The translations under genes were made by a program, and so were the position numbers. From the NCBI GenBank assembly GCA_016213825.1, contig JACQZP010000009.1, positions 1 through 64,000 of the forward strand: a stretch of DNA of 64,000 nucleotides, in the 5' to 3' direction. Origin of the DNA: Acetobacterium woodii. Lineage in GTDB: Bacteria > Bacillota > Clostridia > Eubacteriales > Eubacteriaceae. Within the stretch, counting starts at the first letter, position 1, and every line of letters begins with the position of its first letter. Positions 1-64,000 of this stretch are shown piece by piece. A model generated the notes under the pieces. It was not told the origin of the DNA, searched no databases, and was given only the letters and a program-made list of their open reading frames with translations.

Positions 1-352
1 AGGAGTCTGGACCGTGTCTCAGTTCCAGTGTGACCGTTCGCCCTCTCAGACCGGTTACCCATCGTCGCCTTGGTGGGCTGTTATCTCACCAACTAGCTAA
101 TGGGACGCGGGTCCATCCTATGGCACCGGAGCGTTTAATACTTCTGCCATGCGACAAATGTATCTTATAAGGCATTACTCCCAGTTTCCCGAGGCTATTC
201 CTTTCCATAGGGCAGGTTACCCACGCGTTACTCACCCGTTCGCCACTTTCTAAAGAATCCGTGCAAGCACTTCATCTTCGTCTCGTTCGACTTGCATGTG
301 TTAAGCATACCGCCAGCGTTCGTCCTGAGCCAGGATCAAACTCTCAATAAAA
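1..352 (-). rRNA. rrs: 16S ribosomal RNA, 5' part (partial)
   Basis: The reverse complement carries the conserved 16S opening (AGAGTTTGATCCTGGCTCAG, the complement of about 327-346), the TGAGTAACGCGTGGG block, and the GACACGGTCCAGACTCCT block at the window edge, so about the first 350 nucleotides are present and the rest lies left of base 1. The 5' end is estimated from the usual distance to AGAGTTTGATC. The sequence looks like Eubacteriaceae/Acetobacterium from memory. Two strong promoters lie upstream at about 580-713. Confidence 0.97.
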
Positions 353-579
353 GTTTGTATTTAAAGCCGTTTGGCTTTTAAATGCTGTCTCATTTGAATA
401 ACGTATTTATACTCTACCGAGTTAATGTTTTAAAGAGTGCATCTCTCTGTTTCTATTTTAGCCGCCGTCACCCTCGCGGATGTTTCGGCTGTTTTACAGG
501 TTTTATGGTACTATTCTCTTTTCTATGACCGCCGCACCTCAGTAGTTTTTTGTTTGTTTCCTACCGAAGAAGCTTTTCT

Positions 580-608
580 ATTATATCGTCATTGTTCTCA
601 ATTGTCAA
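580..608 (-). promoter_or_regulatory. rrn promoter, proximal
   Basis: On the minus strand a perfect -35 TTGACA (complement of 603-608) and a perfect -10 TATAAT (complement of 580-585) are separated by 17 bp. It points into the 16S gene, about 230 bp upstream of the mature 5' end. The 353-579 stretch is the rRNA leader; a short self-complementary AAAGCC...GGCTTT stem at about 363-379 sits in it. Confidence 0.85.
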
Positions 609-684
609 GCTGTTTTTTGAAATTCTTTTAAGTTGTTTTCTGTGTTGTTCTGTTTTCGCCGTCGCTGTTTTTGACGACTTTGTT

Positions 685-713
685 AGTATAAAGACTTTTT
701 AGCTCTTTGTCAA
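685..713 (-). promoter_or_regulatory. rrn promoter, distal
   Basis: A second minus-strand promoter has TTGACA (complement of 708-713), a 17-bp spacer and TATACT (complement of 685-690). Tandem promoters about 105 bp apart are typical of bacterial rrn operons. It lies just below the stop codon of the EamA gene. Confidence 0.8.
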
Positions 714-747
714 CTGTTTTTAGTATAATTTTCTATTTCATATTTTA

Positions 748-1662
748 CTATTTGAAAAAAACCTTTTCTAGTCTGAACATTCTGACCAGTTTGTCCCCAT
801 CCGTCAAATTAACAAAGGATCCGAATAAAATGAAAATCAGCCCAATTCCTATGTTGATGGTGATCGTCTCGCCCAATATGACCATTGCAAAAATAGGTGC
901 AACCATTGGTTTGATAAAAAAAGCTACCGATGCTGTGGAAGGTCCTGCGATTTCCACTGTTTTCAAGTAAAAATAATAGCCGATTCCGGTAACACATACC
1001 CCCAGATAAAAAAGCAATGGAGCAGTCGCCATACTGACCCCTTCCAGAATTGGTGCTCTGGTTATGATTAACATGACTAGCAAAATTGCTGATCCCATTA
1101 GAAAACTGAAACTATTTTGCGCCACACCCCCTATTTTTCCGATCCGTTTCTTGCCAAAGGCAGTATACAGACCAAAGGAAATAGCCGCCACCAGTGTCAT
1201 TAATACAAACCAGATATTATTGTCTCCCGAAATAAGTTTTTGAGGATTCATAATAATAATCAGTCCGATTATACTAATCGTAAGCGCAATGGCCTTTTTT
1301 TTCGTGAATTTCTCGTGGACGATAAAATGTGCAAAAACCATCGTAAAGACGGGATTGATCGAAAAGATCAGGGCCGCCAGACTGGCATTGATGCCCATTA
1401 AACCAATTTGAAAAAGCACCATACTAAAGCAAATACAAATAAAACCCAGACTGAGGAGATAACCCATATCTCCTATATTCAGTTTTATTTGTCTTTTCTT
1501 TAAATCACGAATAGCGAAGGGCAGCAGAAACAGCCCGCCGATCAAAAAACGGATAAAGGTAAGCTGGATCGGATTAAAGGTTGCGCCGCCAATTTTCAGC
1601 GCAACTTCCATTGAACCAAAGAGTAATCCTGTTAGGAAGACATAGATATAGACTTTTTTCAT
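748..1662 (-). CDS. EamA-family (DMT superfamily) membrane transporter
   Basis: The 304-residue protein is almost entirely hydrophobic, with about ten predicted membrane helices in two similar halves, the layout of EamA drug/metabolite transporters. Small charged loops such as DLKKRQ (about residues 53-58) separate the helices. The substrate cannot be told from sequence; family members export metabolites, amino acids or drugs. The ATG is preceded by GAGGAA. The gene is alone: the Nudix gene upstream is on the same strand but about 130 bp away, and the rrn promoters follow it. Confidence 0.85.
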   Translation of the reverse strand: MKKVYIYVFLTGLLFGSMEVALKIGGATFNPIQLTFIRFLIGGLFLLPFAIRDLKKRQIKLNIGDMGYLLSLGFICICFSMVLFQIGLMGINASLAALIFSINPVFTMVFAHFIVHEKFTKKKAIALTISIIGLIIIMNPQKLISGDNNIWFVLMTLVAAISFGLYTAFGKKRIGKIGGVAQNSFSFLMGSAILLVMLIITRAPILEGVSMATAPLLFYLGVCVTGIGYYFYLKTVEIAGPSTASVAFFIKPMVAPIFAMVILGETITINIGIGLIFILFGSFVNLTDGDKLVRMFRLEKVFFK

Positions 1663-1796
1663 AATTCCTCATTTCCAATTTTAAATTACTAAGATATTCT
1701 CATTTATTAAGATACTTTGTATTGTGTTCGTCATTTTGATCAATACTCATCCCTGAAAATCGCTTGACGCACTCAACGAATTACGCATTCAGACTT

Positions 1797-2435
1797 TTAA
1801 TCCTTTTTAATCTGTTTACAGGACAACAGATCATACCGTTCGATTAGTTCTACAACTGATTCCACAATACTGGCAGTCATTCCCCAGATTACCTCGTTCT
1901 TATAAGTATAGAAGTTAAGTTCGTAGGTGCCTTTCAGCCATGGATAGTTTTTTCCGCCAGGAATACTCTCGTAAGGGAAGTCATTGGGTTGTTCAATAAT
2001 CAGATGATTGAAGTATTTTTTCGGTTTATTATCCTGAAAAAAGCGAACCGGTACCGTAAAGATGTCCCCGACTTCTTCATGGCTAAAATGATAGTTGTAA
2101 TTATGCAGCCTGGCTATAAAAGGATGGATGATGATATTAAAGGGTGATATGAAAATATCGCCAGGCCCCAACATCTCAATTTGCTCCTGATCTACCAACA
2201 ATTCTTCCATGGTTTCACGAATGGCGCCTTCTGCTGCCTGTTCATTCACTTCCAGTCTTCCGCCGGGAAAACAGATCTCACCCGGCTGGCGATTAAGGAC
2301 TTCCGACCGCTTTTCAAAAAGAAATGCCGGTCCTTCTTCTGTTTCGATCAGAATGGCCAATACGGCATACTGTCCAAAGTTTCTTTCCCCGATCATTCCC
2401 GGACGACGATTAAAAAACTCAAATCGATCCAACAT
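1797..2435 (-). CDS. Nudix hydrolase, CoA-pyrophosphatase-like
   Basis: A 212-residue protein with a Nudix box at about residues 70-92 after a GEICFPGG stretch, as in the NudL/CoA diphosphatase group. The box has the REXXEE metal-binding core (RETMEE), but the usual glycine after EE-X is a leucine (EELL). Family members hydrolyse CoA or other nucleoside diphosphate derivatives; the substrate here is inferred only from similarity. The ATG at 2435 is chosen because GAGGTGG lies directly upstream; an in-frame TTG 12 bases earlier overlaps that site. The gene is transcribed away from the divergent PadR gene. Confidence 0.85.
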   Translation of the reverse strand: MLDRFEFFNRRPGMIGERNFGQYAVLAILIETEEGPAFLFEKRSEVLNRQPGEICFPGGRLEVNEQAAEGAIRETMEELLVDQEQIEMLGPGDIFISPFNIIIHPFIARLHNYNYHFSHEEVGDIFTVPVRFFQDNKPKKYFNHLIIEQPNDFPYESIPGGKNYPWLKGTYELNFYTYKNEVIWGMTASIVESVVELIERYDLLSCKQIKKD

Positions 2436-2613
2436 ATTCCACCTCAACTAGTCATTTATCTTGTTATTTATAAAGCAGCATCACTCATGGCACTGTTTTT
2501 ACTTTTGCAGTTTGCTATTTTATTTTACCATAGAATAGAATCATTGGAAATTCACACATCTCAAATATTTCTTTAGGCAATATATACAGGCAATATAAAA
2601 ACGACAAAATTTC

Positions 2614-2666
2614 TTGCATTGCCTAGAAGTTCTAGGTATAATGGTTTTATACCTAGAACTTCTAGG
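2614..2666 (+). promoter_or_regulatory. padR promoter with two flanking palindromic operators
   Basis: A -35 TTGCAT (2614-2619), 17-bp spacer and -10 TATAAT (2637-2642) form the promoter. A perfect palindrome CCTAGAAGTTCTAGG fills the spacer (2622-2636). A second, CCTAGAACTTCTAGG, lies just after the -10 (2652-2666). Their centres are 30 bp apart, about three helical turns, suggesting two regulator dimers bound on one face of the DNA. The likely ligand is the PadR protein encoded immediately downstream (autorepression, inferred). Confidence 0.85.
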
Positions 2667-2680
2667 CAATGGAGGTTTTT

Positions 2681-3043
2681 ATGAATGTGTCAAAGGATTT
2701 AATTGCGGCCTCTGCAACACCTTTTATTTTATCGATCTTAAAAGAGAACGACAGCTACGGTTACGCAATTATCAAGAAGGTGCGCGAATTAACCGGGGAC
2801 GAGTTGGTCTGGTCCGAGGGGATGCTCTATCCGGTGCTCCATCGGCTTGAAGAAAAGAATTTTATCCAATCGTATTGGAATGATTCGGACGGAGGACGCA
2901 AACGAAAGTACTACAAAATTAAAGCGGAAGGCCTGGTTGAACTGGATGAGCAAAAGAAGCAATGGGATATTGTTCATACTGCTCTTTCCAAAACCTGGCT
3001 AAAAATTATGAATAAGGAGGATTGTCTGTCATGTTCGACTTAG
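2681..3043 (+). CDS. PadR-family transcriptional regulator
   Basis: A 120-residue winged-helix protein. The PadR signature is clear: ATPFILSILKENDSYGYAI, then SEGMLYPVLHRLEEKNFI as the recognition helix region, and GGRKRKYYKI as the wing. PadR proteins usually repress their own operon and a neighbouring membrane protein. The start at 2681 follows GGAGG at 2671-2675; an in-frame ATG at 2669 overlaps that site and is unlikely. It overlaps the next gene by 13 bp, so the two are translationally coupled. Two palindromes flank its promoter. Confidence 0.93.
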   Translation: MNVSKDLIAASATPFILSILKENDSYGYAIIKKVRELTGDELVWSEGMLYPVLHRLEEKNFIQSYWNDSDGGRKRKYYKIKAEGLVELDEQKKQWDIVHTALSKTWLKIMNKEDCLSCST

Positions 3044-4386
3044 AAAAAAACATTCACGACTGGAGCGACTGCCTGCGAAGTCAAGGGCATTTTAAAGAAA
3101 TCGATATTATTGAATTGGAAAGTCATCTCCATGATGAAATTGAAGATCTGATTCACGTTGGATTATCAGAGGAAGAAGCGTTTTTAATTAGTGTAAAGCG
3201 TTTTGGTAATACACATTCAGTTTCCCGGGAATATTCAAAAGTAAATACCGAAAACTTGTGGAAGCAATTGATGTTAGAACCTGAAACCACCGGAATTTCG
3301 AGTGAAAACCAGCGCTATATCGGTCTGGTCATTCTCTTTTCATTTCTGGCCGGCAGCTTTTTTAAAATTCCGGAACTTTTTGGTTATAGTTTCAATGATC
3401 CCCAATACCAGTTGTTTTATTTTAAAAATCTGAGTTTTTTCATCCTGCCGCTGATCGCTCTGTTTTTTCTCTATAAAAACAAGTCCAGCCTAAAAATGGT
3501 CACCGCTATTTTAGCCATTTTTGCCGGCTCAGCAATTTTGATCAATGTGTATCCTTCGTATCCGCCAAACACTACCGAAATACTGACTGCTCTGCATCTG
3601 CCATTGTTCTTATGGCTGATCACCGGGGTTGCCTATATCGGTGCGAATTGGCGCAGCAGCCAGGGGCGGATGAATTTTATCCGTTTTACCGGTGAATCGG
3701 TGATTTATGGCACCCTGATTTTCTGTGGGCTTATTGTTCTGGTTCTGTTTACTCAAGCTATTTTCTCTGCCATCCAAATTGATGCCAGCTGGTTTATTCA
3801 AAACTACTTAATTATTTATGGCGCTGCGGCGGTGGCTATGATTACTGTCTACCTGGTCGAAACCAAGAAAAGTATTGTTGAAAATTTTGCTCCGATTTTG
3901 GCAAAAATATTCAGTCCACTTTTTCTAATCATCATGGTTGCTTTTTTATTGGTGATGCTAGTGTCTGGGAAAAGCCCTTTTATGGAAAGAGACTACCTGA
4001 TCGCCTTTGATTTTATGCTGGTATTGGTACTCGGTTTAGTTCTTTATACCATTTCGGCCCGAAATCCCTATGGTAAAAACAATCTCTTTGATTATCTCAA
4101 TCTAGCCCTGATCGTTGCGGCAATGATTATCGATGCAGTCGCCCTATCGGCGATCCTCTTTCGATTATCAGTATTTGGAATCACACCGAATAAGCTGGCC
4201 GCGCTGGGCGAAAACCTGATACTGCTTGTTAATCTGGCCGGATTAGCCTGGCTGTATTGCCGCTTTTTCCTGAAAAAAAGCGATTTTATCAAGATCGAAA
4301 ACTGGCAGACTTCCTATCTTTATGCTTATGCTGTCTGGTTAGGAATTGTCGCCTTTGTTTTCCCGATTGCTTTTGGTTTTAATTGA
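3031..4386 (+). CDS. HAAS-domain (permease prefix-like) multi-pass membrane protein
   Basis: The 451-residue protein starts with a soluble helical domain of about 75 residues (ESHLHDEIEDL...GLSEEEAFLISVKRFG) that matches the HAAS / permease-prefix type usually paired with PadR regulators. About ten or eleven hydrophobic helices follow to the C-terminus. Function is unknown; in comparable pairs the membrane protein is thought to sense or answer envelope stress. The ATG at 3031 is favoured because AGGAGG lies 10 bases upstream; an in-frame TTG at 3022 is too close to it. The gene is coupled to padR and ends at a strong terminator. Confidence 0.8.
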   Translation: MFDLEKNIHDWSDCLRSQGHFKEIDIIELESHLHDEIEDLIHVGLSEEEAFLISVKRFGNTHSVSREYSKVNTENLWKQLMLEPETTGISSENQRYIGLVILFSFLAGSFFKIPELFGYSFNDPQYQLFYFKNLSFFILPLIALFFLYKNKSSLKMVTAILAIFAGSAILINVYPSYPPNTTEILTALHLPLFLWLITGVAYIGANWRSSQGRMNFIRFTGESVIYGTLIFCGLIVLVLFTQAIFSAIQIDASWFIQNYLIIYGAAAVAMITVYLVETKKSIVENFAPILAKIFSPLFLIIMVAFLLVMLVSGKSPFMERDYLIAFDFMLVLVLGLVLYTISARNPYGKNNLFDYLNLALIVAAMIIDAVALSAILFRLSVFGITPNKLAALGENLILLVNLAGLAWLYCRFFLKKSDFIKIENWQTSYLYAYAVWLGIVAFVFPIAFGFN

Positions 4387-4426
4387 TTATCAACAAACCC
4401 AATTAAATTGACAGATTTGCTGCTAA

Positions 4427-4475
4427 AATAAAGACTGACCAGTCTACCCGAACGGGTGGCTGGTCAGTCTTTATT
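4427..4475. terminator. Bidirectional intrinsic terminator
   Basis: Perfect 16-bp inverted repeat (4427-4442 with 4460-4475) around a 17-base loop, with A-rich and T-rich ends. It serves the PadR operon and, on the other strand, the converging GlcG/HbpS-like gene. Confidence 0.9.
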
Positions 4476-4576
4476 TACACTTATTTTTTTCTAAATCAAC
4501 GGGATCAAATCAGCATCTCAGACAGGACGTCAATTAAAATCTTGAAGCTCTGCACCAGACAAGCAATTTTGATAAA

Positions 4577-4987
4577 TTATTTTAGACTATCCAGCCCAGC
4601 CTGAGCAACAGTCATATCTTCTGCTACGCTTCCGCCACTGACTCCGATCCCGCCAATAATCTTTCCATTTTCAATAATCGGGAAACCACCCCCAAAGACA
4701 ACCATTCGCCCTTTATCGCAGGAAGCAATTCCAAAAAGTTGTCCGGATTCTTTAGCCAGATCGGCCGCTGTATCGGTACTCATTTTAAGGGCTACCGCTG
4801 TATAGGCTTTATTGGTTGCAATATCCATGCTGGCCAATAAAGAATCTTCCATCCGGTTGAACAATACCGTGTTTCCACTAGCATCACAAACAACAATCAC
4901 CATTGGCACATCAATCTGGATTGCTTTTTCAGCAGCCGCTTCAGCCATCTTCTTTGCCATGTCTAATAATTTCCCTGTTTTTGTCAT
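4577..4987 (-). CDS. GlcG/HbpS-like (DUF336) heme-binding family protein
   Basis: A 136-residue cytosolic protein with the family's typical pattern: PMVIVVCDASG near residue 30, an A(Y)TAVALKMST helix, and the glycine-rich end GGGFPIIENGKIIGGIGVSGG. This is the GlcG/HbpS (Haem_degrading) fold. Members are found beside diol, glycolate and propanediol use genes or bind haem; no such neighbour is present, so the role is open. The ATG at 4987 follows GGAGG; an upstream in-frame GTG overlaps that site. Confidence 0.85.
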   Translation of the reverse strand: MTKTGKLLDMAKKMAEAAAEKAIQIDVPMVIVVCDASGNTVLFNRMEDSLLASMDIATNKAYTAVALKMSTDTAADLAKESGQLFGIASCDKGRMVVFGGGFPIIENGKIIGGIGVSGGSVAEDMTVAQAGLDSLK

Positions 4988-5289
4988 TTTTTCCTCCACT
5001 TTTTTGTATTATACATTCTTTCAGAGTTCGCTTTTCTGATTCAAGTCGATATAATTAGATACTCGCATACCAAAAGTTACTAAATCAGCCGCCAATCTGA
5101 AAAATAATGCTCATGTTAGATAACTAGCAAATTCTATGCCAATCAAAAAAGCTTGGTAATATATCATATCTTAATATTTCTCACCGTTACCTGTCTTATC
5201 TTAGAACACTTTTTTCATTTATTTGTTCGTTCTTTCTACACTTGTTCGTATTTTGATCGATCCCTATTATCATTTTCCGCATTGATATC
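4988..5289. other. Gene-free stretch
   Basis: AT-rich spacer between the GlcG/HbpS-like gene and the LRR gene's terminator. A minus-strand TATAAT at about 5006-5011 could be the -10 of the gene at 4577-4987, but no convincing -35 is visible. Nothing else is recognisable. Confidence 0.4.
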
Positions 5290-5334
5290 AAAAAGATCCC
5301 ATCAAATTTCTCGAGAATTCGGTGGGATCTTTTT
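5290..5334 (-). terminator. Intrinsic terminator of the LRR gene
   Basis: AAAAAGATCCCATC (5290-5303) pairs with GGTGGGATCTTTTT (5321-5334) with one mismatch, giving a GC-core stem flanked by A and T runs just beyond the stop codon at 5360. Confidence 0.8.
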
Positions 5335-5359
5335 AATTTATTCAATTCGGCTATCATAA

Positions 5360-5860
5360 TTATTTCCGATGAAGTACGACATTTGGACAACCTTCAAAGG
5401 CTTTATCACTGATTTCCTCAATGGTAGCTGGTAAATAAACATCAACTAAACTAATACAGTCTTTAAACGCCCAAGCCAGAATTTTTCGAGTCCCCTCATT
5501 GATTTTTACTGTTGTCAGTTGATCGCATTGATTAAAAGTAAAGGAAGCAATCCGTTCAACACTGCCGGGAATATCAATTTCTTCAATACCGCATCGGGTC
5601 ATGGCATATTGCCAGAAATCTCTTAGGTTTGCCGATAACTTTACGTGTTTGAGGTTTTCACAACCATCAAAAACAAATCCGCCAATCTCAACGACAGTAT
5701 CGGGAAATTCTACTCGCACTAATTCTTTGTGTCCTTTAAATATGTCATCGCAAACAATCAGAATATTTTTGTCTTGCGGAATAATGGCTTCTTCTCCATT
5801 TCCGACAACCTCCATCAGACATACAGCAAAATCTTGGTTTTTATAATAATACTCGTACAT
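5360..5860 (-). CDS. Small BspA-type leucine-rich repeat protein
   Basis: The 166-residue protein has about five repeats of the LRR_5/BspA type, for example LVRVEFPDTVVEIGGFVFDG, LTTVKINEGTRKILAWAFKD and LVDVYLPATIEEISDKAFEG. There is no signal peptide, membrane helix or cell-wall anchor, so unlike most BspA-like proteins it is probably cytosolic, likely a protein-binding module with unknown partner. The first about 40 residues are not repeat-like. The start follows GAGGAG. It stands alone, divergent from the GntR-ABC operon. Confidence 0.8.
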   Translation of the reverse strand: MYEYYYKNQDFAVCLMEVVGNGEEAIIPQDKNILIVCDDIFKGHKELVRVEFPDTVVEIGGFVFDGCENLKHVKLSANLRDFWQYAMTRCGIEEIDIPGSVERIASFTFNQCDQLTTVKINEGTRKILAWAFKDCISLVDVYLPATIEEISDKAFEGCPNVVLHRK

Positions 5861-6039
5861 TTATTCTCCTCTTCATTTTCAACATCATTCTCCCTTGCCA
5901 GCAAAAATTTAAAATGAGCTGCAATCGGCGAACGACTGGCATTGTTTCCTTTTGTGAGTATAGCATAAAACGGGTTTGAATGAAATGTGAAAGCAGGGCC
6001 CGATCTTGTAAATAAATTTTCTATTATTAAAAATTGGTA

Positions 6040-6103
6040 TTGACAACCAAACAAACCTGCATTACAATAGCACCATAGTTAATTAGTCAACTAACTAACT
6101 AAT
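6040..6103 (+). promoter_or_regulatory. Promoter and candidate GntR operator of the ABC operon
   Basis: TTGACA (6040-6045), 17-bp spacer, TACAAT (6063-6068). Just downstream, at 6077-6103, an AGTTA...TAACT inverted arrangement overlaps the tandem motif ACTAACTAACTAA, where an autoregulatory YtrA-type GntR repressor could bind. Confidence 0.7.
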
Positions 6104-6125
6104 ATTCTCGAAAGGGGGTGTCCCT

Positions 6126-6494
6126 TTGCAAATAAATTTTGAAGATGAACGTCCGATTTTTGTTCAAATTGCTGATGGTGTTGAGGATGCTATCTTAACA
6201 GGTGCATTTGAGGAAAGCGGTCAGATTCCCTCCATAACTGAATTGTCGGTCAGTTATAAAATTAATCCGGCGACGGCACTTAAGGGCATATCGATTTTGG
6301 TTGACGAAGGCATTATTTTTAAAAAACGCGGTGTCGGGATGTTTGTCGCTCCCGGTGCGGTTTCAAAACTGCGGGACAAACGTAAAGAATTATTTTTCGA
6401 TCATTATATTAGAAAACTCATCGAAGAAGCAAAAAAATTAGGTATAACCAACGAAGAAATTATGAGAATGGTAGAAAGAGGTTACAAGGAATGA
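6126..6494 (+). CDS. GntR-family regulator, YtrA type
   Basis: A 122-residue protein: winged-helix DNA-binding domain (about residues 8-77, FVQIADGVEDAILTGAFEES then SITELSVSYKINPATA) followed by only about 45 residues of helix and no effector domain. This short form is the YtrA subfamily, which usually represses a linked ABC transporter; that fits the neighbours. The start is TTG at 6126 with AAGGGGGTG upstream. It overlaps the ATPase gene by 4 bases. Similar regulators respond to cell-wall antibiotics, but the signal here is unknown. Confidence 0.9.
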   Translation: MQINFEDERPIFVQIADGVEDAILTGAFEESGQIPSITELSVSYKINPATALKGISILVDEGIIFKKRGVGMFVAPGAVSKLRDKRKELFFDHYIRKLIEEAKKLGITNEEIMRMVERGYKE

Positions 6495-7345
6495 ACGGAA
6501 TACAAATCAACAATGTGACGAAAACATTTGGGGAAACATTAGCTTTAAATCAGGTGACCCTGAATTTTGAGCCCCATAAAATATACGGATTATTGGGTCG
6601 AAACGGCGCCGGAAAATCCACCCTTTTGAATATTATCACCAATCGTCTCTTTGCTGACCATGGCGAAGTCACGATTGATGGTCTGACCAGCATTGAAAAC
6701 AATCCTGCTCAAAACAGAGTCTATCTGATGTCAGAAAAAAACCTATACTCAAGTAGCATGACGTGTATGGAAGCGCTTAAGTGGAGTCAGGTGTTTTATC
6801 CGAATTTTGATATGGACTACGCACTTAACATTGCCAAACAGTTCGGTTTAGATCCAAAGAAAAAAATCCGCTCACTGTCGACCGGATATTCATCGATTTT
6901 TAAAATCGTCATCGCCTTATCCGTCAATACGCCTTATGTGTTATTTGATGAGCCCGTGTTGGGACTTGATGCCAATCATCGGGAACTGTTTTATAAGCTA
7001 TTAATTGAAAAATACAGTGAAAACACCTTTACCGCTATCATATCCACTCACTTGATCGAAGAAGTTTCTGCCCTGCTGGAAAATGTGATGATCATTAAAA
7101 ATGGCGAAATTCTTATCAACGAGTCTTGTGAAACCCTGCTGAGTAAAGGATATTCGGTAGCCGGCACCGCCAAACAAGTGGATATTTTTGTCCACGATAA
7201 AGAAGTGATCGGCATCGATACTCTGGGGCGACTAAAAACTGCCACCATCATCGGCGATCTGGATAAGACCAATCTGCCTGATGGTCTCGAAATAACCAGT
7301 CTCGATCTGCAAAAACTATTCATAAAACTTACAAACGAGGAGTAA
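6491..7345 (+). CDS. ABC transporter ATP-binding protein (YtrB-like)
   Basis: The 284-residue ATPase has Walker A GRNGAGKST (about 36-44), signature LSTGYSS in place of canonical LSGGQ (about 131-137), Walker B YVLFDEP and the switch histidine in ISTHL. The altered signature is common in YtrB-like exporters. The C-terminal about 70 residues have no assigned role. It energises the permease encoded 3 bp downstream; substrate unknown. It is translationally coupled to the GntR gene through an ATGA overlap. Confidence 0.92.
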   Translation: MNGIQINNVTKTFGETLALNQVTLNFEPHKIYGLLGRNGAGKSTLLNIITNRLFADHGEVTIDGLTSIENNPAQNRVYLMSEKNLYSSSMTCMEALKWSQVFYPNFDMDYALNIAKQFGLDPKKKIRSLSTGYSSIFKIVIALSVNTPYVLFDEPVLGLDANHRELFYKLLIEKYSENTFTAIISTHLIEEVSALLENVMIIKNGEILINESCETLLSKGYSVAGTAKQVDIFVHDKEVIGIDTLGRLKTATIIGDLDKTNLPDGLEITSLDLQKLFIKLTNEE

Positions 7346-7348
7346 CAA

Positions 7349-8116
7349 ATGAAATCAAGTGCAATCTATAAATTCCAATTAGCGGAGCATAAAAATTCCA
7401 CCCTAATATTCTGTCTGGTCATCCTAGCAATTCTGGCCTGCATTCCCATTTACAACGGCTTTTCCAGTATGTTCCAGGTACAAAGCGACACCACCATTCA
7501 AGTTACCGGCATTGACATGGCTCCAGCAATTTTTCTTTTCGTCTGCGGGTTGAATGCCTTTAAAGACAATTTTTACATGGCTCTGCAAAATGGTATTTCC
7601 CGAAAATCCTTATTTATCAATCGAATTTATGTTGTCTTAACGTTATCCGTTGTTATGGCCTTGTTCGACCAAATTGTTATGATATTGGGAAAAACAGTCG
7701 ACTCATTGTCAGAAAGCATTAACTATTCTGGTGTTTTGGAAATGCTTTATGGATCACAGTTTGGCACGCAATCAGGCGGGTTCTTAAAATATTTTGAAAG
7801 TTTTCTTTTTCTTACCACATTATTTATTGCCTTTTTATCCCTTGGCTACCTGATCACAGTGATATTTTATCGGATGAATAAAAAGCAGAAAATCAGTTAT
7901 GTGGTCAGTTTTTATGTTGTTGCCTTTGTCATTTTACCGATCATTGATATGTTGATGGCAGGCCAGCTTTCAATAATCCTTTTGAAATTTTTAGACATGA
8001 CCATGGGTATTTCCGTCCAGAACCCTTTTATCGGGATGTTTTCGCTGATCGTCTTTAGTATCATCTTAAGCGGGCTAACCTGGATTCTGATCAGAAAGGC
8101 CGGTGTGAAGAATTAG
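7349..8116 (+). CDS. ABC transporter permease
   Basis: A 255-residue membrane protein with about six hydrophobic segments (near residues 20-38, 60-75, 92-112, 150-172, 186-206 and 222-246) and a central extracytoplasmic loop rich in Ser/Gly. It is the partner of the preceding ATPase. An ATG after ACGAGGAG is used. The cassette GntR-ATPase-permease and its repressor-like promoter suggest an inducible stress or antibiotic-response exporter (inference). Confidence 0.85.
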   Translation: MKSSAIYKFQLAEHKNSTLIFCLVILAILACIPIYNGFSSMFQVQSDTTIQVTGIDMAPAIFLFVCGLNAFKDNFYMALQNGISRKSLFINRIYVVLTLSVVMALFDQIVMILGKTVDSLSESINYSGVLEMLYGSQFGTQSGGFLKYFESFLFLTTLFIAFLSLGYLITVIFYRMNKKQKISYVVSFYVVAFVILPIIDMLMAGQLSIILLKFLDMTMGISVQNPFIGMFSLIVFSIILSGLTWILIRKAGVKN

Positions 8117-8120
8117 TTTG

Positions 8121-8178
8121 AAAAAATGCATAGCCATGATTGTCCCCATTAAACAGGACGATCATGGCTATTTTTTTG
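8121..8178. terminator. Bidirectional intrinsic terminator
   Basis: A long stem (ATAGCCATGAT...ATCATGGCTAT) with A-run before and T-run after closes the ABC operon and also the converging zinc-ribbon gene. Confidence 0.9.
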
Positions 8179-8194
8179 ATTTCACTTTGTATTT

Positions 8195-8437
8195 TTAAAA
8201 GCACTCTTTCCATGCTGGCAATTGGCGCATCATATTCTCAACCGCCTTTTCTGCGACACTTTGGTCAAGTCCCTGGGTTTTGATGGTGAAATTAATCAGG
8301 CTCTGCTTCTTTTCTTCAAAAGATTGCATCGTACCATCTGAATTCGCACAATAGACACAATAATCCTTACTTGTGTCGCCCATGGCAAAATCACTTTCTT
8401 TTTTCATTGGCATTCCACATGCTATACAGGTTTTCAT
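8195..8437 (-). CDS. Small zinc-ribbon protein
   Basis: An 80-residue protein with two cysteine pairs, CIACGMPM near residue 4 and CVYCAN near residue 27, spaced as a zinc ribbon, followed by a helical tail ending in PAWKECF. It resembles the putative zinc-ribbon family (Zn_ribbon_2). Function is unknown; such genes often sit beside TetR or AraC regulators, and here it follows a VOC/TetR pair on the same strand. The start follows CAGGAGGT. Confidence 0.85.
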   Translation of the reverse strand: MKTCIACGMPMKKESDFAMGDTSKDYCVYCANSDGTMQSFEEKKQSLINFTIKTQGLDQSVAEKAVENMMRQLPAWKECF

Positions 8438-8483
8438 CTTTTTACCTCCTGGTATCTTATTTCATATCGGTAATAACCGATTA

Positions 8484-8831
8484 TTAACAATAATCAGCCA
8501 TTCCCAATCGATTGCCGAATAAATCTTCAAATTCAACCGCATTACCTGTGCCAATTTGAAATGGCTCACTTATAAAGTTTACCCCATTATTCCGAAGCCG
8601 GTCATATTCATCGTTGACGTTATCCACAACAAACCAGATGGTCGGTTTGACATCCGGAAATTTACTTTTCTCCTTTAAGATAATCGCTGGTTCTTCATCA
8701 CCAACATTAAATGCAGCCATGCCCTTGTCTGAAAAATCAAACTTTAATTTCAAACCTAACACATTGGAAAAATAGTTTTTTGCTGCTTCTAAATCATCGA
8801 CAGGAAGAAAAAAATTATCATAAGCTTTCAT
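8484..8831 (-). CDS. VOC-family (glyoxalase/bleomycin resistance-like) protein
   Basis: A 115-residue single VOC module: FFLPVDDLEAAKNYFSNVLG at the start, TIWFVVDNVNDEYDRL in the middle and FEDLFGNRLGMAD at the end, with Glu (FED) in the usual metal position. Substrate unknown. ATG at 8831 is preferred because AAAGGA is 9-11 bases upstream; an alternative ATG at 8849 overlaps the stop of the TetR gene (ATGA) and would couple the two. The TetR gene directly upstream is the probable regulator. Confidence 0.85.
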   Translation of the reverse strand: MKAYDNFFLPVDDLEAAKNYFSNVLGLKLKFDFSDKGMAAFNVGDEEPAIILKEKSKFPDVKPTIWFVVDNVNDEYDRLRNNGVNFISEPFQIGTGNAVEFEDLFGNRLGMADYC

Positions 8832-8845
8832 ATCATTGATTCCTT

Positions 8846-9424
8846 TCATTTTTCAATTAATTTTATATAATTTAAAATCAATTCATCCTTATGCTCCGTT
8901 AATACTGAACCCACTGTAAAAAGATAGTTATTTGTAAGATAATAGTGAATCAGACCTAACCAACTGTTAAAAATTATATGCATCGGTATATCTTTGATTG
9001 CTATTTTATCTTTTTCACGTTCGATCACCTGATTAAGATGAAACGAAACCACTGATTGGATATTAATGAAGACATACTTTGCTTCTTGGGGCAAACTGTT
9101 AATTTCGGAAATAAGCCTCTTATAAAAATCTTCATAACGGATCAGAACGTTAATGTGCGCCGCTAAAAAGGTCTCTAAATTTTCATCTTTTTCCGAGAGG
9201 ATGTGTAAATGCTCATTAATTTCAGAACCAAAACGTTCAAGTAAACAAATAATGAGACACTCCACTGTTGGAAAATGAACAAATATAGTTCCGTGAGAAA
9301 CATTCGCTGCTTTTGCTATTTTATTGGTTGTGGCAGCAAACCCTTCATCTGCATATACTTGATAGGCAGTATCTAAAATCAGTTTTCTTGTTGCTTCTTT
9401 TTGGATCTGACGTTTTGTTTTCAT
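8846..9424 (-). CDS. TetR-family transcriptional regulator
   Basis: The 192-residue protein has a TetR helix-turn-helix at about residues 10-55 (TAYQVYADEGFAATTNKIAK, ANVSHGTIFVHF) and a helical ligand domain after it. The VOC gene overlaps its end, so the pair is an operon. GGAGT stands 9 bases before the ATG. Its promoter (9458-9486) has near-consensus boxes, and a repeated AGTCAATGA between promoter and start (about 9426-9448) may be part of an operator. Confidence 0.9.
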   Translation of the reverse strand: MKTKRQIQKEATRKLILDTAYQVYADEGFAATTNKIAKAANVSHGTIFVHFPTVECLIICLLERFGSEINEHLHILSEKDENLETFLAAHINVLIRYEDFYKRLISEINSLPQEAKYVFINIQSVVSFHLNQVIEREKDKIAIKDIPMHIIFNSWLGLIHYYLTNNYLFTVGSVLTEHKDELILNYIKLIEK

Positions 9425-9457
9425 TTCATTGACTCCAAACTCATTGACTTTGTACTT

Positions 9458-9486
9458 ATTGTAATTGTTTTTAGCGATGCTGTCAA
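9458..9486 (-). promoter_or_regulatory. Promoter of the tetR-VOC operon
   Basis: On the minus strand, TTGACA (complement of 9481-9486), 17-bp spacer and TACAAT (complement of 9458-9463). Confidence 0.8.
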
Positions 9487-9610
9487 GGTATTATTTTTTT
9501 GTACCGTTTATTCAACTATTTTAAGCAGCTCAAGGTTACTCTAGCTATAATTATGTTATTCTACAATTATCAAGAAATAATTTCTTAATGAAAACCTAAA
9601 TAAAAAAGAT

Positions 9611-10573
9611 ATGGAAATACAAACGATGAACCAGTTAGAGCAAAAGCTAAGCCAAATACCACCGCTTCCCGGTATTTATAAAATGTTGGATGCCAACGGT
9701 CAAATTATTTATATCGGTAAGAGCAAATGTCTGAAAAAAAGAGTAAAATCCTATTTCTCTAAATCGCCTAAGCAACCAAAAATCGAAAGAATGATTTTCT
9801 TCATTGCCGACATCGATTTTATTGTCACAGATACCCATTTAGAAGCCAGACTGCTGGAATGTCAACTGATCAAGGAGATAAAGCCTTATTTCAATTCACA
9901 AATGAAAAACGACCGGCGATATTTTTATCTCAAGCTTGCCAATTCAGGCCATTCCCATGTGATGTCGATTGTCCTGGAACGAGAAGCTGATACTTTTGGA
10001 CCATTTCGCAGAAAACAATTGATTCAATCATTAATCGATTCGCTCACTCACCTCTTTCCAATTGTTCACGAGAATAACAGCTATGCCTTTAACTATCACA
10101 CACTGCCCGAAATGATGAGCCCGGAAGATTTTATTAAAAACAAACAGACGTTGATTCAGATTTTTTCAGAAGAGGCCAATATGCTCTCGTTAATTAACCA
10201 ATTGAAGCTTTGCATGAATGAAGAGGCGGCTCAATACAACTATGAAAGAGCCACCACCTACCGAGATCTTATCTCTGGGTTGAACTATATCAGCCATATT
10301 CTTCATGATTATCAAAACCTTTTGACAAAAGATATCCTTTTAAAAATACCGGTTCAGGATGGCGAAAAACTCTTTTATATTTCAAAGAGTAAAATAATCC
10401 TGACAAAATACTTTTCGACTCTTACTCAGACTAAAATTGATACCTTTTTAGCTGAAGCCCTCAAGACGAAATCTGAAATTGTTTCAAAGTGGGACGAAAA
10501 AGCTGAAGTTGATTTTCAAAACATCCTCTTTTCTGAAATACAATCGGTGCCAGAAGAATGGATTATAAAATAA
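9611..10573 (+). CDS. Short UvrC-like GIY-YIG nuclease
   Basis: A 320-residue protein. A GIY-YIG domain occupies about residues 16-96 (PPLPGIYKM, IIYIGKSKCLKKRV, and Glu in LEARLLECQLIKEI), matching the first nuclease domain of UvrC. A UvrB-binding-like helix follows at about 195-230 (MNEEAAQYNYERATTYRDLI). The RNase H-like second nuclease and HhH domains of full UvrC (about 600 residues) are absent. E. coli Cho is a comparable short UvrC homologue that cuts 3' of damage; this may do the same. The start could be ATG 9611 or ATG 9626, neither with a strong ribosome site. It is monocistronic. Confidence 0.85.
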   Translation: MEIQTMNQLEQKLSQIPPLPGIYKMLDANGQIIYIGKSKCLKKRVKSYFSKSPKQPKIERMIFFIADIDFIVTDTHLEARLLECQLIKEIKPYFNSQMKNDRRYFYLKLANSGHSHVMSIVLEREADTFGPFRRKQLIQSLIDSLTHLFPIVHENNSYAFNYHTLPEMMSPEDFIKNKQTLIQIFSEEANMLSLINQLKLCMNEEAAQYNYERATTYRDLISGLNYISHILHDYQNLLTKDILLKIPVQDGEKLFYISKSKIILTKYFSTLTQTKIDTFLAEALKTKSEIVSKWDEKAEVDFQNILFSEIQSVPEEWIIK

Positions 10574-10574
10574 A

Positions 10575-10624
10575 AATAAGTGGCTATGCTTGACCTAAAA
10601 ACAGGTCCTACATAACCACTTATT
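10575..10624. terminator. Bidirectional intrinsic terminator
   Basis: AATAAGTGGCTATG pairs with CATAACCACTTATT around an inner ACCT...AGGT stem. It separates the nuclease gene from the converging small gene at 10656. Confidence 0.85.
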
Positions 10625-10655
10625 CATTGACAATGTCTCAATTCTGATGATTCAT

Positions 10656-10811
10656 CTATTTCGCCGAATCGTCTCTTTCTTTTTCATCAATGGTTCTTAA
10701 GGCATTTCTCAATGCATCTTTTACCCGTTCCTCTTTGTGATTGGGAATGGTAATCACCTCGTCCAGGGCATCAATGATGATTCGGATTTTATCTTCTTTA
10801 CTGATTTTCAT
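10656..10811 (-). CDS. Small hypothetical protein (51 aa)
   Basis: A 51-codon frame beginning MKISKEDKIRIIIDALDEVI and ending ERDDSAK. It is highly charged and predicted helical, with no cysteines and no membrane segment. GAGGAAGGA lies about 10 bases before the ATG, and it ends 32 bases before a terminator that also faces this strand, which together support a real gene. I do not recognise the family. Confidence 0.65.
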   Translation of the reverse strand: MKISKEDKIRIIIDALDEVITIPNHKEERVKDALRNALRTIDEKERDDSAK

Positions 10812-10920
10812 TTTATTGATTCCTTCCTCAATTTATATAATATTGCTTAGTATTAAATAATATTATAACCACTTATGCATCTGTAACACAATTAAAATGT
10901 CAAAATTATGACGCTTCTGA

Positions 10921-12096
10921 TTATTTCAGTCTGGCCACACCGGAATCCACAGCCGCCTGATATACTGCTTCTGCCACCGCTTTACCAACCCGGGGATCAA
11001 AGGCCGGCACGATAATATAATCGGCATTGACCTCATCATCATTAATTAAGCCCGCGATCGCTTTTGCGGCGGCGACCTTCATTTCTTCATTGATATCGCT
11101 GGCACGGGCATCTAAAGCGCCCCTAAAAATTCCCGGGAACGCCAGCACGTTGTTAATCTGGTTGGGATAGTCTGAGCGCCCCGTTCCCACTACCTTTGCA
11201 CCGGCTTTTATTGCCAGTTGGGGATCGATTTCCGGATCGGGATTGGCCATCGGCAAGACAATAGCATTTTCAGTCATTGTTTTGACCATTTCCGCCGTGA
11301 CAATGCCCGGCGCTGAAACCCCAATAAAAATGTCGGCACCGTTTATAGCATCGGCAAGGGTTCCTTTTTTGTGCTGTTTATTGGTCATCTCGGCGATTTC
11401 CTGATGAACCCAATTACTGTATTGTTCGTCTTTTGAGAGAATGCCTTTGCTGCTGCAGGCAATAATATCCTTGACTCCGACATTCAGCAACATCTTAATG
11501 ATGGCCGATCCGGCTGCTCCGGCGCCGCTCATGGCAACCGTCACCTGATCCCATTTTTTACCGACCACCTTTAGCGCATTCATCAAAGCAGCGGTCACCA
11601 CCACTGCCGTGCCATGCTGATCATCATGAAAAACCGGAATATCCAGTTCCTTTTTTAAGCGTCTTTCAATCTCTGCACATCTTGGTGAGGAAATATCTTC
11701 CAGATTAATGCCGCCAAAAACCGGTTCAATCATTTTTACCGTATTAATGATGACTTCCACATCTTTTGATGGAATGCAAATTGGAAATGCGTCAACGCCA
11801 CCGAATTCTTTGAATAAAACGGCCTTCCCTTCCATCACTGGAAGAGCAGCTTCGGGACCAATATCGCCTAATCCCAATACGGCCGAACCGTCGGTGACCA
11901 CGGCCACCATGTTGCCTTTACCGGTGTACTTATAGACATCTTCTTTATTTTTATGGATCATTCGGCAAGGCTCCGCCACCCCTGGCGTATAAGCCACCGA
12001 CAGATCATATTTGGTTTTTACCGGAACCTTGCTGTCAATGCTCAATTTACCTTGCCATTCTTCATGCAACTTTAATGCTTCTTCTTGAATTCCCAT
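10921..12096 (-). CDS. NAD(P)-dependent malic enzyme
   Basis: The 391-residue enzyme decarboxylates malate to pyruvate with reduction of NAD(P). Visible signatures are YDLSVAYTPGVAEPC at the N-terminus, the metal/substrate block FGGINLEDISSPRC, HDDQHGTAVV, and a Rossmann segment VAMSGAGAAGSAI. The length fits the short bacterial form without a phosphotransacetylase extension. GAGGAG precedes the ATG. Palindromes upstream at 12209-12231 suggest regulation. It links C4 acids to the pyruvate node. Confidence 0.95.
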   Translation of the reverse strand: MGIQEEALKLHEEWQGKLSIDSKVPVKTKYDLSVAYTPGVAEPCRMIHKNKEDVYKYTGKGNMVAVVTDGSAVLGLGDIGPEAALPVMEGKAVLFKEFGGVDAFPICIPSKDVEVIINTVKMIEPVFGGINLEDISSPRCAEIERRLKKELDIPVFHDDQHGTAVVVTAALMNALKVVGKKWDQVTVAMSGAGAAGSAIIKMLLNVGVKDIIACSSKGILSKDEQYSNWVHQEIAEMTNKQHKKGTLADAINGADIFIGVSAPGIVTAEMVKTMTENAIVLPMANPDPEIDPQLAIKAGAKVVGTGRSDYPNQINNVLAFPGIFRGALDARASDINEEMKVAAAKAIAGLINDDEVNADYIIVPAFDPRVGKAVAEAVYQAAVDSGVARLK

Positions 12097-12170
12097 TGTG
12101 TTCTCCTCTTAAAAAATCTTATTAAACAACTTAATTTTCTATCATGACCGAATCAGTTTTTTTGATCGCT

Positions 12171-12231
12171 ATTATATAGTATAGCATACTGGCAAACGGT
12201 TTAAACACATCACTTAGTGATAACCTTATCA
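12171..12231 (-). promoter_or_regulatory. Candidate promoter and operators of the malic enzyme gene
   Basis: On the minus strand a TATACT (complement of 12178-12183) lies 16 bp from TTTAAA (complement of 12200-12205). Immediately upstream are two overlapping inverted repeats, ATCACTTAGTGAT (12209-12221) and TGATAACCTTATCA (12218-12231). Their place above the -35 suits an activator. The rest of the 12097-12513 gene-free stretch is AT-rich with nothing else recognisable. Confidence 0.45.
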
Positions 12232-12513
12232 TTTTTATAAAGACCATTTACTTTCTTATTCTATCGCTTAGTTATAAACAAACAGCAATCCTGATCCCCT
12301 CATAGTATCCGGATTTGGCGCTCAATTTTCTGTTAACTTCTGCCTTTTTTAAGCTTAAAATCGGATTATTTAATGGCTTTGAATTTTGAAACATGCATAG
12401 CTAAATTAGTAATTTAAAGGATTTCAAAAGTTCCAATGTTTATAATTATACTAAGACAAAAGACATTTCTCAATCGACTATTTTAATCTAAAATTCTAAT
12501 AGAGGTGTTGTAA

Positions 12514-12729
12514 ATGAATGCATTTTTAGTCTTCATTATCTTAATGGTAGTCCTCATATCAGTTGGCTTATATTTTTCGTCAAAATCACATTATGTCTGC
12601 ACTGAATGTGGCGCATGTTTTAAACTTGGTTTCTTAAAGGATTTTTTTGGTTTTCGTATTTTAGCTCAACGCCTAACCAAATGTCCCAACTGTGGAGAAA
12701 TTATGTTGCCTCATATAGAACGCGATTAA
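12514..12729 (+). CDS. Small membrane-anchored zinc-ribbon protein
   Basis: A 71-residue protein: one N-terminal membrane helix (about residues 3-22, AFLVFIILMVVLISVGLYF), then CTECG (about 30-34) and CPNCG (about 58-62), which would make a cytosolic zinc ribbon. Function unknown. GAGGTG precedes the ATG. It is monocistronic and has the damaged IS-end palindrome and IS66 element downstream. Confidence 0.75.
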   Translation: MNAFLVFIILMVVLISVGLYFSSKSHYVCTECGACFKLGFLKDFFGFRILAQRLTKCPNCGEIMLPHIERD

Positions 12730-12804
12730 CAACAACGCTCATCTTAAAAGCAGCACCTTATTTTGAAGTAAACGCAACAAAAAAAAGGACTGCAATTTAA
12801 AATT

Positions 12805-12841
12805 TTGAACCGACCCCCAAAAGTTAGACCAAAAATCTAAC
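12805..12841. repeat. Left arm of a split inverted-repeat pair (IS-end relic)
   Basis: TTGAACCGACC begins at 12805 and its exact complement GGTCGGTTCAA ends at 17185, on the other side of IS66. With one target copy removed, the two arms face each other over about 25 bp with a few mismatches and almost no interior. The sequence (GAACCGACCCCCAAAAGTTAGAC) resembles the terminal repeats of IS3-family elements, from memory. IS66 has inserted near its centre. Confidence 0.6.
12834..12841. repeat. IS66 target site duplication, left copy
   Basis: AATCTAAC, identical to 17160-17167; 8 bp is the duplication length known for IS66. Confidence 0.95.
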
Positions 12842-14214
12842 GTAAGCGTCCAATAAAGACATGTGCAAAAAATAACTATGGCGGCCACTTGGCCGCCGTT
12901 ACTTTTTATCATCATATTTTACACAGTGCCTGAACTTGAGGATTCCATGGGAGTAACGAATCAAGCAATGCTTTGTTCTCGCGGAAAGGAATTGCAGGAA
13001 GATTATTAAATAGAAATTCAAGATATTTGTAGGGATTTAAGTGATTCGCTTTGGCTGTTTCAACAATCGAGTAAACAATCGCACTGGCACTCGCGCCGGC
13101 AGGACTGCCTGCAAAAAGCCAGTTCTTTCTTCCTACCGTGAAGGGACGGATGCTGTTTTCGGCCAGATTATTCGAAATCTCACAATCGCCATCATCCAGG
13201 TATGTCATGAGTCCAGCTTGCTGATTTTTCACATACTTTAGCGCTTTGCCAAGTTTAGATTGTAATAACACCACTTCCAGATTGGTATCAACCCACGCCC
13301 AAAAGGCCTCTAGAACGGGGATTTCCTGTTTCAGACGCTGCACTCGCCGTTCTTCTGACGACAAATTTTTCAGTTTTTCTTCAATCTCAAAAAGTTTGTT
13401 GCAGTATGCAATGCCCTGCTGAGGTAAGGTAGCATCCGTATTTTTAACGGCTTTGGGCATGGCATCGACAAAGTAACGTCGTGCATGGCTCCAGCACAGG
13501 CACCTTTTTATATTTTTAACAACACCATATCCTGAGTAGGCATCGGTATGCAGATAGCCCTTATATCCGCTTAAAAATTCTGAGGCATTCTTTCCGGTCC
13601 GTCCGGTCCGATACTGGAAAATCCGAATCGGCTGATCGGTTCGTGAACCGGAGGTGAATACCCACATGTACGATTTGCTGCTGTTTGGACGCCCTTCCTC
13701 TTTCATGACCTGAATCGGTGTTTCATCGGCATGAAGGTGCGCTTGCGACAGAAGCTTTTCGTGAAACCGGGAAACCATTGCACCAAGCCATTCATCGGAT
13801 ATTTTTACAATCCAGTTGGATAAGGTGCTTCGCGAAAGTTCCATCCCAAGGTTTTTAAAGTCTTTTTCCTGTCGGTAGAGCGGCACATGGTTGACATATT
13901 TCTGGTACATGATCCAGGCAACACTGGATGGACTGGCCATGGAGTGCTGGAGCAGCGGTGCGTTCGTTGGCGCCTTGATATGGTAAGGTCGACCTTCTTT
14001 ACGGCAGGTTCGACACTCCCAACTTTCCTGATAGATGTGGACCAGTTTTAACGTTGCCGGAAGATGTTCGACTTCTGTCCGCACATATTTTTTTCCGGCA
14101 TAATTCAGTTTAGCGCCATCCACAGGGCATATTTGTTGGTCTTCAGGTAGCAGTAGTTGTCAAGATAGTTGGCAGTTTTAATTGAAATAAATTTTGACAG
14201 TAAACGTTATAAAA

Positions 14215-15306
14215 TCATGCTTCTTCCAGTGAATCCAGCATCAGGACTTCTGAGCGTTCAGGATTCAACCATACGACATCTGGTAAGGACCAATCTCTGA
14301 TATCACGAGACCATCGATTGGGATTTTTATCCTTTGCTGCCTGATAAACTGCGATCCGGTTGGCAAAAATTTGTTCGCTTATCCCACTGTGTCGTTGCAC
14401 CGGAGTAAGCTGTTTAAGCCCGCTATGACGATGTTCATAATTATAAAAGCGGGTAAATTTGAGTACCCATTCCCGTGCTTTGTCAATATCAGAAAAGCCT
14501 TTATAGGGATAATCTGGCCGATATTTGACGGTTCTGAAGATGGATTCGGCGTAGGCATTATCATTACTTACCCGTGGTCTGCTTCTTGATGTGGCAACTC
14601 CTAATTTATACAGAGTTTCCAGTAATGCTGCACCTTTCATCGGGCTGCCGTTATCTGAATGTAGAATAAGCGGTTGGGTTCGGTTTAGACAGCCTTCGGA
14701 TACGACGGCTTTTTTAACAAGAATACTGGCATTTTCGGCGGATTCTTCCGGGCATATTTCCCAGCCGACGATCTTTCTGCTGTACAGATCGAGGATGAGA
14801 TAGAGATAATAATAAAAACCTTTTACTCCGCTTGGCAACCACGTAATGTCCCACATCCAGACCTGATTGGGGCCGGTTGCTTTATGGGTTGAAATGGGTC
14901 GAGTCTGGGGTTTGGAAGTTCTACCCCGATGATGCTGCATATTTTCTTCCCTCAATACCCTATAAAAGGTGGATTCCGAGGCCAGATACCGGCCTTCCTC
15001 ATCAGCCAGTCGGGGAACAATCTGGCTGGGTGGCAAACTTTTATAGGTATCGGATGTGACGAGTTCAAGAATTTCAAGCTGCTCCTCACGGGACAGTTTG
15101 TTGGCCGGTACCGGTCTTTTTGCTAAAGGGCGCTGATCTTCCATCGGTGTCTGGGGATTTTTCCAGCGTGTGTAGGTGCGTTCACTGATATTCAGTTCCA
15201 GACAGGCTCTTGACTGTCTGGCGCCATTTTGAATGGCTTCATCGATAAAGGTAACGGCTAAGTTGCGGTCGGCGAGATTGATCAGTCTTCCTCTTGATCC
15301 CCCCAA
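14215..15306 (-). CDS. IS3-type transposase OrfB (rve/DDE domain)
   Basis: The 363-codon frame has an HTH-like start (ACLELNISERTYTRW), then the integrase core with its three acidic residues: Asp in VWMWDITWLP, Asp in LILHSDNGSPMKG and Glu in AYAESIFRTVK. It is normally made as an OrfAB fusion by frameshift from the upstream OrfA; the TTG at 15306 has no ribosome site. The fusion would span 14215-15779, about 521 residues. Confidence 0.93.
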   Translation of the reverse strand: MGGSRGRLINLADRNLAVTFIDEAIQNGARQSRACLELNISERTYTRWKNPQTPMEDQRPLAKRPVPANKLSREEQLEILELVTSDTYKSLPPSQIVPRLADEEGRYLASESTFYRVLREENMQHHRGRTSKPQTRPISTHKATGPNQVWMWDITWLPSGVKGFYYYLYLILDLYSRKIVGWEICPEESAENASILVKKAVVSEGCLNRTQPLILHSDNGSPMKGAALLETLYKLGVATSRSRPRVSNDNAYAESIFRTVKYRPDYPYKGFSDIDKAREWVLKFTRFYNYEHRHSGLKQLTPVQRHSGISEQIFANRIAVYQAAKDKNPNRWSRDIRDWSLPDVVWLNPERSEVLMLDSLEEA

Positions 15307-15779
15307 GCCGCTTGGGCCTTTTTTCTGAGTACCAACAGAGCCGCTGTTTCAGCAAGCGCTGCCTCTTTACGTCGTAATTCTTTGTTTAATTGTTTGACTT
15401 CCTTTTCCTTCTCCTTCAAATTTTTCTGAAGGGATTTGGATTGTTCAGCAACGCCGCCATTGGCATTGATGCAGAAGTCTTTCCAGGCTTCAACCTGCTC
15501 GACATACAACCCTTTTTCCCGGCAATAAGCCGCCAGTTCAGCATGGTTCATTGTTACGGTTTCAAGAACGATTAGAAATTTATCTTCACTTGACCAGCGT
15601 TCCGATGATGATTCACCAGCTGGCGCCGCAATACCGGCTGATTTTGCAGCTCGTTTCCATGCATAAAGGGTGTGTTCTGAAACACCAGTTTCCGCTGCAA
15701 GCTGGTTAACTGATTTATTGGCTGGGGGCATCATCTGTTTGATTATGTTGTTTTTGAATTCCTTACTGTATCGTGTCAT
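15282..15779 (-). CDS. IS3-type OrfA (helix-turn-helix)
   Basis: A 165-residue protein with a transposase-type HTH at the N-terminus (MTRYSKEFKNNIIKQMM, VNQLAAETGVSEHTLYAW) and a coiled-coil, leucine-rich C-terminus (SLQKNLKEKEKEVKQLNKEL), as in IS3 OrfA proteins that bind the ends and dimerise. Its last 25 bases overlap OrfB in the -1 frame. AAGGAG lies upstream of the ATG. Confidence 0.93.
   Translation of the reverse strand: MTRYSKEFKNNIIKQMMPPANKSVNQLAAETGVSEHTLYAWKRAAKSAGIAAPAGESSSERWSSEDKFLIVLETVTMNHAELAAYCREKGLYVEQVEAWKDFCINANGGVAEQSKSLQKNLKEKEKEVKQLNKELRRKEAALAETAALLVLRKKAQAAWGDQEED
15303..15324 (-). other. Programmed -1 frameshift signal
   Basis: In the OrfA frame the minus strand reads AGA AAA AAG, giving the slippery heptamer A-AAA-AAG (complement of 15318-15324). 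A short stem CCCAAG-CGG-CTTGGG follows 2 bases later. A -1 slip continues as GPSGLGGSRGRL into OrfB. This matches the known IS3 mechanism. Confidence 0.9.
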
Positions 15780-16278
15780 CAGGTGGCTCCTTCATCTTTG
15801 TTTATTACTATAATAAAGTATTTTTCTCGACCTGACAACTATCCTAACACAGGGGGGTAGTGAATAAATCCGGTCTTCTTCGGGTAGATTAGCCAGTGCT
15901 TTTTCACGGGAGTAACCGGCACGGGTTTTCTTCTGTGAAATGACCGGTTCTATTTCATCTACGCGGGCTTCGATTTCTGCTTCATCAAACTGACCGAAAG
16001 CCAACTCGTCTAAAACAATCTGTCCAGATATCACCGATGTTTTTTCACTCTTTTTTCCGAAAAGCTTTCTGGTTAAAAAATCCAACTGTTCCCGAAGCAG
16101 TTTTGAGTCGGTATTCATCTGTTCGATGGTATTTTTCAGCGCCGTAATTGTTTCAGTCTGCTGCTTGATGACTTCAAGAAGAACGGTGTTGTCAGTCGTC
16201 TTTTCAACCATTGAATCTAAGCCCTTTCATCGGTATTTTTCTGATTTTATTATATCATAAGCAAGCCTGATTTACTAT

Positions 16279-16322
16279 AAAAAAACCTCTGAAACCGCCT
16301 AAATATAAGGGTTCCAGAGGTT
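16279..16322 (-). terminator. Terminator-like hairpin between tnpB and tnpC
   Basis: On the minus strand AACCTCTG (complement of 16315-16322) pairs with CAGAGGTT (complement of 16284-16291) and is followed by seven T. The 5' arm includes the tnpB stop codon. It would reduce tnpC transcription. Confidence 0.65.
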
Positions 16323-16677
16323 AAAACAAGCGCTTGTTACTGACATTAACAATGACTTTCTTTTGATCAATCGAGAGTCCTTCCAGCAGCCATCGATACT
16401 GCTGTGGGGTAATCTCTCTGACTTCTTCTGATGATTTTGGCCACTGGAACATACCTGTTTCAAGGCGTTTGTATAGCAGCAGGAATCCGTCACCTTCCCA
16501 AAAGAGTGCCTTCATTCGATCCCGTTTTTTACCACAGAATAAGAAAAGTGAGTTTTGAAATGGATCCAGTTGAAAGTTCATCTGAACGATGGCCGCCAGT
16601 CCGTCGATTTGTCGTCGCATGTCGGTATATCCACAGGCTATAAAAATCCGGATATCTTCAGGAAATCGAATCAGCAT
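16321..16677 (-). CDS. tnpB: IS66 accessory protein TnpB
   Basis: A 118-residue protein with the IS66 Orf2 signatures: IACGYTDMRRQIDGLAAIV, FCGKKRDRMKALFWEGDGF and LYKRLETGMFQWP. It is required with TnpA and TnpC for IS66 transposition; its biochemical role is unclear. It overlaps the end of tnpA by 7 bases, so it is translationally coupled. Intact. Confidence 0.96.
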   Translation of the reverse strand: MLIRFPEDIRIFIACGYTDMRRQIDGLAAIVQMNFQLDPFQNSLFLFCGKKRDRMKALFWEGDGFLLLYKRLETGMFQWPKSSEEVREITPQQYRWLLEGLSIDQKKVIVNVSNKRLF

Positions 16678-17030
16678 GATTGCTTGATGAGCTGAATCGC
16701 CGTTTCCAGTGTCTCAGGATCGGCGCCATTATGAATGACGAGTTCAATTTCTTTAAAATGAATAACGGCGCAAACTCCCTGTGCTTTCTTTTTAGTTTCC
16801 AATGGTTTCATTGACAGTTCAGCAAACTCGGTACCACCGGTAACCGCAAGCGTACCTGCTCGCAACAATGAATCTTCTCTGATTGTTTTAAGCCAATAAT
16901 AATAACTGCCTTCGGAAACCTGATTTTTTACACACCATGCTTTTATCGACAGTCCACTTTCAGTGCGCTCATCGATCATTGCCTGCCATTTTTCTTTTTG
17001 GATCGCGTGATTTGTATACTTCATAAGTGC
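16671..17030 (-). CDS. tnpA: IS66 accessory protein TnpA
   Basis: A 119-residue HTH protein of the IS66 Orf1 type (WQAMIDERTESGLSIKAWCV, NQVSEGSYYYWLKTI) with the VIHFKEIELVIHNGAD C-terminal strand region. The GTG at 17030 is chosen because AGGAG lies 8 bases upstream; an ATG at 17051 would place that site inside the gene, and an ATG at 17024 is also possible. A large palindrome stands just upstream of its ribosome site. Confidence 0.9.
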   Translation of the reverse strand, partial: ALMKYTNHAIQKEKWQAMIDERTESGLSIKAWCVKNQVSEGSYYYWLKTIREDSLLRAGTLAVTGGTEFAELSMKPLETKKKAQGVCAVIHFKEIELVIHNGADPETLETAIQLIKQSC

Positions 17031-17051
17031 CACAATAAACTCTCCTATCAT

Positions 17052-17092
17052 ACTTTTAGTGTTTTCAGAGTCACTCTGAAAACACTAAAAGT
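17052..17092. repeat. 41-bp perfect palindrome upstream of tnpA
   Basis: ACTTTTAGTGTTTTCAGAGT (17052-17071), one C, then its exact reverse complement (17073-17092). It lies inside IS66 between the right end and the tnpA ribosome site. In RNA it forms a 20-bp hairpin in the 5' leader of any transcript entering from outside. Confidence 0.9.
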
Positions 17093-17159
17093 TCTGTTTT
17101 GAGTCTATTTTCTCATGTTTTTAACTCTTTTTAAATCCATGCGTTTATTGGACGCTTAC

Positions 17160-17167
17160 AATCTAAC
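17160..17167. repeat. IS66 target site duplication, right copy
   Basis: AATCTAAC, identical to 12834-12841. Confidence 0.95.
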
Positions 17168-17296
17168 GATTGGAGGTCGGTTCAAGATGAGGAATATTTG
17201 GACTCATCTTATGGTCTCTGCTACTTTTTATTTAGTTGTTGACGATATACTCTTTTGCCTTTTTAAGGATAAAGTATATTGCCCTTTAACAATTTC
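17168..17296. other. Gene-free stretch beside the island junction
   Basis: It begins with the right arm of the IS-end relic (17168-17185) and a hairpin AAGATGAG...CTCATCTT (17184-17210). The rest has no open frame of note. By the island model this is the DNA that originally followed guaA. Confidence 0.5.
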
Positions 17297-17347
17297 CTTA
17301 CTCCCACTCAATCGTTGAAGGTGGCTTGCTGGTAATGTCATAGACAA
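17297..17347 (-). repeat. Displaced 3' end of guaA (island attachment repeat)
   Basis: 47 of 51 bp match 28602-28652. On the minus strand it reads [14 protein letters not shown] and stop, the exact C-terminus of GuaA. All four differences are third-base synonymous changes (GAC/GAT, TCA/TCG, GAG/GAA twice). This is what site-specific integration at a guaA attachment site leaves. Confidence 0.92.
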
Positions 17348-17401
17348 GGGAGTGTTTCAAGTTTTGTGTATTTGCGAAAATTGATGTGGAAAAAAGAATT
17401 T

Positions 17402-17444
17402 AAGTAAGGGGCAAGGGCATTAAAATGACTCTTGCCCCTCACTT
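17402..17444 (-). terminator. Hairpin, probable terminator of the defence operon
   Basis: AAGTAAGGGGCAAG (17402-17415) pairs with CTTGCCCCTCACTT (17431-17444) with one mismatch. On the minus strand a T-rich run (TTAAATTCTTTTTT) follows. It lies about 90 bases beyond the stop of the HNH gene. Confidence 0.65.
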
Positions 17445-17531
17445 GTATTATAATCCGAATTGATTGCATGTCAATAAAAAGCAAAACTTGAAGCACTCAC
17501 TATTACCATTCATAATCAGAATATTCGTATC

Positions 17532-18167
17532 CTACATTTTAAAATTCAATACGTATGATTTTATCACAAAACAAAATTCAATGTATTGCTCATCAATCTT
17601 TCGCATTAAATTTTCTACTTCCATTTTCCAGTCATGCCCTTTAGGATAATAACTGTAACCAGCAATTGCCGCTTTTCTTCTATGTCTAAGCGCAGGACTT
17701 TTTAAATTTAAAATTTTTATAGCTTGTATCGCCTCTTCATCATCAGGCGCACAAATAATGTCACCATCTTCATCAAATTTAAACCTACTTTCACAGTCAG
17801 TTAATAGTGGATGTACCCTAATCTCACCATTATTTTTGTGATCATCACAACATGAAGGATATTCATTCCCATTAGATCTTTTATTTTGTCCTCCATCGCA
17901 CGAAGCTAATAAATTACAGTACTCTAATTGCAGTGTCGGATATTTCTGACGGGGATTTAAATGTTCCACTATAGCATCAGCCGTTTTAATACGGCAACCA
18001 CAATAACAACAAATGTGTCCTTGTTCTTCTACCAAAGAACATCTCAATTCCTGTTTAATCTCTAGATGATTGTTTGATAAATCTTCAAAACTAGCCCCTC
18101 GCCTAGAAGAATACTGCAAAAAACTTTGTGGTGGTGATTGTTTTTCAATGTATTTCAAATTAATCAC
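17532..18167 (-). CDS. HNH endonuclease, PtuB-like (TIGR02646 type)
   Basis: A 211-residue protein with CCYCGCRI (about 53-60), VEHLNPRQKYPTLQLEYCNL (about 67-86), SCDGGQNKRSNGN and CCDDHK: zinc-binding cysteines plus His-Asn of an HNH core. The pattern matches the HNH partner of retron Ec78 and Septu systems. It overlaps the ATPase gene by 8 bases, so the two work as a pair. In Septu the complex degrades nucleic acid after phage sensing; that role is inferred here. No reverse transcriptase is nearby. Confidence 0.85.
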   Translation of the reverse strand: MINLKYIEKQSPPQSFLQYSSRRGASFEDLSNNHLEIKQELRCSLVEEQGHICCYCGCRIKTADAIVEHLNPRQKYPTLQLEYCNLLASCDGGQNKRSNGNEYPSCCDDHKNNGEIRVHPLLTDCESRFKFDEDGDIICAPDDEEAIQAIKILNLKSPALRHRRKAAIAGYSYYPKGHDWKMEVENLMRKIDEQYIEFCFVIKSYVLNFKM

Positions 18168-19479
18168 CTAACCTTGCTTTTAAAGTATTTGCTGTATTCC
18201 AAAAAGGGTCATTTTCAGATAAAAATGATTGTAACGTTTCATAATGAACTAGTGCTTGTTCTTTTTTATTAAACATAGCAGCCGATTTAAAATCATCAAT
18301 ACACCGTTGTACTTCTACCGGTCTTAGCCCTACATCCATTATTTCTTCAAGAACTTCTGATATATCACGATTGTATGTGCTGACTGATGGTGTAAAAACT
18401 TTTCCATTTTTTATTATTCTGATACTTTCTTGTTTCATTTTCCCTAAAGTTAAAGGAGAATGGGTTGTAAATATTACTTGCCCGCGCATGTCAATATCCG
18501 CAATAATTTCAGAAAATTTCCTCTGCCAATTTGGATGCAAGTAAGAATCAAACTCATCTAATAAGAATAGAGCCCTATATTCCTTAGTTGCCTCCAAAAA
18601 GCACAGTAGTTGTGCTAATTGTTTCTCCCCTTCACTTAATGCTTCTGGAGTTATCATTTTACCAGCTTTAATAATATCAAAATCAACTCTTTCTAGGATA
18701 TCAGCTTGCATTAACAATTTAAACATAGTGAGTAAATTAAAAGGATTTTCTGAAATATCATTTAACTTATGTAAATTATCTATAGTTATTACAGCATTGT
18801 CCCTTCCTATTATCTCCATTCTGCCACAATCTTTAAATGCATGCAAAACATTGGCAACAGTACCTTGTGCATTCCAAAAAGAATCATTTGTTATAACGAA
18901 TGTTCTACTCCACTTTGGTCTCTTTAAAAATAACTTAATCGGAGCTCCGACTTCATCAATTCCAATTAAATCGCAAACTTTTTGATAAGTGTCATTCTTA
19001 TACGCTGCATTAGATAGAATCGCACATGGAAAATCCTTAAGTTCTATAAAACTTAAGTATTTCAAAACAACTTCATCATCATCTTTTAATGCCTTTGTAA
19101 ATGCCTTGTCGACAAAATCTTCAGAAAGTTTTTTTAATCTATCCGTTTCACCACAGTAATACAGAAATATTCCAAGCGGAATAGATTTAAAAACTTCATG
19201 CTTCTTAATTGTTTTGTCATCTTTGGTAAAAGCCATCATATTATCTTTATTAGATATTTGGTATTGTACATTATCAATTGAATATCTGACATCATATATA
19301 AAGTCTAGCGTTTCTTTTGAAATAACAGATGAAAAAACTTTAACAATAGCCTCTAAAATATTTGATTTACCACTCCCATTGTTACCAATAATGGCATTCA
19401 CAGAAGAATTTTCTTCAAAGTTGATTTGAACATTATTTAAATTTTTATAACCTGTAATTTCCAGATAATTAATCTTCAA
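18160..19479 (-). CDS. AAA-family ATPase, PtuA-like (Septu-type defence)
   Basis: A 439-residue SMC/ABC-type ATPase: MKINYLEITGYKNLNNVQI start, Walker A IGNNGSGKSN (about 32-41), ABC signature LSEGEKQLAQ (about 280), Walker B ALFLLDEFDSYLHP and the ITTHSPLTL-type switch (VIFTTHSPLTL). This is the OLD/PtuA-like group. Adjacent HNH gene overlap suggests a Septu PtuAB module. The 68-bp gap to hsdS suggests transcription from the restriction-modification operon. Frame is intact, unlike hsdR upstream. Confidence 0.85.
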   Translation of the reverse strand: MKINYLEITGYKNLNNVQINFEENSSVNAIIGNNGSGKSNILEAIVKVFSSVISKETLDFIYDVRYSIDNVQYQISNKDNMMAFTKDDKTIKKHEVFKSIPLGIFLYYCGETDRLKKLSEDFVDKAFTKALKDDDEVVLKYLSFIELKDFPCAILSNAAYKNDTYQKVCDLIGIDEVGAPIKLFLKRPKWSRTFVITNDSFWNAQGTVANVLHAFKDCGRMEIIGRDNAVITIDNLHKLNDISENPFNLLTMFKLLMQADILERVDFDIIKAGKMITPEALSEGEKQLAQLLCFLEATKEYRALFLLDEFDSYLHPNWQRKFSEIIADIDMRGQVIFTTHSPLTLGKMKQESIRIIKNGKVFTPSVSTYNRDISEVLEEIMDVGLRPVEVQRCIDDFKSAAMFNKKEQALVHYETLQSFLSENDPFWNTANTLKARLGD

Positions 19480-19547
19480 AATCGTACCCCCTATTAATTT
19501 TTTATTCTCTATAGAAAACTTTATATTGTTTCTAATTTTGCAAAACT

Positions 19548-20909
19548 CTAATTCGCTGATAATATCTCTTTTAAAAGCTCCAGGGCACTCTCTTCCTTTG
19601 ATATGTTTGTATCAAGCTCGCCACGAAAAGCACGGGCGAGAATTGCTTTTTTTATGAGATTAATTTTCTCTAGGACGCTTGCAAGTTCTTTTGCTTGTTG
19701 TTCTTTATCAAAAATACTGTCTAGGATACGAACAATTTCATTTTGTTCAGAAGGCAACATAGGAATTGCAAAAGACAATCCTCTCAGTCCTTTTATCGGT
19801 ACAGTACGCTGGGCTGTGCCAGTAGCAATATTGTTAGATTTTTGAAATGCATCTTCGGATTGTAAAAGATACCAAAGAAATTTACTATTGATATTTCTGG
19901 GTTTAAATAAGGCGATATGCCTTTGAAAACAAAATTCCCTAGAACTATTAACTAAAACAGGAATGCCAATAGACCCTACTATGGTATATAAAACATCATT
20001 CAACATAGGCTTACGAGTTTCAGTAAGCCTATCATAGTATTCCTGAGGCACAAAACGTGTGTTTTCAAAAGAAAGCATACCATTGTTAACATTGGAGATA
20101 ACTAAAAATGGTACACCTGATTCACTTTTAGGTGGTGGCATATGATCGCCATCAAAGATACTATAGCATACGGAAGCAAGTGTTTTTTCTTTCCAATTGT
20201 CAATACTAACTCCATTTTCTTCTCTCCACTTTTTACTAAGTTCTCCTGTAAATGCCTTATGCAAAATAGCAGCTTTTCGAATCTCAAAGCTATCAATTGC
20301 CTTTTGTACCTTTTCTTTTGCCTCATCCAATTTAGAAAATAGGCTTTCAATTCGTACAACAATGCGATTCTGTTCTGCAAATGGGGGTAACGGAACAGGA
20401 TACGTCTGCACATATTTAGGTTGCGCACGCATCAATGAGCCACCAACTCCAGAAACATTAGACAACATATACTTCCTAAAAAATTCAGTTCTAAAGAACC
20501 ACATAAGATAATCACTGTTTATTCTACTATTACGAATAACAATCCATTCCGAGGATGCCACTATAAGATTTTTAGTATGCTTATACACCTTCCACACTCT
20601 ATTGATTCTAGGATTGATTTTGCACAACAAAACATCTTCTTTTCTAACAAGTTGCTTCGTCGACCCAATTTCAACACCTGCCAAAATTTCAGGATAATTA
20701 TTTGCACTACTCGGTACGCTGTATAATTCATAAATTTCATTTGGTGTTTTTGTAGGATCGACAGAACTTCCAACATAATTATTTAAATTTCCTACTGTAG
20801 TCCATATCCAATTCTCTGGCACCTTATGCGGTTGCTCACATGCTGGTATAAGCACTTTTTCAAGTTTTTCTCCAATCGAAACACTATCACTTCTTTTTGC
20901 CACTAACAT
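19548..20909 (-). CDS. hsdS: Type I restriction-modification specificity subunit HsdS
   Basis: A 453-residue protein with two target-recognition domains, each followed by a conserved helical spacer: PPFAEQNRIVVRIESLFSKL near residue 175 and LPSEQNEIVRILDSIFDKEQ near 400. Each domain reads half of a bipartite recognition site. It overlaps hsdM by 7 bases and has AGGTGGTGA before the ATG. Frame intact. It would guide HsdM methylation; the recognition sequence cannot be read from this. Confidence 0.94.
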   Translation of the reverse strand: MLVAKRSDSVSIGEKLEKVLIPACEQPHKVPENWIWTTVGNLNNYVGSSVDPTKTPNEIYELYSVPSSANNYPEILAGVEIGSTKQLVRKEDVLLCKINPRINRVWKVYKHTKNLIVASSEWIVIRNSRINSDYLMWFFRTEFFRKYMLSNVSGVGGSLMRAQPKYVQTYPVPLPPFAEQNRIVVRIESLFSKLDEAKEKVQKAIDSFEIRKAAILHKAFTGELSKKWREENGVSIDNWKEKTLASVCYSIFDGDHMPPPKSESGVPFLVISNVNNGMLSFENTRFVPQEYYDRLTETRKPMLNDVLYTIVGSIGIPVLVNSSREFCFQRHIALFKPRNINSKFLWYLLQSEDAFQKSNNIATGTAQRTVPIKGLRGLSFAIPMLPSEQNEIVRILDSIFDKEQQAKELASVLEKINLIKKAILARAFRGELDTNISKEESALELLKEILSAN

Positions 20910-22417
20910 TCACCACCTATACTTTTCAGCTCTTTCACTACACTCATAATTAAATCGACTGCCTCTTCGAGCTGTGCAATCACTTCTTCGCCACTTTCGA
21001 TAGGGTCTTGTAAATCCTCGTAATCCAAAATGCTATCATCACGAATCAACCCTAAATCAAGGTTATTATTCTTCTTTGTTATTTCTTCACGAGTAAATAC
21101 AGAGAAACGCTCATTTTTCACTGTCGTTCTATCATTAGCTTCATAAGCTTTAATAAACCCTACAAAATGCTCTTCTTTCAGTGGTGTTGTCCTTCCAAAA
21201 GAAGGCATATTGGTGCGCATATCATAAAACCATACTTCTTTCGTATTATCTTCATTAGTTTTCCCACGAGTAAAAAACAGGACATTTGTTTTTACTCCCT
21301 GCGCATAAAAAATCCCTGTAGGCAATCGTAAAATAGTATGCAAGTTGCATTTATTCATTAAGTCTTCACGGATTTTAGCACCATCACCATCTGCAAAAAG
21401 TACATTATCAGGCAATACAACCGCTGCTCGCGATTTACCATCTTGCTCTAAGCTTCGGTAAATATGCTGTAAAAAGTTTAGCTGTTTATTTGAAGTTTTG
21501 AACATAAAATCATCTCGACTAATAGGTTCTCCACCTTGTTTTGTTCCAAATGGCGGATTGGCTAAAATTACATTCATATTTGCAATATTTTTCCCTTCAT
21601 TTGAAAGGGTATCTACACACATAATATCACTATCAATACCATGAATCATTGCATTCATCATAGCAAGTCGGTGCGTATCTGCAACAAGCTCACAACCAGT
21701 AAACGCTTTATGCTTTTGAAAACTATATTGTGTATCAGATAAAGCAAACATATCATTATTTTCTTTCACATAACGATCAGCAGCTATCATAAAACCAAAT
21801 GTACCACAAGCTGGATCATTACAATACTCACCTACCTGCGGTTTTGTAAGTTTCACCATAACATCGATTAATACACGCGGGGTAAAGTATTGCCCTGCCC
21901 CAGATTTTTTTTCATTTGCGTTCTTTTCAAGTAAGCCTTCGTATAGATCGCCGAAACCATCTTTATCCACGCTATACCAGTCAAGTCTGTCAATATTCTT
22001 AATAATCTTCTCAAGATTTTTGGGCTCACCGATATTACTTCTTGCTTCACGATAAATATCACGAATGTGACCTGTACAATGCTCACCAAGTAAACGAAGT
22101 AACGTGTTATAGTATTTTTTCAATTCAATACCATCCTTCGAAACAAGAGTTTCCCATGAATATTCTACAATGATTTCCTTTTCTGCAAGTGCACCTTGTT
22201 CTTGTTTTGTCAGTTTTTCACCTTTATTGTGTCTTTCTTTTAGTTCTTTCAAACCCATAATATTCTTTGAAATATCTTGTTCCTGTGCAGTTTCCTGCAT
22301 CATTTTCAAAAATAGAATATAGGTAAGCTCTGTTACATACTGGTGATAGGTAATACCATCATCCCGAAGTACATTACAAAGATTCCACAGCTTTTGTACT
22401 ATTTCTTGATTACTCAT
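20903..22417 (-). CDS. hsdM: Type I restriction-modification methyltransferase HsdM
   Basis: A 504-residue N6-adenine methyltransferase: N-terminal helical HsdM domain, KKSGAGQYFTPRVLIDVMV, the SAM-binding NDPACGTFGFMI (motif I) and catalytic ILANPPFGTKQ (NPPF, motif IV). It acts with HsdS as M2S. The ATG shares one base with the hsdR stop (TAATG). The frame is intact, so the site could still be methylated although restriction is probably lost. Confidence 0.96.
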   Translation of the reverse strand: MSNQEIVQKLWNLCNVLRDDGITYHQYVTELTYILFLKMMQETAQEQDISKNIMGLKELKERHNKGEKLTKQEQGALAEKEIIVEYSWETLVSKDGIELKKYYNTLLRLLGEHCTGHIRDIYREARSNIGEPKNLEKIIKNIDRLDWYSVDKDGFGDLYEGLLEKNANEKKSGAGQYFTPRVLIDVMVKLTKPQVGEYCNDPACGTFGFMIAADRYVKENNDMFALSDTQYSFQKHKAFTGCELVADTHRLAMMNAMIHGIDSDIMCVDTLSNEGKNIANMNVILANPPFGTKQGGEPISRDDFMFKTSNKQLNFLQHIYRSLEQDGKSRAAVVLPDNVLFADGDGAKIREDLMNKCNLHTILRLPTGIFYAQGVKTNVLFFTRGKTNEDNTKEVWFYDMRTNMPSFGRTTPLKEEHFVGFIKAYEANDRTTVKNERFSVFTREEITKKNNNLDLGLIRDDSILDYEDLQDPIESGEEVIAQLEEAVDLIMSVVKELKSIGGEC

Positions 22418-25400
22418 TATGCTACTTTGCCTCCATCATCATAAAGATATTGATTTAACTCTATGATGTAATCTTTTAATTTATTTTTAAATAGTTTGTC
22501 AATTCGGGTATACCCACCAAAATCACGAAATGCGCCCAAATTAAACGTTTCTTCACTCAATACCGTTTCTGTAAGCAGGAATTTTCCAATACGTTCCAGC
22601 CAATCTAATTCCATTTTAGAAAAATTGTGAGCTAACTTTAATTTTGTCACTGCCTTTTGTATGCGTTCTTCATGTCCTAATAGATCTGAACCTACTGCCT
22701 GCGATCTTATAAAACTAATAATATCCGCAGCAATATCTTGATTTGTCGTTTCCTTCCATGCACTGTTAAGCTGTGTCTCTGTAAAGCCTTTGCTATCAAG
22801 CTCTAATCTTAATGATTTTAATGCTCTTGTCAAGTCAGCTGGACGAGTACAGACTAGCTTAAGTACTTCTATTTTTTCAGTGTTTTCTATAATAAACGCT
22901 TTAAATTCCTCTAAATAATCCTGCGGCTTTTGTCCCTTTCCATAGCCTCTTGTGTGCGTTAATAGCTTATCCTCTTTATCTGAGAAAACTACAGCGCGTC
23001 GCGCATCTATACCACCTTCATTTAGCATGTAAAATAGTTCTTGTTTACTAAGTAATACATTTTTACTTTCATTTGGTGATAGACTTTTTATATGCGCAAT
23101 AAACTCCAATGGATTCTTACCACCAAATAAATACTCAAATTGTTCTTTATCTCTTTCTGACATTCGTTTTTGCTTCCTTCTAATTTTTGAAACAATCATG
23201 TCTATTTGATTTTGAACTTTTTCATCGGAATCCAGAGTTTCTAATCCTTTAATCAGATCTACAAAGGTAGCATTTGCATTTGCAACAACAGGCTTCATTG
23301 TACTGACGTTCTGAAAAGATTCATACACACCAACGGGATCATATATTTCAAAATGCGTTTTACCTATTTTATCGCATAAACGTGTCGCATGCCCCAGCAT
23401 TTGTTCATATAGAATACGTGATTTAACACGACGCATAAATACAAGTGTTGTAATTTCAGGCACATCAATTCCGGTAGTTAATAGATCCACTGTTACCGCA
23501 ATATTAGGATATTGTTCATTCTTATAGGCACGAATGAGCTCCATTACGCGTTTCCTATCTCCTGATTTACCTGTTATCTTCACAATAGCATTGTTGCTAA
23601 TACCAAAGGGCTCATATATTTCACGTAAAATATTAACTATAATATCTGCATGATTATCATCCACCGCATAAATAAGATTTTTGCCCATTCCTGTTGGATT
23701 TATATCATTTGCAATTTCTTCTAAAACCGTACGATTAAAGTTCGGTGTAATAACACGTCGATTAAACTGCTCTACATCAAATTTTAGTTCATCTTCAAGC
23801 TCAGCGCTATTTGTTATTTCACCTGTGGCTGGATCATATACAGGAACTACATCACCTTTTTCATAAATAATTCCTTCGTCGCTAAGCTTGGTTGTTAAAT
23901 TATGTGGTGCATCATGGTCAATTAAATACCCTTCTACAACTGCTCTTCGTTACTATATTCAAAAACGGGCTTACCAAAAATCTCACTTGTGTGTAAAGCT
24001 GGAGTTTCTGTTAATGCTACCTTTACAGCATCGAAATATTCAATGACTGTACGATATTTGCTTACAAAGTCATCTTGGTTGCGATATAAGAGCTCATCTT
24101 CTCCAGCTTCCTTATCTAATATGTAGCCTCTATGAGCCTCATCTACTATAATTAGGTCATAGTCCGAAACAGAAGGCATTGTTTCTCCAGTATTATACAT
24201 AATACGTTTTACAAGACTTTGAACTGTAGCAATCTGTATTTTTGTTTCAGGATCAATATCTTTATCCTCTAAGTTTTTAATATTATAGATTTCATCTAGA
24301 GACATTACCTCTTCGAGCTTTACTTCTTTGAAAACATCTTGAGCCTGTTCACCTAAGGCTGTACGATCTAATAAAAATAATATTCTTCTAAACCGACCCA
24401 ATTTTAAAAACCGATAAATCATACCAAGAATAGTACGTGTTTTTCCTGTTCCTGTTGCCATGGAAAGCAATGCAGTTTTTGCATCTTTCATAATAGCATC
24501 TTCAACAGCGCCTATTGCCTCTACTTGGTAATCTCTTAAATTTAGACCTTCTTTGTCTGTCAATAAATCTGTATTCTTAAGATCATTATTTGCTGCTTCT
24601 ATATCCTTTTCAAGCCACTCTAAAATACCTTGCGGACTCATCCACCCACGTAAAGGCTTAGCAATATTGCTTTCATCTCGCAAATCAAGGAACCAGATTC
24701 CTGATTTTTCTTTATATTGCTCCAAATATTTACGACCATTTGTAGCAAAAATAAATGGTACTTGATAAACATGCCACTTAGAAACAATATATGGAGTATG
24801 TTCTTCTCTGAAACATTGTGCATAGTCTTTGGCTTGTACATCCAATACTGAAGGAATATCAACAATTGCCTTTTTTGCTTCGATAATAGCTACTATTTTT
24901 TCACCAGCGAACAGGGCATAATCTGCATAGCCTCTCGAGCTGATCTTTGAATCAGTCGGCCACTCGGCAATTGCAATATTCTTACCTTTTGTGGACGTGT
25001 TCCTTTTGAATATTTGAGATTATCCGTATCAGCTTCCCAGCCAACTTGACGAAGTTGTTCATCAATAATATATCTGGTTTCTCTTTCTGAAAGGTTAATA
25101 AAAGAAGCTGCCATATTTGCCTGCTGTCTTCTTGCATTACCACTAACACTTTGTGCCGGAATTGATTCAATTTTATGCGTTAATTCCTGTATTAGATGTT
25201 CTTTTTCTATAATGATTGAATTATAGTCATCATTTTCTTCTGATGGTAGAACAAAAGAAACCGAATTGAAATCCCATTCTCCATATGTCTGCATAAACCA
25301 GACAGAAAGTGTATACGCCATCTCAATTAGTGTTTTACACTTTTCAACATCTTCGAAATTTTGGTGTAGTGCATCATTTCTAGTTACTCTAAGTGCGTAA

Positions 25401-25651
25401 AGGATATCATCAATATTCTTAGGTATTAATCCTTCTTTTTTAAAAACACGTATGCGATTAGCATGAGTGTTCTCAATATTTGGTGGATCTATACCATTTA
25501 GCTTTAGCATCATATTTACAATAGTTTCACCCATCATTCCCAATTTAATTAAGCATGAATTAGCGTCCGAATATAGATATTTTTCAGCTAACGTGCCAAT
25601 TTGATATAGAATTAGGAATTTATCTTGTAAGAATTCAAAATTAGAGTTCAT
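22417..25651 (-). pseudogene. hsdR: Type I restriction subunit HsdR, two frameshifts
   Basis: Three consecutive frames make one HsdR: a DUF4145-type N-terminus (24893-25651), a middle with Walker A MATGTGKT and box VDEAH (about 23934-24990), and a C-terminus with the second helicase half (22417 to about 23936). The first break is near 24987 in an A-run (CCACAAAAGG; one more A restores the frame into YADYALFAGEKIVAIIEAKK, the nuclease motif). The second is near 23940 (GAGCAGTTG; one G restores EEAVVEGYLIDH). Motif III is LTETP instead of LTATP, and motif VI GHATR instead of GRATR. Restriction is probably lost. Confidence 0.92.
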
Positions 25652-25662
25652 CGTTACCTCCT

Positions 25663-25684
25663 TAACTATTGCTATTGCTATTGC
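25663..25684. repeat. Short hexamer repeat before hsdR
   Basis: Three tandem copies of TATTGC (GCAATA on the coding strand) just upstream of the hsdR ribosome site AAGGAGG. With only three units it may be chance. Confidence 0.5.
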
Positions 25685-25755
25685 TTTTACTTTTATCTCA
25701 TACTAGATTCTTTGCAGATACATTTTGAATATTTTTGTATCTGTAATCACCGTGA

Positions 25756-26678
25756 TTAATCATCTTTCCCCTTACCGCTCTGTTCCTGACACTTGTTCTG
25801 TTCAGCAGACCAATCCATGAAAAATTCTCTTTCCTCAATTGATGCTTCAAATACCGGTTGAAAAAACTCTTTTAAGCGGTAAAGGATAGATACAAATTCC
25901 TGAAGTTGTACCTGCACGGATAGTTGAAATCGCGACCACTGTGCTGATAAAAAAGCATTATCTCCAAATGCAGAAATACGGTCAAAACTATTTACTTCAT
26001 ACACCGTCCCCCGATGTTGTATAGTTTGCCAGATGGCTTCCTGTAACTTGTGTCATCAGAATCAAACATACTGGACAAATAGTAAATATCAAAAAAATCC
26101 TTCATTCGACTTGTAGCTTCTATACGTTTCAAAATGGTATCAAATTTTTCTGCTATGGTACTTTCCAGTGAATATGTATAAACTTCTGGTTCTTCAAAAT
26201 CTGTTAACCGCGTTTTGATACATCTTTTTACTGCCTTGGGTACAATCACATCATCCATACCAATATCAATCGAAAATGGTATTTTCACTTGCTTTATGCG
26301 ACCAATAAACTTTACCGACACACCTTGGTATTCCTTGTCTGGTATTATTTTTTCAGCATTCACAACTTCGATTGTAATATAGTCATTAGCTGTTTGAAAT
26401 CAGCTAATTTCTTCAATAACACCTTTTACTTTGTCTATATCATTTGAGAGTTGGCGCATCAAAAAGTCTATATCCTATGTTGCTCTGCTTTGAAACTCAG
26501 TAAGGGTATAAATGAACAACCCGCCCTTTAAAACAAAGTTACTGTTGTATTGTGACAGCGACAGCCGTCTTAAAAATTCTTCTTGGCAAAATAACTGCAA
26601 GCACATCTGATAGCTTAATCCTGTTTCTTTTGCCTGATTTTTTAACTGCGCCAGTATAGACGCTGGTATGTCTTTCAT
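25756..26678 (-). pseudogene. abiEii: AbiEii-type nucleotidyltransferase toxin, broken
   Basis: The start (MKDIPASILAQLKNQAKETG, FVLKGGLFIY) is the AbiEii toxin N-terminus. Two in-frame stops follow: TAG right before DIDFLMRQLS and TGA after KGVIEEIS. A one-base loss near 26038 (ACAAGTTACAG) shifts the frame; restoring it gives KLQEAIWQTIQHRGTVYEVN and the C-terminus to 25756. The toxin is dead. The start codon overlaps the AbiEi stop (ATGA) with AGGAG 7 bases upstream. Confidence 0.9.
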
Positions 26679-27271
26679 AGCCATACTCCTATAATTTTAC
26701 GAACCTTTTTTTCTGTTCGCAGTGTCTTTGCATATTCCATTAGACGAGGAGCATTTTTTTGGGGATCTCTTATATATGCCTGTATTGCTTTGTTGAAAAT
26801 TTCTGCATCCATTTTATTTTCCTGACGCAGACAATCACAAATAATATGCTCCCTGTTAAAAATTTGTAGCTTCACATCTTCAATCTCAACAATATCCACA
26901 CCTAATTTCATTTGTTCCTGTGAAAAAAATACAGGTTTTACCATCGGATAATCAATCTTAAACCTTGACCGTGTATATCCTCTGTCCACTGCCAAGTACC
27001 ACATCGCTGGCGTTCGATCAGTATATCCATAATATTGTAAAGCACTCTCTCTGCAAATCACTGCATCTGGAAATAGCCGAGCAATCGTTGCCGACTCACT
27101 GAAAGCACGTTCATCCTGCCATTGGTAATATCCGTGCCGTATTCTCTCAACATAGCCTTTCTTCACAAGATTAGCGAGGTAATGAGAATGGATTTTATGT
27201 TCTTGAATTTCTTTTGCTTTCATAATGCCACCATGGGCATCAAATATCTGTTTTGCCTTCTGAATATCCAT
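26675..27271 (-). CDS. abiEi: AbiEi-family antitoxin
   Basis: A 198-residue protein with an N-terminal winged-helix (GGIMKAKEIQEHKIHSHYLA, KKGYVERIRHGYYQW) and the AbiEi C-terminal domain. It normally represses its own promoter and neutralises the AbiEii nucleotidyltransferase. The frame is intact although the toxin is not, the expected order of decay for a toxin-antitoxin pair. A good promoter lies at 27316-27344. Confidence 0.92.
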   Translation of the reverse strand: MDIQKAKQIFDAHGGIMKAKEIQEHKIHSHYLANLVKKGYVERIRHGYYQWQDERAFSESATIARLFPDAVICRESALQYYGYTDRTPAMWYLAVDRGYTRSRFKIDYPMVKPVFFSQEQMKLGVDIVEIEDVKLQIFNREHIICDCLRQENKMDAEIFNKAIQAYIRDPQKNAPRLMEYAKTLRTEKKVRKIIGVWL

Positions 27272-27315
27272 TTCAGCATCCTTTCTAAATATCGCAAGTA
27301 TAATTTTCTATATTT

Positions 27316-27344
27316 ATCATACGCGTTTTTATTAAATGCGTCAA
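27316..27344 (-). promoter_or_regulatory. Promoter of the abiE pair
   Basis: Minus strand TTGACG (complement of 27339-27344), 17-bp spacer, TATGAT (complement of 27316-27321). A CACAA...TTGTG inverted repeat just upstream (about 27357-27375) may bind AbiEi. Confidence 0.65.
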
Positions 27345-27455
27345 CATGATTTTAAACACAATTGCTTCGTGTTGTGTATATTTTCGTGTTATTTTCTTTC
27401 AATAACTAGAACCCATTCAAAAAAATCCTCTCAGTGATGACCAAGAAAACTTTTT

Positions 27456-27702
27456 TTAACCAAATTTTTTTAACAATTCATCATAGGTCGTATTCAGCGC
27501 ATCCCTTATCGCTCTCAACTGTGTAGCTTGAATATGCTGAATGCCCCTTTCAATTTTCACAAGTGTTTCCCTTGTTATTTCTATTCCTTGAAGCTGTAAT
27601 AAACTCACTAACTCTTTCTGACCAATCTTGCGCAGCTTGCATATTTCACAAATATTTGCGCCTATATGAATACCGTCTTTGTTTAATCTTTTGTTCTTCC
27701 AT
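27456..27702 (-). pseudogene. XRE-type helix-turn-helix regulator, frameshifted
   Basis: From about 27690 to 27456 the frame reads LNKDGIHIGANICEICKLRK then IGQKELVSLLQLQGIEITRE, TLVKIERGIQHI and LKKFG, a small XRE-like HTH. No ATG, GTG or TTG starts that frame. The ATG at 27702 is one base out; removing one A from AAAA at about 27688-27691 gives MEEQRLNKDG and an about 81-residue protein. Either it is a one-base insertion or an unusual start. A large palindrome and a hairpin lie in its upstream region. Confidence 0.65.
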
Positions 27703-27715
27703 ATTATCCTCGCGT

Positions 27716-27739
27716 AAAAGGACTTAAATTAGTCCTTTT
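27716..27739. repeat. Hairpin between HTH gene and palindrome
   Basis: AAAAGGACT (27716-27724) pairs with AGTCCTTTT (27731-27739). It lies in the leader of the HTH gene. Confidence 0.6.
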
Positions 27740-27768
27740 CTCTTTGTTCTATTTGGATAGTATGTTAT

Positions 27769-27792
27769 TATTTGACTAATATTAGTCAAATA
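27769..27792. promoter_or_regulatory. 24-bp perfect palindrome, candidate operator
   Basis: TATTTGACTAAT (27769-27780) followed at once by its reverse complement. It lies between the divergent HTH gene and the gene at 27839, an ideal place for a shared operator of the HTH protein. Confidence 0.8.
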
Positions 27793-27838
27793 TTCAATTA
27801 AACAAGAGCATATCTATAAGAAAATGGAGAATAACAAG

Positions 27839-28206
27839 ATGAAAATGAAATCAAAAGGTTACGACCAATTGCAAAAATATCACAATTTAGTTTTGAAGAA
27901 TGTTATGTAGGTCTAAATCTGCTATTATACACGGATAAGCATTTTCCCAAATTTATGGAACGTAACTATCGTTTAAAACAGTATTACGAAGAAGGCGAAT
28001 TTTTCATGACAGCAAATGAAAGAAATTTTCACTTAATAGGTTTTATCGACGCTATTATCTACTTAGAAAGAAAAGGACTTTTATTCGAGGATCATCCAAG
28101 GAGACGTTTGTATAATCCGCTTTCAGATGATTCACCAGAGCTTGATATATTAAGACGTGTTGTTACCATCGTTGAGTGTGGTGATGATATCAAAGAAAAG
28201 CCATAA
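27839..28206 (+). pseudogene. Hypothetical gene with an early frameshift
   Basis: An open frame running to 28206 (KRLRPIAKISQFSFEECYVG, NERNFHLIGFIDAIIYLERK) has no start codon of its own. GGAG (27826-27829) and ATG (27839) are well placed but one base out of frame; an extra A in AAAA gives MKNEIKRLRPIAK and about 122 residues. I do not recognise the family. Translation could also restart at ATG 27955 (83 residues), but with no good ribosome site. Confidence 0.6.
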
Positions 28207-28207
28207 T

Positions 28208-28247
28208 AAAAAATACCGAAGTTCTTATTTTGTCTTCGGTACTTTTT
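28208..28247. terminator. Intrinsic terminator
   Basis: ACCGAAG (28215-28221) pairs with CTTCGGT (28234-28240), with an A-run before and a T-run after, directly after the stop at 28206. Confidence 0.8.
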
Positions 28248-28472
28248 ATTCTAATAGCGGCTAGAAGTATTTTAGGTAATTCATCATTTACAGACTTTTC
28301 TTCATACACTCCAAAATAAATCCTCAAAAGGACAAAGTTATTTATCCGGTAAGCGAATTCCTGGGGAATCAATAATAGTGTATTATTAATATAATACATT
28401 TGCTTTCATAACAGTAATCTCTTGTTAAAGAATTGTGGTAATTTCAAGACTTCGAGCCACATTATGAAGAAT

Positions 28473-28519
28473 AAAAAATGACCTCGGAATGAGAAGTTTC
28501 CACGACTCATTTCAAGGTC
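28473..28519 (-). terminator. Probable guaA terminator
   Basis: GACCTCGGAATGAG (28480-28493) pairs with CTCATTTCAAGGTC (28506-28519) with three mismatches; on the minus strand six T follow. It lies about 85 bases past the guaA stop, inside the island edge. The remainder of 28252-28601 holds no convincing gene. Confidence 0.7.
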
Positions 28520-28601
28520 TATTTATCATACTTTATTTTGTTAGTAAGACTAAACGATTTTGCCCCAAACAGGATAAATCACTTTGTCTTTTAACATGGG
28601 A

Positions 28602-28652
28602 CTTATTCCCATTCAATCGTCGAAGGTGGCTTGCTGGTAATATCATAGACAA
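28602..28652 (-). repeat. guaA 3' end, proximal attachment repeat
   Basis: The partner of 17297-17347 (47/51 bp). It is the functional end of guaA, encoding [14 protein letters not shown] and stop. Confidence 0.92.
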
Positions 28653-30150
28653 TCCGGCTGACATGCTTCACTTCGTTAACAATACGGGTGGAAATGCTTT
28701 CCAGTACGTCAAACGGAATTCGCGCCCAGTCGGAGGTCATACCGTCAACCGAGGTAACGGCTCTTAGACCAATGGTATAGTCATAGGTTCGTTCATCACC
28801 CATAACGCCAACGCTGCGGTTTCCTGGCAGTACTGCAAAGTATTGCCAGATCTCTTCATCAAGGCCAGCCTTTGCAATTTCGTCTCTAAAGACAAAATCA
28901 GCTTCTTTTAAGATATCCAGTTTTTCTTTGGTAACATCGCCCATCACCCGAATGGCCAGGCCTGGCCCCGGGAAGGGTTGACGCCAAACCAGATCGTGAT
29001 CCAGTCCGATTTCTTCGCCCACGGCCCGAACCTCGTCTTTAAACAGGTTCCGCAGTGGTTCAATCAGTTCAAAATTCACATCATCCGGCAGTCCGCCAAC
29101 GTTGTGATGGCTTTTGATGACCGCGGCATTTTTGGTACCGCTTTCGATAACGTCAGGATAGATGGTTCCCTGAAGCAGAAAATCGATGTCGTTTAATTTG
29201 CTGGATTCTTCTTCGAAAACGCGAATAAATTCAGTTCCGATGATCTTACGTTTTTGTTCCGGATCACTGACGCCAGCTAATTTACCAAGGAAACGATCTT
29301 CGCAGTTTACCCGGATAAAATTCATGTTAAAGCGGTTTTTAAAGATCGCTTCGACCTGATCGCCTTCATCTTTTCGCAGCAGACCATGATCCACAAAAAT
29401 ACAGGTCAGCTTGTCACCAATGGCTTTGTGAACCAGGGTCGCCGCAACTGATGAATCGACTCCGCCACTGAGGGCGCATAAAACCCGGCGATCGCCGACT
29501 TGTTCTTTGATGGCTTCAATCTGTTCCTGGGCGAAGTTCTGCATGGTCCATAAACCTTCGCAGCCACAGACATCATAGATAAAGTTGTTTAAGACTTCTT
29601 TTCCGTATTGGGTGTGTTCTACTTCCGGATGGAATTGAACCGCATAAAGCTTCCGTTCATGACATTCCATGGCGCCAGTGGGACATGAGTCGGTGGTCGC
29701 GGTGATCGTGAATCCATCGGGAATTGTCTGGATATAGTTGGTGTGACTCATCCAACAGGTGGTTCCATCGGGGATGCCTTTGAAAAGCACTGAGTCTTTT
29801 TCGAAGTTCAATGCTTTTTTACCATACTCACGAATATCCGCCGAATCGGTAACCCCTTTTAGCTGCTCGGCCATCAGCTGAGCGCCATAGCAGATTCCTA
29901 AAATCGGAATACCCATGTTGTAAATTTCCGGATCACATTGCGGTGCTCCTTCTTCATGAACACTGGAAGGTCCACCGGTGAAGATAATCCCTTTGGGATT
30001 TTTCTTGCGAATCTCATCGGGGGTGATATCATAAGGAACAACTTCAGAATACACTCTGGCCTCACGGACCCGTCGGGCGATCAGCTGATTGTATTGTGCT
30101 CCAAAATCCACAATGAGAATGATCTCATCTTGATAATGCTTTTTTATCAT
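28603..30150 (-). CDS. guaA: GMP synthase (glutamine-hydrolysing)
   Basis: A 515-residue enzyme that converts XMP to GMP with glutamine. The N-terminal amidotransferase has GICYGAQL with the nucleophile Cys (about 87) and FHPEVEHT. The ATP pyrophosphatase domain has ALSGGVDSS, and the dimerisation end has [10 protein letters not shown] and KPPSTIEWE. It lies 8 bp after guaB, so the two form a guanine operon. The last 16 codons double as the attachment site of the island. Full length. Confidence 0.98.
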
Positions 30151-30158
30151 AAATTCTC

Positions 30159-31712
<1,554 letters not shown>

Positions 31713-31811
31713 TTATATTATGCTGTTTAGTCTAACACAACTTGCTTAAATGTGACAATGATTATTTTTTTGGTAACGTTATCTTTTCTATTATTTTCAG
31801 AAATTTACAGG

Positions 31812-33845
31812 TTAAAACAACAAAAGTGATGGGTTTTCCATATCTGCTTTAATGGCTTGTAAGAACTTTGCACCTTCCACGCCATCGGCAACCCGGCGAT
31901 CCAGATTCAGACTGATTTTCATAACTGATCGAACCACCGGCTCGCCCTGATGCACCCGGATCCGCTGAACCACTTCACCGACACTGAGGATGGCGCTGTT
32001 GGGCTGGTTGATGATGGCGGTAAATTCCCGAATGCCATACATGCCCAGGTTGGTGATGGTAAAGGTGCTGCCCTGAAGCCGCTCTGATGGTAACTGTCTG
32101 TTCTTAACTATTTTTAGTAAGTCACCCCGACTTTTTACCATTTCCACAAAGTCCAGATCCTGAGCGTTTTCAATCACAGGCACAATCAGACCTTGATCAG
32201 ATTCTACCGTTAAGCCCATGTGCACATGGGTGTGTGTAATGATCTGGTCGTCTTCCCGTCTGGCATTAATCAACGGATGTTTAATCAGCGCCCGGGATGT
32301 CGCCAGCAGCAGAAAATCAGTGTAGGTACAGCGATATCTGACCTGGTCTTCGATTTTTTTGGTTATTTTCTTTCGCAGATCTTTGATTTCGGTCATATCA
32401 ATTTCGGTGGTTAATGTAATCACCGCTGTTTCCACATTGCTTTTGTCCAACTTTTCTTCAACGGGGTTAGGTTTCTCAATAGCTGCGTTGTTATTTTCCA
32501 GCTTCTCCTTGAAAAGTTCTGACTCAAGTGGTGACGTATCAATTTCATTGTTTGCTATTTCCGGAACTCTTATTTCTGGAACCTCTATTTGAATCGGTTC
32601 CGTCTCGGGTTCACGGCTTTCCGGTTCATCAGTTTTCAGTTCGGCTGTTTCAGACCTCAAGATTTCTGGTTCACCAACTTCTGGCTCATTAACTTCCAGC
32701 TCACAAACTTCTGGTTCAATAGCTTCCAGCTCACAAACTTCCGGTTCATCAACTTTTATGGCATCGATTTTTTCTTCGGTTATTTCATTTTCATTTTTGT
32801 CTTCAACCGTCGTTTTTCTTCTTAAACCTCGGGGCTTTCTATTTTGGAGCCCAGATTCTTCCATTTCGGCTTCATGGAGCAGATGCATGGGTGTTGGTTT
32901 AACAATGATTTCGTCCCGGAGTGGTTCCGCCTTAATATCGACAAATGGCACAAAATCCAGCTCTGATATTTTTGTCACCACATCGGCATCCTTTTCTTCA
33001 AATTTCTCGGCATTTTCGTCCACAAAGGGCACAAAGTCCAGTTCGGGATTTGGCAATTTTTCTATCTTATGATTCATATCTTTGAGTCTTTTTCGAGTAT
33101 CTGCTTTTTTAGCTGGCGGCTCTTCCAGTTTCACCGGCAGTGAAAAAAGATTCTGCGGATTTCCGGCCAGGTTCTCCAGATCCGTGCTAATAACCACCGG
33201 TTCTTTGGATTTAAAATTAAAGGTTCCGGGTTGGATCACCACCATTTTTTTGACATCATCCACTTCAATTCGGCCGTTTGGTCCGGTGCCGGTTGCCTTT
33301 TTTATATCCACCTTAAATTCCCGGGCAATCCGTCTGGCTGATGGGGTGGCTCTGACCTTGCCCTCTCGGGGATCCTGCTTTGGAAATTCCTGTGACGCTT
33401 CTTCTTGCACCGCCAACAGCTCCTCCTTCAATTCTTCCTTCAGCTCTTCCTCCAGAGTTTCTTCGATGTCCTCATCCTTGATGATTTCTCGAACAGCTTC
33501 AGACCGCTGGTCTTTTGTCCCTTCCTTGATTGTTTCTTCCAGATTTTTTTCCAATGCCTCAATGGCCGCCGTCAATTTTTCTTCCAGGTTTTCTTCTGGA
33601 AGATCTTCATCCAAAACGTCTTCCGCCGGTTCTTTAATTTCTGTAGGTGCTTCTGCCCTGATCGCTTCGGCTGTCTCGATTTCCTGATCTGAGACCACTG
33701 CTTGAAGCGACTCTTCCTGTTTATCGTTATGAAGAACTGCATCTTCTTTATTTGCTTCCGCCAATTCAACCGTTGTGGTATTTGTCAAGTTTTCTGCTGT
33801 CATATCCAATTTCTCTTTCGGTAGTATTATTTCATTTTCCATCAT
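31812..33845 (-). CDS. Atypical 2-oxoacid dehydrogenase E2 component, no lipoyl domain
   Basis: A 677-residue protein. Residues 1-20 (NEIILPKEKLDMTAENL) resemble only the first strand of a lipoyl domain; no ETDKA lysine follows. A Glu-rich region (about 60-160) leads to an E3/E1-binding domain (about 164-202, RATPSARRIAREFKVD). Then a long acidic linker with two ELDFVPFVD motifs (268, 295) and EPEVCELE repeats (about 367-395). The C-terminal acyltransferase domain (about 470-677) is well conserved, but the catalytic HRxxDG is RRVADG (Arg650). It follows the E1 genes with a 12-bp gap. It may be a structural core or use another protein's lipoyl arm; catalysis is doubtful. Confidence 0.85.
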   Translation of the reverse strand: MMENEIILPKEKLDMTAENLTNTTTVELAEANKEDAVLHNDKQEESLQAVVSDQEIETAEAIRAEAPTEIKEPAEDVLDEDLPEENLEEKLTAAIEALEKNLEETIKEGTKDQRSEAVREIIKDEDIEETLEEELKEELKEELLAVQEEASQEFPKQDPREGKVRATPSARRIAREFKVDIKKATGTGPNGRIEVDDVKKMVVIQPGTFNFKSKEPVVISTDLENLAGNPQNLFSLPVKLEEPPAKKADTRKRLKDMNHKIEKLPNPELDFVPFVDENAEKFEEKDADVVTKISELDFVPFVDIKAEPLRDEIIVKPTPMHLLHEAEMEESGLQNRKPRGLRRKTTVEDKNENEITEEKIDAIKVDEPEVCELEAIEPEVCELEVNEPEVGEPEILRSETAELKTDEPESREPETEPIQIEVPEIRVPEIANNEIDTSPLESELFKEKLENNNAAIEKPNPVEEKLDKSNVETAVITLTTEIDMTEIKDLRKKITKKIEDQVRYRCTYTDFLLLATSRALIKHPLINARREDDQIITHTHVHMGLTVESDQGLIVPVIENAQDLDFVEMVKSRGDLLKIVKNRQLPSERLQGSTFTITNLGMYGIREFTAIINQPNSAILSVGEVVQRIRVHQGEPVVRSVMKISLNLDRRVADGVEGAKFLQAIKADMENPSLLLF

Positions 33846-33857
33846 TCTGCCAACTCC

Positions 33858-34859
33858 CTATTCCCGGTTAAGGAGACGATAGACTCCATGAACGAAATCG
33901 TTTCGTTGGGGTACCACCGAAGCTTCCAGTTCTTGATTAAACGGAATGGGAACATCCAGGCCACCCAGACGGATGATCGGGGCATTGAGATAATCAAAGG
34001 CTTCGCTTTCCACCACCCGCGCCACAATTTCACCGCCCAGTCCCCCGGTTTTTGATGCTTCATGGGCGACAATCAGACAGCCGGTTTTAATAACCGATTC
34101 AATAATCGGCTTCATATCCATGGGATACAGGGTCACCGGATTGAGGATTTCAACTTTGATCCCCTCTTCTTCTAAAAAATCCGCCGCTTCAATGGCTTTA
34201 GCAAGGGTAGTGCCGTAAGCGACAATGGTTACGTCCTTCCCGGGACGTTCCACCACCGTTGTTCCGATTTCGACAAGGTAATCCTCATCCAGCGGAACCA
34301 GACCGACCTTGTCATAAAGCAATTTATGCTCAATAAAACACACCGGGTTATTGTCCCGAATGGCTGCCTTAATTAACCCCTTTGCCTGGGCGGGGGTCGA
34401 TGGGGTCACGACCTTTAAACCAGGCACATGACAAAGCCATGCTTCCAGGCTCTGACTGTGCTGAGCCGCTGCTCCGATTCCCGAGCCCGCTGGCAACCGC
34501 AATACCATCGGTACCTGTGACTGTCCGCCAAACATATAGCGCATTTTTGCGGCCTGATTGACCAGGGCATCCATACCCAAGGTAATAAAATCCATAAACA
34601 TGATTTCACAGATCGGGCGTAATCCAGTCGTTGCTGCTCCCACAGCGGTTCCGACCATAGCTGCTTCGGCAATCGGCGTATCCAGAATTCGGTCTTCGCC
34701 AAATTCTTCCAGCAGACCGGCCGATACTCCAAAGGCACCGCCATAAAGGCCAATATCTTCGCCCATAAAAATAACATTCTCATCCCGATGCATTTCTTCG
34801 GTGATCCCCAGGCGCAGGGCGTCGCGGTAGGTCATTTTTTTCATATCACTTGTTTTCAT
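33858..34859 (-). CDS. acoB: Thiamine-dependent 2-oxoacid/acetoin dehydrogenase E1 beta
   Basis: A 333-residue transketolase-like subunit: TYRDALRLGITEEMHRDENV, GEDIGLYGGAFGV, EIMFMDFITLG and the C-terminal fold (IVAHEASKTGGLGGEI). With E1 alpha it forms the heterotetramer that decarboxylates a 2-oxoacid or cleaves acetoin on thiamine diphosphate. The AcoB assignment rests on overall likeness to acetoin dehydrogenases; a pyruvate or branched-chain enzyme is possible. Its ATG overlaps the E1 alpha stop by one base (TGATG). Confidence 0.85.
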   Translation of the reverse strand: MKTSDMKKMTYRDALRLGITEEMHRDENVIFMGEDIGLYGGAFGVSAGLLEEFGEDRILDTPIAEAAMVGTAVGAATTGLRPICEIMFMDFITLGMDALVNQAAKMRYMFGGQSQVPMVLRLPAGSGIGAAAQHSQSLEAWLCHVPGLKVVTPSTPAQAKGLIKAAIRDNNPVCFIEHKLLYDKVGLVPLDEDYLVEIGTTVVERPGKDVTIVAYGTTLAKAIEAADFLEEEGIKVEILNPVTLYPMDMKPIIESVIKTGCLIVAHEASKTGGLGGEIVARVVESEAFDYLNAPIIRLGGLDVPIPFNQELEASVVPQRNDFVHGVYRLLNRE

Positions 34860-35833
34860 CAGTTAACCCCTCCCGCATAAACATCTTCTAAAACTGCATT
34901 CAACTGAGGTTCTGGGCTTGCATTCGCAAATTCCAGCGCCTGATCAATGGAGGCTTTGGCTTCATCTTCCATTTTCTGAATTTGTTTTTCGGTAAAGATC
35001 CGATGTTCTCTGAGATATTCTTTCATTTTTTGAACTGGATCTTTCTTTTGCCATTCCCGGACCTCTTGTTTGTCCCGATATAACTGATTGTCACTTTGGG
35101 AGTGACCGTTGTAGCGATAGGTTTTGGCTTCAATCAGTACCGGCCCTTTTCCAGCTCTGGCATAACGCAGTGCCTTGGTGACGGTGTTGTAAACATCAAG
35201 AAAATCATTGCCATCAATGGTAAGGCCAGGCATGTTGTAGGCTTCGCTGCGATCGGAAATATTTTCGATATTCATGTGCTTTTCAATCGGCGTTGACATG
35301 CCATACTGATTATTCTCAATCAGAAAAACAACCGGCAATTTCCACACTGAGGCCAGATTTAAGGATTCATGAAAATTTCCGCCATTGGTGGCTCCATCTC
35401 CGGCAAAGCAGAGGACCACCTTTCCGGTTTTTTGATACTTTTGGGTCAGCGCTGCTCCACAGGAAAGGCTGAAGCCACCTCCAACCACACCATTTGCTCC
35501 CAGGTTGCCATTTTCCACATCGGCAATATGCATCGATCCGCCTTTACCCTTGCAGTAACCGGTGGCTTTTCCCAGACATTCTGCCATCATCAAATTGACA
35601 TCCAGTCCAAAGCCAATGGCCTGGGCATGGCCCCGGTGGCTCAGGGATACCAGATCCCCTTCTTCCAGTGCCAGACAAGACATCACACCGGTTGCCTCCT
35701 GACCCATGCTCAAATGGATTGCTCCGTGAACCTTGCCCTTAGCGACGAGTTCGTCCAGCTTTGCTTCGAAAAATCGAGCCTGGTTTATTTTATAATACAT
35801 TCTTAATAGAAGTTCTTCTGATAATTCAATCAT
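34859..35833 (-). CDS. acoA: Thiamine-dependent 2-oxoacid/acetoin dehydrogenase E1 alpha
   Basis: A 324-residue subunit. The thiamine-diphosphate motif is FAGDGATNGGNFHESLN through VFLIENN (about 160-195). The KGKGGSMHIAD and SLSHRGHAQAIGFG blocks and the YRYNGHSQSD phosphorylation-loop-like region are typical. The ATG at 35833 follows GGAGG; an upstream in-frame GTG overlaps it. First gene of the E1 alpha-E1 beta-E2 operon; no E3 is nearby, so dihydrolipoamide dehydrogenase must be encoded elsewhere. Confidence 0.87.
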   Translation of the reverse strand: MIELSEELLLRMYYKINQARFFEAKLDELVAKGKVHGAIHLSMGQEATGVMSCLALEEGDLVSLSHRGHAQAIGFGLDVNLMMAECLGKATGYCKGKGGSMHIADVENGNLGANGVVGGGFSLSCGAALTQKYQKTGKVVLCFAGDGATNGGNFHESLNLASVWKLPVVFLIENNQYGMSTPIEKHMNIENISDRSEAYNMPGLTIDGNDFLDVYNTVTKALRYARAGKGPVLIEAKTYRYNGHSQSDNQLYRDKQEVREWQKKDPVQKMKEYLREHRIFTEKQIQKMEDEAKASIDQALEFANASPEPQLNAVLEDVYAGGVN

Positions 35834-35898
35834 GGTTTCCTCCACATTTTCACTAATTATTTTTAAAAAAGGTGAATAACCCTATCAGGCTGTCGCTG

Positions 35899-35990
35899 TG
35901 TTCATTGAACATCCCAACCGTTGTTGGTACGCTTTCATCTGTTTAATTAATAAACTGAACACCGTTTTTTTTAAGCCTTCGTTCATTATA
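35899..35990 (-). promoter_or_regulatory. Upstream region of the E1-E2 operon
   Basis: A minus-strand TATAAT (complement of 35985-35990) with a weak -35. Downstream are a perfect palindrome TGTTCA-T-TGAACA (35899-35911), a half-site TGAACA (35956-35961) and a near-palindrome GTTTAATTAATAAAC (35941-35955). These are candidate regulator sites in a long leader. Confidence 0.4.
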
Positions 35991-36005
35991 TCTTTTATTC
36001 CCCAA

Positions 36006-36061
36006 TAAATAAAGAATGAAGCGAAAAACTCCATAAAATGACAGTTTTTTTCGTTCCATTC
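36006..36061 (-). terminator. ispD operon terminator
   Basis: GAATGAAGCGAAAAACT (36014-36030) pairs, with bulges, with AGTTTTTTTCGTTCCATTC (36043-36061), followed by a T-rich tail on the minus strand. Confidence 0.7.
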
Positions 36062-36063
36062 TT

Positions 36064-36804
36064 TTATTCTTTTAATAATCTTTTAATTTTTCCCGATAAT
36101 TCCCGGTTTTCGGCAGTTCTTTTCATAATCGACTCGGCAATCACCAAATCTTCCGGGGTAGTAATTTTGATATTGGCATAGTCGCCAGTCACAATTTTAA
36201 CTGGAACATTTAACCGTTCCACCAAAAAGGCGTCATCGGTTCCTTCGATCCCCAGTTCATGCGCATTTTGGTGTGCCTTTTTTAACAGCTCATAAGTAAA
36301 GGTCTGGGGCGTTTGAATCTCCACCAGATAATTGCGATCCGGGGTCTGTTCCACAAAACCGGCCTTATTAATTATTTTGATGGTATTTTTGGCCGGCACC
36401 CCCACCACCGTTGCCCGATGGCTAATAGTCTCTGCAATACTTTTTAAAATCACCGACTCTTGAATCAGCGGTCTCGCCCCATCGTGAACCATCACAATCT
36501 GAGTATTGGACATTACCGCTGCTAAACCGTTATAAACCGACTGCTGCCGGGTTTCCCCGCCACTCACCAATTTTATCTTAGTATAGGGAAAGCTGCTCAG
36601 CACCTGCTCCTGACACAGTTCAAATTCATCCGGATTGATCACCAGAATAATTTCTGAAATCAATGGACATCGCTCAAACACATCCAGCGTATGCGCCAGT
36701 ATTGGTTTCCCCATTAATGTCAGATACTGTTTGCTGATGGCTGCGTTCATCCGGCGACCTAATCCAGCAGCCGGGATAATCACACTGGTTAGCGTTTTTT
36801 CCAT
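36064..36804 (-). CDS. ispD: 2-C-methyl-D-erythritol 4-phosphate cytidylyltransferase
   Basis: A 246-residue enzyme of the MEP isoprenoid pathway that joins CTP to methylerythritol phosphate. Signatures: PAAGLGRRMNAAISKQY (CTP-binding loop), VSGGETRQQSVYNGL, VHDGARPL and the TDDAFLVER end. ATG 36804 is preferred, with GAGGTGG 5 bases upstream; an in-frame GTG overlaps that site. Last gene of the set aminotransferase-pspC-tsaE-ispD on this strand. Confidence 0.95.
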   Translation of the reverse strand: MEKTLTSVIIPAAGLGRRMNAAISKQYLTLMGKPILAHTLDVFERCPLISEIILVINPDEFELCQEQVLSSFPYTKIKLVSGGETRQQSVYNGLAAVMSNTQIVMVHDGARPLIQESVILKSIAETISHRATVVGVPAKNTIKIINKAGFVEQTPDRNYLVEIQTPQTFTYELLKKAHQNAHELGIEGTDDAFLVERLNVPVKIVTGDYANIKITTPEDLVIAESIMKRTAENRELSGKIKRLLKE

Positions 36805-36820
36805 GTTTGCCACCTCATCT

Positions 36821-37297
36821 TTATTTCATCGCATTGAGAATCCGATTGAGAACCTGCGCCACTTTTTGATTGTCGGTTTTTAAAATGATTTCCCGCTGAT
36901 CCGGCATATCAATCTGAGCTGTTAAGATAATTTCCAACTTGGGCTCAAATGAATACTCGGTGATCAGATCAGGCCATTCCAGCAGCAGGGTACAGCCCTG
37001 AGTCAGATAATCTTCAAAACCCATTTCGTAGAGTTCATCCGGATCCTGAAGACGGTATAAGTCAAAATGAAAAATCTTCGGTGGATTGCCGTATTCATTG
37101 ACAATGGTATAGGTGGGGCTGGTGACCTCATCCTCCAAGCCCATCCCGGCCACAAAGCCTTTGGAGAACAACGTTTTGCCAGCCCCCATTTCACCTTTTA
37201 AAAAAATAACCAGGGGGAAGTCAATCGCTTCCCCCAGATGGTGTCCAAAATCAAAGGTTTCCCGACTTGATTTTGTAATGATTCTTTTTTCCTGCAT
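36821..37297 (-). CDS. tsaE: tRNA threonylcarbamoyladenosine biosynthesis ATPase TsaE
   Basis: A 158-residue P-loop protein: KGEMGAGKTLFSKG (Walker A), EDEVTSPTYTIVNEY and HFDLYRL. It supports the TsaB-TsaD complex that makes t6A37 in tRNAs reading ANN codons. The other tsa genes are not in the window. It is 3 bp after the PspC gene. Confidence 0.95.
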   Translation of the reverse strand: MQEKRIITKSSRETFDFGHHLGEAIDFPLVIFLKGEMGAGKTLFSKGFVAGMGLEDEVTSPTYTIVNEYGNPPKIFHFDLYRLQDPDELYEMGFEDYLTQGCTLLLEWPDLITEYSFEPKLEIILTAQIDMPDQREIILKTDNQKVAQVLNRILNAMK

Positions 37298-37300
37298 GTT

Positions 37301-37621
37301 TTAGTTAACCTTTTCTTTGGATTCAGTTTTTTCTGTGGATCCGTCACTGAAATCAATGACTTCTTCATCATTGTTATCATCGACGATTTCATAATCCACT
37401 TCAACCACGTCCTGATCATCGATGCGTTTGTTCCCCGGCAATACCACCGCCAGCACAATATAGATACCAATACTGAGTATGCCCGGTAAAAATCTCAACA
37501 CAAAAGGCAATATAAACAACCCTCTAAAGACCCAGGGGGAAATATTGCAGTATTCCCCAAGACCGGCACAAACGCCGGCCAGGATGGCTCTTTTTTTACT
37601 TTTCATTAACTGTTTTTTCAT
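37301..37621 (-). CDS. PspC-domain membrane protein
   Basis: A 106-residue protein: PspC domain with KRAILAGVCAGLGEYCNISP and one or two membrane helices (about residues 30-62), then an acidic, probably disordered tail (DDQDVVEVDYEIVDDNNDEE). PspC proteins sense envelope stress in proteobacteria; in Firmicutes the role is less clear. Co-directional with tsaE. Confidence 0.88.
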   Translation of the reverse strand: MKKQLMKSKKRAILAGVCAGLGEYCNISPWVFRGLFILPFVLRFLPGILSIGIYIVLAVVLPGNKRIDDQDVVEVDYEIVDDNNDEEVIDFSDGSTEKTESKEKVN

Positions 37622-37645
37622 TATTCTTCCGATCTTAACCTTCTC

Positions 37646-38863
37646 TTATTTTTGCCGATAACTGGCCATAAACCGTTCCAGACGATCCATCGTTTCAATC
37701 AGATCTTCCGGATGGGGTAAAAAGACAATTCTGAAATGATCGGGGTTGGGCCAGTTAAAACCGCTCCCCTGAACCATCAGGACATGTTCTTCTCTAAGGA
37801 AATCCAAGGCGAACTGGACATCGCTGGTGATATTAAACATTTCTGTATCGATTTTAGGAAATACATAAAACCCGGCTTTGGGAACAACACAGGACAAGCC
37901 TGGAATGGCGTTCACCCGTTCACAAACAATCCGTCGCTGTTCGTAAAGACGTCCGCCCGGTTTAAGCAGATCATTGATGCTCTGGTAGCCACCTAAAGAG
38001 GTCTGAATTGCATGCTGTCCAGGAACATTGGAACACATCCGCATATTGGAAAGCATTTTGATGCCTTCAATATAATCCTTGGCCCCTTCTTTATTGCCGG
38101 TTAAAATCATCCAGCCAACCCGATAGCCGGGAATCCGGTGGGATTTTGACAAGCCATTCAGGGTCACCACCAGCACATCTTCGGTGAGGGTTGCCATGGG
38201 AGTATGGACATAGTCATCATAAAGAATCCGGTCATAGATTTCATCAGCGAAAATAATCAGATCATTATCAACAGCCAGTTTGATAATCCCTTCCAAAATT
38301 TCTTTTGGGTAAAGAGCGCCGGTGGGGTTATTAGGATTAATCACCACGATCCCCTTTGTGTTAGGGGTAATCTTGCTGGCAATGTCTTCCAAACTTGGGT
38401 TCCATTCGTCTTCTTCATCACAGGTGTAATAAACCGCTGTTCCACCGGACAAATTGACAGCAGCCGACCACAATGGGTAGTCGGGACATGGCACTAATAT
38501 TTCATCGCCATTATCTAAAAGGGCTTGCATACAGAACAAAATCAGCTCGCTGACCCCATTGCCAAGGAAAACATCGTCTACCTTCAGATCCATCAGTCCT
38601 TTGGTCTGATAATGCTGAACCACCGCTTTCCGAGCTGAAAAAATCCCCTGGGAATTACAATAGCCTTCAGCAGCAACCATATTATATTTGATATCCTGGA
38701 CAATCTCATCCGGAGCCATTAAATTAAAGGGGGCGGTATTCCCAGTATTGAGCATAATTATATCAATGCCATCGCGTTCCATGCGGTCCGCCTCGTCAAC
38801 CACCGGTCCTCTAATATCATAACAAACGTTGTCCAACTTCTTCGACTTCTTCACAGCTTTCAT
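37646..38863 (-). CDS. PLP-dependent aminotransferase, alanine aminotransferase-like
   Basis: A 405-residue class I/II aminotransferase: NTGNTAPFNLMAPDEI, the CPDYPLW and NPNNPTGA blocks, DEIYDRILYD, and the PLP lysine in SLSKSHRIPGYRVGW. The opening (RGPVVDEADRME) is like the AlaA/AlaT group that makes alanine from pyruvate and glutamate. Start is uncertain between ATG 38863 and GTG 38866; AAGGAG lies about 9-12 bases upstream. Confidence 0.88.
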   Translation of the reverse strand: MKAVKKSKKLDNVCYDIRGPVVDEADRMERDGIDIIMLNTGNTAPFNLMAPDEIVQDIKYNMVAAEGYCNSQGIFSARKAVVQHYQTKGLMDLKVDDVFLGNGVSELILFCMQALLDNGDEILVPCPDYPLWSAAVNLSGGTAVYYTCDEEDEWNPSLEDIASKITPNTKGIVVINPNNPTGALYPKEILEGIIKLAVDNDLIIFADEIYDRILYDDYVHTPMATLTEDVLVVTLNGLSKSHRIPGYRVGWMILTGNKEGAKDYIEGIKMLSNMRMCSNVPGQHAIQTSLGGYQSINDLLKPGGRLYEQRRIVCERVNAIPGLSCVVPKAGFYVFPKIDTEMFNITSDVQFALDFLREEHVLMVQGSGFNWPNPDHFRIVFLPHPEDLIETMDRLERFMASYRQK

Positions 38864-38925
38864 CACTACACTCAACTCCTTTAATATTAAATTTTAGATA
38901 AGATTCAGGTTGGCTGTAAACTACC

Positions 38926-39042
38926 GTACCGACCAATTGTTAATCTGTTGTACCCAAAGGGCAGACCCTATGCTGCAAGATCGGACAGGCTATCGCCGTG
39001 TCCGCCTTGATGCATACAACATGATGTAACAATTGTCGGTAC
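38926..39042. repeat. Palindromic intergenic repeat, copy A
   Basis: Ends are GTACCGACCAATTGTTA and its inverted match AACAATTGTCGGTAC. The interior shares GTTGTACCCAAAGGGCAGAC with copies at 45346-45498 and 61917-62032. It lies between the aminotransferase and yerC genes. Confidence 0.88.
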
Positions 39043-39070
39043 TACTTTTTTATTGTCTACAGACTCAGCA

Positions 39071-39361
39071 TTACTCCAATGTATGGTCCTTTTTCATTTT
39101 TTCAATGATGTTGCGGTAGCCCTTACCGTGTTTTAAACAGCGGTTGACCCGACTGATGGTAGCCGAGCTGGCGCCAGTTTGTTTTTCAACATCAATGAAG
39201 GTTTTCCCCTGGGACAACAAATAGGCAATTTCAAAACGATGCGCCAAATCTTCAATTTCTTTGATGGTACATAGGTCTTCGAGCAACAGATTACAATCCT
39301 CTTCGGTTTCAAGGGCTAATATCGCCTGGGCCAGGACTTTTCTCTTTTCATTTGCTTCCAT
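39071..39361 (-). CDS. TrpR-like protein YerC/YecD family
   Basis: A 96-residue protein with a TrpR-type HTH: EIEDLAHRFEIAYLLSQGKT, EKQTGASSATISRVNRCLKH. The YerC/YecD family is widespread in Firmicutes and thought to be a DNA-binding regulator of unknown targets. GAGGATTCTCC precedes the ATG. It is divergent from cysS. Confidence 0.9.
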   Translation of the reverse strand: MEANEKRKVLAQAILALETEEDCNLLLEDLCTIKEIEDLAHRFEIAYLLSQGKTFIDVEKQTGASSATISRVNRCLKHGKGYRNIIEKMKKDHTLE

Positions 39362-39436
39362 GGAGAATCCTCATTCATTTCTTAATCTTTCATATTGTCT
39401 GATAAAAGAAATTTTCTTCCTAAAAAATTTTATCCA

Positions 39437-39467
39437 TTGACACTTAATCTTATCTTTAGTGTATAAT
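39437..39467 (+). promoter_or_regulatory. cysS promoter
   Basis: TTGACA (39437-39442) and TATAAT (39462-39467), both perfect, but 19 bp apart. Confidence 0.6.
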
Positions 39468-39518
39468 ATGTTATCATAACACATTCATCTAAAGAAATAA
39501 ATTGAAAGGTTGAACTTT

Positions 39519-40916
39519 ATGAAATTATATAATACCCTATCCCAGCAGAAAGAAACCTTCGTCCCCATCGAAGCCAGAAAGGTTCGCATGTATTCCTGTG
39601 GACCCACCGTTTACAACTATTTTCACATCGGCAACGCCCGTCCCTTCATCGTCTTTGACGTGCTGCGCCGGTTTTTAGAATATACCGGTTATGAGGTAAC
39701 CTTTATTCAGAATTTCACCGATGTTGATGACAAAATCATCAACCGCAGTCATGAAGAGGGGATTGCCCCCAGCGAGGTTTCCGAAAAATACATTCAGGAA
39801 TACTTTACCGATGCCGATGGTCTGGGGATTAAACGGGCCAATGCCCACCCTAAGGTTAGTGAACACATGCCCGAAATCATTGCGATGATTAAAACCCTGG
39901 AAGAAAAAGGCCTGGCTTATAATGTGGACGGAAATGTCTACTACCGGGTCGATGAGTTTGAAGAGTATGGTAAGCTGTCCAAGCAATCCATTGACGACCT
40001 GCGCTCCGGTGCCCGAATCGATGTAAACGACGAAAAACAAAGTCCTCTGGATTTTGCTCTCTGGAAAAAGAAAAAAGAAGGCGAACCCTACTGGGAAAGC
40101 CCCTGGGGTCAAGGCCGTCCAGGCTGGCACATTGAATGTTCCGCGATGTCCAAAAAACATCTGGGCGAAACCATTGATATTCATGGCGGTGGTCAGGATC
40201 TGATCTTCCCCCACCACGAAAATGAAATTGCTCAATCCGAAGGCTCCTGCGGCAAACCCTTTGCCAACTATTGGGTACACAACGGTTATATTAACATCGA
40301 CAACGAAAAAATGTCCAAATCCAAGGGCAATTTCTTTACCGTCCGGGATATTGCCAAAAAATTTGACCTGGAAGTGGTGCGGATGTTCTTATTGATGGCC
40401 CACTACCGCAGCCCGGTAAACTTCAGCGAACCGCTGCTGCAACAGGCCGCTACTGCCCTGGAACGTCTCTATACTGCCAAATTCCAGATGAGTTTTCTGT
40501 TGGAAAATGCCACTGTTGAAGTGGCCACCGCGACAGAAACTCAATGGATGGATTCACTGGCTAAATATAAAAAAGATTTTGTGGCTGCCATGGAAGATGA
40601 TATCAATACCGCTGACGCCATTGCCGTTATTTTCGAACTGGTTCGTGATCTTAACTCCAACCTGGACGCCACTTCATCCAAACCGGCGATTATCGCCGGG
40701 CAGGCGCTATTTACTGAGCTGACCAATGTATTAGGGCTGGCCGTTAAAGAAAAAGAAACCAATCTGGACGAAGCCGTGGAAGATTTGATTACCCAGCGGC
40801 AAGCGGCAAGAAAAGCCAAGGATTTTAAACGGGCTGATGAAATCAGAGACGAATTGCTGGCCATGGGCATTGTATTGGAGGATACCCGGGAAGGTGTTAA
40901 ATGGAAAAAAGCCTGA
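39519..40916 (+). CDS. cysS: Cysteinyl-tRNA synthetase
   Basis: A 465-residue class I synthetase: [17 protein letters not shown] (HIGH-type), GWHIECSAM zinc/substrate block, [20 protein letters not shown] and KMSKSKGN. Charges tRNA-Cys. ATG 39519 follows GAAAGG; a TTG at 39510 is less likely. It overlaps the RNase gene by 16 bases, the usual cysS-mrnC arrangement of Firmicutes. Confidence 0.97.
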
Positions 40917-41380
40917 CCTCCGTACCAACTCCAGAAAGCGCTGAAAATCTGAAAATTATTACCGACACCATCCAAAAAAGCTACACTGTTGAACAGGCGG
41001 GGGCCATGAATCCGTTGGCCCTGGCTTATATCGGGGATGGCATCTATTCCGACCAGATCCGCAAATACTTATTGGGCTGTGGTCATCAGAATGTCAATTT
41101 CATGACCAAAGCCTCCATCACTTACGTCCGCGCCAGCGCCCAGGCCCAAATCGTCCGGGTGCTCCTGCCGGAGCTTTCCGAGACTGAAGAACGGATGGTC
41201 AAGCGGGGGCGAAACACCGCCTCCCAGGTTCCCAAAAACGCCAATCCTTCGGATTACCGCTATGCTACCGGGTTTGAGACCCTGATTGGTTATCTCTTTC
41301 TCTGTGGTGAGACGGCCCGGATGAATGAGCTGATCGTTAAAAGCATTGATATTATTAATCAGCTGGTGCCCGTAAAATAG
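40901..41380 (+). CDS. mrnC: Mini-ribonuclease III
   Basis: A 159-residue RNase III catalytic domain without a dsRNA-binding domain: [28 protein letters not shown] and [13 protein letters not shown]. In Bacillus it matures 23S rRNA. Its overlap with cysS and the length fit the family. Confidence 0.94.
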
Positions 41381-41392
41381 AAAAGTTCAAAT

Positions 41393-41434
41393 AAAAAAAA
41401 TCCTGCAAAAGATTCACTCTTTTGCAGGATTTTT
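41393..41434. terminator. Bidirectional intrinsic terminator
   Basis: AAAATCCTGCAAAAGA pairs with TCTTTTGCAGGATTTT. It serves cysS-mrnC and the converging MATE gene. Confidence 0.93.
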
Positions 41435-41439
41435 ATTTC

Positions 41440-42831
41440 TTAAACTTGTACTGCCACCGGGACTGCTTCCCAGTTATCAAAAATAGTTGTCTTAAATTTA
41501 CGGTACATCCATAGCTCATAAGCCAGACAGAAAAATTCTGAAATGATAAAGCCATACCAGACCAGATTAAGTCCGCCCATTTGGGCCAGTACAAACGACA
41601 CTGGCAGTAGCACAATCATCTGTCTGATAAAAGATGCCACCATGCTCACATAAGCTTTGCCGATGGCCTGAAAACTGACACTGATCATAATTGATACCCC
41701 GGCAACCGGAAAGGCCAAACTAATGGCTCTGAGACAGTGAATTCCAATCTCCATCATTTCTGGCGAAGGGTTAAAGGCCATCATAATCTGGACTGGGAAA
41801 ATCCAGAACAGAACCGTCCCCAGGCACATAAATGCCAATGCCGCCGTGACAGCTACTTTAAGGGTTTCATAAAACCGAGCCTGATTTTTGGCACCAAAGT
41901 TGAAACCGAAGATCGGCATGGCGCCTTGTCCTAAACCAAATATTGGCATAAAGATAAAGGACTGAACCTTGAAATACACCCCAAACACCGCCACTGCCGA
42001 CATCCCGAAGCCAGCCAGAATCAGGTTATAGCCGGTGATCATTAATGAACCCAGGCCCTGCATAATGGCTGCCGGTAAGCCGACTTTGACAATATCTTTA
42101 ACAATGGCACTTTCATAATGAAAGGTTTGATAATCCAATTTGAGATAATTGTGTTTTCCTTTGAAAACAACCAACAGCATATAAATCATCCCCAGCATTT
42201 GCCCGGCCACCGTTGCAATAGCTGAACCTGCCACGCCCAAGGCCGGAAAGCCGATTAGACCAAACACCAGAATCGGATTGAGAATGATGTTTGAAACAGC
42301 ACCAATAATTTGACCAATCATCGGCTTAACCATTTCACCGCTGCCCTGAAGGGTGGCAAAAGCTGCCTGGGTAATAATGCTTCCGAATGCAAAGATGGTT
42401 ACAATCAAGAGATAAATGCGTCCCTCTGAAATAATCAGGGCATTATCGGTGAATAGTCTGATAAATGGTTCTGAGATAAAGTAACCCATTATTGCCAGCG
42501 CAATGGACAAAATAATCGATATAATAAATCCATGTTCAGCGACGTTAGCCGCTTCACTTTTTTTATTTTCGCCCAAACGTCGGGAGATGGCCGAGTTGAT
42601 TCCCACGCCCATTCCCACAAAACAGGAAATAATTAAAATTTGAATCGGAAAGGCCAGCGAAACCGCTGTTAATGCTTCTTCGCCGACCTGGGCGACAAAG
42701 ATACTGTCGACCACATTATACATGGCTTGAATCATCATCGAAATGATGGCGGGCAATGACATTGAGAAGAGTAGCTTGGGAATCGGAACCGCTCCCAGTT
42801 TACTGCCTTTTTTTACTTTTGTGTCTTTCAT
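41440..42831 (-). CDS. MATE-family efflux transporter
   Basis: A 463-residue protein with twelve predicted helices in two halves and MATE-typical openings (PIPKLLFSMSLPAIISMMIQ, MYNVVDSIFVAQVGEEALTA). It exports cations or drugs in exchange for Na+ or H+; substrate unknown. AAAGGAGGTG lies before the ATG. It shares the direction of the helicase gene but has its own terminator upstream. Confidence 0.92.
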   Translation of the reverse strand: MKDTKVKKGSKLGAVPIPKLLFSMSLPAIISMMIQAMYNVVDSIFVAQVGEEALTAVSLAFPIQILIISCFVGMGVGINSAISRRLGENKKSEAANVAEHGFIISIILSIALAIMGYFISEPFIRLFTDNALIISEGRIYLLIVTIFAFGSIITQAAFATLQGSGEMVKPMIGQIIGAVSNIILNPILVFGLIGFPALGVAGSAIATVAGQMLGMIYMLLVVFKGKHNYLKLDYQTFHYESAIVKDIVKVGLPAAIMQGLGSLMITGYNLILAGFGMSAVAVFGVYFKVQSFIFMPIFGLGQGAMPIFGFNFGAKNQARFYETLKVAVTAALAFMCLGTVLFWIFPVQIMMAFNPSPEMMEIGIHCLRAISLAFPVAGVSIMISVSFQAIGKAYVSMVASFIRQMIVLLPVSFVLAQMGGLNLVWYGFIISEFFCLAYELWMYRKFKTTIFDNWEAVPVAVQV

Positions 42832-42894
42832 CTAGTTGAAGGCACCTCCTTTTACTTTTACAATAACAAGCCGTTAAATGGCTTTGTGCCGCAG

Positions 42895-42940
42895 AAAAAC
42901 CTGGATCAAGGACAAGATCAGCCTTACACCCAGGTTTTAT
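42895..42940 (-). terminator. Terminator of the DEAD-box gene
   Basis: AAAACCTGG (42896-42904) pairs with CCAGGTTTT (42930-42938), with inner pairing between, just past the helicase stop. Confidence 0.8.
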
Positions 42941-42951
42941 TCATGTTCTTG

Positions 42952-44631
42952 TTATTTTTTCTTTTTAGAAATTTCGACTTTTACTTTTCGTTCTTTAATG
43001 ATTTTGCCGTTTAATTTCTTTTCAACTTTTTTAGCCTGTTCTTCATCCACATCAACAAAGGTAAATTTGTCGTACATGTCAATGTTTCCCACAGCTGAAG
43101 ATGGAATGCCGCATTCGCCGCAGATTGCGCCTAGGATATCACGTTTTTGAGCATGATCCTTTTCGCCAACACTGATGAAAAGACGTTTGGTTTTTTCCGG
43201 ACCGGCTCTTCTGGAACCACCGTCTCTGGATCCGCCATCCCGACGACCCCGACCGTCTCGGTTATCACGACCGTCGCGGCGTGGCGCTGAATCGGTTCGT
43301 CTCGGACGTCGTTCCACGGTGTTCAGATCTTCGGCTTCAGAAAGCGGCAGTTGCGCCTGCAGTAGTACCGCTGCAATGGTTTCGGCGGTATAGCCTTTTT
43401 CAACCAGTTCGTCAATGATTTTTACGTAGGTATCTAAGGTTCCCTTTTCAGATCCCTTATCAGCACGAATTTTAAATCGTTCATGAAAGTGGGCAATCTT
43501 GATATCATTGATAACTTCACTGGTTGGGATTAAATCCCGTTCGATACTTTTCTTCGTATAATCGGTGATCTTCTTTAATCTGAATTGATCTCTGGATCGC
43601 GCCAGTGTCAGGGAGATTCCGCTTTTCCCTGCTCGGCCGGTTCGACCAATCCGATGGACATAATATTCTTCATTATCTGGCACATCGTAGTTAAACACGA
43701 TATCCACGTCATCCACGTCAATCCCTCGGGCTGCTACATCGGTAGCTACCAGAATATTCAGTTTACCGCGGCTGAAATCTTTTAAAACCGCCATTCGGGA
43801 CATCTGACGCATGTCGCCATGGATTTTATCCACTGAGTAACCCAGCTTTTTAAGATCATCGGTGATCTCATCCACATATTTTTTGGTGTTACAGAAAATA
43901 AGTGATCGTTGGGGTTTGTAAACATCCAGCAATCGGGTTAACGCTTCGAACTTGTGGTGATCGCTGATGTTAAAATATTTTTGTTCGATGCTGGTTGCCA
44001 CCATATTTTTAGGTGAAATTTCAACCAGGACCGGATTTTTCTGGTAGGTTTCGGCGATTTTTAAAATCGGTTTCGGCATGGTTGCTGAGAATAGCACGGT
44101 TTGAATTTCATGAGCAATTTCGTCAAGAATTAACTCGATATCCTCTCGGAATCCCATGTTTAACATTTCATCGGCTTCATCCAAGACCACCATGGCAACA
44201 TCATTTAATTTCAATGTTTTTCGTCGCATATGGTCCATCACGCGGCCGGGCGTGCCGACAACAATCTGAACTCCGGATTTAAGATCTCTGATTTGGCCTT
44301 CAATCGAAGCCCCGCCAAAGATTGGTAAAACTTTTACGCCTTTAAAATATTTGATTACTTTTCTAAATTCGTCTGAGACCTGTACTGCCAACTCTCGGGT
44401 TGGGCATAGAACTAAAACTTGTACTTTCTTTATGGAAGGGTCAAGCTTCGTAATGGCTGGAATAGCAAACGCAACAGTCTTTCCTGTTCCTGTTTGTGAT
44501 TTTCCAATGAGGTCTCCTCCCATCATCAATTGTGGTATCGCTTGCTCCTGGATTTCGGTCATTTCTACAAAGCCCATTTCTTCGATGCCTTGTAGCAGTT
44601 GTTCATTAATTTCTAATTCTGTAAATTTCAT
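42952..44631 (-). CDS. DEAD-box RNA helicase (DeaD/CshA type with DbpA RNA-binding domain)
   Basis: A 559-residue helicase: Q-motif, SQTGTGKTVAFAIP, VLDEADEML, SATMP, RGIDVDDVD and HRIGRTGRAG. After about residue 440 come Arg/Gly/Asp-rich repeats (RRDGRDNRDGRGRRDGG), then a DbpA-type RNA-binding domain (RLFISVGEKDHAQKRDIL) and a lysine-rich end. Probable roles are ribosome assembly, RNA decay and cold growth. Its start region is divergent from the XRE gene. Confidence 0.94.
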   Translation of the reverse strand: MKFTELEINEQLLQGIEEMGFVEMTEIQEQAIPQLMMGGDLIGKSQTGTGKTVAFAIPAITKLDPSIKKVQVLVLCPTRELAVQVSDEFRKVIKYFKGVKVLPIFGGASIEGQIRDLKSGVQIVVGTPGRVMDHMRRKTLKLNDVAMVVLDEADEMLNMGFREDIELILDEIAHEIQTVLFSATMPKPILKIAETYQKNPVLVEISPKNMVATSIEQKYFNISDHHKFEALTRLLDVYKPQRSLIFCNTKKYVDEITDDLKKLGYSVDKIHGDMRQMSRMAVLKDFSRGKLNILVATDVAARGIDVDDVDIVFNYDVPDNEEYYVHRIGRTGRAGKSGISLTLARSRDQFRLKKITDYTKKSIERDLIPTSEVINDIKIAHFHERFKIRADKGSEKGTLDTYVKIIDELVEKGYTAETIAAVLLQAQLPLSEAEDLNTVERRPRRTDSAPRRDGRDNRDGRGRRDGGSRDGGSRRAGPEKTKRLFISVGEKDHAQKRDILGAICGECGIPSSAVGNIDMYDKFTFVDVDEEQAKKVEKKLNGKIIKERKVKVEISKKKK

Positions 44632-44803
44632 TTAGTATCCTTTCTCGAATATATAACACCTAATTTTAAACCAACTTAACAAATAAAGCAAGTTTTATTT
44701 AATTGTTATTAAGAAATAATGCTTATAATTCACGTAAACTTTTAATAATTTCCGGTTTGGCACCTTTACATAAATTTTATAGTCAAGTTATGGTCACATG
44801 GTG

Positions 44804-44836
44804 TATAATCTGCTTATAAACATATCATGTGTTTAT
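44804..44836 (+). promoter_or_regulatory. Promoter and candidate operator of the XRE gene
   Basis: TATAAT (44804-44809) with only a weak -35 at 17 bp. Directly after it ATAAACA (44816-44822) and TGTTTAT (44830-44836) form an inverted repeat that would overlap the transcription start, fitting autorepression. Confidence 0.5.
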
Positions 44837-44884
44837 CTTATTTCATTCATGATTAAAATTATGAATACCTTTGGAGGTAACACC

Positions 44885-45289
44885 ATGTCTACTTTTGGAA
44901 CCCGATTAAAACGACTGCGAATTAACAAGGATATGACCCAGCAAGATTTTGCTGAGCATTTTGATTTAAACAAAAGCTCCATTTCCAAATATGAGAAGGA
45001 TAAAAACCTTCCTGAAAACCAGTTGCTTGTTGAAATTGCTGATTATTTTGATGTCTCGGTTGACTATCTGCTCTGTCGGACTGACAACGCGACATCCCTG
45101 AATGATGCAAAACTCAAATCTGAGGGCTCATTAAACTCTGCAGAACAACTGGTCAAACCATTGGAAATGAAAGACCTTCTGGGACTTTTCGGTTATGCCA
45201 TGGCCAGTGATGAAGGAAAAAAAGAAATTTTGGATTTCATTAATTTTAAACATGAAGTCCTGATTCAACACTACTCTAAAAAAGAATAG
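44885..45289 (+). CDS. XRE-family transcriptional regulator
   Basis: A 134-residue protein with an N-terminal HTH (TFGTRLKRLRINKDMTQQDF, LNKSSISKYEKDKNLPENQL, VSVDYLL) as in phage-type and SinR-like repressors, and a helical C-terminus. ATG 44885 is set by GGAGG at 44872-44876; the frame is open upstream but has no ribosome site there. No obvious target other than its own promoter. Confidence 0.92.
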   Translation: MSTFGTRLKRLRINKDMTQQDFAEHFDLNKSSISKYEKDKNLPENQLLVEIADYFDVSVDYLLCRTDNATSLNDAKLKSEGSLNSAEQLVKPLEMKDLLGLFGYAMASDEGKKEILDFINFKHEVLIQHYSKKE

Positions 45290-45296
45290 TTGTCAA

Positions 45297-45326
45297 AAGA
45301 AGCTGTCTGCGGACAGCTTCTTTTTT
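45297..45326 (+). terminator. Intrinsic terminator of the XRE gene
   Basis: GAAGCTGTC (45299-45307) pairs with GACAGCTTC (45312-45320), followed by six T. Confidence 0.92.
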
Positions 45327-45345
45327 ATGTCAGCAAGAAGTTACC

Positions 45346-45498
45346 GTACCGATCAATTGTTAATCTGTTGTATGCGCACAATTCGTACAGTTGCGAGATC
45401 AGTAAAGAGTAAATAATCAAATTTCTTGTCCGCAACTGTTCGCCTTGAGGCACAGGGTCTACCCTTTGGGTACAACATGATATAACAATTGTCAGTAC
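45346..45498. repeat. Palindromic intergenic repeat, copy B (longer, inverted)
   Basis: Same ends as copies A and C (GTACCGATCAATTGTTA ... TAACAATTGTCAGTAC) and, on the reverse strand, the same GTTGTACCCAAAGGG interior. It is about 36 bp longer because of an AT-rich insert around 45395-45430. Confidence 0.85.
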
Positions 45499-45567
45499 TG
45501 GGTATGTATTTGCAACCACTTATAAGCTATTTTTGATTGCTCTTTTTCATCATTTTTTGAAGATTTT

Positions 45568-47514
45568 TTAGCTGAGCGGTTCCATCTTGTCCAGGCTCTT
45601 AAGCCATTGGGTGGCATGGGCGTCGGAGGGCATGCGCCAGTCGCCTCGAGGGGAAAAGGATACCGAGCCAACCTTTGGTCCGTCGGGCAGACAGTTGCGT
45701 TTAAACTGCTGGCTGAAGAAACGGTGGTAAAAGCTTTTCAGCCATTTAAAGATCACCGGTTTTTCATAGACGCCGTCAAAGGCCTTGCAGGCCAGAAAAT
45801 ATACTTTTTCCGGTGAAAAACCGTGACGCACCATCTGATACATAAAGAAATCGTGGAGTTCGTAAGGACCGACGGTTTCTTCTGTTTTTTGGGCAATTTT
45901 GCCATCGGCGTCCGGGGGCAGCAGTTCTGGGGAAACCGGCGTGTCCAGAACATCATAGAGAATTTTCTGGATGTCTTCCTCTGGGGAATGATCGGCTACC
46001 CACTCTACCAGATAACGAATCAGCGTTTTGGGGACACTGCAATTAACACTGTACATTGACATATGGTCACCATTATAGGTAGCCCAGCCCAGCGCCAATT
46101 CGGAAAGATCCCCGGTCCCAATGACAATGCCACCCAGTTTGTTGGAAAGATCCATCAGGATCTGGGTCCGTTCCCGGGCCTGGGAGTTTTCATAGGTGAC
46201 GTTGTGGAGATCCATGGGGTGATCAATGTCTTTAAAGTGGGCGGTACAGGCTTCGACGATGGAAATCTCATGAAAGGTCGCACCCAGACCATTAATCAGG
46301 GCAACGGCATTATCATAGGTGCGGTCGGTGGTGCCAAAGCCGGGCATGGTGACGGCGTGGATTTTCTCCCGGGGGATATTAAAGCGGTCGCAGACACTGA
46401 CGCAAACCAGCAGTGCCATAGTGGAGTCAAGGCCCCCGGAGATTCCCACGACCATCGGCGCATTGCCGATATGAGCAAGGCGGCTGGCCAAACCAATGGT
46501 TTGAATATTAAAAATTTCTTCACACCGTTCACTACGGCGATTGGGATCTCCCGGCACAAAGGGCTGGGGATTGACATCGCGGTCAAAATCATTGGTTCCC
46601 GGAGTTTCAAACTTAATTATTTGGTATGATCGGTCTTTCAGTAGATGGACGGAATCTCCGAAACCATGCTGCATTTGCCGATCATGATTAAGCGATTCCA
46701 CATCAATATCAGTGATCAGCAGTTCATTACCCAGGTTAAACTTGGGCAGTTCCTTAAGCAGTATTCCTCGTTCGCAGATGATCGCATTGCCGCCAAACAC
46801 CAGATCACTGGTGGATTCGCCAAATCCCGCCGAGGCGTATAAGTAAGCCGCATTGCAGCGACCGGATTGGGATCGGATCAGTTCTCGGCGGTAATCGCTT
46901 TTCCCCACCACCTCGTTACTGGCTGAGGGGTTTAAGATCACCGTTGCTCCGGCCAGGGCATGAAAACTGCCTGGTGAAATGGGCACCCATAAATCTTCGC
47001 AGATCTCGATGCCCACCACCAATTCTTCCCGATGGACATGCTGAAAAAGCAAATCGGTTCCGATTGGAACGGTTTGCGAACAAATTGTAATTTCGGTTTG
47101 ATTCAGTGATTTTGATGAAGCAAACCAACGCTTTTCATAGAATTCCTGATGGTTGGGAATATAGGTTTTGGGGACGATCCCCAGTATTTTTCCGTCATTG
47201 ACTGCTACTGCACAATTATATAAGCTCCCACTGATTGCCAGCGGAAGCCCCACCACCATCAGCATTTTTTTACCATCCGACCATTGACACAAACTATCCA
47301 AAGCTTTTACGGCATTTTTCTGAAGCTCCCGTTGAAAAAACAGATCACCGCAGGTATACCCGGTGATTCCCAATTCAGGAAACAATAACACCTCGACGCC
47401 CTGATCCCATGCGTTGCCTGCCAAAGCGATGGTTTCACCGATGTTATATTGACAATCAGCCAGTTTGAGTTTAGGAACAGCGCAGGCCGTTCGAAAAAAT
47501 CCATATTTATGCAT
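45568..47514 (-). CDS. nadE: Glutamine-dependent NAD+ synthetase
   Basis: A 648-residue two-domain enzyme. The N-terminal nitrilase-type glutaminase has the Glu in LFPELGITGYTCGD, Lys in VPKTYIPN and Cys in VGIEICEDLWVP. The C-terminal synthetase has VVGISGGLDSTMAL and the YMVRHGFSPEK-type end. It makes NAD+ from deamido-NAD+ with ammonia from glutamine. Length fits the long bacterial form. Confidence 0.96.
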   Translation of the reverse strand: MHKYGFFRTACAVPKLKLADCQYNIGETIALAGNAWDQGVEVLLFPELGITGYTCGDLFFQRELQKNAVKALDSLCQWSDGKKMLMVVGLPLAISGSLYNCAVAVNDGKILGIVPKTYIPNHQEFYEKRWFASSKSLNQTEITICSQTVPIGTDLLFQHVHREELVVGIEICEDLWVPISPGSFHALAGATVILNPSASNEVVGKSDYRRELIRSQSGRCNAAYLYASAGFGESTSDLVFGGNAIICERGILLKELPKFNLGNELLITDIDVESLNHDRQMQHGFGDSVHLLKDRSYQIIKFETPGTNDFDRDVNPQPFVPGDPNRRSERCEEIFNIQTIGLASRLAHIGNAPMVVGISGGLDSTMALLVCVSVCDRFNIPREKIHAVTMPGFGTTDRTYDNAVALINGLGATFHEISIVEACTAHFKDIDHPMDLHNVTYENSQARERTQILMDLSNKLGGIVIGTGDLSELALGWATYNGDHMSMYSVNCSVPKTLIRYLVEWVADHSPEEDIQKILYDVLDTPVSPELLPPDADGKIAQKTEETVGPYELHDFFMYQMVRHGFSPEKVYFLACKAFDGVYEKPVIFKWLKSFYHRFFSQQFKRNCLPDGPKVGSVSFSPRGDWRMPSDAHATQWLKSLDKMEPLS

Positions 47515-47606
47515 CTATTTCACCTTACATCTTTTTATTTTTCAGTTTAATTTGATCGATGTGTTTTATTATATCCCCATTTAGGATTCATGACAATCTT
47601 ATTTTA

Positions 47607-47795
47607 TTTTCCACAGCCTGTGTTCAACCTTGATTTTCTTATACACAATTCACCTGTGTGTTGTTTTCCCATTACATTGGCGCTATTGTGGGTTTCCTTA
47701 TTCTGTTAACAGGGTTATCCACATTGTCCACAGGGAAAACCGATGTTCTCCACAGTTTTATACAAATTTTATCCACAGTTTTTAAGTTATCCACA
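47607..47795 (+). promoter_or_regulatory. DnaA-box cluster
   Basis: Three perfect TTATCCACA (47715-47723, 47769-47777, 47787-47795) and one TTATACACA (47639-47647), all on the plus strand. Near matches: TTTTCCACA (47607), TTGTCCACA (47724, directly abutting a perfect box) and TTCTCCACA (47746). The 47515-47869 gap between nadE and pyrG has no other convincing content. AT-rich DNA flanks it. No dnaA gene is near. Confidence 0.8.
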
Positions 47796-47830
47796 GTTTT
47801 CCTGTTGGTATATCTTGTGTATTTACCCAT

Positions 47831-47864
47831 AAAAAAAATCAAGATCTAGGATCTCGATTTTTTT
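47831..47864 (-). terminator. pyrG terminator
   Basis: AAAAAAATC-A-AGATC and GATCT-C-GATTTTTTT form a stem over TAG, just past the pyrG stop. Confidence 0.85.
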
Positions 47865-47869
47865 AGCGA

Positions 47870-49563
<1,694 letters not shown>

Positions 49564-49659
49564 GCAATTAACAATACTATTCTATTTTAACGGTTTTTAA
49601 AAAAAATACAATAAGAATTTTGTTTTTAATATCAATTTTTTAATAATACCATTTTTTTC

Positions 49660-50304
49660 TTAAAGAATAAAGAAAAAAACACAAATAAAATGACACAATG
49701 ATCCTAAAATAACAAAAATGTGAAATAATTCGTGAAAACCGAAGCTCTTTCCAAAGTTTGGTTTCTTGATGGCATAAATCACCCCGCCGATGGTGTACAT
49801 CACACCGCCGCCGACCAGGAGCATAAATCCCGGTAATGGCAGGGCCTGATAAAGGGGACCCAAAACAAAGAGGGCAAACCATCCCAGAAAAATATATAAG
49901 CCCGTTCCCAACCATCTGGGCATATTAATCCAGGCAACTTTTAAAATAATCCCAATCAGAGCCACGCCCCAAATAGCAATCATCATCACGACCCGCATGG
50001 TTCCAGTCAGACACAGCAGGCAAAACGGGGTATAGGTTCCGGCAATTAAAATAAAAATCATCGCGTGATCCAATTTTTTTAAGTGCAAGATCTTTTCTTT
50101 ACTGCCCTGCGATGCATGATAGGTAAAGCTGGTGCCATACAAACAAATCAACCCAACGCCAAATGCCAGTACTGAGATTAAAGTCAGTGGTGTCACATTA
50201 TCTTCAGCAATAATTAATATCAACATGGCAATGATGCCAAAGACGGATAAAACTGCGCCAATTAAATGCGTTAGGGCATTCATTGGTTCTCTAAACTGAT
50301 TCAT
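49660..50304 (-). CDS. Hemolysin III (PAQR)-family membrane protein
   Basis: A 214-residue, seven-helix protein with family landmarks: EPMNALTHLIGAVLS, SFTYHASQGSKEKILHLKKL DH motif and FGKSFGFHELFHIFVILGS. The conserved His residues may bind zinc. Despite the name, function in bacteria is uncertain (membrane stress or lipid hydrolase roles proposed). Monocistronic. Confidence 0.92.
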   Translation of the reverse strand: MNQFREPMNALTHLIGAVLSVFGIIAMLILIIAEDNVTPLTLISVLAFGVGLICLYGTSFTYHASQGSKEKILHLKKLDHAMIFILIAGTYTPFCLLCLTGTMRVVMMIAIWGVALIGIILKVAWINMPRWLGTGLYIFLGWFALFVLGPLYQALPLPGFMLLVGGGVMYTIGGVIYAIKKPNFGKSFGFHELFHIFVILGSLCHFICVFFFIL

Positions 50305-50401
50305 ATTTTGTCCTTTCTGTTACTGAATAGTTCTTTCCTTTCACTATACCATACTTTTCTAAGTTCGTGCAACTAGGATTCTGCTTCGTTTCATCGCACA
50401 A

Positions 50402-50440
50402 AAAACACCCGTAAAATCAATGATTGACTAAACGGATGTT
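50402..50440 (-). terminator. Terminator of the DUF1638 gene
   Basis: AACACCCGT (about 50405-50413) pairs with ACGGATGTT (50432-50440), with one mismatch and a T-run on the minus strand. Confidence 0.75.
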
Positions 50441-50461
50441 GAAGAAATCAAGTTTTAGCAT

Positions 50462-51133
50462 TTATACTTTGCGAACCGCCACGCCCTCAAAATCATGATG
50501 AGTGGTAATCCGACCGAGAGGAATAATACAAAAGCCATCATCCCATTGCCCGGCGACGAGTTTTTCCAGCGGTGAAATACTGCCCTGATCCACCACCACT
50601 TCCAGGCCAATCAGTTCCCCAATATCATTCACCCGGGGAAGATGCTCAGCCAGATCGTAGGCGCCCGTATCAATGAGCATCAGATTTTTATAATTTTTGA
50701 ACATAATATTCATGACTCGTCTGGCCCGGCTTTCACCATATTTTTCCAGGTTATGCTGGTATTCTTTATCAAGAGACTTTTCCCCTTTTAACCATCCCTG
50801 AGTTAAGAAATAGGTGGATGTCCGAATCCGTTCCAGGTTTTCCTTTTCACAAAGAAGGATATCAATACAATCCCCATATCGGGGAATGATTAGGGTCGCC
50901 TTCTCACTTTTTAAACCTAATAGTCCGTTTCCGCAATTGCCATAAGCAAACAACAGCTCATCATAACGATCTTCAGCTTTATCAATCTCCTCCTGGAGGG
51001 CATTTTTTAAGCGTTCCGGGGAGTCATGAAGCAGGTTGGACATCCAGACAACTTCCAATTCCACCCCCGTTTTTTGCATTGCCATTTCAACCTCATCCTT
51101 AATGGTTTCACATGCAATTAATAATCTCTTCAT
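50462..51133 (-). CDS. DUF1638 domain protein
   Basis: A 223-residue protein: ACETIKDEVEMAM, LLFAYGNCGNGLLGL, IPRYGDCIDILLCEKEN, TYFLTQGW and GRITTHHDFEG. These match DUF1638, known mainly from methanogens and acetogens, where it often sits near corrinoid methyltransferase genes (from memory). No such neighbour is here. Conserved Cys and His suggest a metal or cofactor site; function unknown. Confidence 0.88.
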   Translation of the reverse strand: MKRLLIACETIKDEVEMAMQKTGVELEVVWMSNLLHDSPERLKNALQEEIDKAEDRYDELLFAYGNCGNGLLGLKSEKATLIIPRYGDCIDILLCEKENLERIRTSTYFLTQGWLKGEKSLDKEYQHNLEKYGESRARRVMNIMFKNYKNLMLIDTGAYDLAEHLPRVNDIGELIGLEVVVDQGSISPLEKLVAGQWDDGFCIIPLGRITTHHDFEGVAVRKV

Positions 51134-51333
51134 TAATTTTTACACCTTTTTTCTGTTAGCGCTTTCAAACGCATTATTGATAAACTATTTTTCTCTATTA
51201 ATATCAGTATAACCAAGAATTCTTTATTTACAAGTAAGAATTCAGATAAAATTTCCCCTTGATAATTTTATCTGAATGCCCGACTTTATGTTATAATATC
51301 ATCGTCAATTAATCTTAATATTAGGAGAAGAAA

Positions 51334-51909
51334 ATGGATAAAAGTTTGTTCCGAAAAGAAACCCTGGCACGCCGCAAAGAAATTTATTGTGCCGACACCG
51401 ATGCTAAAATTATCGAACAATTCCTGAATAGTGATCTTTATAAAAATGCCGACTGGATTATGGCTTATGTCAGCTTTGGTACCGAAATCTATACTCATGA
51501 TTTTATTAAGCGCGCCTTAGCCGATGGCAAACACATTGTGGTTCCGATTTGTAATATTGAAGATCATACCGTTACCCTGTCTGAACTCATCAATTTCCCT
51601 GAAGATCTGGAAGAAGGCCATTATGGTATCTTAGAAGTTCGTGAAGAATGCATGCGAATTGTCGATCCGAAAAAGCTTGATCTGGTTATGGTTCCCGGCT
51701 GCGCCTTCTCGCCATCGGGACACCGCATGGGCTTTGGTGGCGGCTATTATGACCGCTTTCTGGAAACCATCAGTGACGACTGTATCACCGTCGCCCTGAT
51801 TCGGGAAGACTTTATTTTCGAAAAGATCCCGATGGAAGAACACGACAAAAGTGTTCAGTTCATGGTTACCGAAAAATGTATCAATTGTTGTCCCATTCAG
51901 GAGGCCTAA
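51334..51909 (+). CDS. 5-formyltetrahydrofolate cyclo-ligase
   Basis: A 191-residue enzyme converting 5-formyl-THF to 5,10-methenyl-THF with ATP. Signatures: FRKETLARRKEI at the start, VVPICN, and VPGCAFSPSGHRMGFGGGYYDRFL. TTAGGAG precedes the ATG. It lies 6 bp before folC, so both serve the folate pool, which in an acetogen carries the methyl branch of acetyl-CoA synthesis (inference). Confidence 0.95.
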   Translation: MDKSLFRKETLARRKEIYCADTDAKIIEQFLNSDLYKNADWIMAYVSFGTEIYTHDFIKRALADGKHIVVPICNIEDHTVTLSELINFPEDLEEGHYGILEVREECMRIVDPKKLDLVMVPGCAFSPSGHRMGFGGGYYDRFLETISDDCITVALIREDFIFEKIPMEEHDKSVQFMVTEKCINCCPIQEA

Positions 51910-51915
51910 TTTAAA

Positions 51916-53217
51916 ATGAACGTTACAGAAGCCATTAGCTACATTGAAGCAACCCATAAATTTGGCACCCGCTTAGGTTTAGAAAGCATGAGCCTGTTGC
52001 TGGACGCCATGGATAACCCCCAGGATAAACTCAAGTTTATTCACATTGCCGGCACCAATGGAAAAGGGTCCACCTCCACCATGATCGCCACCATTTTAAA
52101 AACCGCCGGATACAAAACCGGCTTGTTTACCTCCCCCTTTCTGGAAGCCTTTAACGAACGAATCCAGTTAAACAACGAACCCATCGACGATGAAAGCCTG
52201 GTTTCGGCTACTAGTTTTGTCAAAGAACGGATTGAAGTTCTGATGGCACAGGGCGAACCACATCCAACCGAGTTTGAGATGGTTACCGCTGTGGGTTTCC
52301 AATATTTTTATGAACAGCAGGTGGATTTTGTGGTGCTTGAAGTTGGTTTAGGCGGACGTCTTGATGCCACCAACATCATCAAAGATCCGCTGGCCGTTGC
52401 TATTATGAGTATCAGCAATGATCACACCGATTACCTGGGAAACACCCTGGCGGAAATCGCCTTTGAAAAAGCCTCGATCATCAAAGAAGGTTCCGATGTG
52501 GTTGTTTATCCCCAGGAACCGGAAGCTTTAAAGGTTATTCTTGATTTTGCGCAATCCAAAAATGCCAATGTGACCTTAGTTAACCCGGATGACATCTCGA
52601 TCTTAAGCTACACCAGCAGCAATCAGACCCTTAAATATCTGGGTGATCATCTCTATCTTGATGGCTTTGAATTAAAGCTGCTGGGGAGTCATCAATCACT
52701 AAACTGCCTGACTGCTCTGGAAGTCATTGCGCTACTTAACCGCAAGGGTTATGAGATCAAATCAGCTCATATTAAAAAAGCTCTGGCGGCGGTTGTTTTT
52801 CCCGGACGCTTTGAAATCTTTCTGGAAAATCCAGTCGTCCTCATTGATGGAGCACACAACAGCAATGGCATTCAGGCCTTTGTTAAAAATATGAACCAGT
52901 ATTTTCCCAACCGGACCATCAATTTATACTTTGGGATGCTGGAAGATAAGGATATTGAAGAATCGCTCTCCTATCTGGTGCCGATCGCCAATACCATCCA
53001 CACCCTGACTCCCAATAGCGACCGGGCCTTACCCGCTGAAAAAATGGCCGAGCTCATTCGCACCACCTACGGAAAAAACGTGGACTTTTATGACACCATG
53101 GATGCCGCAGTGAAAAGCATCGATCTGACCAAAACCGATGAGGTTAATGTTTTTGTCGGCTCACTTTATATGATCGGCGAAGCCCGCACCCTGATCCGGA
53201 AAAACCTTTTAAACTAA
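51916..53217 (+). CDS. folC: Folylpolyglutamate synthase / dihydrofolate synthase
   Basis: A 433-residue Mur-ligase-like enzyme: HIAGTNGKGSTSTMIATILK (ATP loop), GLFTSPFLEAFNERI, EVGLGGRLDATNII and PGRFEIF...LIDGAHNSNGI. Adds glutamates to folates. AGGAGGCC (51899-51906) is its ribosome site. Ends at a strong terminator. Confidence 0.96.
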   Translation: MNVTEAISYIEATHKFGTRLGLESMSLLLDAMDNPQDKLKFIHIAGTNGKGSTSTMIATILKTAGYKTGLFTSPFLEAFNERIQLNNEPIDDESLVSATSFVKERIEVLMAQGEPHPTEFEMVTAVGFQYFYEQQVDFVVLEVGLGGRLDATNIIKDPLAVAIMSISNDHTDYLGNTLAEIAFEKASIIKEGSDVVVYPQEPEALKVILDFAQSKNANVTLVNPDDISILSYTSSNQTLKYLGDHLYLDGFELKLLGSHQSLNCLTALEVIALLNRKGYEIKSAHIKKALAAVVFPGRFEIFLENPVVLIDGAHNSNGIQAFVKNMNQYFPNRTINLYFGMLEDKDIEESLSYLVPIANTIHTLTPNSDRALPAEKMAELIRTTYGKNVDFYDTMDAAVKSIDLTKTDEVNVFVGSLYMIGEARTLIRKNLLN

Positions 53218-53221
53218 CTAA

Positions 53222-53345
53222 CAATCGGTAATTGCAAAGTGCCATGAGCTTCGCTGCCCGGTTAGCGCTAATAATTTTTACACTGTTCGCCTACACGTTA
53301 CAAAATTGTTTGTGCTAACCGACATCAAAGCAATTTCCGTTCGGT
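53222..53345. repeat. Second type of inverted-repeat intergenic element
   Basis: CGGTTAGC (about 53259) pairs with GCTAACCG (about 53313), and outside it GGTAATTGC (about 53227) with GCAATTTCC (about 53329). It is unlike the repeat family A/B/C. Only one copy is in the window. Confidence 0.5.
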
Positions 53346-53371
53346 TCTTTTTAATTTCCAACGACATCTAT

Positions 53372-53435
53372 AAAAAAAGCCAATGATTAATCACCTGTCT
53401 CTATTTAGACAAGGGCTTAATCATTGGCTTTTTTT
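53372..53435. terminator. Bidirectional intrinsic terminator
   Basis: A 19-bp perfect stem with AAAAAAAGCCAATGATTAA (53372-53390) on the left closes folC and the converging dusB operon. Confidence 0.93.
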
Positions 53436-53440
53436 ATTGT

Positions 53441-54442
53441 TTATTGTTCCAGCGCACTAGTCAGCAGTCGGATCACGGTTTCTTTATCCGGTGCCCGAAA
53501 GAGCTCGTTTCTAATGGCAGTGGCGTGATGAAGACCCTTGGTATAAGCCGCCAGATGCTTGCGCATTTCTTTGAGCCCGGCGTCTTCATTTTTTAACAGT
53601 GCCAGCAGTTCAATATGTTTCAAGGCTACCTGAACCTTTTCTTCTGACAGCGGCTTTTCCAAAACTTCTCCGGTTTTTAAATAATGAATGATTTCCCGAA
53701 AAATAAAGGGATTGCCGATGGCCGCCCGGCCCACCATCAGGCCATCCACCCCAGTGGTTTCCAGGGCTTTTTTCGCTGCTTCACCGCTGTTGATATCCCC
53801 ATTTAAGATTATCGGAATTCCGGCATTCTTCTTCACTTCAGCAATAATATCCCAATTGGCCTGGCCTGAATAATAGGCTTCCCGGGTTCTGCCATGGATG
53901 GTTAAGGCGGCTGCGCCAGCTTCCTCCACCCCTTCGGCAATTTCGCGAATATTAATGCTCGCATCATCCCAGCCGATTCTGGTTTTGACAATCAGCGGCT
54001 TTTCGGATGCTTTGGCCAGCGCCCGGACCACTGCAAAGAACAGTTCCGGCGTTTTTAAAAGCGCTGAGCCCTCACCATTTTTAGTGATTTTTGGCGCTGG
54101 ACAGCCGGCATTAAAATCTAAAAAGGCATAGTCGGTGGCATTGATGTAATTGCTGACCACTTCCGCCAGAATATCCGGATCTGATCCAAACAGCTGGATC
54201 CCGGCCGGCGCTTCCGCTTTGCAGGTCAACATTAAATCGGCGGTCTTATGATCTTTATAATAAAGACCCTTGCCGCTGATCATTTCCGAAAAGACTACCC
54301 CGGCCCCAAATTCTTTAGCGATCAGTCGAAAGGGCAGATTGGTATACCCAGCCATGGGCCCCAAAAAAAGAGGGGTTTCAATTGAAACATCCCCTATTTT
54401 CAGCGATTTATTTTTTTGTATCCTTGTAAATTCTTTATTCAT
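53441..54442 (-). CDS. dusB: tRNA-dihydrouridine synthase, DusB type
   Basis: A 333-residue FMN enzyme reducing uridine in tRNA: LGPMAGYTNLPFR, FLDFNAGCPAPKITKNGEGS with the catalytic Cys, KTRIGWDD, TIHGRTREAYYSG and GLMVGRAAIGNPF. ATG 54442 is preferred, with AGGA 6 bases upstream and coaX ending 14 bases before; an ATG at 54475 would overlap coaX and has no ribosome site. Conserved Firmicutes coaX-dusB linkage. Confidence 0.94.
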   Translation of the reverse strand: MNKEFTRIQKNKSLKIGDVSIETPLFLGPMAGYTNLPFRLIAKEFGAGVVFSEMISGKGLYYKDHKTADLMLTCKAEAPAGIQLFGSDPDILAEVVSNYINATDYAFLDFNAGCPAPKITKNGEGSALLKTPELFFAVVRALAKASEKPLIVKTRIGWDDASINIREIAEGVEEAGAAALTIHGRTREAYYSGQANWDIIAEVKKNAGIPIILNGDINSGEAAKKALETTGVDGLMVGRAAIGNPFIFREIIHYLKTGEVLEKPLSEEKVQVALKHIELLALLKNEDAGLKEMRKHLAAYTKGLHHATAIRNELFRAPDKETVIRLLTSALEQ

Positions 54443-54455
54443 GGTTTGTCCTGGA

Positions 54456-55226
54456 TTATCTGAAATTTTTGTCATGAATGATTTTTAACCCTTTCAGTGA
54501 AAGCTGAGGGTCATAGACATTGATTGTTTTGGTCTCCTGATAAAAGAGACGGCCATAACCACCGGTTGCTACCACCTTCATGTCTTTATAGCCGGTTTCC
54601 TTTTTGATCTGTTCAATAATGTATTCAACCTGACCAATATACCCATAAACCAAGCCGGCCTGCATACTGGTCACCGTGTCTTTGGCCAAAATTGACGCCG
54701 GTTTTTTAATTTCGATATTCGGTAGCTTCGCGGCATTTTTCCACAGCGCATCAATGGAAATCTGAATCCCCGGAGTCGTGACGGCTGCTGCAAAGGCACC
54801 CTCTTTGGTAACGTAATCGAAGGTCGTCGCCGTGCCAAAATCAGTGACAATCACCGGTCCGCCATAAATACTGTAGGCCGCCACGGCATCGACAATTCGA
54901 TCCGCCCCGACTTCAGAAGGATCTGAAGTATTAATGGACATCCCCGTTTTGATTCCCGGCCCCACCACCATCGGCTCCACGCCGATGTATTTTTTTATCC
55001 CATTGGTAAGCGAGTACATAATGTTAGGCACCACTGAAGCAATAATGACGCTGTTAACCTCTTTTACCGAGATATCCGAATTCCTGAAAAAGGACTTAAT
55101 TAAAACTCCATACTCGTCTGAAGTTCGTGGTGTTTTGGTGACAAATCGCCACGAATATGGGATCTCATCACCCTTAAGCACCGCCAGTTCGGTATTTGTA
55201 TTTCCAACATCAATCCCTAAAATCAT
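54456..55226 (-). CDS. coaX: Type III pantothenate kinase
   Basis: A 256-residue kinase for the first step of CoA synthesis: LGIDVGNTNTELAVLKG (phosphate loop), VVGPGIKTGM, VGADRIVDAVAAY and TDFGTATTFDYV. It is 8 bp downstream of the thioesterase gene. CoA demand is high in acetogens, but there is no special sign of regulation here. Confidence 0.96.
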   Translation of the reverse strand: MILGIDVGNTNTELAVLKGDEIPYSWRFVTKTPRTSDEYGVLIKSFFRNSDISVKEVNSVIIASVVPNIMYSLTNGIKKYIGVEPMVVGPGIKTGMSINTSDPSEVGADRIVDAVAAYSIYGGPVIVTDFGTATTFDYVTKEGAFAAAVTTPGIQISIDALWKNAAKLPNIEIKKPASILAKDTVTSMQAGLVYGYIGQVEYIIEQIKKETGYKDMKVVATGGYGRLFYQETKTINVYDPQLSLKGLKIIHDKNFR

Positions 55227-55234
55227 GTTTCCCC

Positions 55235-55636
55235 CTAAAGACTACTTTCTAACTTTTTTAAAACTTTCTCATTAAATCGATCTTTGTCAACAATAAAGCG
55301 CTGATGGATGGCTTCACCAATTTTTTCGACTGCATCCCAGGCATCGATATCAAAATTTAAGGCGCGTTTTTCGATCGATACTAAGGTCGCTTTGATCCGA
55401 ATTTCCATTCCCACTGGTGAGGCCGCCATGTGCTTTAATTCGATAAAAGTTCCCACCGTGGTGCTTCCTTCCGGTTGGTTTGCTTCCACCGCTTCAAAGG
55501 CGATATTCTCCATCCAGGCCACCAGTCGCGGCGTTGCCAGTACTTCTTCGCCGCCGCTGCCTAAGGCTAATGCCGTATCTTCTTTATTAACAATGAACTT
55601 CTTTTCGAAGCTGGTTCCAATTTTTAGTTCTTCCAT
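55235..55636 (-). CDS. Hotdog-fold thioesterase (FlK-like)
   Basis: A 133-residue hotdog protein: ALALGSGGEEVLATPRLVAW with the Thr/Ser and Glu used in the fluoroacetyl-CoA thioesterase group, AFEAV, GSTTVGTFIELKHMAASPVG (catalytic His). It may clear unwanted acyl-CoA; substrate unknown. A GGAGG site precedes the ATG. Linked with coaX-dusB. Confidence 0.88.
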   Translation of the reverse strand: MEELKIGTSFEKKFIVNKEDTALALGSGGEEVLATPRLVAWMENIAFEAVEANQPEGSTTVGTFIELKHMAASPVGMEIRIKATLVSIEKRALNFDIDAWDAVEKIGEAIHQRFIVDKDRFNEKVLKKLESSL

Positions 55637-55693
55637 TTTTTTCCTCCAACTCTTAATTTTTCAATTTTATCCTATTTCTTTATTAATTATCTT

Positions 55694-55722
55694 AAAAAAA
55701 GCCGTTAAAATAACGGCTTTTT
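55694..55722 (-). terminator. ftsH terminator
   Basis: AAAAAAGCCGTTA-AAA-TAACGGCTTTTT just past the ftsH stop. Confidence 0.92.
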
Positions 55723-55733
55723 ATTTATCCTAT

Positions 55734-57578
55734 TTATTCAATTTCAGCTTCGATCTCAACTTCGACCACTTTTTCATCAGCCGGTTGTTCTTCAAACAAG
55801 GCTCTGAATTCCTCGCCGGTTACCGTCTTATCACGAAGTAATCGGGTGGCGATTTCTTCAAGCTTTTCCTGGTGCGTTTCAAGAATCGAGCAGGCGCGTT
55901 CAAAGGCATTTTCCACGATCGTTCGGATTTCCTTATCAATCACCGCAGCAACTTCTTCACTGTAGTTACGAGATCTTCCCAAATCCCGGCCCAGGAATAC
56001 TTCACCGCTGTCGGGATGTCCAAAGGTCATCGGCCCGAGATGTTCGCTCATACCCCATTCTGTTACCATGCTTCTGGCAATATGGGTAGCTCGCTCAATA
56101 TCGTTGCTGGCACCAGTACAGATATCATCCAGTGCTATTTTTTCAGCCGCCCGTCCACCGAGCAGACCACAAATATTTTCCAATAATTTGTTCTTGCTGA
56201 TATGCTGACTATCATTATCTGGTAAAGACAAGGTGTAGCCTGCCGCCATTCCTCGAGGAATAATCGAGATTTCATGAACCGAGTCGCACAGGGGTAGTAA
56301 GTGCATAACAATCGCATGTCCGGCTTCATGATAAGCAGTGATGTGTAAATCATCTTCATTGACAACCTTGCTTTTCTTTTCAGGACCGGCGATAACCCGT
56401 TTAATCGCTTCTTCCAGTTCAATCATGGTAATCACTTTTCCATTATGTCGGGCGGTCAGCAACGCTGCTTCGTTCATCAAGTTTTCCAGATCTGCTCCGG
56501 TAAAACCTGGTGTTCCTTTGGCAATGGTTGCTAAATCCACGGTGGTATCCAATGGTTTATCTTTTTTGTGAACATTGAGAATTTCTTCCCGGCCTTTTAC
56601 ATCCGGTACGCCAACCGTAACCTGACGGTCAAATCGACCCGGTCTTAACAAGGCGGGATCGAGAATATCCGGACGGTTGGTGGCCGCAATAATGATAATG
56701 CCTTCATTGACACCAAAACCATCCATTTCAACCAATAACTGATTCAAGGTTTGTTCCCGTTCATCATGTCCGCCGCCCAGGCCTGCGCCTCGATGACGGC
56801 CTACTGCATCAATTTCATCAATGAAAATAATACAGGGGGCATTTTTCTTGGCATTTTCAAAAAGATCTCGAACTCGGGAAGCCCCGACCCCAACAAACAT
56901 TTCAACAAAATCCGAACCACTGATGGTGAAAAATGGTACTGCTGCTTCTCCAGCAACTGCTCTTGCCAGTAACGTTTTCCCGGTTCCCGGAGGGCCTACT
57001 AATAAAATCCCCTTTGGTATTCGGGCGCCCAGTTTTCGATAACGATCCGGAGCTTTTAAAAAGTCAACGACCTCTTCCAGCTCTTCCTTTTCCTCATCGG
57101 CACCAGCCACGTTTTTAAAAGTTACTTTAGTTTCTCCCTCAACATGAAGCTTGGCCCGACTTTTTCCGAAGGACATCACTTTTCCGCCACCGCCGCCAGC
57201 CTGTTGGCTAAAGACTAGGAAAAACACCACCATTAATACGATCAACACCACCGATGGAATCAATGAAATCCACCAGGAATCCTGCTGCTTGGTAATGGTT
57301 ACCTTCACATCATTCTGTAAAATATATGGTGTTACCTGTTCATCAATTACATATTGTGGTACCACAGCCTCAAATGCTTCGCCGCTTCGTAAAACGCCTT
57401 TTACATTCGAATTGTTTATTTCAATCTCTGCGACCTGATTATTGTTAAGCTCAGTGAGCAGTTCACTATAAACAATGGTTTTAACCTCTTCTTTCATGGG
57501 GTTTAAAAAGGTTACTGCGACAATAATGATTAATAGAATTACTAAATAAAACCCAATCATCTTAAGGTACTTATTCAA
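55734..57578 (-). CDS. ftsH: ATP-dependent zinc metalloprotease FtsH
   Basis: A 614-residue membrane protease. Two membrane helices (about 7-25 and 105-125) flank an external domain. Then [34 protein letters not shown], the SRH block [20 protein letters not shown], and the zinc site HEAGH. The acidic end ([13 protein letters not shown]) is unremarkable. Degrades damaged membrane and regulatory proteins. Confidence 0.97.
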
Positions 57579-57626
57579 AAAACATCACTCCTCTCAATTT
57601 CCTATTTTTTCTTTTCATAGTCCAAA

Positions 57627-58163
57627 TTATTCATATATTTCTCTTTTTAAAATGCCGATAAATGGCAGGTTCCGATATTTTTGATCATAATCCAAACCAT
57701 AACCTACCACAAATTCATTCGGTATTTCAAAACCAATATAGTCTGCAACAACCCGTTGTTCCCGACGTTCCGGTTTATCGAGTAGCGAACATACCTTGAC
57801 ATCAGCTGCTCCCAGGCTTTCGAAACGGTTTAATAAATATTTCAGGGTATTTCCGGTATCGACAATATCTTCCACTAACAAAATGCTCCGACCTTTAACA
57901 TCCATGGATAAGTCAGCCTCAAGCTCAATCACCCCAGAGCTTTGGGCTTTGGCACCATAGCTGGAGGCTTTTAAAAAATCAATTTCAATGGGAATTGGAA
58001 TCTTTCTGATCAGATCGGCCATAAAAACCGAAGATCCTTTTAAAATACCGATTAAAATGGGGTATTTACCTCTGTAATCATTGGTAATCTTTTCTCCAAG
58101 CTCAGAGACACGCTTTTCCAATGCCTTTTCATCAACCAAAATTTCCTGAATATCGGCTATCAC
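57627..58163 (-). CDS. hpt: Hypoxanthine phosphoribosyltransferase
   Basis: A 178-residue enzyme: ILVDEKALEKRVSELGEKI, PILIGILKGSSVFMADLIR and the PRPP loop VEDIVDTGNTLKYLL. Salvages hypoxanthine/guanine. Overlaps the end of tilS by 32 bases; tilS-hpt-ftsH is a conserved Firmicutes set. Confidence 0.96.
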   Translation of the reverse strand: MIADIQEILVDEKALEKRVSELGEKITNDYRGKYPILIGILKGSSVFMADLIRKIPIPIEIDFLKASSYGAKAQSSGVIELEADLSMDVKGRSILLVEDIVDTGNTLKYLLNRFESLGAADVKVCSLLDKPERREQRVVADYIGFEIPNEFVVGYGLDYDQKYRNLPFIGILKREIYE

Positions 58164-59577
58164 ACTTTTCTCCTAACATAAGGTAAGTTACCCTAATTAT
58201 ATTTTTTGTATCATCATCTGCCAAGTAGCGCTGGTTTATGGCATAGCCCATGATCCACAATACCTCGGCATCGGTCACTAAAAGAGGGATTGCATCTCTT
58301 TGACTACGATCGATTTTTTTATCGATCAGATACTTTTTAATGGTTTTTTTTCCCGCTACACCGGTTGGATAAAAATAATCGCCGGACTGTCGGCTGCGCA
58401 AAACCAATATGCTCTTTATTTTATCATAATCAAAATATTTTTCACTATGATTTTCCAATTCTTTGGAAAAAAGATGCCTTTTTTTTCTAAATTCATCCTG
58501 GGTGACAAACTTTGTCTCGAATATCAATCGCTCTTTAGCAAAAATATAGGTTTTGCCTGGCAGTATCATCTTAGGGGCTATGCCCACACCCGTGATTTTA
58601 TGTTTTTCTGTCACCATAATCCGGTCGTAACGCCGGATTATTTGGATATCATGCGGAAAGTGGATTTCCCATATCGTTTTATCGCTCTTTAGTAAACTAT
58701 AAAAAGCAGTGATATGATTGTACTCAATTTCCTTTAAACTACCCTTAAATTTAAAAATAGACCGTCGCAATAATTCTTTCTGAACCACTGGTGCTTCGCT
58801 TAACCATGAATCGCGATCGATCAACACCATATTTGCTTTTGAGGTCAGGATGCGATCTTCAATCTGATCCACATACTTCTCAAAAAATGCTTCATATTCA
58901 TTGGCAATTTTCGTAAATTCATTAAAATGGGCTTCTGCCCTGGGGTTGATTTCTAAAATCATCGGCATAATATCCAAACGAATCTTGTTTCTTGTATAGT
59001 CGCGCTGGAAATTCGTGGCATCGGTGCGAAACGCCAGATTATGTATTTCACAATAATCCAGAATTTCTTTTTTCTCCAGACAAAGAAACGGTCGGATGTA
59101 TAAATTATCCCGGCTGGATTTAATCCCAGACACGCCCTTTACCCCGGTGCCGCGAATCAGCCGCATCAGCATCGTTTCAGCCTGATCATTGATGTGGTGA
59201 CCCATGGCAATACGATTATACCCATGGGCCTCGGCCATGGTAATAAAAAAATCATACCGTTCTTTGCGGCCCGCTTCTTCCACGGAAATTTTTTCAGTTT
59301 GGGAAATTTCCTGAATATTTCGTTGTCTTGAAAAAAAAGGAATTCCCCGATCCGTACAAAAACTTCTGACAAAGTCTTCATCAGCATCGGCAGCTTCCCC
59401 CCGAAGTCCATGGTGGAGGTGAGCCACGCCAATTGAGATTTTAAAAGCTCCCGCATATTTGTCCAAAAAATACAATAAAGCCAGCGAATCTGCTCCACCG
59501 GATACGCCGATGAGAACATGATCGCCAGCCTCTAAAATTCTCTGTTCTTCAATATATTGAATTACTTTTTTCTCCAT
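58132..59577 (-). CDS. tilS: tRNA(Ile)-lysidine synthase
   Basis: A 481-residue enzyme that adds lysine to C34 of the CAU-anticodon tRNA-Ile: VLIGVSGGADSLALLYFL (PP-loop), AHLHHGLRGEAADADEDFV, GHHINDQAETMLMRLIRG, and the C-terminal substrate domain. It lies beside five tRNA genes. The start is ATG 59577 with no strong ribosome site visible. Confidence 0.95.
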   Translation of the reverse strand: MEKKVIQYIEEQRILEAGDHVLIGVSGGADSLALLYFLDKYAGAFKISIGVAHLHHGLRGEAADADEDFVRSFCTDRGIPFFSRQRNIQEISQTEKISVEEAGRKERYDFFITMAEAHGYNRIAMGHHINDQAETMLMRLIRGTGVKGVSGIKSSRDNLYIRPFLCLEKKEILDYCEIHNLAFRTDATNFQRDYTRNKIRLDIMPMILEINPRAEAHFNEFTKIANEYEAFFEKYVDQIEDRILTSKANMVLIDRDSWLSEAPVVQKELLRRSIFKFKGSLKEIEYNHITAFYSLLKSDKTIWEIHFPHDIQIIRRYDRIMVTEKHKITGVGIAPKMILPGKTYIFAKERLIFETKFVTQDEFRKKRHLFSKELENHSEKYFDYDKIKSILVLRSRQSGDYFYPTGVAGKKTIKKYLIDKKIDRSQRDAIPLLVTDAEVLWIMGYAINQRYLADDDTKNIIRVTYLMLGEKCDSRYSGNFG

Positions 59578-59637
59578 GGTTTCACCACTTCAATAAAATT
59601 CTCTGATCTAACTTATCCAAATTCATTAAATAAAAAA

Positions 59638-59713
59638 TGGTGGTCGCAACAGGGCTCGAACCTGTGACCCCCTGCTTGTAAGGCAGGTGCTCTCCCAGCT
59701 GAGCTATGCGACC
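59638..59713 (-). tRNA. tRNA-Val (UAC)
   Basis: 76 nt with encoded CCA. Acceptor GGTCGCA/TGCGACC; anticodon arm CCTGC-CTTACAA-GCAGG gives UAC. Last of five clustered tRNAs in transcription order. Confidence 0.95.
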
Positions 59714-59759
59714 ACGAAAAATTAAAACTGGTATTCAATTGTGATTTATACAATTTAAG

Positions 59760-59834
59760 TGGTGACCCCTAGGGGACTCGAACCCCTGTTACCGCCGTGA
59801 AAGGGCGGTGTCTTAACCGCTTGACCAAGGGGCC
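59760..59834 (-). tRNA. tRNA-Glu (UUC)
   Basis: 75 nt with encoded CCA. Anticodon arm CCGCC-CTTTCAC-GGCGG gives UUC; acceptor GGCCCCT/AGGGGTC. Confidence 0.95.
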
Positions 59835-59854
59835 ACAGATTGTATATTTTTTTA

Positions 59855-59931
59855 TGGTAGCGGCGAACGGAGTCGAACCGCTGACACTACGGGTATGAAC
59901 CGTATGCTCTAGCCAACTGAGCTACGCCGCC
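59855..59931 (-). tRNA. tRNA-Met (CAU), elongator-like
   Basis: 77 nt with encoded CCA. Anticodon arm TACGG-TTCATAC-CCGTA gives CAU; acceptor GGCGGCG. It lacks initiator features, so elongator Met; a lysidine-type Ile tRNA cannot be excluded by eye. Confidence 0.88.
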
Positions 59932-59952
59932 ATGAAAAAGGATTTGTATATT

Positions 59953-60029
<77 letters not shown>

Positions 60030-60063
60030 ATGTGATTAATTGAGCAAAATTAAATTTAAAAAG

Positions 60064-60151
60064 TGGTGCCGAGGACCGGAATCGAACCGGTACGGTCGTT
60101 AGGACCGCAGGATTTTAAGTCCTGTGCGTCTGCCAGTTCCGCCACCCCGGC
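60064..60151 (-). tRNA. tRNA-Leu (UAA)
   Basis: 88 nt with a long variable arm and encoded CCA. Anticodon arm CAGGA-CTTAAAA-TCCTG gives UAA; acceptor GCCGGGG/CCTCGGC. First of the tRNA cluster. Confidence 0.95.
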
Positions 60152-60240
60152 ACTTTTTCGTCTGTCCCCTTGCTCGAGGGACAAGTGTTATTATACGCCC
60201 ATCCATACCTAATGTCAAGCTTTTTAGAAAAATTATTTTT

Positions 60241-61248
60241 TTATTCGTTTTTCATGACAAAACGGCGGTACGCAGCCCCTTCAAGGTTATCATAATCACA
60301 GACGGTAAAAACAGTTTCGCCGGTTATTTTAAAAATATTTAAAAGTAAAAATGCCCCGGCCAGAATAATGTCAGCTCGTTTTGCTTCCAGACCCACAATA
60401 TTTTGCCGTTCTTTGATGGTTTTACTGGCTAAACTGTCAATCATACGTTCCAGCTCGTCTTTTGTAATGGTGCTCTCATGAACCATCTCACTACAATAAG
60501 TCTTCAACTCCTGTTTAATCGTTGAAAGGCTGGTCGCCGTTCCACCAATGCCAATGAGTTTATATGGCTTTGACGGCAAAAATCCATTGGTTCTTTTTTC
60601 AAATTCAGCATAAATGTTTTCATTCATCCGTTCCAGCTCCTGAAAAGTTGGTGGATCGGTGAATAGATATTCTTCGGTACAGCGGACACAACCAAGATTA
60701 ATACTCATCATTCGTTTTATTTCGTTGTCTTCGCCATAAATAAATTCGGTACTGCCGCCGCCTATATCAAAAATCAGAATTTTTTCCTCAAAACACTGAG
60801 ATACGCCCACAAAACCCAACTCTGCTTCTGCTTCCCCGGAAATCACTTCGATTTCAAAGCCCAGCTTTTCTTTGACCGCATCAAGATAGGCCTCAGTATT
60901 GTCGGCATCGCGCATGGCACTGGTGCCAAACAAATAAAATTCTTCCACCTCATAATCGGCAGCGATATTTTTATATTCTTCCAGCGCTTCCATATTCCGT
61001 TTTTCCGCATCAGGGTGAAGATGCCCGGTTTGGTTAACCCCTTGTCCCATTCGGGTATAACGGACCGACTTGTTCACGCGAACCAGTTTCCCCTGATCAT
61101 TTCTAAAAATCAGCATCCGGGTAGAATTGGTTCCGATATCAATCACTGCCAGATGGTGTTTTTTAACCTTCTCTTTGATTTCGTTATCATTGGGGGTAAT
61201 TCCATCAAGTTCTCGATTTTTAAGATTGTTTTCACATTTATTGTCCAA
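60241..61248 (-). CDS. Exopolyphosphatase / guanosine pentaphosphatase family protein (Ppx/GppA)
   Basis: A 335-residue ASKHA-fold protein: VIDIGTNSTRMLIFRN (phosphate 1), FGTSAMRDADN, FDIGGGSTEFIYG (phosphate 2) and LIGIGGTATSLSTI. It hydrolyses polyphosphate or pppGpp. The short form lacks a C-terminal HD domain. Overlaps the end of the divIC-like gene by 11 bases. Confidence 0.92.
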   Translation of the reverse strand: MDNKCENNLKNRELDGITPNDNEIKEKVKKHHLAVIDIGTNSTRMLIFRNDQGKLVRVNKSVRYTRMGQGVNQTGHLHPDAEKRNMEALEEYKNIAADYEVEEFYLFGTSAMRDADNTEAYLDAVKEKLGFEIEVISGEAEAELGFVGVSQCFEEKILIFDIGGGSTEFIYGEDNEIKRMMSINLGCVRCTEEYLFTDPPTFQELERMNENIYAEFEKRTNGFLPSKPYKLIGIGGTATSLSTIKQELKTYCSEMVHESTITKDELERMIDSLASKTIKERQNIVGLEAKRADIILAGAFLLLNIFKITGETVFTVCDYDNLEGAAYRRFVMKNE

Positions 61249-61573
61249 CTGTTTTCACATCGCTTTCTGCAGTATTATCCTGGTTCTCCACAATAACAAT
61301 GGTTTCATTGGGATAATATAAGCCAAGATATTTACGGGCAAAGTTTTCCACATAATTCTTGCTGCCCATTTGTTTAACCTGTTCATCCAATTGGTTGCTT
61401 CTGATTTTCTCATTTTCAATTTGCTGGGCGATTTGAATCTTCTGCTGATCCAATTCATATATTTTTATGGCATTGGTTAAATAAATATAGGCAGTAAACA
61501 AGAGCGTTGCTACAATTGCCAAGGCAATCAGCATCCGACGTTTGATTAAACGTTTTGTTTTTTCATTCATCAT
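61238..61573 (-). CDS. Septum formation initiator (FtsB/DivIC-like)
   Basis: A 111-residue bitopic protein: basic N-terminus (KTKRLIKRRML), one membrane helix (about 13-33), then a coiled coil (QQKIQIAQQIENEKIRSNQL) and the YVENFARKYLGLYYPNE motif of the FtsB/DivIC family. It scaffolds the divisome. The place between rqcP and ppx matches Bacillus divIC. Confidence 0.9.
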   Translation of the reverse strand: MMNEKTKRLIKRRMLIALAIVATLLFTAYIYLTNAIKIYELDQQKIQIAQQIENEKIRSNQLDEQVKQMGSKNYVENFARKYLGLYYPNETIVIVENQDNTAESDVKTVGQ

Positions 61574-61600
61574 CTTTCTTCATTTCCGGTGGCACCGTTT

Positions 61601-61840
61601 TTATAATTCCCGATACATGTCTCCTGCTTTGTCTTTGGGAGCATGTTCCAGTAATTCCAGAACTTCCACCTTTTGTTCTCCATCGCCATAACGAATGGTA
61701 ATGATATCCCCCGGTTTCACCTGATCTCCCGGTTTTACCACCTTGTCGTTAATCGAAACCCGACCCCCATCACAGGCGTCTTTCCCTACAGATCGACGTT
61801 TAATAATTCTGGCGTTTTTTAAAAATTTATCGATTCTCAT
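61601..61840 (-). CDS. rqcP: S4-domain RNA-binding protein RqcP
   Basis: A 79-residue S4 domain: MRIDKFLKNARIIKRRSVGK, DGGRVSINDKVVKPGDQVKP, IRYGDG. It matches RqcP (YabO/Hsp15-like), which works with RqcH on stalled 50S subunits to add alanine tails. Gene order with hup, divIC and yabN/mazG supports this. Confidence 0.92.
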   Translation of the reverse strand: MRIDKFLKNARIIKRRSVGKDACDGGRVSINDKVVKPGDQVKPGDIITIRYGDGEQKVEVLELLEHAPKDKAGDMYREL

Positions 61841-61916
61841 GTATTCCTCGTTAATTCTAAATCAAAAAGCTTAAAGTAAAACCCTATGTGGCGACTTTGG
61901 ACAACGCGATAACGCA

Positions 61917-62032
61917 GTACCGACAATTGTTATATCGTGTTGTACCCAAAGGGCAGACCCTGTGCCTCAAGGCGAACAGGCGTTAGCCTGTACGACTTGC
62001 GCGCATACAACTGATTAACAATTGGTCGGTAC
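61917..62032. repeat. Palindromic intergenic repeat, copy C
   Basis: Ends GTACCGACAATTGTTA and AACAATTGGTCGGTAC. The interior GTTGTACCCAAAGGGCAGAC...CTGTGCCTCAAGGCGAACAG is nearly shared with copy B (reverse strand) and partly with A. It lies between rqcP and hup. Confidence 0.88.
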
Positions 62033-62071
62033 GGCAACTCATATCTTGCCCTGTTTAATCAGCTCCAGATA

Positions 62072-62106
62072 AAACAAAAAGCCAGAGCATTGCCCCGGCT
62101 TCTGTA
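62072..62106 (-). terminator. hup terminator
   Basis: AAGCC (about 62079-62083) with GGCTT (about 62097-62101), inner pairs, and a T-rich tail on the minus strand, just past the hup stop. Confidence 0.65.
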
Positions 62107-62113
62107 ACGTTAC

Positions 62114-62389
62114 TTACTTATTTACTTCATCCTTAAAGCCTTTGCCTGCTTTAAAGCCAGGGGCTTTAGAGGCTGCTATTTCGATGGGCTCTTTTGTTCG
62201 TGGGTTAAGACCTGTACGTGCTGCACGTTCTCTAACCTCAAAGGTTCCAAAACCTACCAATGACACCTTGTCTCCATTTTTCAAGGTATCTACCACAGTG
62301 TCTAAAAAAGCACCTAATGCCTTTTCTGAATCTTTTTTTGATAAACCCGACTTTTCTGCCATTTGGGCAATTAATTCTGATTTGTTCAT
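62114..62389 (-). CDS. hup: HU-family DNA-binding protein
   Basis: A 91-residue histone-like protein: MNKSELIAQMAEKSGLSKKD, VSLVGFGTFEVRERAARTGL (beta-arm with NPRTKEPIEI). It bends and compacts DNA. ATG 62389 follows GGAGG; an upstream in-frame start overlaps that site. Confidence 0.97.
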   Translation of the reverse strand: MNKSELIAQMAEKSGLSKKDSEKALGAFLDTVVDTLKNGDKVSLVGFGTFEVRERAARTGLNPRTKEPIEIAASKAPGFKAGKGFKDEVNK

Positions 62390-62492
62390 TTTTTCCTCCA
62401 TCTGATAGTTTCCAGTATTCTATGTGTAATATTATAAGCGTGTTCACCTGCAAATTACAAGTTTTTTTTGCTTTTTTCGTTTTTTTCCACTA

Positions 62493-63965
62493 TTAAAGCC
62501 CTTTTGCCCGGTTCCAAACCTCATCTAATTGATCAAAAGTATAGTCATTTAAAGATTTTTTCTCTTGACTGGCAACTTTTTCCATTTTTTCAAACCGGCC
62601 AATGAATTTTTCTGTTGCCTTTCTTAATACCATTTCTGGCTGAAGCTTCAGCAGTCGGGATACATTAACCACTGAAAAAAGTAAATCGCCCAACTCTTCG
62701 GCAATTTTTTCCGGGTTATTTTCATCAAGTGCTTCTCTGAGTTCCAGGGTTTCCTCATCGATTTTTTCCAAGGCTGCCTGTGGCTCCTGCCAGTCAAAGC
62801 CGACTTTGGCAGCTTTTTTCTGGACCTTGTAGGCCTCCATTAAAGCAGGCAGCGCTCGGGGTAATTTTTTCATCTCGGCCGCCAGTCCCGGGTTTTCAAC
62901 CGCTTCTCCCGATTCGCCTTTTTCCAGCCGCTTAATGGCGTCCCAATTAGTTTCCACTTCATCCGGATTAAAGCTGGCCTTATCAATAAAAACATGAGGA
63001 TGCCGTCTGATCATTTTTTCATTAATCCCGCCAATCACCTGGTTTATGTTGAAGCGGCCAGCCTCACTGGCAATTTCGGCATGAAAGACAATCTGAAATA
63101 AAACATCGCCTAATTCTTCAGCCAGGTTTTCCCAATCTTCGTTGTCAATGGCATCCAAAACCTCATAGCTCTCTTCCAACAGATAATTTCGCAAGCTTTC
63201 ATGGGTTTGCGCCTGATCCCAAGAACAACCACCTTCGGCTCGCAGGGTTCTCATCATCTCAATGGTTCCCTGAAATCCCTGGTAAGCGCCATTTTCAGCA
63301 GGAATATAAAGACTGGTCAGATGATTGATGGCATCGATTCGATCCAACTCATAGAGGCAGATTTCCATTGACATTTCTTCATTGGGAATACCTGAATTGA
63401 TCAGCAGAATCACGGTTTTTTCAGGATCATAAATTTCCATTAATTGCAATTTCAGCTCCGACGCCATATGTTGATCATACACCTGAGTGACCAAGACTCC
63501 CACCCGGGGATCCGGCGGGTTTTTGAAAACATCAAAAGCATCCATGATTTTAAGTCCATTGATTGGATCTTCTTCCAGGGTATTGAGGGTCACATCAACA
63601 AAGCTGACGCCCGGATAAATCCGATAGTTGATGCCTTCTGCTTTGGCGGCAACAATCAGTTTTTCAACCGTTTTTTCGCCAAACAAAGGGTTGCCGGGAA
63701 CCGCATAAACCAACTTTTCAGCAGTTTTTGCCGTTTCGATGAGCTTCTTTACGATTTTGTCGTAAACAGCCTCAAACGAGCCTTCTTCCTCATAATAACA
63801 GTCAAAGCTTTCATAGCTGATGCCTTCTTCTTGGATAAAGTTCATTACCGGGTGAATTTTTGTTCTGAAATAATTATGACTGGGGTCTTTTAACAGTTTT
63901 AAAGTTTCCAATGTCATTTGACCTGGACTGCCCGGTCCCAATCCAACAATATCTATTTGGTGCAT
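62493..63965 (-). CDS. mazG: Nucleoside triphosphate pyrophosphohydrolase, YabN-type (methylase-MazG fusion)
   Basis: A 490-residue fusion. The N-terminal about 225 residues are a tetrapyrrole-methylase-like domain (HQIDIVGLGPGSPGQMTLET, VYAVPGNPLFGEKTVEKL). Two MazG units follow: LRAEGGCSWDQAQTHESLRN with EELGDVLFQIVFHAEIA, then a second with EELGDLLFSVVNVSR. MazG hydrolyses non-canonical NTPs. This is the Bacillus YabN architecture; the methylase-like part's substrate is unknown. Confidence 0.95.
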   Translation of the reverse strand: MHQIDIVGLGPGSPGQMTLETLKLLKDPSHNYFRTKIHPVMNFIQEEGISYESFDCYYEEEGSFEAVYDKIVKKLIETAKTAEKLVYAVPGNPLFGEKTVEKLIVAAKAEGINYRIYPGVSFVDVTLNTLEEDPINGLKIMDAFDVFKNPPDPRVGVLVTQVYDQHMASELKLQLMEIYDPEKTVILLINSGIPNEEMSMEICLYELDRIDAINHLTSLYIPAENGAYQGFQGTIEMMRTLRAEGGCSWDQAQTHESLRNYLLEESYEVLDAIDNEDWENLAEELGDVLFQIVFHAEIASEAGRFNINQVIGGINEKMIRRHPHVFIDKASFNPDEVETNWDAIKRLEKGESGEAVENPGLAAEMKKLPRALPALMEAYKVQKKAAKVGFDWQEPQAALEKIDEETLELREALDENNPEKIAEELGDLLFSVVNVSRLLKLQPEMVLRKATEKFIGRFEKMEKVASQEKKSLNDYTFDQLDEVWNRAKGL

Positions 63966-64000
63966 GCGCTTATTTCCTTTCTAAATCTATTTCTAAAAGG

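Follow-up and report, generated by a model that had tools for sequence, protein, structure and literature searches.

In an Acetobacterium genome, the E2 gene of a pyruvate dehydrogenase-type operon encodes a protein that has lost its lipoyl domain and carries arginine in place of the catalytic histidine. This dead E2 probably acts as a scaffold that tethers E1 within a complex no longer relying on lipoyl chemistry. The gene lies in the window, the whole 64,000-nucleotide stretch analysed here. More tentatively, the whole complex (E1, E2 and E3) could have turned non-enzymatic in parallel across the Eubacteriaceae, under selection for a lipoate-independent structural or ligand-sensing role. Pseudoenzymes are well known as single proteins. 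In this case the stepwise loss of chemistry seems to concern an entire multienzyme complex whose parts are still selected, and extant species still show the intermediates. In a limited literature search, no account turned up of E1, E2 and E3 being taken apart in parallel throughout a family while their genes are kept. The family may thus offer a natural experiment on the non-catalytic roles of a 2-oxoacid dehydrogenase complex, and in the acetogens of biotechnology an automatic 'acetyltransferase' label on this gene is probably mistaken.

The E2-like protein and its operon

The features of the locus are as follows, all on the reverse strand.

28603..31697, reverse strand: guaB-guaA, conserved downstream neighbours (synteny)
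31812..33845, reverse strand: E2-like protein of 677 aa, a 2-oxoacid dehydrogenase acyltransferase homologue without lipoyl domain and catalytic His (ORF, Pfam, orthologues)
31818..32456, reverse strand: E2 catalytic-core fold, residues 464-676 (Pfam 2-oxoacid_dh, PF00198, 206-208.8 bits; VIA-align)
31896..31898, reverse strand: codon CGC, Arg650, at the catalytic His of DHRxxDG (alignment with solved E2s; codon read-out)
32694..32747, reverse strand: local tandem duplication of EPEVCELE in the acidic linker (sequence; confined to the species group of the window, degraded in G009 and G010)
32937..32963, reverse strand: linker motif 2, ELDFVPFVD, residues 295-303 (second copy limited to the woodii/dehalogenans/wieringae/window group)
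33018..33044, reverse strand: linker motif 1, ELDFVPFVD, residues 268-276 (LDFVPFV-like motif across Acetobacterium orthologues)
33249..33356, reverse strand: peripheral subunit (E1/E3)-binding domain, residues 164-199 (Pfam E3_binding, PF02817, 49.8 bits; pLDDT 74-85)
33801..33845, reverse strand: vestige of the first lipoyl-domain strand, residues 1-15, MMENEIILPKEKLDM (comparison with the full lipoyl domains of G012, G013 and Eubacterium)
33858..34859, reverse strand: E1 beta of 333 aa, with counterparts of Glu59b and His128b (Pfam, alignments)
34859..35845, reverse strand: E1 alpha of 328 aa, with the GDG...NN ThDP motif and a counterpart of His263/271a (Pfam, alignments)
36064..36813, reverse strand: ispD, conserved neighbour upstream of the operon (synteny in Acetobacterium and most other genera)

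The initial annotation of this DNA had described an E2 with a conserved core fold and E1/E3-binding domain, a lipoyl domain shrunk to a vestige, Arg for the catalytic His, an acidic linker with unusual repeats, and intact E1 genes, and the present analysis bears out this description. Both marks of descent from an E2, the PF00198 core fold and the peripheral-subunit-binding domain, are present, and Pfam reports no further domain of note. A fold search with the E2 core as its input matched solved E2 cores (rmsd 2.8 over 205 residues, VIA-align), and an AlphaFold model computed with 11 orthologues gave a pLDDT of about 80 for the core and 74-85 for the binding domain. The protein thus resembles the E2p and E2o acyltransferases in its core fold (Z up to 22.4), its binding domain and the gene order E1a-E1b-E2. 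Unlike them it lacks a lipoyl domain, has Arg for His, leaves the first 17 positions of the Pfam core profile unmatched and contains a long acidic linker.

Two attributes of a functional acyltransferase are missing: the lipoyl domain with its lipoyl-Lys, and the His of HxxxDG, with which Arg650 aligns in solved E2s (the His of their DHR). Biotin_lipoyl (PF00364) has no Pfam match in the 677-aa frame even at E<=0.1. Only MMENEIILPKEKLDM at the N-terminus resembles the first lipoyl strand of relatives (MAQEIILPKLGMDM and onward), and beyond residue 15 the similarity ends. Structure prediction, which the initial annotation had put forward as a check on residues 1-160, finds no strands there, the region being disordered or helical, and therefore no lipoyl fold. 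In the linker, LDFVPFV stands at residues 269 and 296; one or two copies of an LDFVPFV-like motif occur in all 18 Acetobacterium orthologues, and the motif is absent in Eubacterium. The window E1 retains these hallmarks of the E1 of a pyruvate or acetoin dehydrogenase: the ThDP motif, Glu59b, His128b and His263/271a. A functional complex would also have E3 encoded with E1 and E2; it is missing here, and the E3s of this genome are unlinked.

Repeated loss of the histidine under purifying selection

I identified E2 orthologues in 18 of 19 Acetobacterium genomes (G011 has none), with core identities of 65-94% versus at most 38% for paralogues. Only G012 and G013 keep a full lipoyl domain, with the catalytic motif DHQVADG. 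The other 16 lack the domain, 12 of them with Arg or Gln replacing His:

DHRVADG: G001, G003, G007
DHRVADS: G018 (inferred A. woodii)
DRRVADG: G000 (the window genome), G005, G015 (A. tundrae)
DRQVADG: G009, G010
DQRVANG: seven genomes

In a five-gene tree G005 and G015 branch with the His-bearing G003, apart from the clade of the window, so His changed to Arg twice. The change to Gln is best read from the tree as a third event. Acetobacterium thus appears to have lost this His at least twice and probably three times, a count that leans partly on nodes with modest support (0.62-0.76). Arg650 is no sequencing error, because independent assemblies of sister species (G009, G010) carry Arg too. 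It had been suggested that homologues with His would reduce Arg650 to a lone mutation; some homologues do retain His, but a lone mutation or sequencing error is ruled out by Arg or Gln being common to independent assemblies. As controls, His is present in 70 of the 70 nearest E2s outside the Eubacteriaceae and in all eight paralogues examined from the window genome and G018.

Two observations temper the reading of these motifs. Asn at the position of Asp654 occurs in a studied A. vinelandii E2p (according to entry titles) and in one G018 paralogue, so D654N by itself proves nothing. In E. coli E2o, substitution of His375 by Ala, Cys or Asn leaves 2.1, 1.0 and 0.5% activity, respectively, and His375Trp retains about 60%; the passages on these substitutions report no Arg variant (PMC5986005). 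Thus, loss of His alone is not proof of zero activity.

That selection acts on the complex, as the initial annotation had supposed, is supported by dN/dS, here from simple Nei-Gojobori counts in which dS approaches or exceeds 1 for pairs that are further apart. Among the pairs compared, values were 0.03-0.10 for the E2 core, 0.03-0.07 for E1a and E1b, 0.19-0.38 for the E2 linker and 0.23-0.48 for the E2 N-terminus. By these counts the E2 core is under purifying selection, and the gene is not decaying.

Decay of the complex across the Eubacteriaceae

The decay extends beyond what the initial annotation had noticed: it runs through the family, and E3 is affected as well, as is E1 in some lineages. 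The order in Acetobacterium is alaT-pspC-tsaE-ispD-E1a-E1b-E2-guaB-guaA (in some rows the size filter removes small genes, and contig ends truncate three of the loci). The corresponding locus, alaT-tsaE-ispD-E1a-E1b-E2-(E3)-(guaB)-guaA, was found with gaps in nine of nine Eubacteriaceae genera, pspC, guaB, E1 or E3 being missing in some loci and several loci ending at contig ends. Other genera have E3 in the stretch from E2 to guaA; it is missing from the window locus, and none was found in any Acetobacterium locus spanning that stretch.

The Eubacterium operon is canonical. The E2 of Eubacterium limosum and callanderi is orthologous to that of the window (core 63-64% identical, guaA downstream), but unlike it has a full lipoyl domain with its Lys, the motif DHRVADG and an adjoining E3 with CxxxxC. 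In E. callanderi the gene upstream of the operon is not ispD. Outside Eubacterium and the two Acetobacterium genomes named above, the lipoyl domain or its Lys is missing from E2. In the remaining genera the domain is absent in G028, G029, G031 and G033-G035, and a lipoyl-like N-terminus minus the Lys persists in G019, G020, G030, G036, G038 and G039. The E2 catalytic motif is likewise gone or altered in these genera, and the E3-like neighbour has lost its redox cysteine pair; dN/dS of the E3-like neighbours outside Eubacterium is 0.05-0.14, where computable. In G031 (L248:8793-11012) the binding domain is fused to an E3-like protein and the E2 core is missing.

What, then, has become of E1? 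It could be that half of the enzyme survives, with E1 still using ThDP but no lipoyl group, as a decarboxylase or a carboligase (making, say, an aldehyde or acyloin from a 2-oxo acid), and the dead E2 doing no more than clustering it. I regard this as possible but rather doubtful. It fits the E2 part of the scaffold explanation, and both the window and most of Acetobacterium preserve every key residue of E1. His128b is lost in G019/G020, G030, G031, G033-G035 and G036, and a His128Gln substitution leaves decarboxylation unaffected but severely impairs lipoate acetylation (PMC2663715). G030, G031 and G033-G035 have lost His128b yet keep Glu59b and the ThDP motif. Because His128b is lost in more lineages than Glu59b or the ThDP residues, the lipoyl step has been abandoned more widely than decarboxylation. 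However, the ThDP-activating Glu59b is itself replaced by Lys in G019/G020 and by Ala in G036, the E1a of G018 is degraded (its GDG reads GDS, His263/271a has become Gln and the loop is scrambled), and E1 has been lost from the locus in G029, which keeps the E2 and E3-like genes and has a separate canonical operon elsewhere. ThDP catalysis looks dead in some lineages.

Residual role of the complex

With neither a lipoyl domain nor an operon-encoded E3, the textbook cycle cannot run within the complex alone. Under the scaffold explanation, the ancestor would have been an ordinary dihydrolipoamide acyltransferase, encoded together with E1a, E1b and E3 in the order E1a-E1b-E2-E3; the lipoyl domain would have been lost in the Acetobacterium stem and the catalytic His afterwards. 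E2 would have been kept as a structural part, made up of a core fold that normally oligomerises and a long acidic linker, and its peripheral-subunit-binding domain should still tether E1. The lipoyl-dependent half (reductive acylation, acyl transfer to CoA and reoxidation by E3) would be gone from the complex. From the domains that are retained I infer that the core oligomerises, that E1 is tethered and that the residual complex has chiefly a structural or regulatory role. Since arm and His are lost, selection is retained and the complex has been dismantled in parallel in the Eubacteriaceae, the surviving job is probably structural. The initial annotation had offered a non-catalytic scaffold as one of two readings, and the missing lipoyl domain, repeated His loss, purifying selection and intact binding domain support it well. 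The closest published observation concerns another PDH/acetoin dehydrogenase cluster, Awo_c01690-01720, which is strongly upregulated in A. woodii, a species for which gene deletion is established (PMC10472528).

The second of those readings, a lipoyl arm on another protein, stands only in part. Here a free lipoyl protein would serve E1 and pass electrons to an unlinked E3. The genome search that the initial annotation had called for turned up, in the window genome, four other E2s (all with lipoyl domain and His) and free lipoyl proteins of 78-79 aa with lipoyl-type Lys motifs, together with LipA, LplA and real E3s. As E1 is intact too, some residual chemistry may persist there. There is also a precedent in Proteiniphilum (Bacteroidota), where, as in the window, an E2 that starts at the binding domain adjoins E1a-E1b. 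At L098:6554-9400 this E2 without lipoyl domain is followed by an E3 carrying one, and with the catalytic His also in place the complex looks functional. Unlike the window E2, however, those of Proteiniphilum retain His. Furthermore, the operon is kept in G015, where no LplA, LipA, E3 or other E2 was found (LipA was searched for in the Acetobacterium genomes); in G007, where no free PF00364 lipoyl protein was found; and in G033-G036 (G034 being a single contig), where LplA was not found. The sole lipoamide-dehydrogenase-like protein of G033-G036 (E<=1e-60) is the locus's own and falls below the curated cut-off; no bona fide E3 was found in these genomes. An arm in trans is thus possible for the window genome, is disfavoured for the genus and the family, and is on the whole unlikely.

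At least as unlikely is a mixed assembly in which the dead E2 joins any of the genome's four active E2s. Eukaryotic PDH offers a precedent in E3BP (protein X), whose E2-like core is likewise inactive and retained for assembly. E3BP, however, is surrounded by active E2s and has a lipoyl domain, unlike the window E2, which has no such domain and several relatives of which have no active E2 at all. The operon also carries its own E1s, and no other E2 was found at E<=1e-20 in G003, G005, G007, G012, G013 or G015, so such a role is not the general reason for retention.

A pseudogene operon on its way out is very improbable: catalytic residues have been lost progressively, E3 is gone in Acetobacterium, and G011 has no E2 orthologue and the G029 locus no E1, but the frames are open in 18 of 19 genomes, dN/dS is 0.03-0.10 and synteny is retained family-wide. 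I give equally little credence to E1 as an alternative DXP synthase feeding the adjoining ispD: ispD does adjoin E1a in most loci, DXP synthesis requires no lipoate and full DXS was not found in G012, G013 and G018, but DXS is present in the window genome and 14 others, and the DXS-less G018 has the most degraded E1a in Acetobacterium. G013 and G018 are single-contig genomes with ispD present and full DXS not found. A sigma-54 promoter upstream of E1a was rejected: no match lies there, and across the window such matches are no more frequent than chance predicts.

Several lipoate-related loci were seen along the way. In the window genome, L215:4320-4556 encodes a 78-aa free lipoyl-type protein (ATDKISIYVE), with neighbours that by eye are LipB-like, AcoR-like (regulator), SDR, AMP-ligase-like and LarB/LarC-like. 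The same neighbourhood occurs at L207, L208, L210, L211 and L213, and the gene is also present in G003, G015 and G018, for which the LipA search gave no hit; in G015 the one such protein adjoins a LipB-like gene. At L214:5046-8147 and L216:3334-6445, two LplA genes cluster with LipA and a free lipoyl-type protein of 79 aa, and in G005 (L209) an E3 adjoins the LplA/lipoyl-protein/LipA cluster. GcvH-like proteins adjoin E3 genes at L220:6014-6403 (G007) and L221:6172-6579 (G003), those of G003 lying, by eye, beside glycolate-oxidase-like genes.

Follow-up and report, generated by a model that had tools for sequence, protein, structure and literature searches.

The gap of 355 bp that separates nadE from pyrG in Acetobacterium woodii carries a cluster of DnaA boxes that is kept, together with its layout, in most of the family loci examined, and that is probably a control site for the timing of DNA copying rather than a second origin. 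We favour with moderate confidence the view that this conserved group of boxes is the counterpart of the DnaA-box clusters that Bacillus subtilis has outside oriC, and that it would act as an ordered DnaA platform withholding DnaA from oriC.

DnaA boxes in the nadE-pyrG gap

Within the window (i.e., the whole stretch of 64,000 nucleotides that was analysed), the cluster lies at 47607-47795 (Table 1), and a rescan of the sequence returned the same coordinates, between nadE and pyrG, as the original prediction. Five exact matches to TTWTNCACA were found (starting at 47607, 47639, 47715, 47769 and 47787) where four had been counted, while the count of three near matches stood (47724, TTGTCCACA; 47746, TTCTCCACA; 47758, TTATACAAA), and every exact and near match is on the + strand, in keeping with the single orientation described earlier. 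Within one mismatch of TTATCCACA, there are 7 boxes per 189 bp in the cluster versus 24 per ~63.8 kb in the window background (Poisson P ~2e-12). The oriC of the same genome, on contig C16, is bipartite, with seven boxes in the gap upstream of dnaA (within one mismatch, in ~220 bp) and a second part, in or next to the dnaA-dnaN gap, that has two perfect boxes; the density of the cluster, called origin-like in the original prediction, equals that of the part upstream of dnaA. Several boxes are grouped here in non-coding DNA outside oriC, as is the rule for clusters of the B. subtilis type.

Table 1. Features of the nadE-pyrG region and the two further DnaA-box clusters outside oriC (positions in the window unless a locus or contig is named).
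Feature	Position	Strand	Remark
nadE, glutamine-type NAD+ synthase	45568..47514	-	NF002730
Predicted sigma-70-type nadE promoter (TTGTCA, 17 bp, TATAAT)	47568..47596	-	Consensus match; conserved in the genus
DnaA box E, TTTTCCACA	47607..47615	+	10 bp upstream of the -35 of nadE; no variation among the 17 aligned loci of the genus
DnaA box, TTATACACA	47639..47647	+	One of the least conserved; several relatives have TTATTAACA
DnaA box A, TTATCCACA	47715..47723	+	Conserved core begins here
DnaA box B, TTGTCCACA	47724..47732	+	Head to tail with A, no gap
DnaA box C, TTCTCCACA	47746..47754	+	B+22 bp
Weak DnaA-box-like site, TTATACAAA	47758..47766	+	Two mismatches to TTATCCACA
DnaA box, TTATCCACA	47769..47777	+	C+23 in the genus, variable
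DnaA box D, TTATCCACA	47787..47795	+	C+41; C+51 to 53 in most other family genera
Flank motif, TATATCTTGTGT	47809..47820	+	Single copy in own genome; much of the family has it about as far from D
Likely pyrG terminator (15-bp stem, 3-nt loop, U-run)	47831..47864	-	Folding z -4.4; conserved in the genus
pyrG, CTP synthase	47870..49474	-	Constant neighbour of the cluster
Second off-origin cluster	L005:4993-5203 = C21:134992-135202	mixed orientation	Upstream of a TrmN/HemK-like methyltransferase gene
Third off-origin cluster	L006:5478-5629 = C26:135477-135628		Upstream of a cytosolic 5'-nucleotidase gene; observed in the genus only

Note that the hairpin of the likely pyrG terminator was overlooked by a simple terminator scan, which found none, and was revealed as strong by folding. 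Elsewhere in the window, positions 1-351 contain the first part of a 16S rRNA gene that the window edge interrupts. In one relative (L110, from G023), ~305 bp of extra repeat-bearing sequence lie between nadE and the cluster, compared to L109, L111 and L112.

Conservation and layout of the boxes

Among 17 aligned loci of the genus (L107 and L108 were misaligned and left out), 47 of the 63 positions in boxes were invariant versus 40 of the 186 in spacers (Fisher P ~7e-14, a value to be taken as strong rather than exact because the sequences are related); judging from this alignment, the boxes are under strong selection. On the family scale, 36 loci were examined, from 40 genomes of which 38 had a NadE match and two (G019 and G037, with fragmentary matches) were left out. 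At least four boxes (within one mismatch) occurred in the 700 bp upstream of nadE in 34 of these 36 loci, with strand counts of 220 versus 19, so the boxes are indeed retained in relatives, as the original prediction had proposed to check; pyrG adjoins the cluster in all 34, and the two genomes without a cluster (L272 and L273) both belong to genus g2. The cluster was absent both from the 12 loci upstream of nadE in other families of the order and from 41 checked loci of other groups, each of which had at most two such boxes (for the latter set, 42 of 80 loci were taken, one of them being the Acetobacterium locus L010; L016 was listed twice and L017 had only 337 bp upstream).

The core boxes follow a fixed layout, in which B starts at +9 from A, C at +22 from B and D at +41 from C (Acetobacterium, g9), the C-D distance being 51-53 bp in genera g3, g4, g5 and g7. 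With at most five mismatches in total, the A-B-C-D layout was present in 32 of the 36 family loci versus none of 530 shuffled versions of these loci (dinucleotides preserved), and it was absent from all 12 nadE-upstream loci of other families of the order. L107 and L270 fail at this threshold, and by eye a 1-bp shift or a lost B would make them fit. The E-A distance takes values of 89-90, 96, 99 and 108 bp, and of 117-120 bp in the sister families. From genus to genus, the C-D distance varies by 10-12 bp. The steps in C-D and E-A distances are roughly one helical turn each but no clean multiples of 10.5, and helical phasing is suggestive only.

Across 391 genomes of the class, 13 carry the A-B-C pattern and none the reversed one. 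Four of the 13 matches are pyrG-nadE loci within the family, and in four genomes from two other families of the order (G040, G042, G044 and G060) the pattern lies between pyrG and rho; G040 and G042 further share box D, at C+51, and one more box, at A-117/118. In G059, the pattern is close to V-type ATPase genes and to an open frame with a Rho N-terminal domain. pyrG is the constant neighbour, and nadE and rho alternate downstream. The last four matches are elsewhere, namely near an azlC-like gene (G027), by eye inside an mnmE-like frame (G199) and, as a similar row of boxes in a different clostridial family (G128 and G335; L299 and L300, ~ position 1498), upstream of a ribosome-hibernation factor gene (identified by eye in G335). 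DnaA may therefore favour the A-B-C spacing in general.

Other clusters and chromosomal position

In the three genomes for which all perfect boxes were listed (G000, G002 and G010), the only places with at least two perfect TTATCCACA in 300 bp were oriC and three loci, namely the nadE-pyrG cluster and the two further clusters of Table 1. The methyltransferase cluster, which lies near DnaI-like and DnaD-domain genes, is kept (at least four boxes) in 27 of the 30 family loci examined. The 5'-nucleotidase cluster, counted from two boxes upward, is kept in 15 of 16 loci of the genus; at the remaining locus, the upstream sequence was only 162 bp long.

Expressed as a fraction of the genome, the distance from dnaA to the nadE cluster was 0.154 in G010, 0.170 in G002, 0.152 in G018, 0.154 in G013, 0.142 in G023, 0.128 in G024, 0.148 in G034 and 0.065 in the outlier G031 (for which the largest contig, 2.33 Mb, was used as genome length). 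Over these eight genomes of 2.0 to 4.4 Mb, the cluster lies on either side of dnaA and, at 0.065-0.170, is closer to the origin than to the terminus, yet hundreds of kb off. Its mean distance is 0.139 (sd 0.032), and that of the methyltransferase cluster's gene is 0.118 (sd 0.067). In a control with sampled genes, 0 of 89 gene pairs had a difference as small as that of nadE. This result is biased, as the genomes were sampled on grids that do not match and small differences were under-sampled; moreover, the 89 pairs represent far fewer linked blocks, and we do not regard the comparison as a test. A conserved distance from oriC is suggestive only.

Proposed role of the cluster

The original prediction had left the choice between a DnaA-titration or regulatory locus, as datA or the Bacillus clusters, and an unusual origin. 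The first half is the best-supported, with the boxes kept in relatives, whereas the origin half is not supported (see below). According to our model, DnaA would form an ordered oligomer on boxes A, B, C and D, which stand head to tail, with E upstream of them. The cluster is some one seventh of the chromosome away from oriC, so it would be copied after initiation and its capacity to hold DnaA would then double; the doubled capacity would lower free DnaA at oriC and help to delay the next round. Such holding of DnaA is what has been proposed for the B. subtilis clusters, and was formerly proposed for datA. At the genome's own oriC, a tandem pair much like the abutting boxes A and B adjoins the DnaA-trio, and the cluster could therefore be seen as a decoy orisome, a tandem pair without trio: as no trio follows A-B, a DnaA oligomer formed there could not open DNA. 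The fixed head-to-tail layout suggests such a defined oligomer rather than a loose sink; it exceeds the needs of a passive sink, which speaks against mere withholding of DnaA and for a complex of a more specific kind. The two family genomes without a cluster, the fixed place of box E in Acetobacterium and the one outlier in the distance to the origin likewise weigh against the model. The promoter nearby (that of nadE here and of rho in the sister families) is likely to be affected too, as a secondary role.

Promoter control is the main rival, possible although on the doubtful side, and may coexist with the holding of DnaA. DnaA would here repress or activate the downstream gene (nadE, or rho in the sister families) and couple NAD or termination capacity to the replication state. 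DnaA is described as a transcription factor (PMC4447404), box E keeps a fixed place beside the conserved nadE promoter of Acetobacterium, i.e., a DnaA box lies near a predicted promoter as expected for DnaA-regulated promoters, and by eye the boxes of genus g3 are beside promoter-like sequence. However, the core A-D lies ~120-200 bp upstream of the -35, the layout remains constant while the downstream gene swaps between nadE and rho, and nadE has no upstream cluster in any of the 12 loci of the order outside the family or the 41 from other groups. Since the layout occurs between pyrG and rho in the sister families, the cluster is not simply a nadE promoter element, and nadE-specific regulation as the main role is weakened.

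A bolder view, which we consider unlikely, would make the locus a Gram-positive counterpart of datA/DARS, in which the A-B-C-D layout and the flank motif build one specific DnaA oligomer that alters the nucleotide or oligomer state of DnaA and not just its free amount, its chromosomal place setting the timing in the cell cycle.

The flank motif also bears on another chromosome-organising role, e.g., DnaA-bound anchoring or segregation, perhaps with a reader of TATATCTTGTGT, a role that appears quite improbable. The motif is specific to the cluster locus: its TATATCTTGTG part occurs once in the own genome, and ATCTTGTGTCAA in other genera is confined to the cluster locus among the family genomes where it was found. 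In all 8 genomes with a known position, whichever replichore carries the cluster, the boxes are moreover directed toward oriC, as an organising role would have it, but this direction is explained by pyrG and nadE being co-directional with replication, and no partner protein was found. In L116 and L270, ATCTTGTGTCAA is present as direct copies on either side of the cluster. The motif was also considered as an NrdR box (consensus ACACWATATATWGTGT), and this was dropped in view of the one copy in the genome, the restriction of ATCTTGTGTCAA to the locus and the lack of a visible paired box. NrdR is reported to require a paired box (PMC12051234).

A second or ectopic replication origin is very improbable, although the box density matches that of the oriC part upstream of dnaA. 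As had been noted from the window, no dnaA is near: the window's contig has none, and the dnaA of the genome (3.94 Mb, 37 contigs) is on C16. Nor is there a strand switch near the cluster, also as first described, since nadE and pyrG are both on the - strand and the surrounding GC skew is negative; the skew switch that marks an oriC was thus not seen at the cluster. In the complete genome of a close relative (G010; twenty 20-kb samples), the skew is below zero between 0.46 and 2.31 Mb and above zero from 2.50 Mb; dnaA lies at 2.37 Mb and the nadE-pyrG cluster at 1.74 Mb, so that the GC-skew check suggested at the outset places the flip at dnaA, ~630 kb from the cluster. In addition, the own dnaA-dnaN gap contains an abutting TTATTAACA-TTATCCACA pair, then a DnaA-trio run and an AT-rich stretch, the latter two being typical of clostridial origins, whereas a search of the nadE-pyrG gap returned no DnaA-trio, and no replication gene adjoins the cluster. 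With neither skew switch nor trio, we rejected the origin reading.

Finally, chance or drift, i.e., locally TTATCCACA-like sequence without function, has nothing more than the A+T-rich intergenic setting in its favour and is refuted, with a negligible probability left, because the cluster is conserved across genera and families (34 of 36 family loci), to which the contrast between boxes and spacers, the box density and the fixed layout are added.

Comparison with known DnaA-box loci

As a B. subtilis cluster does, the proposed DnaA-holding locus forms an intergenic array of many boxes in a Gram-positive organism, away from oriC and with few such arrays per genome. In the cited sections on B. 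subtilis, deletion of six clusters leads to early initiation, and the clusters restrain initiation by holding DnaA (PMC5295017, PMC13220808); their position relative to oriC matters, the effect being weaker when moved to the terminus (PMC5010248). In contrast, none of the 20 strongest DnaA regions given in Table 1 of PMC4447404 adjoins pyrG, rho or nadE. The layout of the Acetobacterium-type cluster is constant across genera.

Escherichia coli datA, too, is a DnaA-box locus in non-coding DNA; its relative distance from oriC is roughly constant, and it is described as a negative regulator. However, its box layout appears to differ from that of the pyrG-nadE cluster, and datA is reported to require IHF, a protein reported absent from B. 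subtilis, and to promote DnaA-ATP hydrolysis. Closely spaced box pairs are preferred by E. coli DnaA in vivo according to the cited part of PMC11317965, with a spacing of 2-3 bp in these double boxes versus zero gap for the abutting A and B. Clostridial oriC2 shares the abutting tandem boxes, as in the own dnaA-dnaN gap, but is described with a DnaA-trio and an unwinding region (PMC7561715), and the cluster has no trio.

The locus, the depth of its conservation and its fixed box layout are new, no prior description of the pyrG-nadE cluster having been found in the open-licence literature. According to the section cited from a 2026 review (PMC13220808), it is unknown if B. subtilis has regulators of the balance between DnaA-ADP and DnaA-ATP; an off-origin DnaA locus with a spacing grammar held across genera and families offers a precise and mutable target for this question, and transformation protocols are reported for the acetogens A. 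woodii and E. callanderi (PMC12345282). Altogether, beside the known systems, this cluster indicates which features selection keeps in an off-origin cluster, namely the order, direction and spacing of the boxes and not merely their number.
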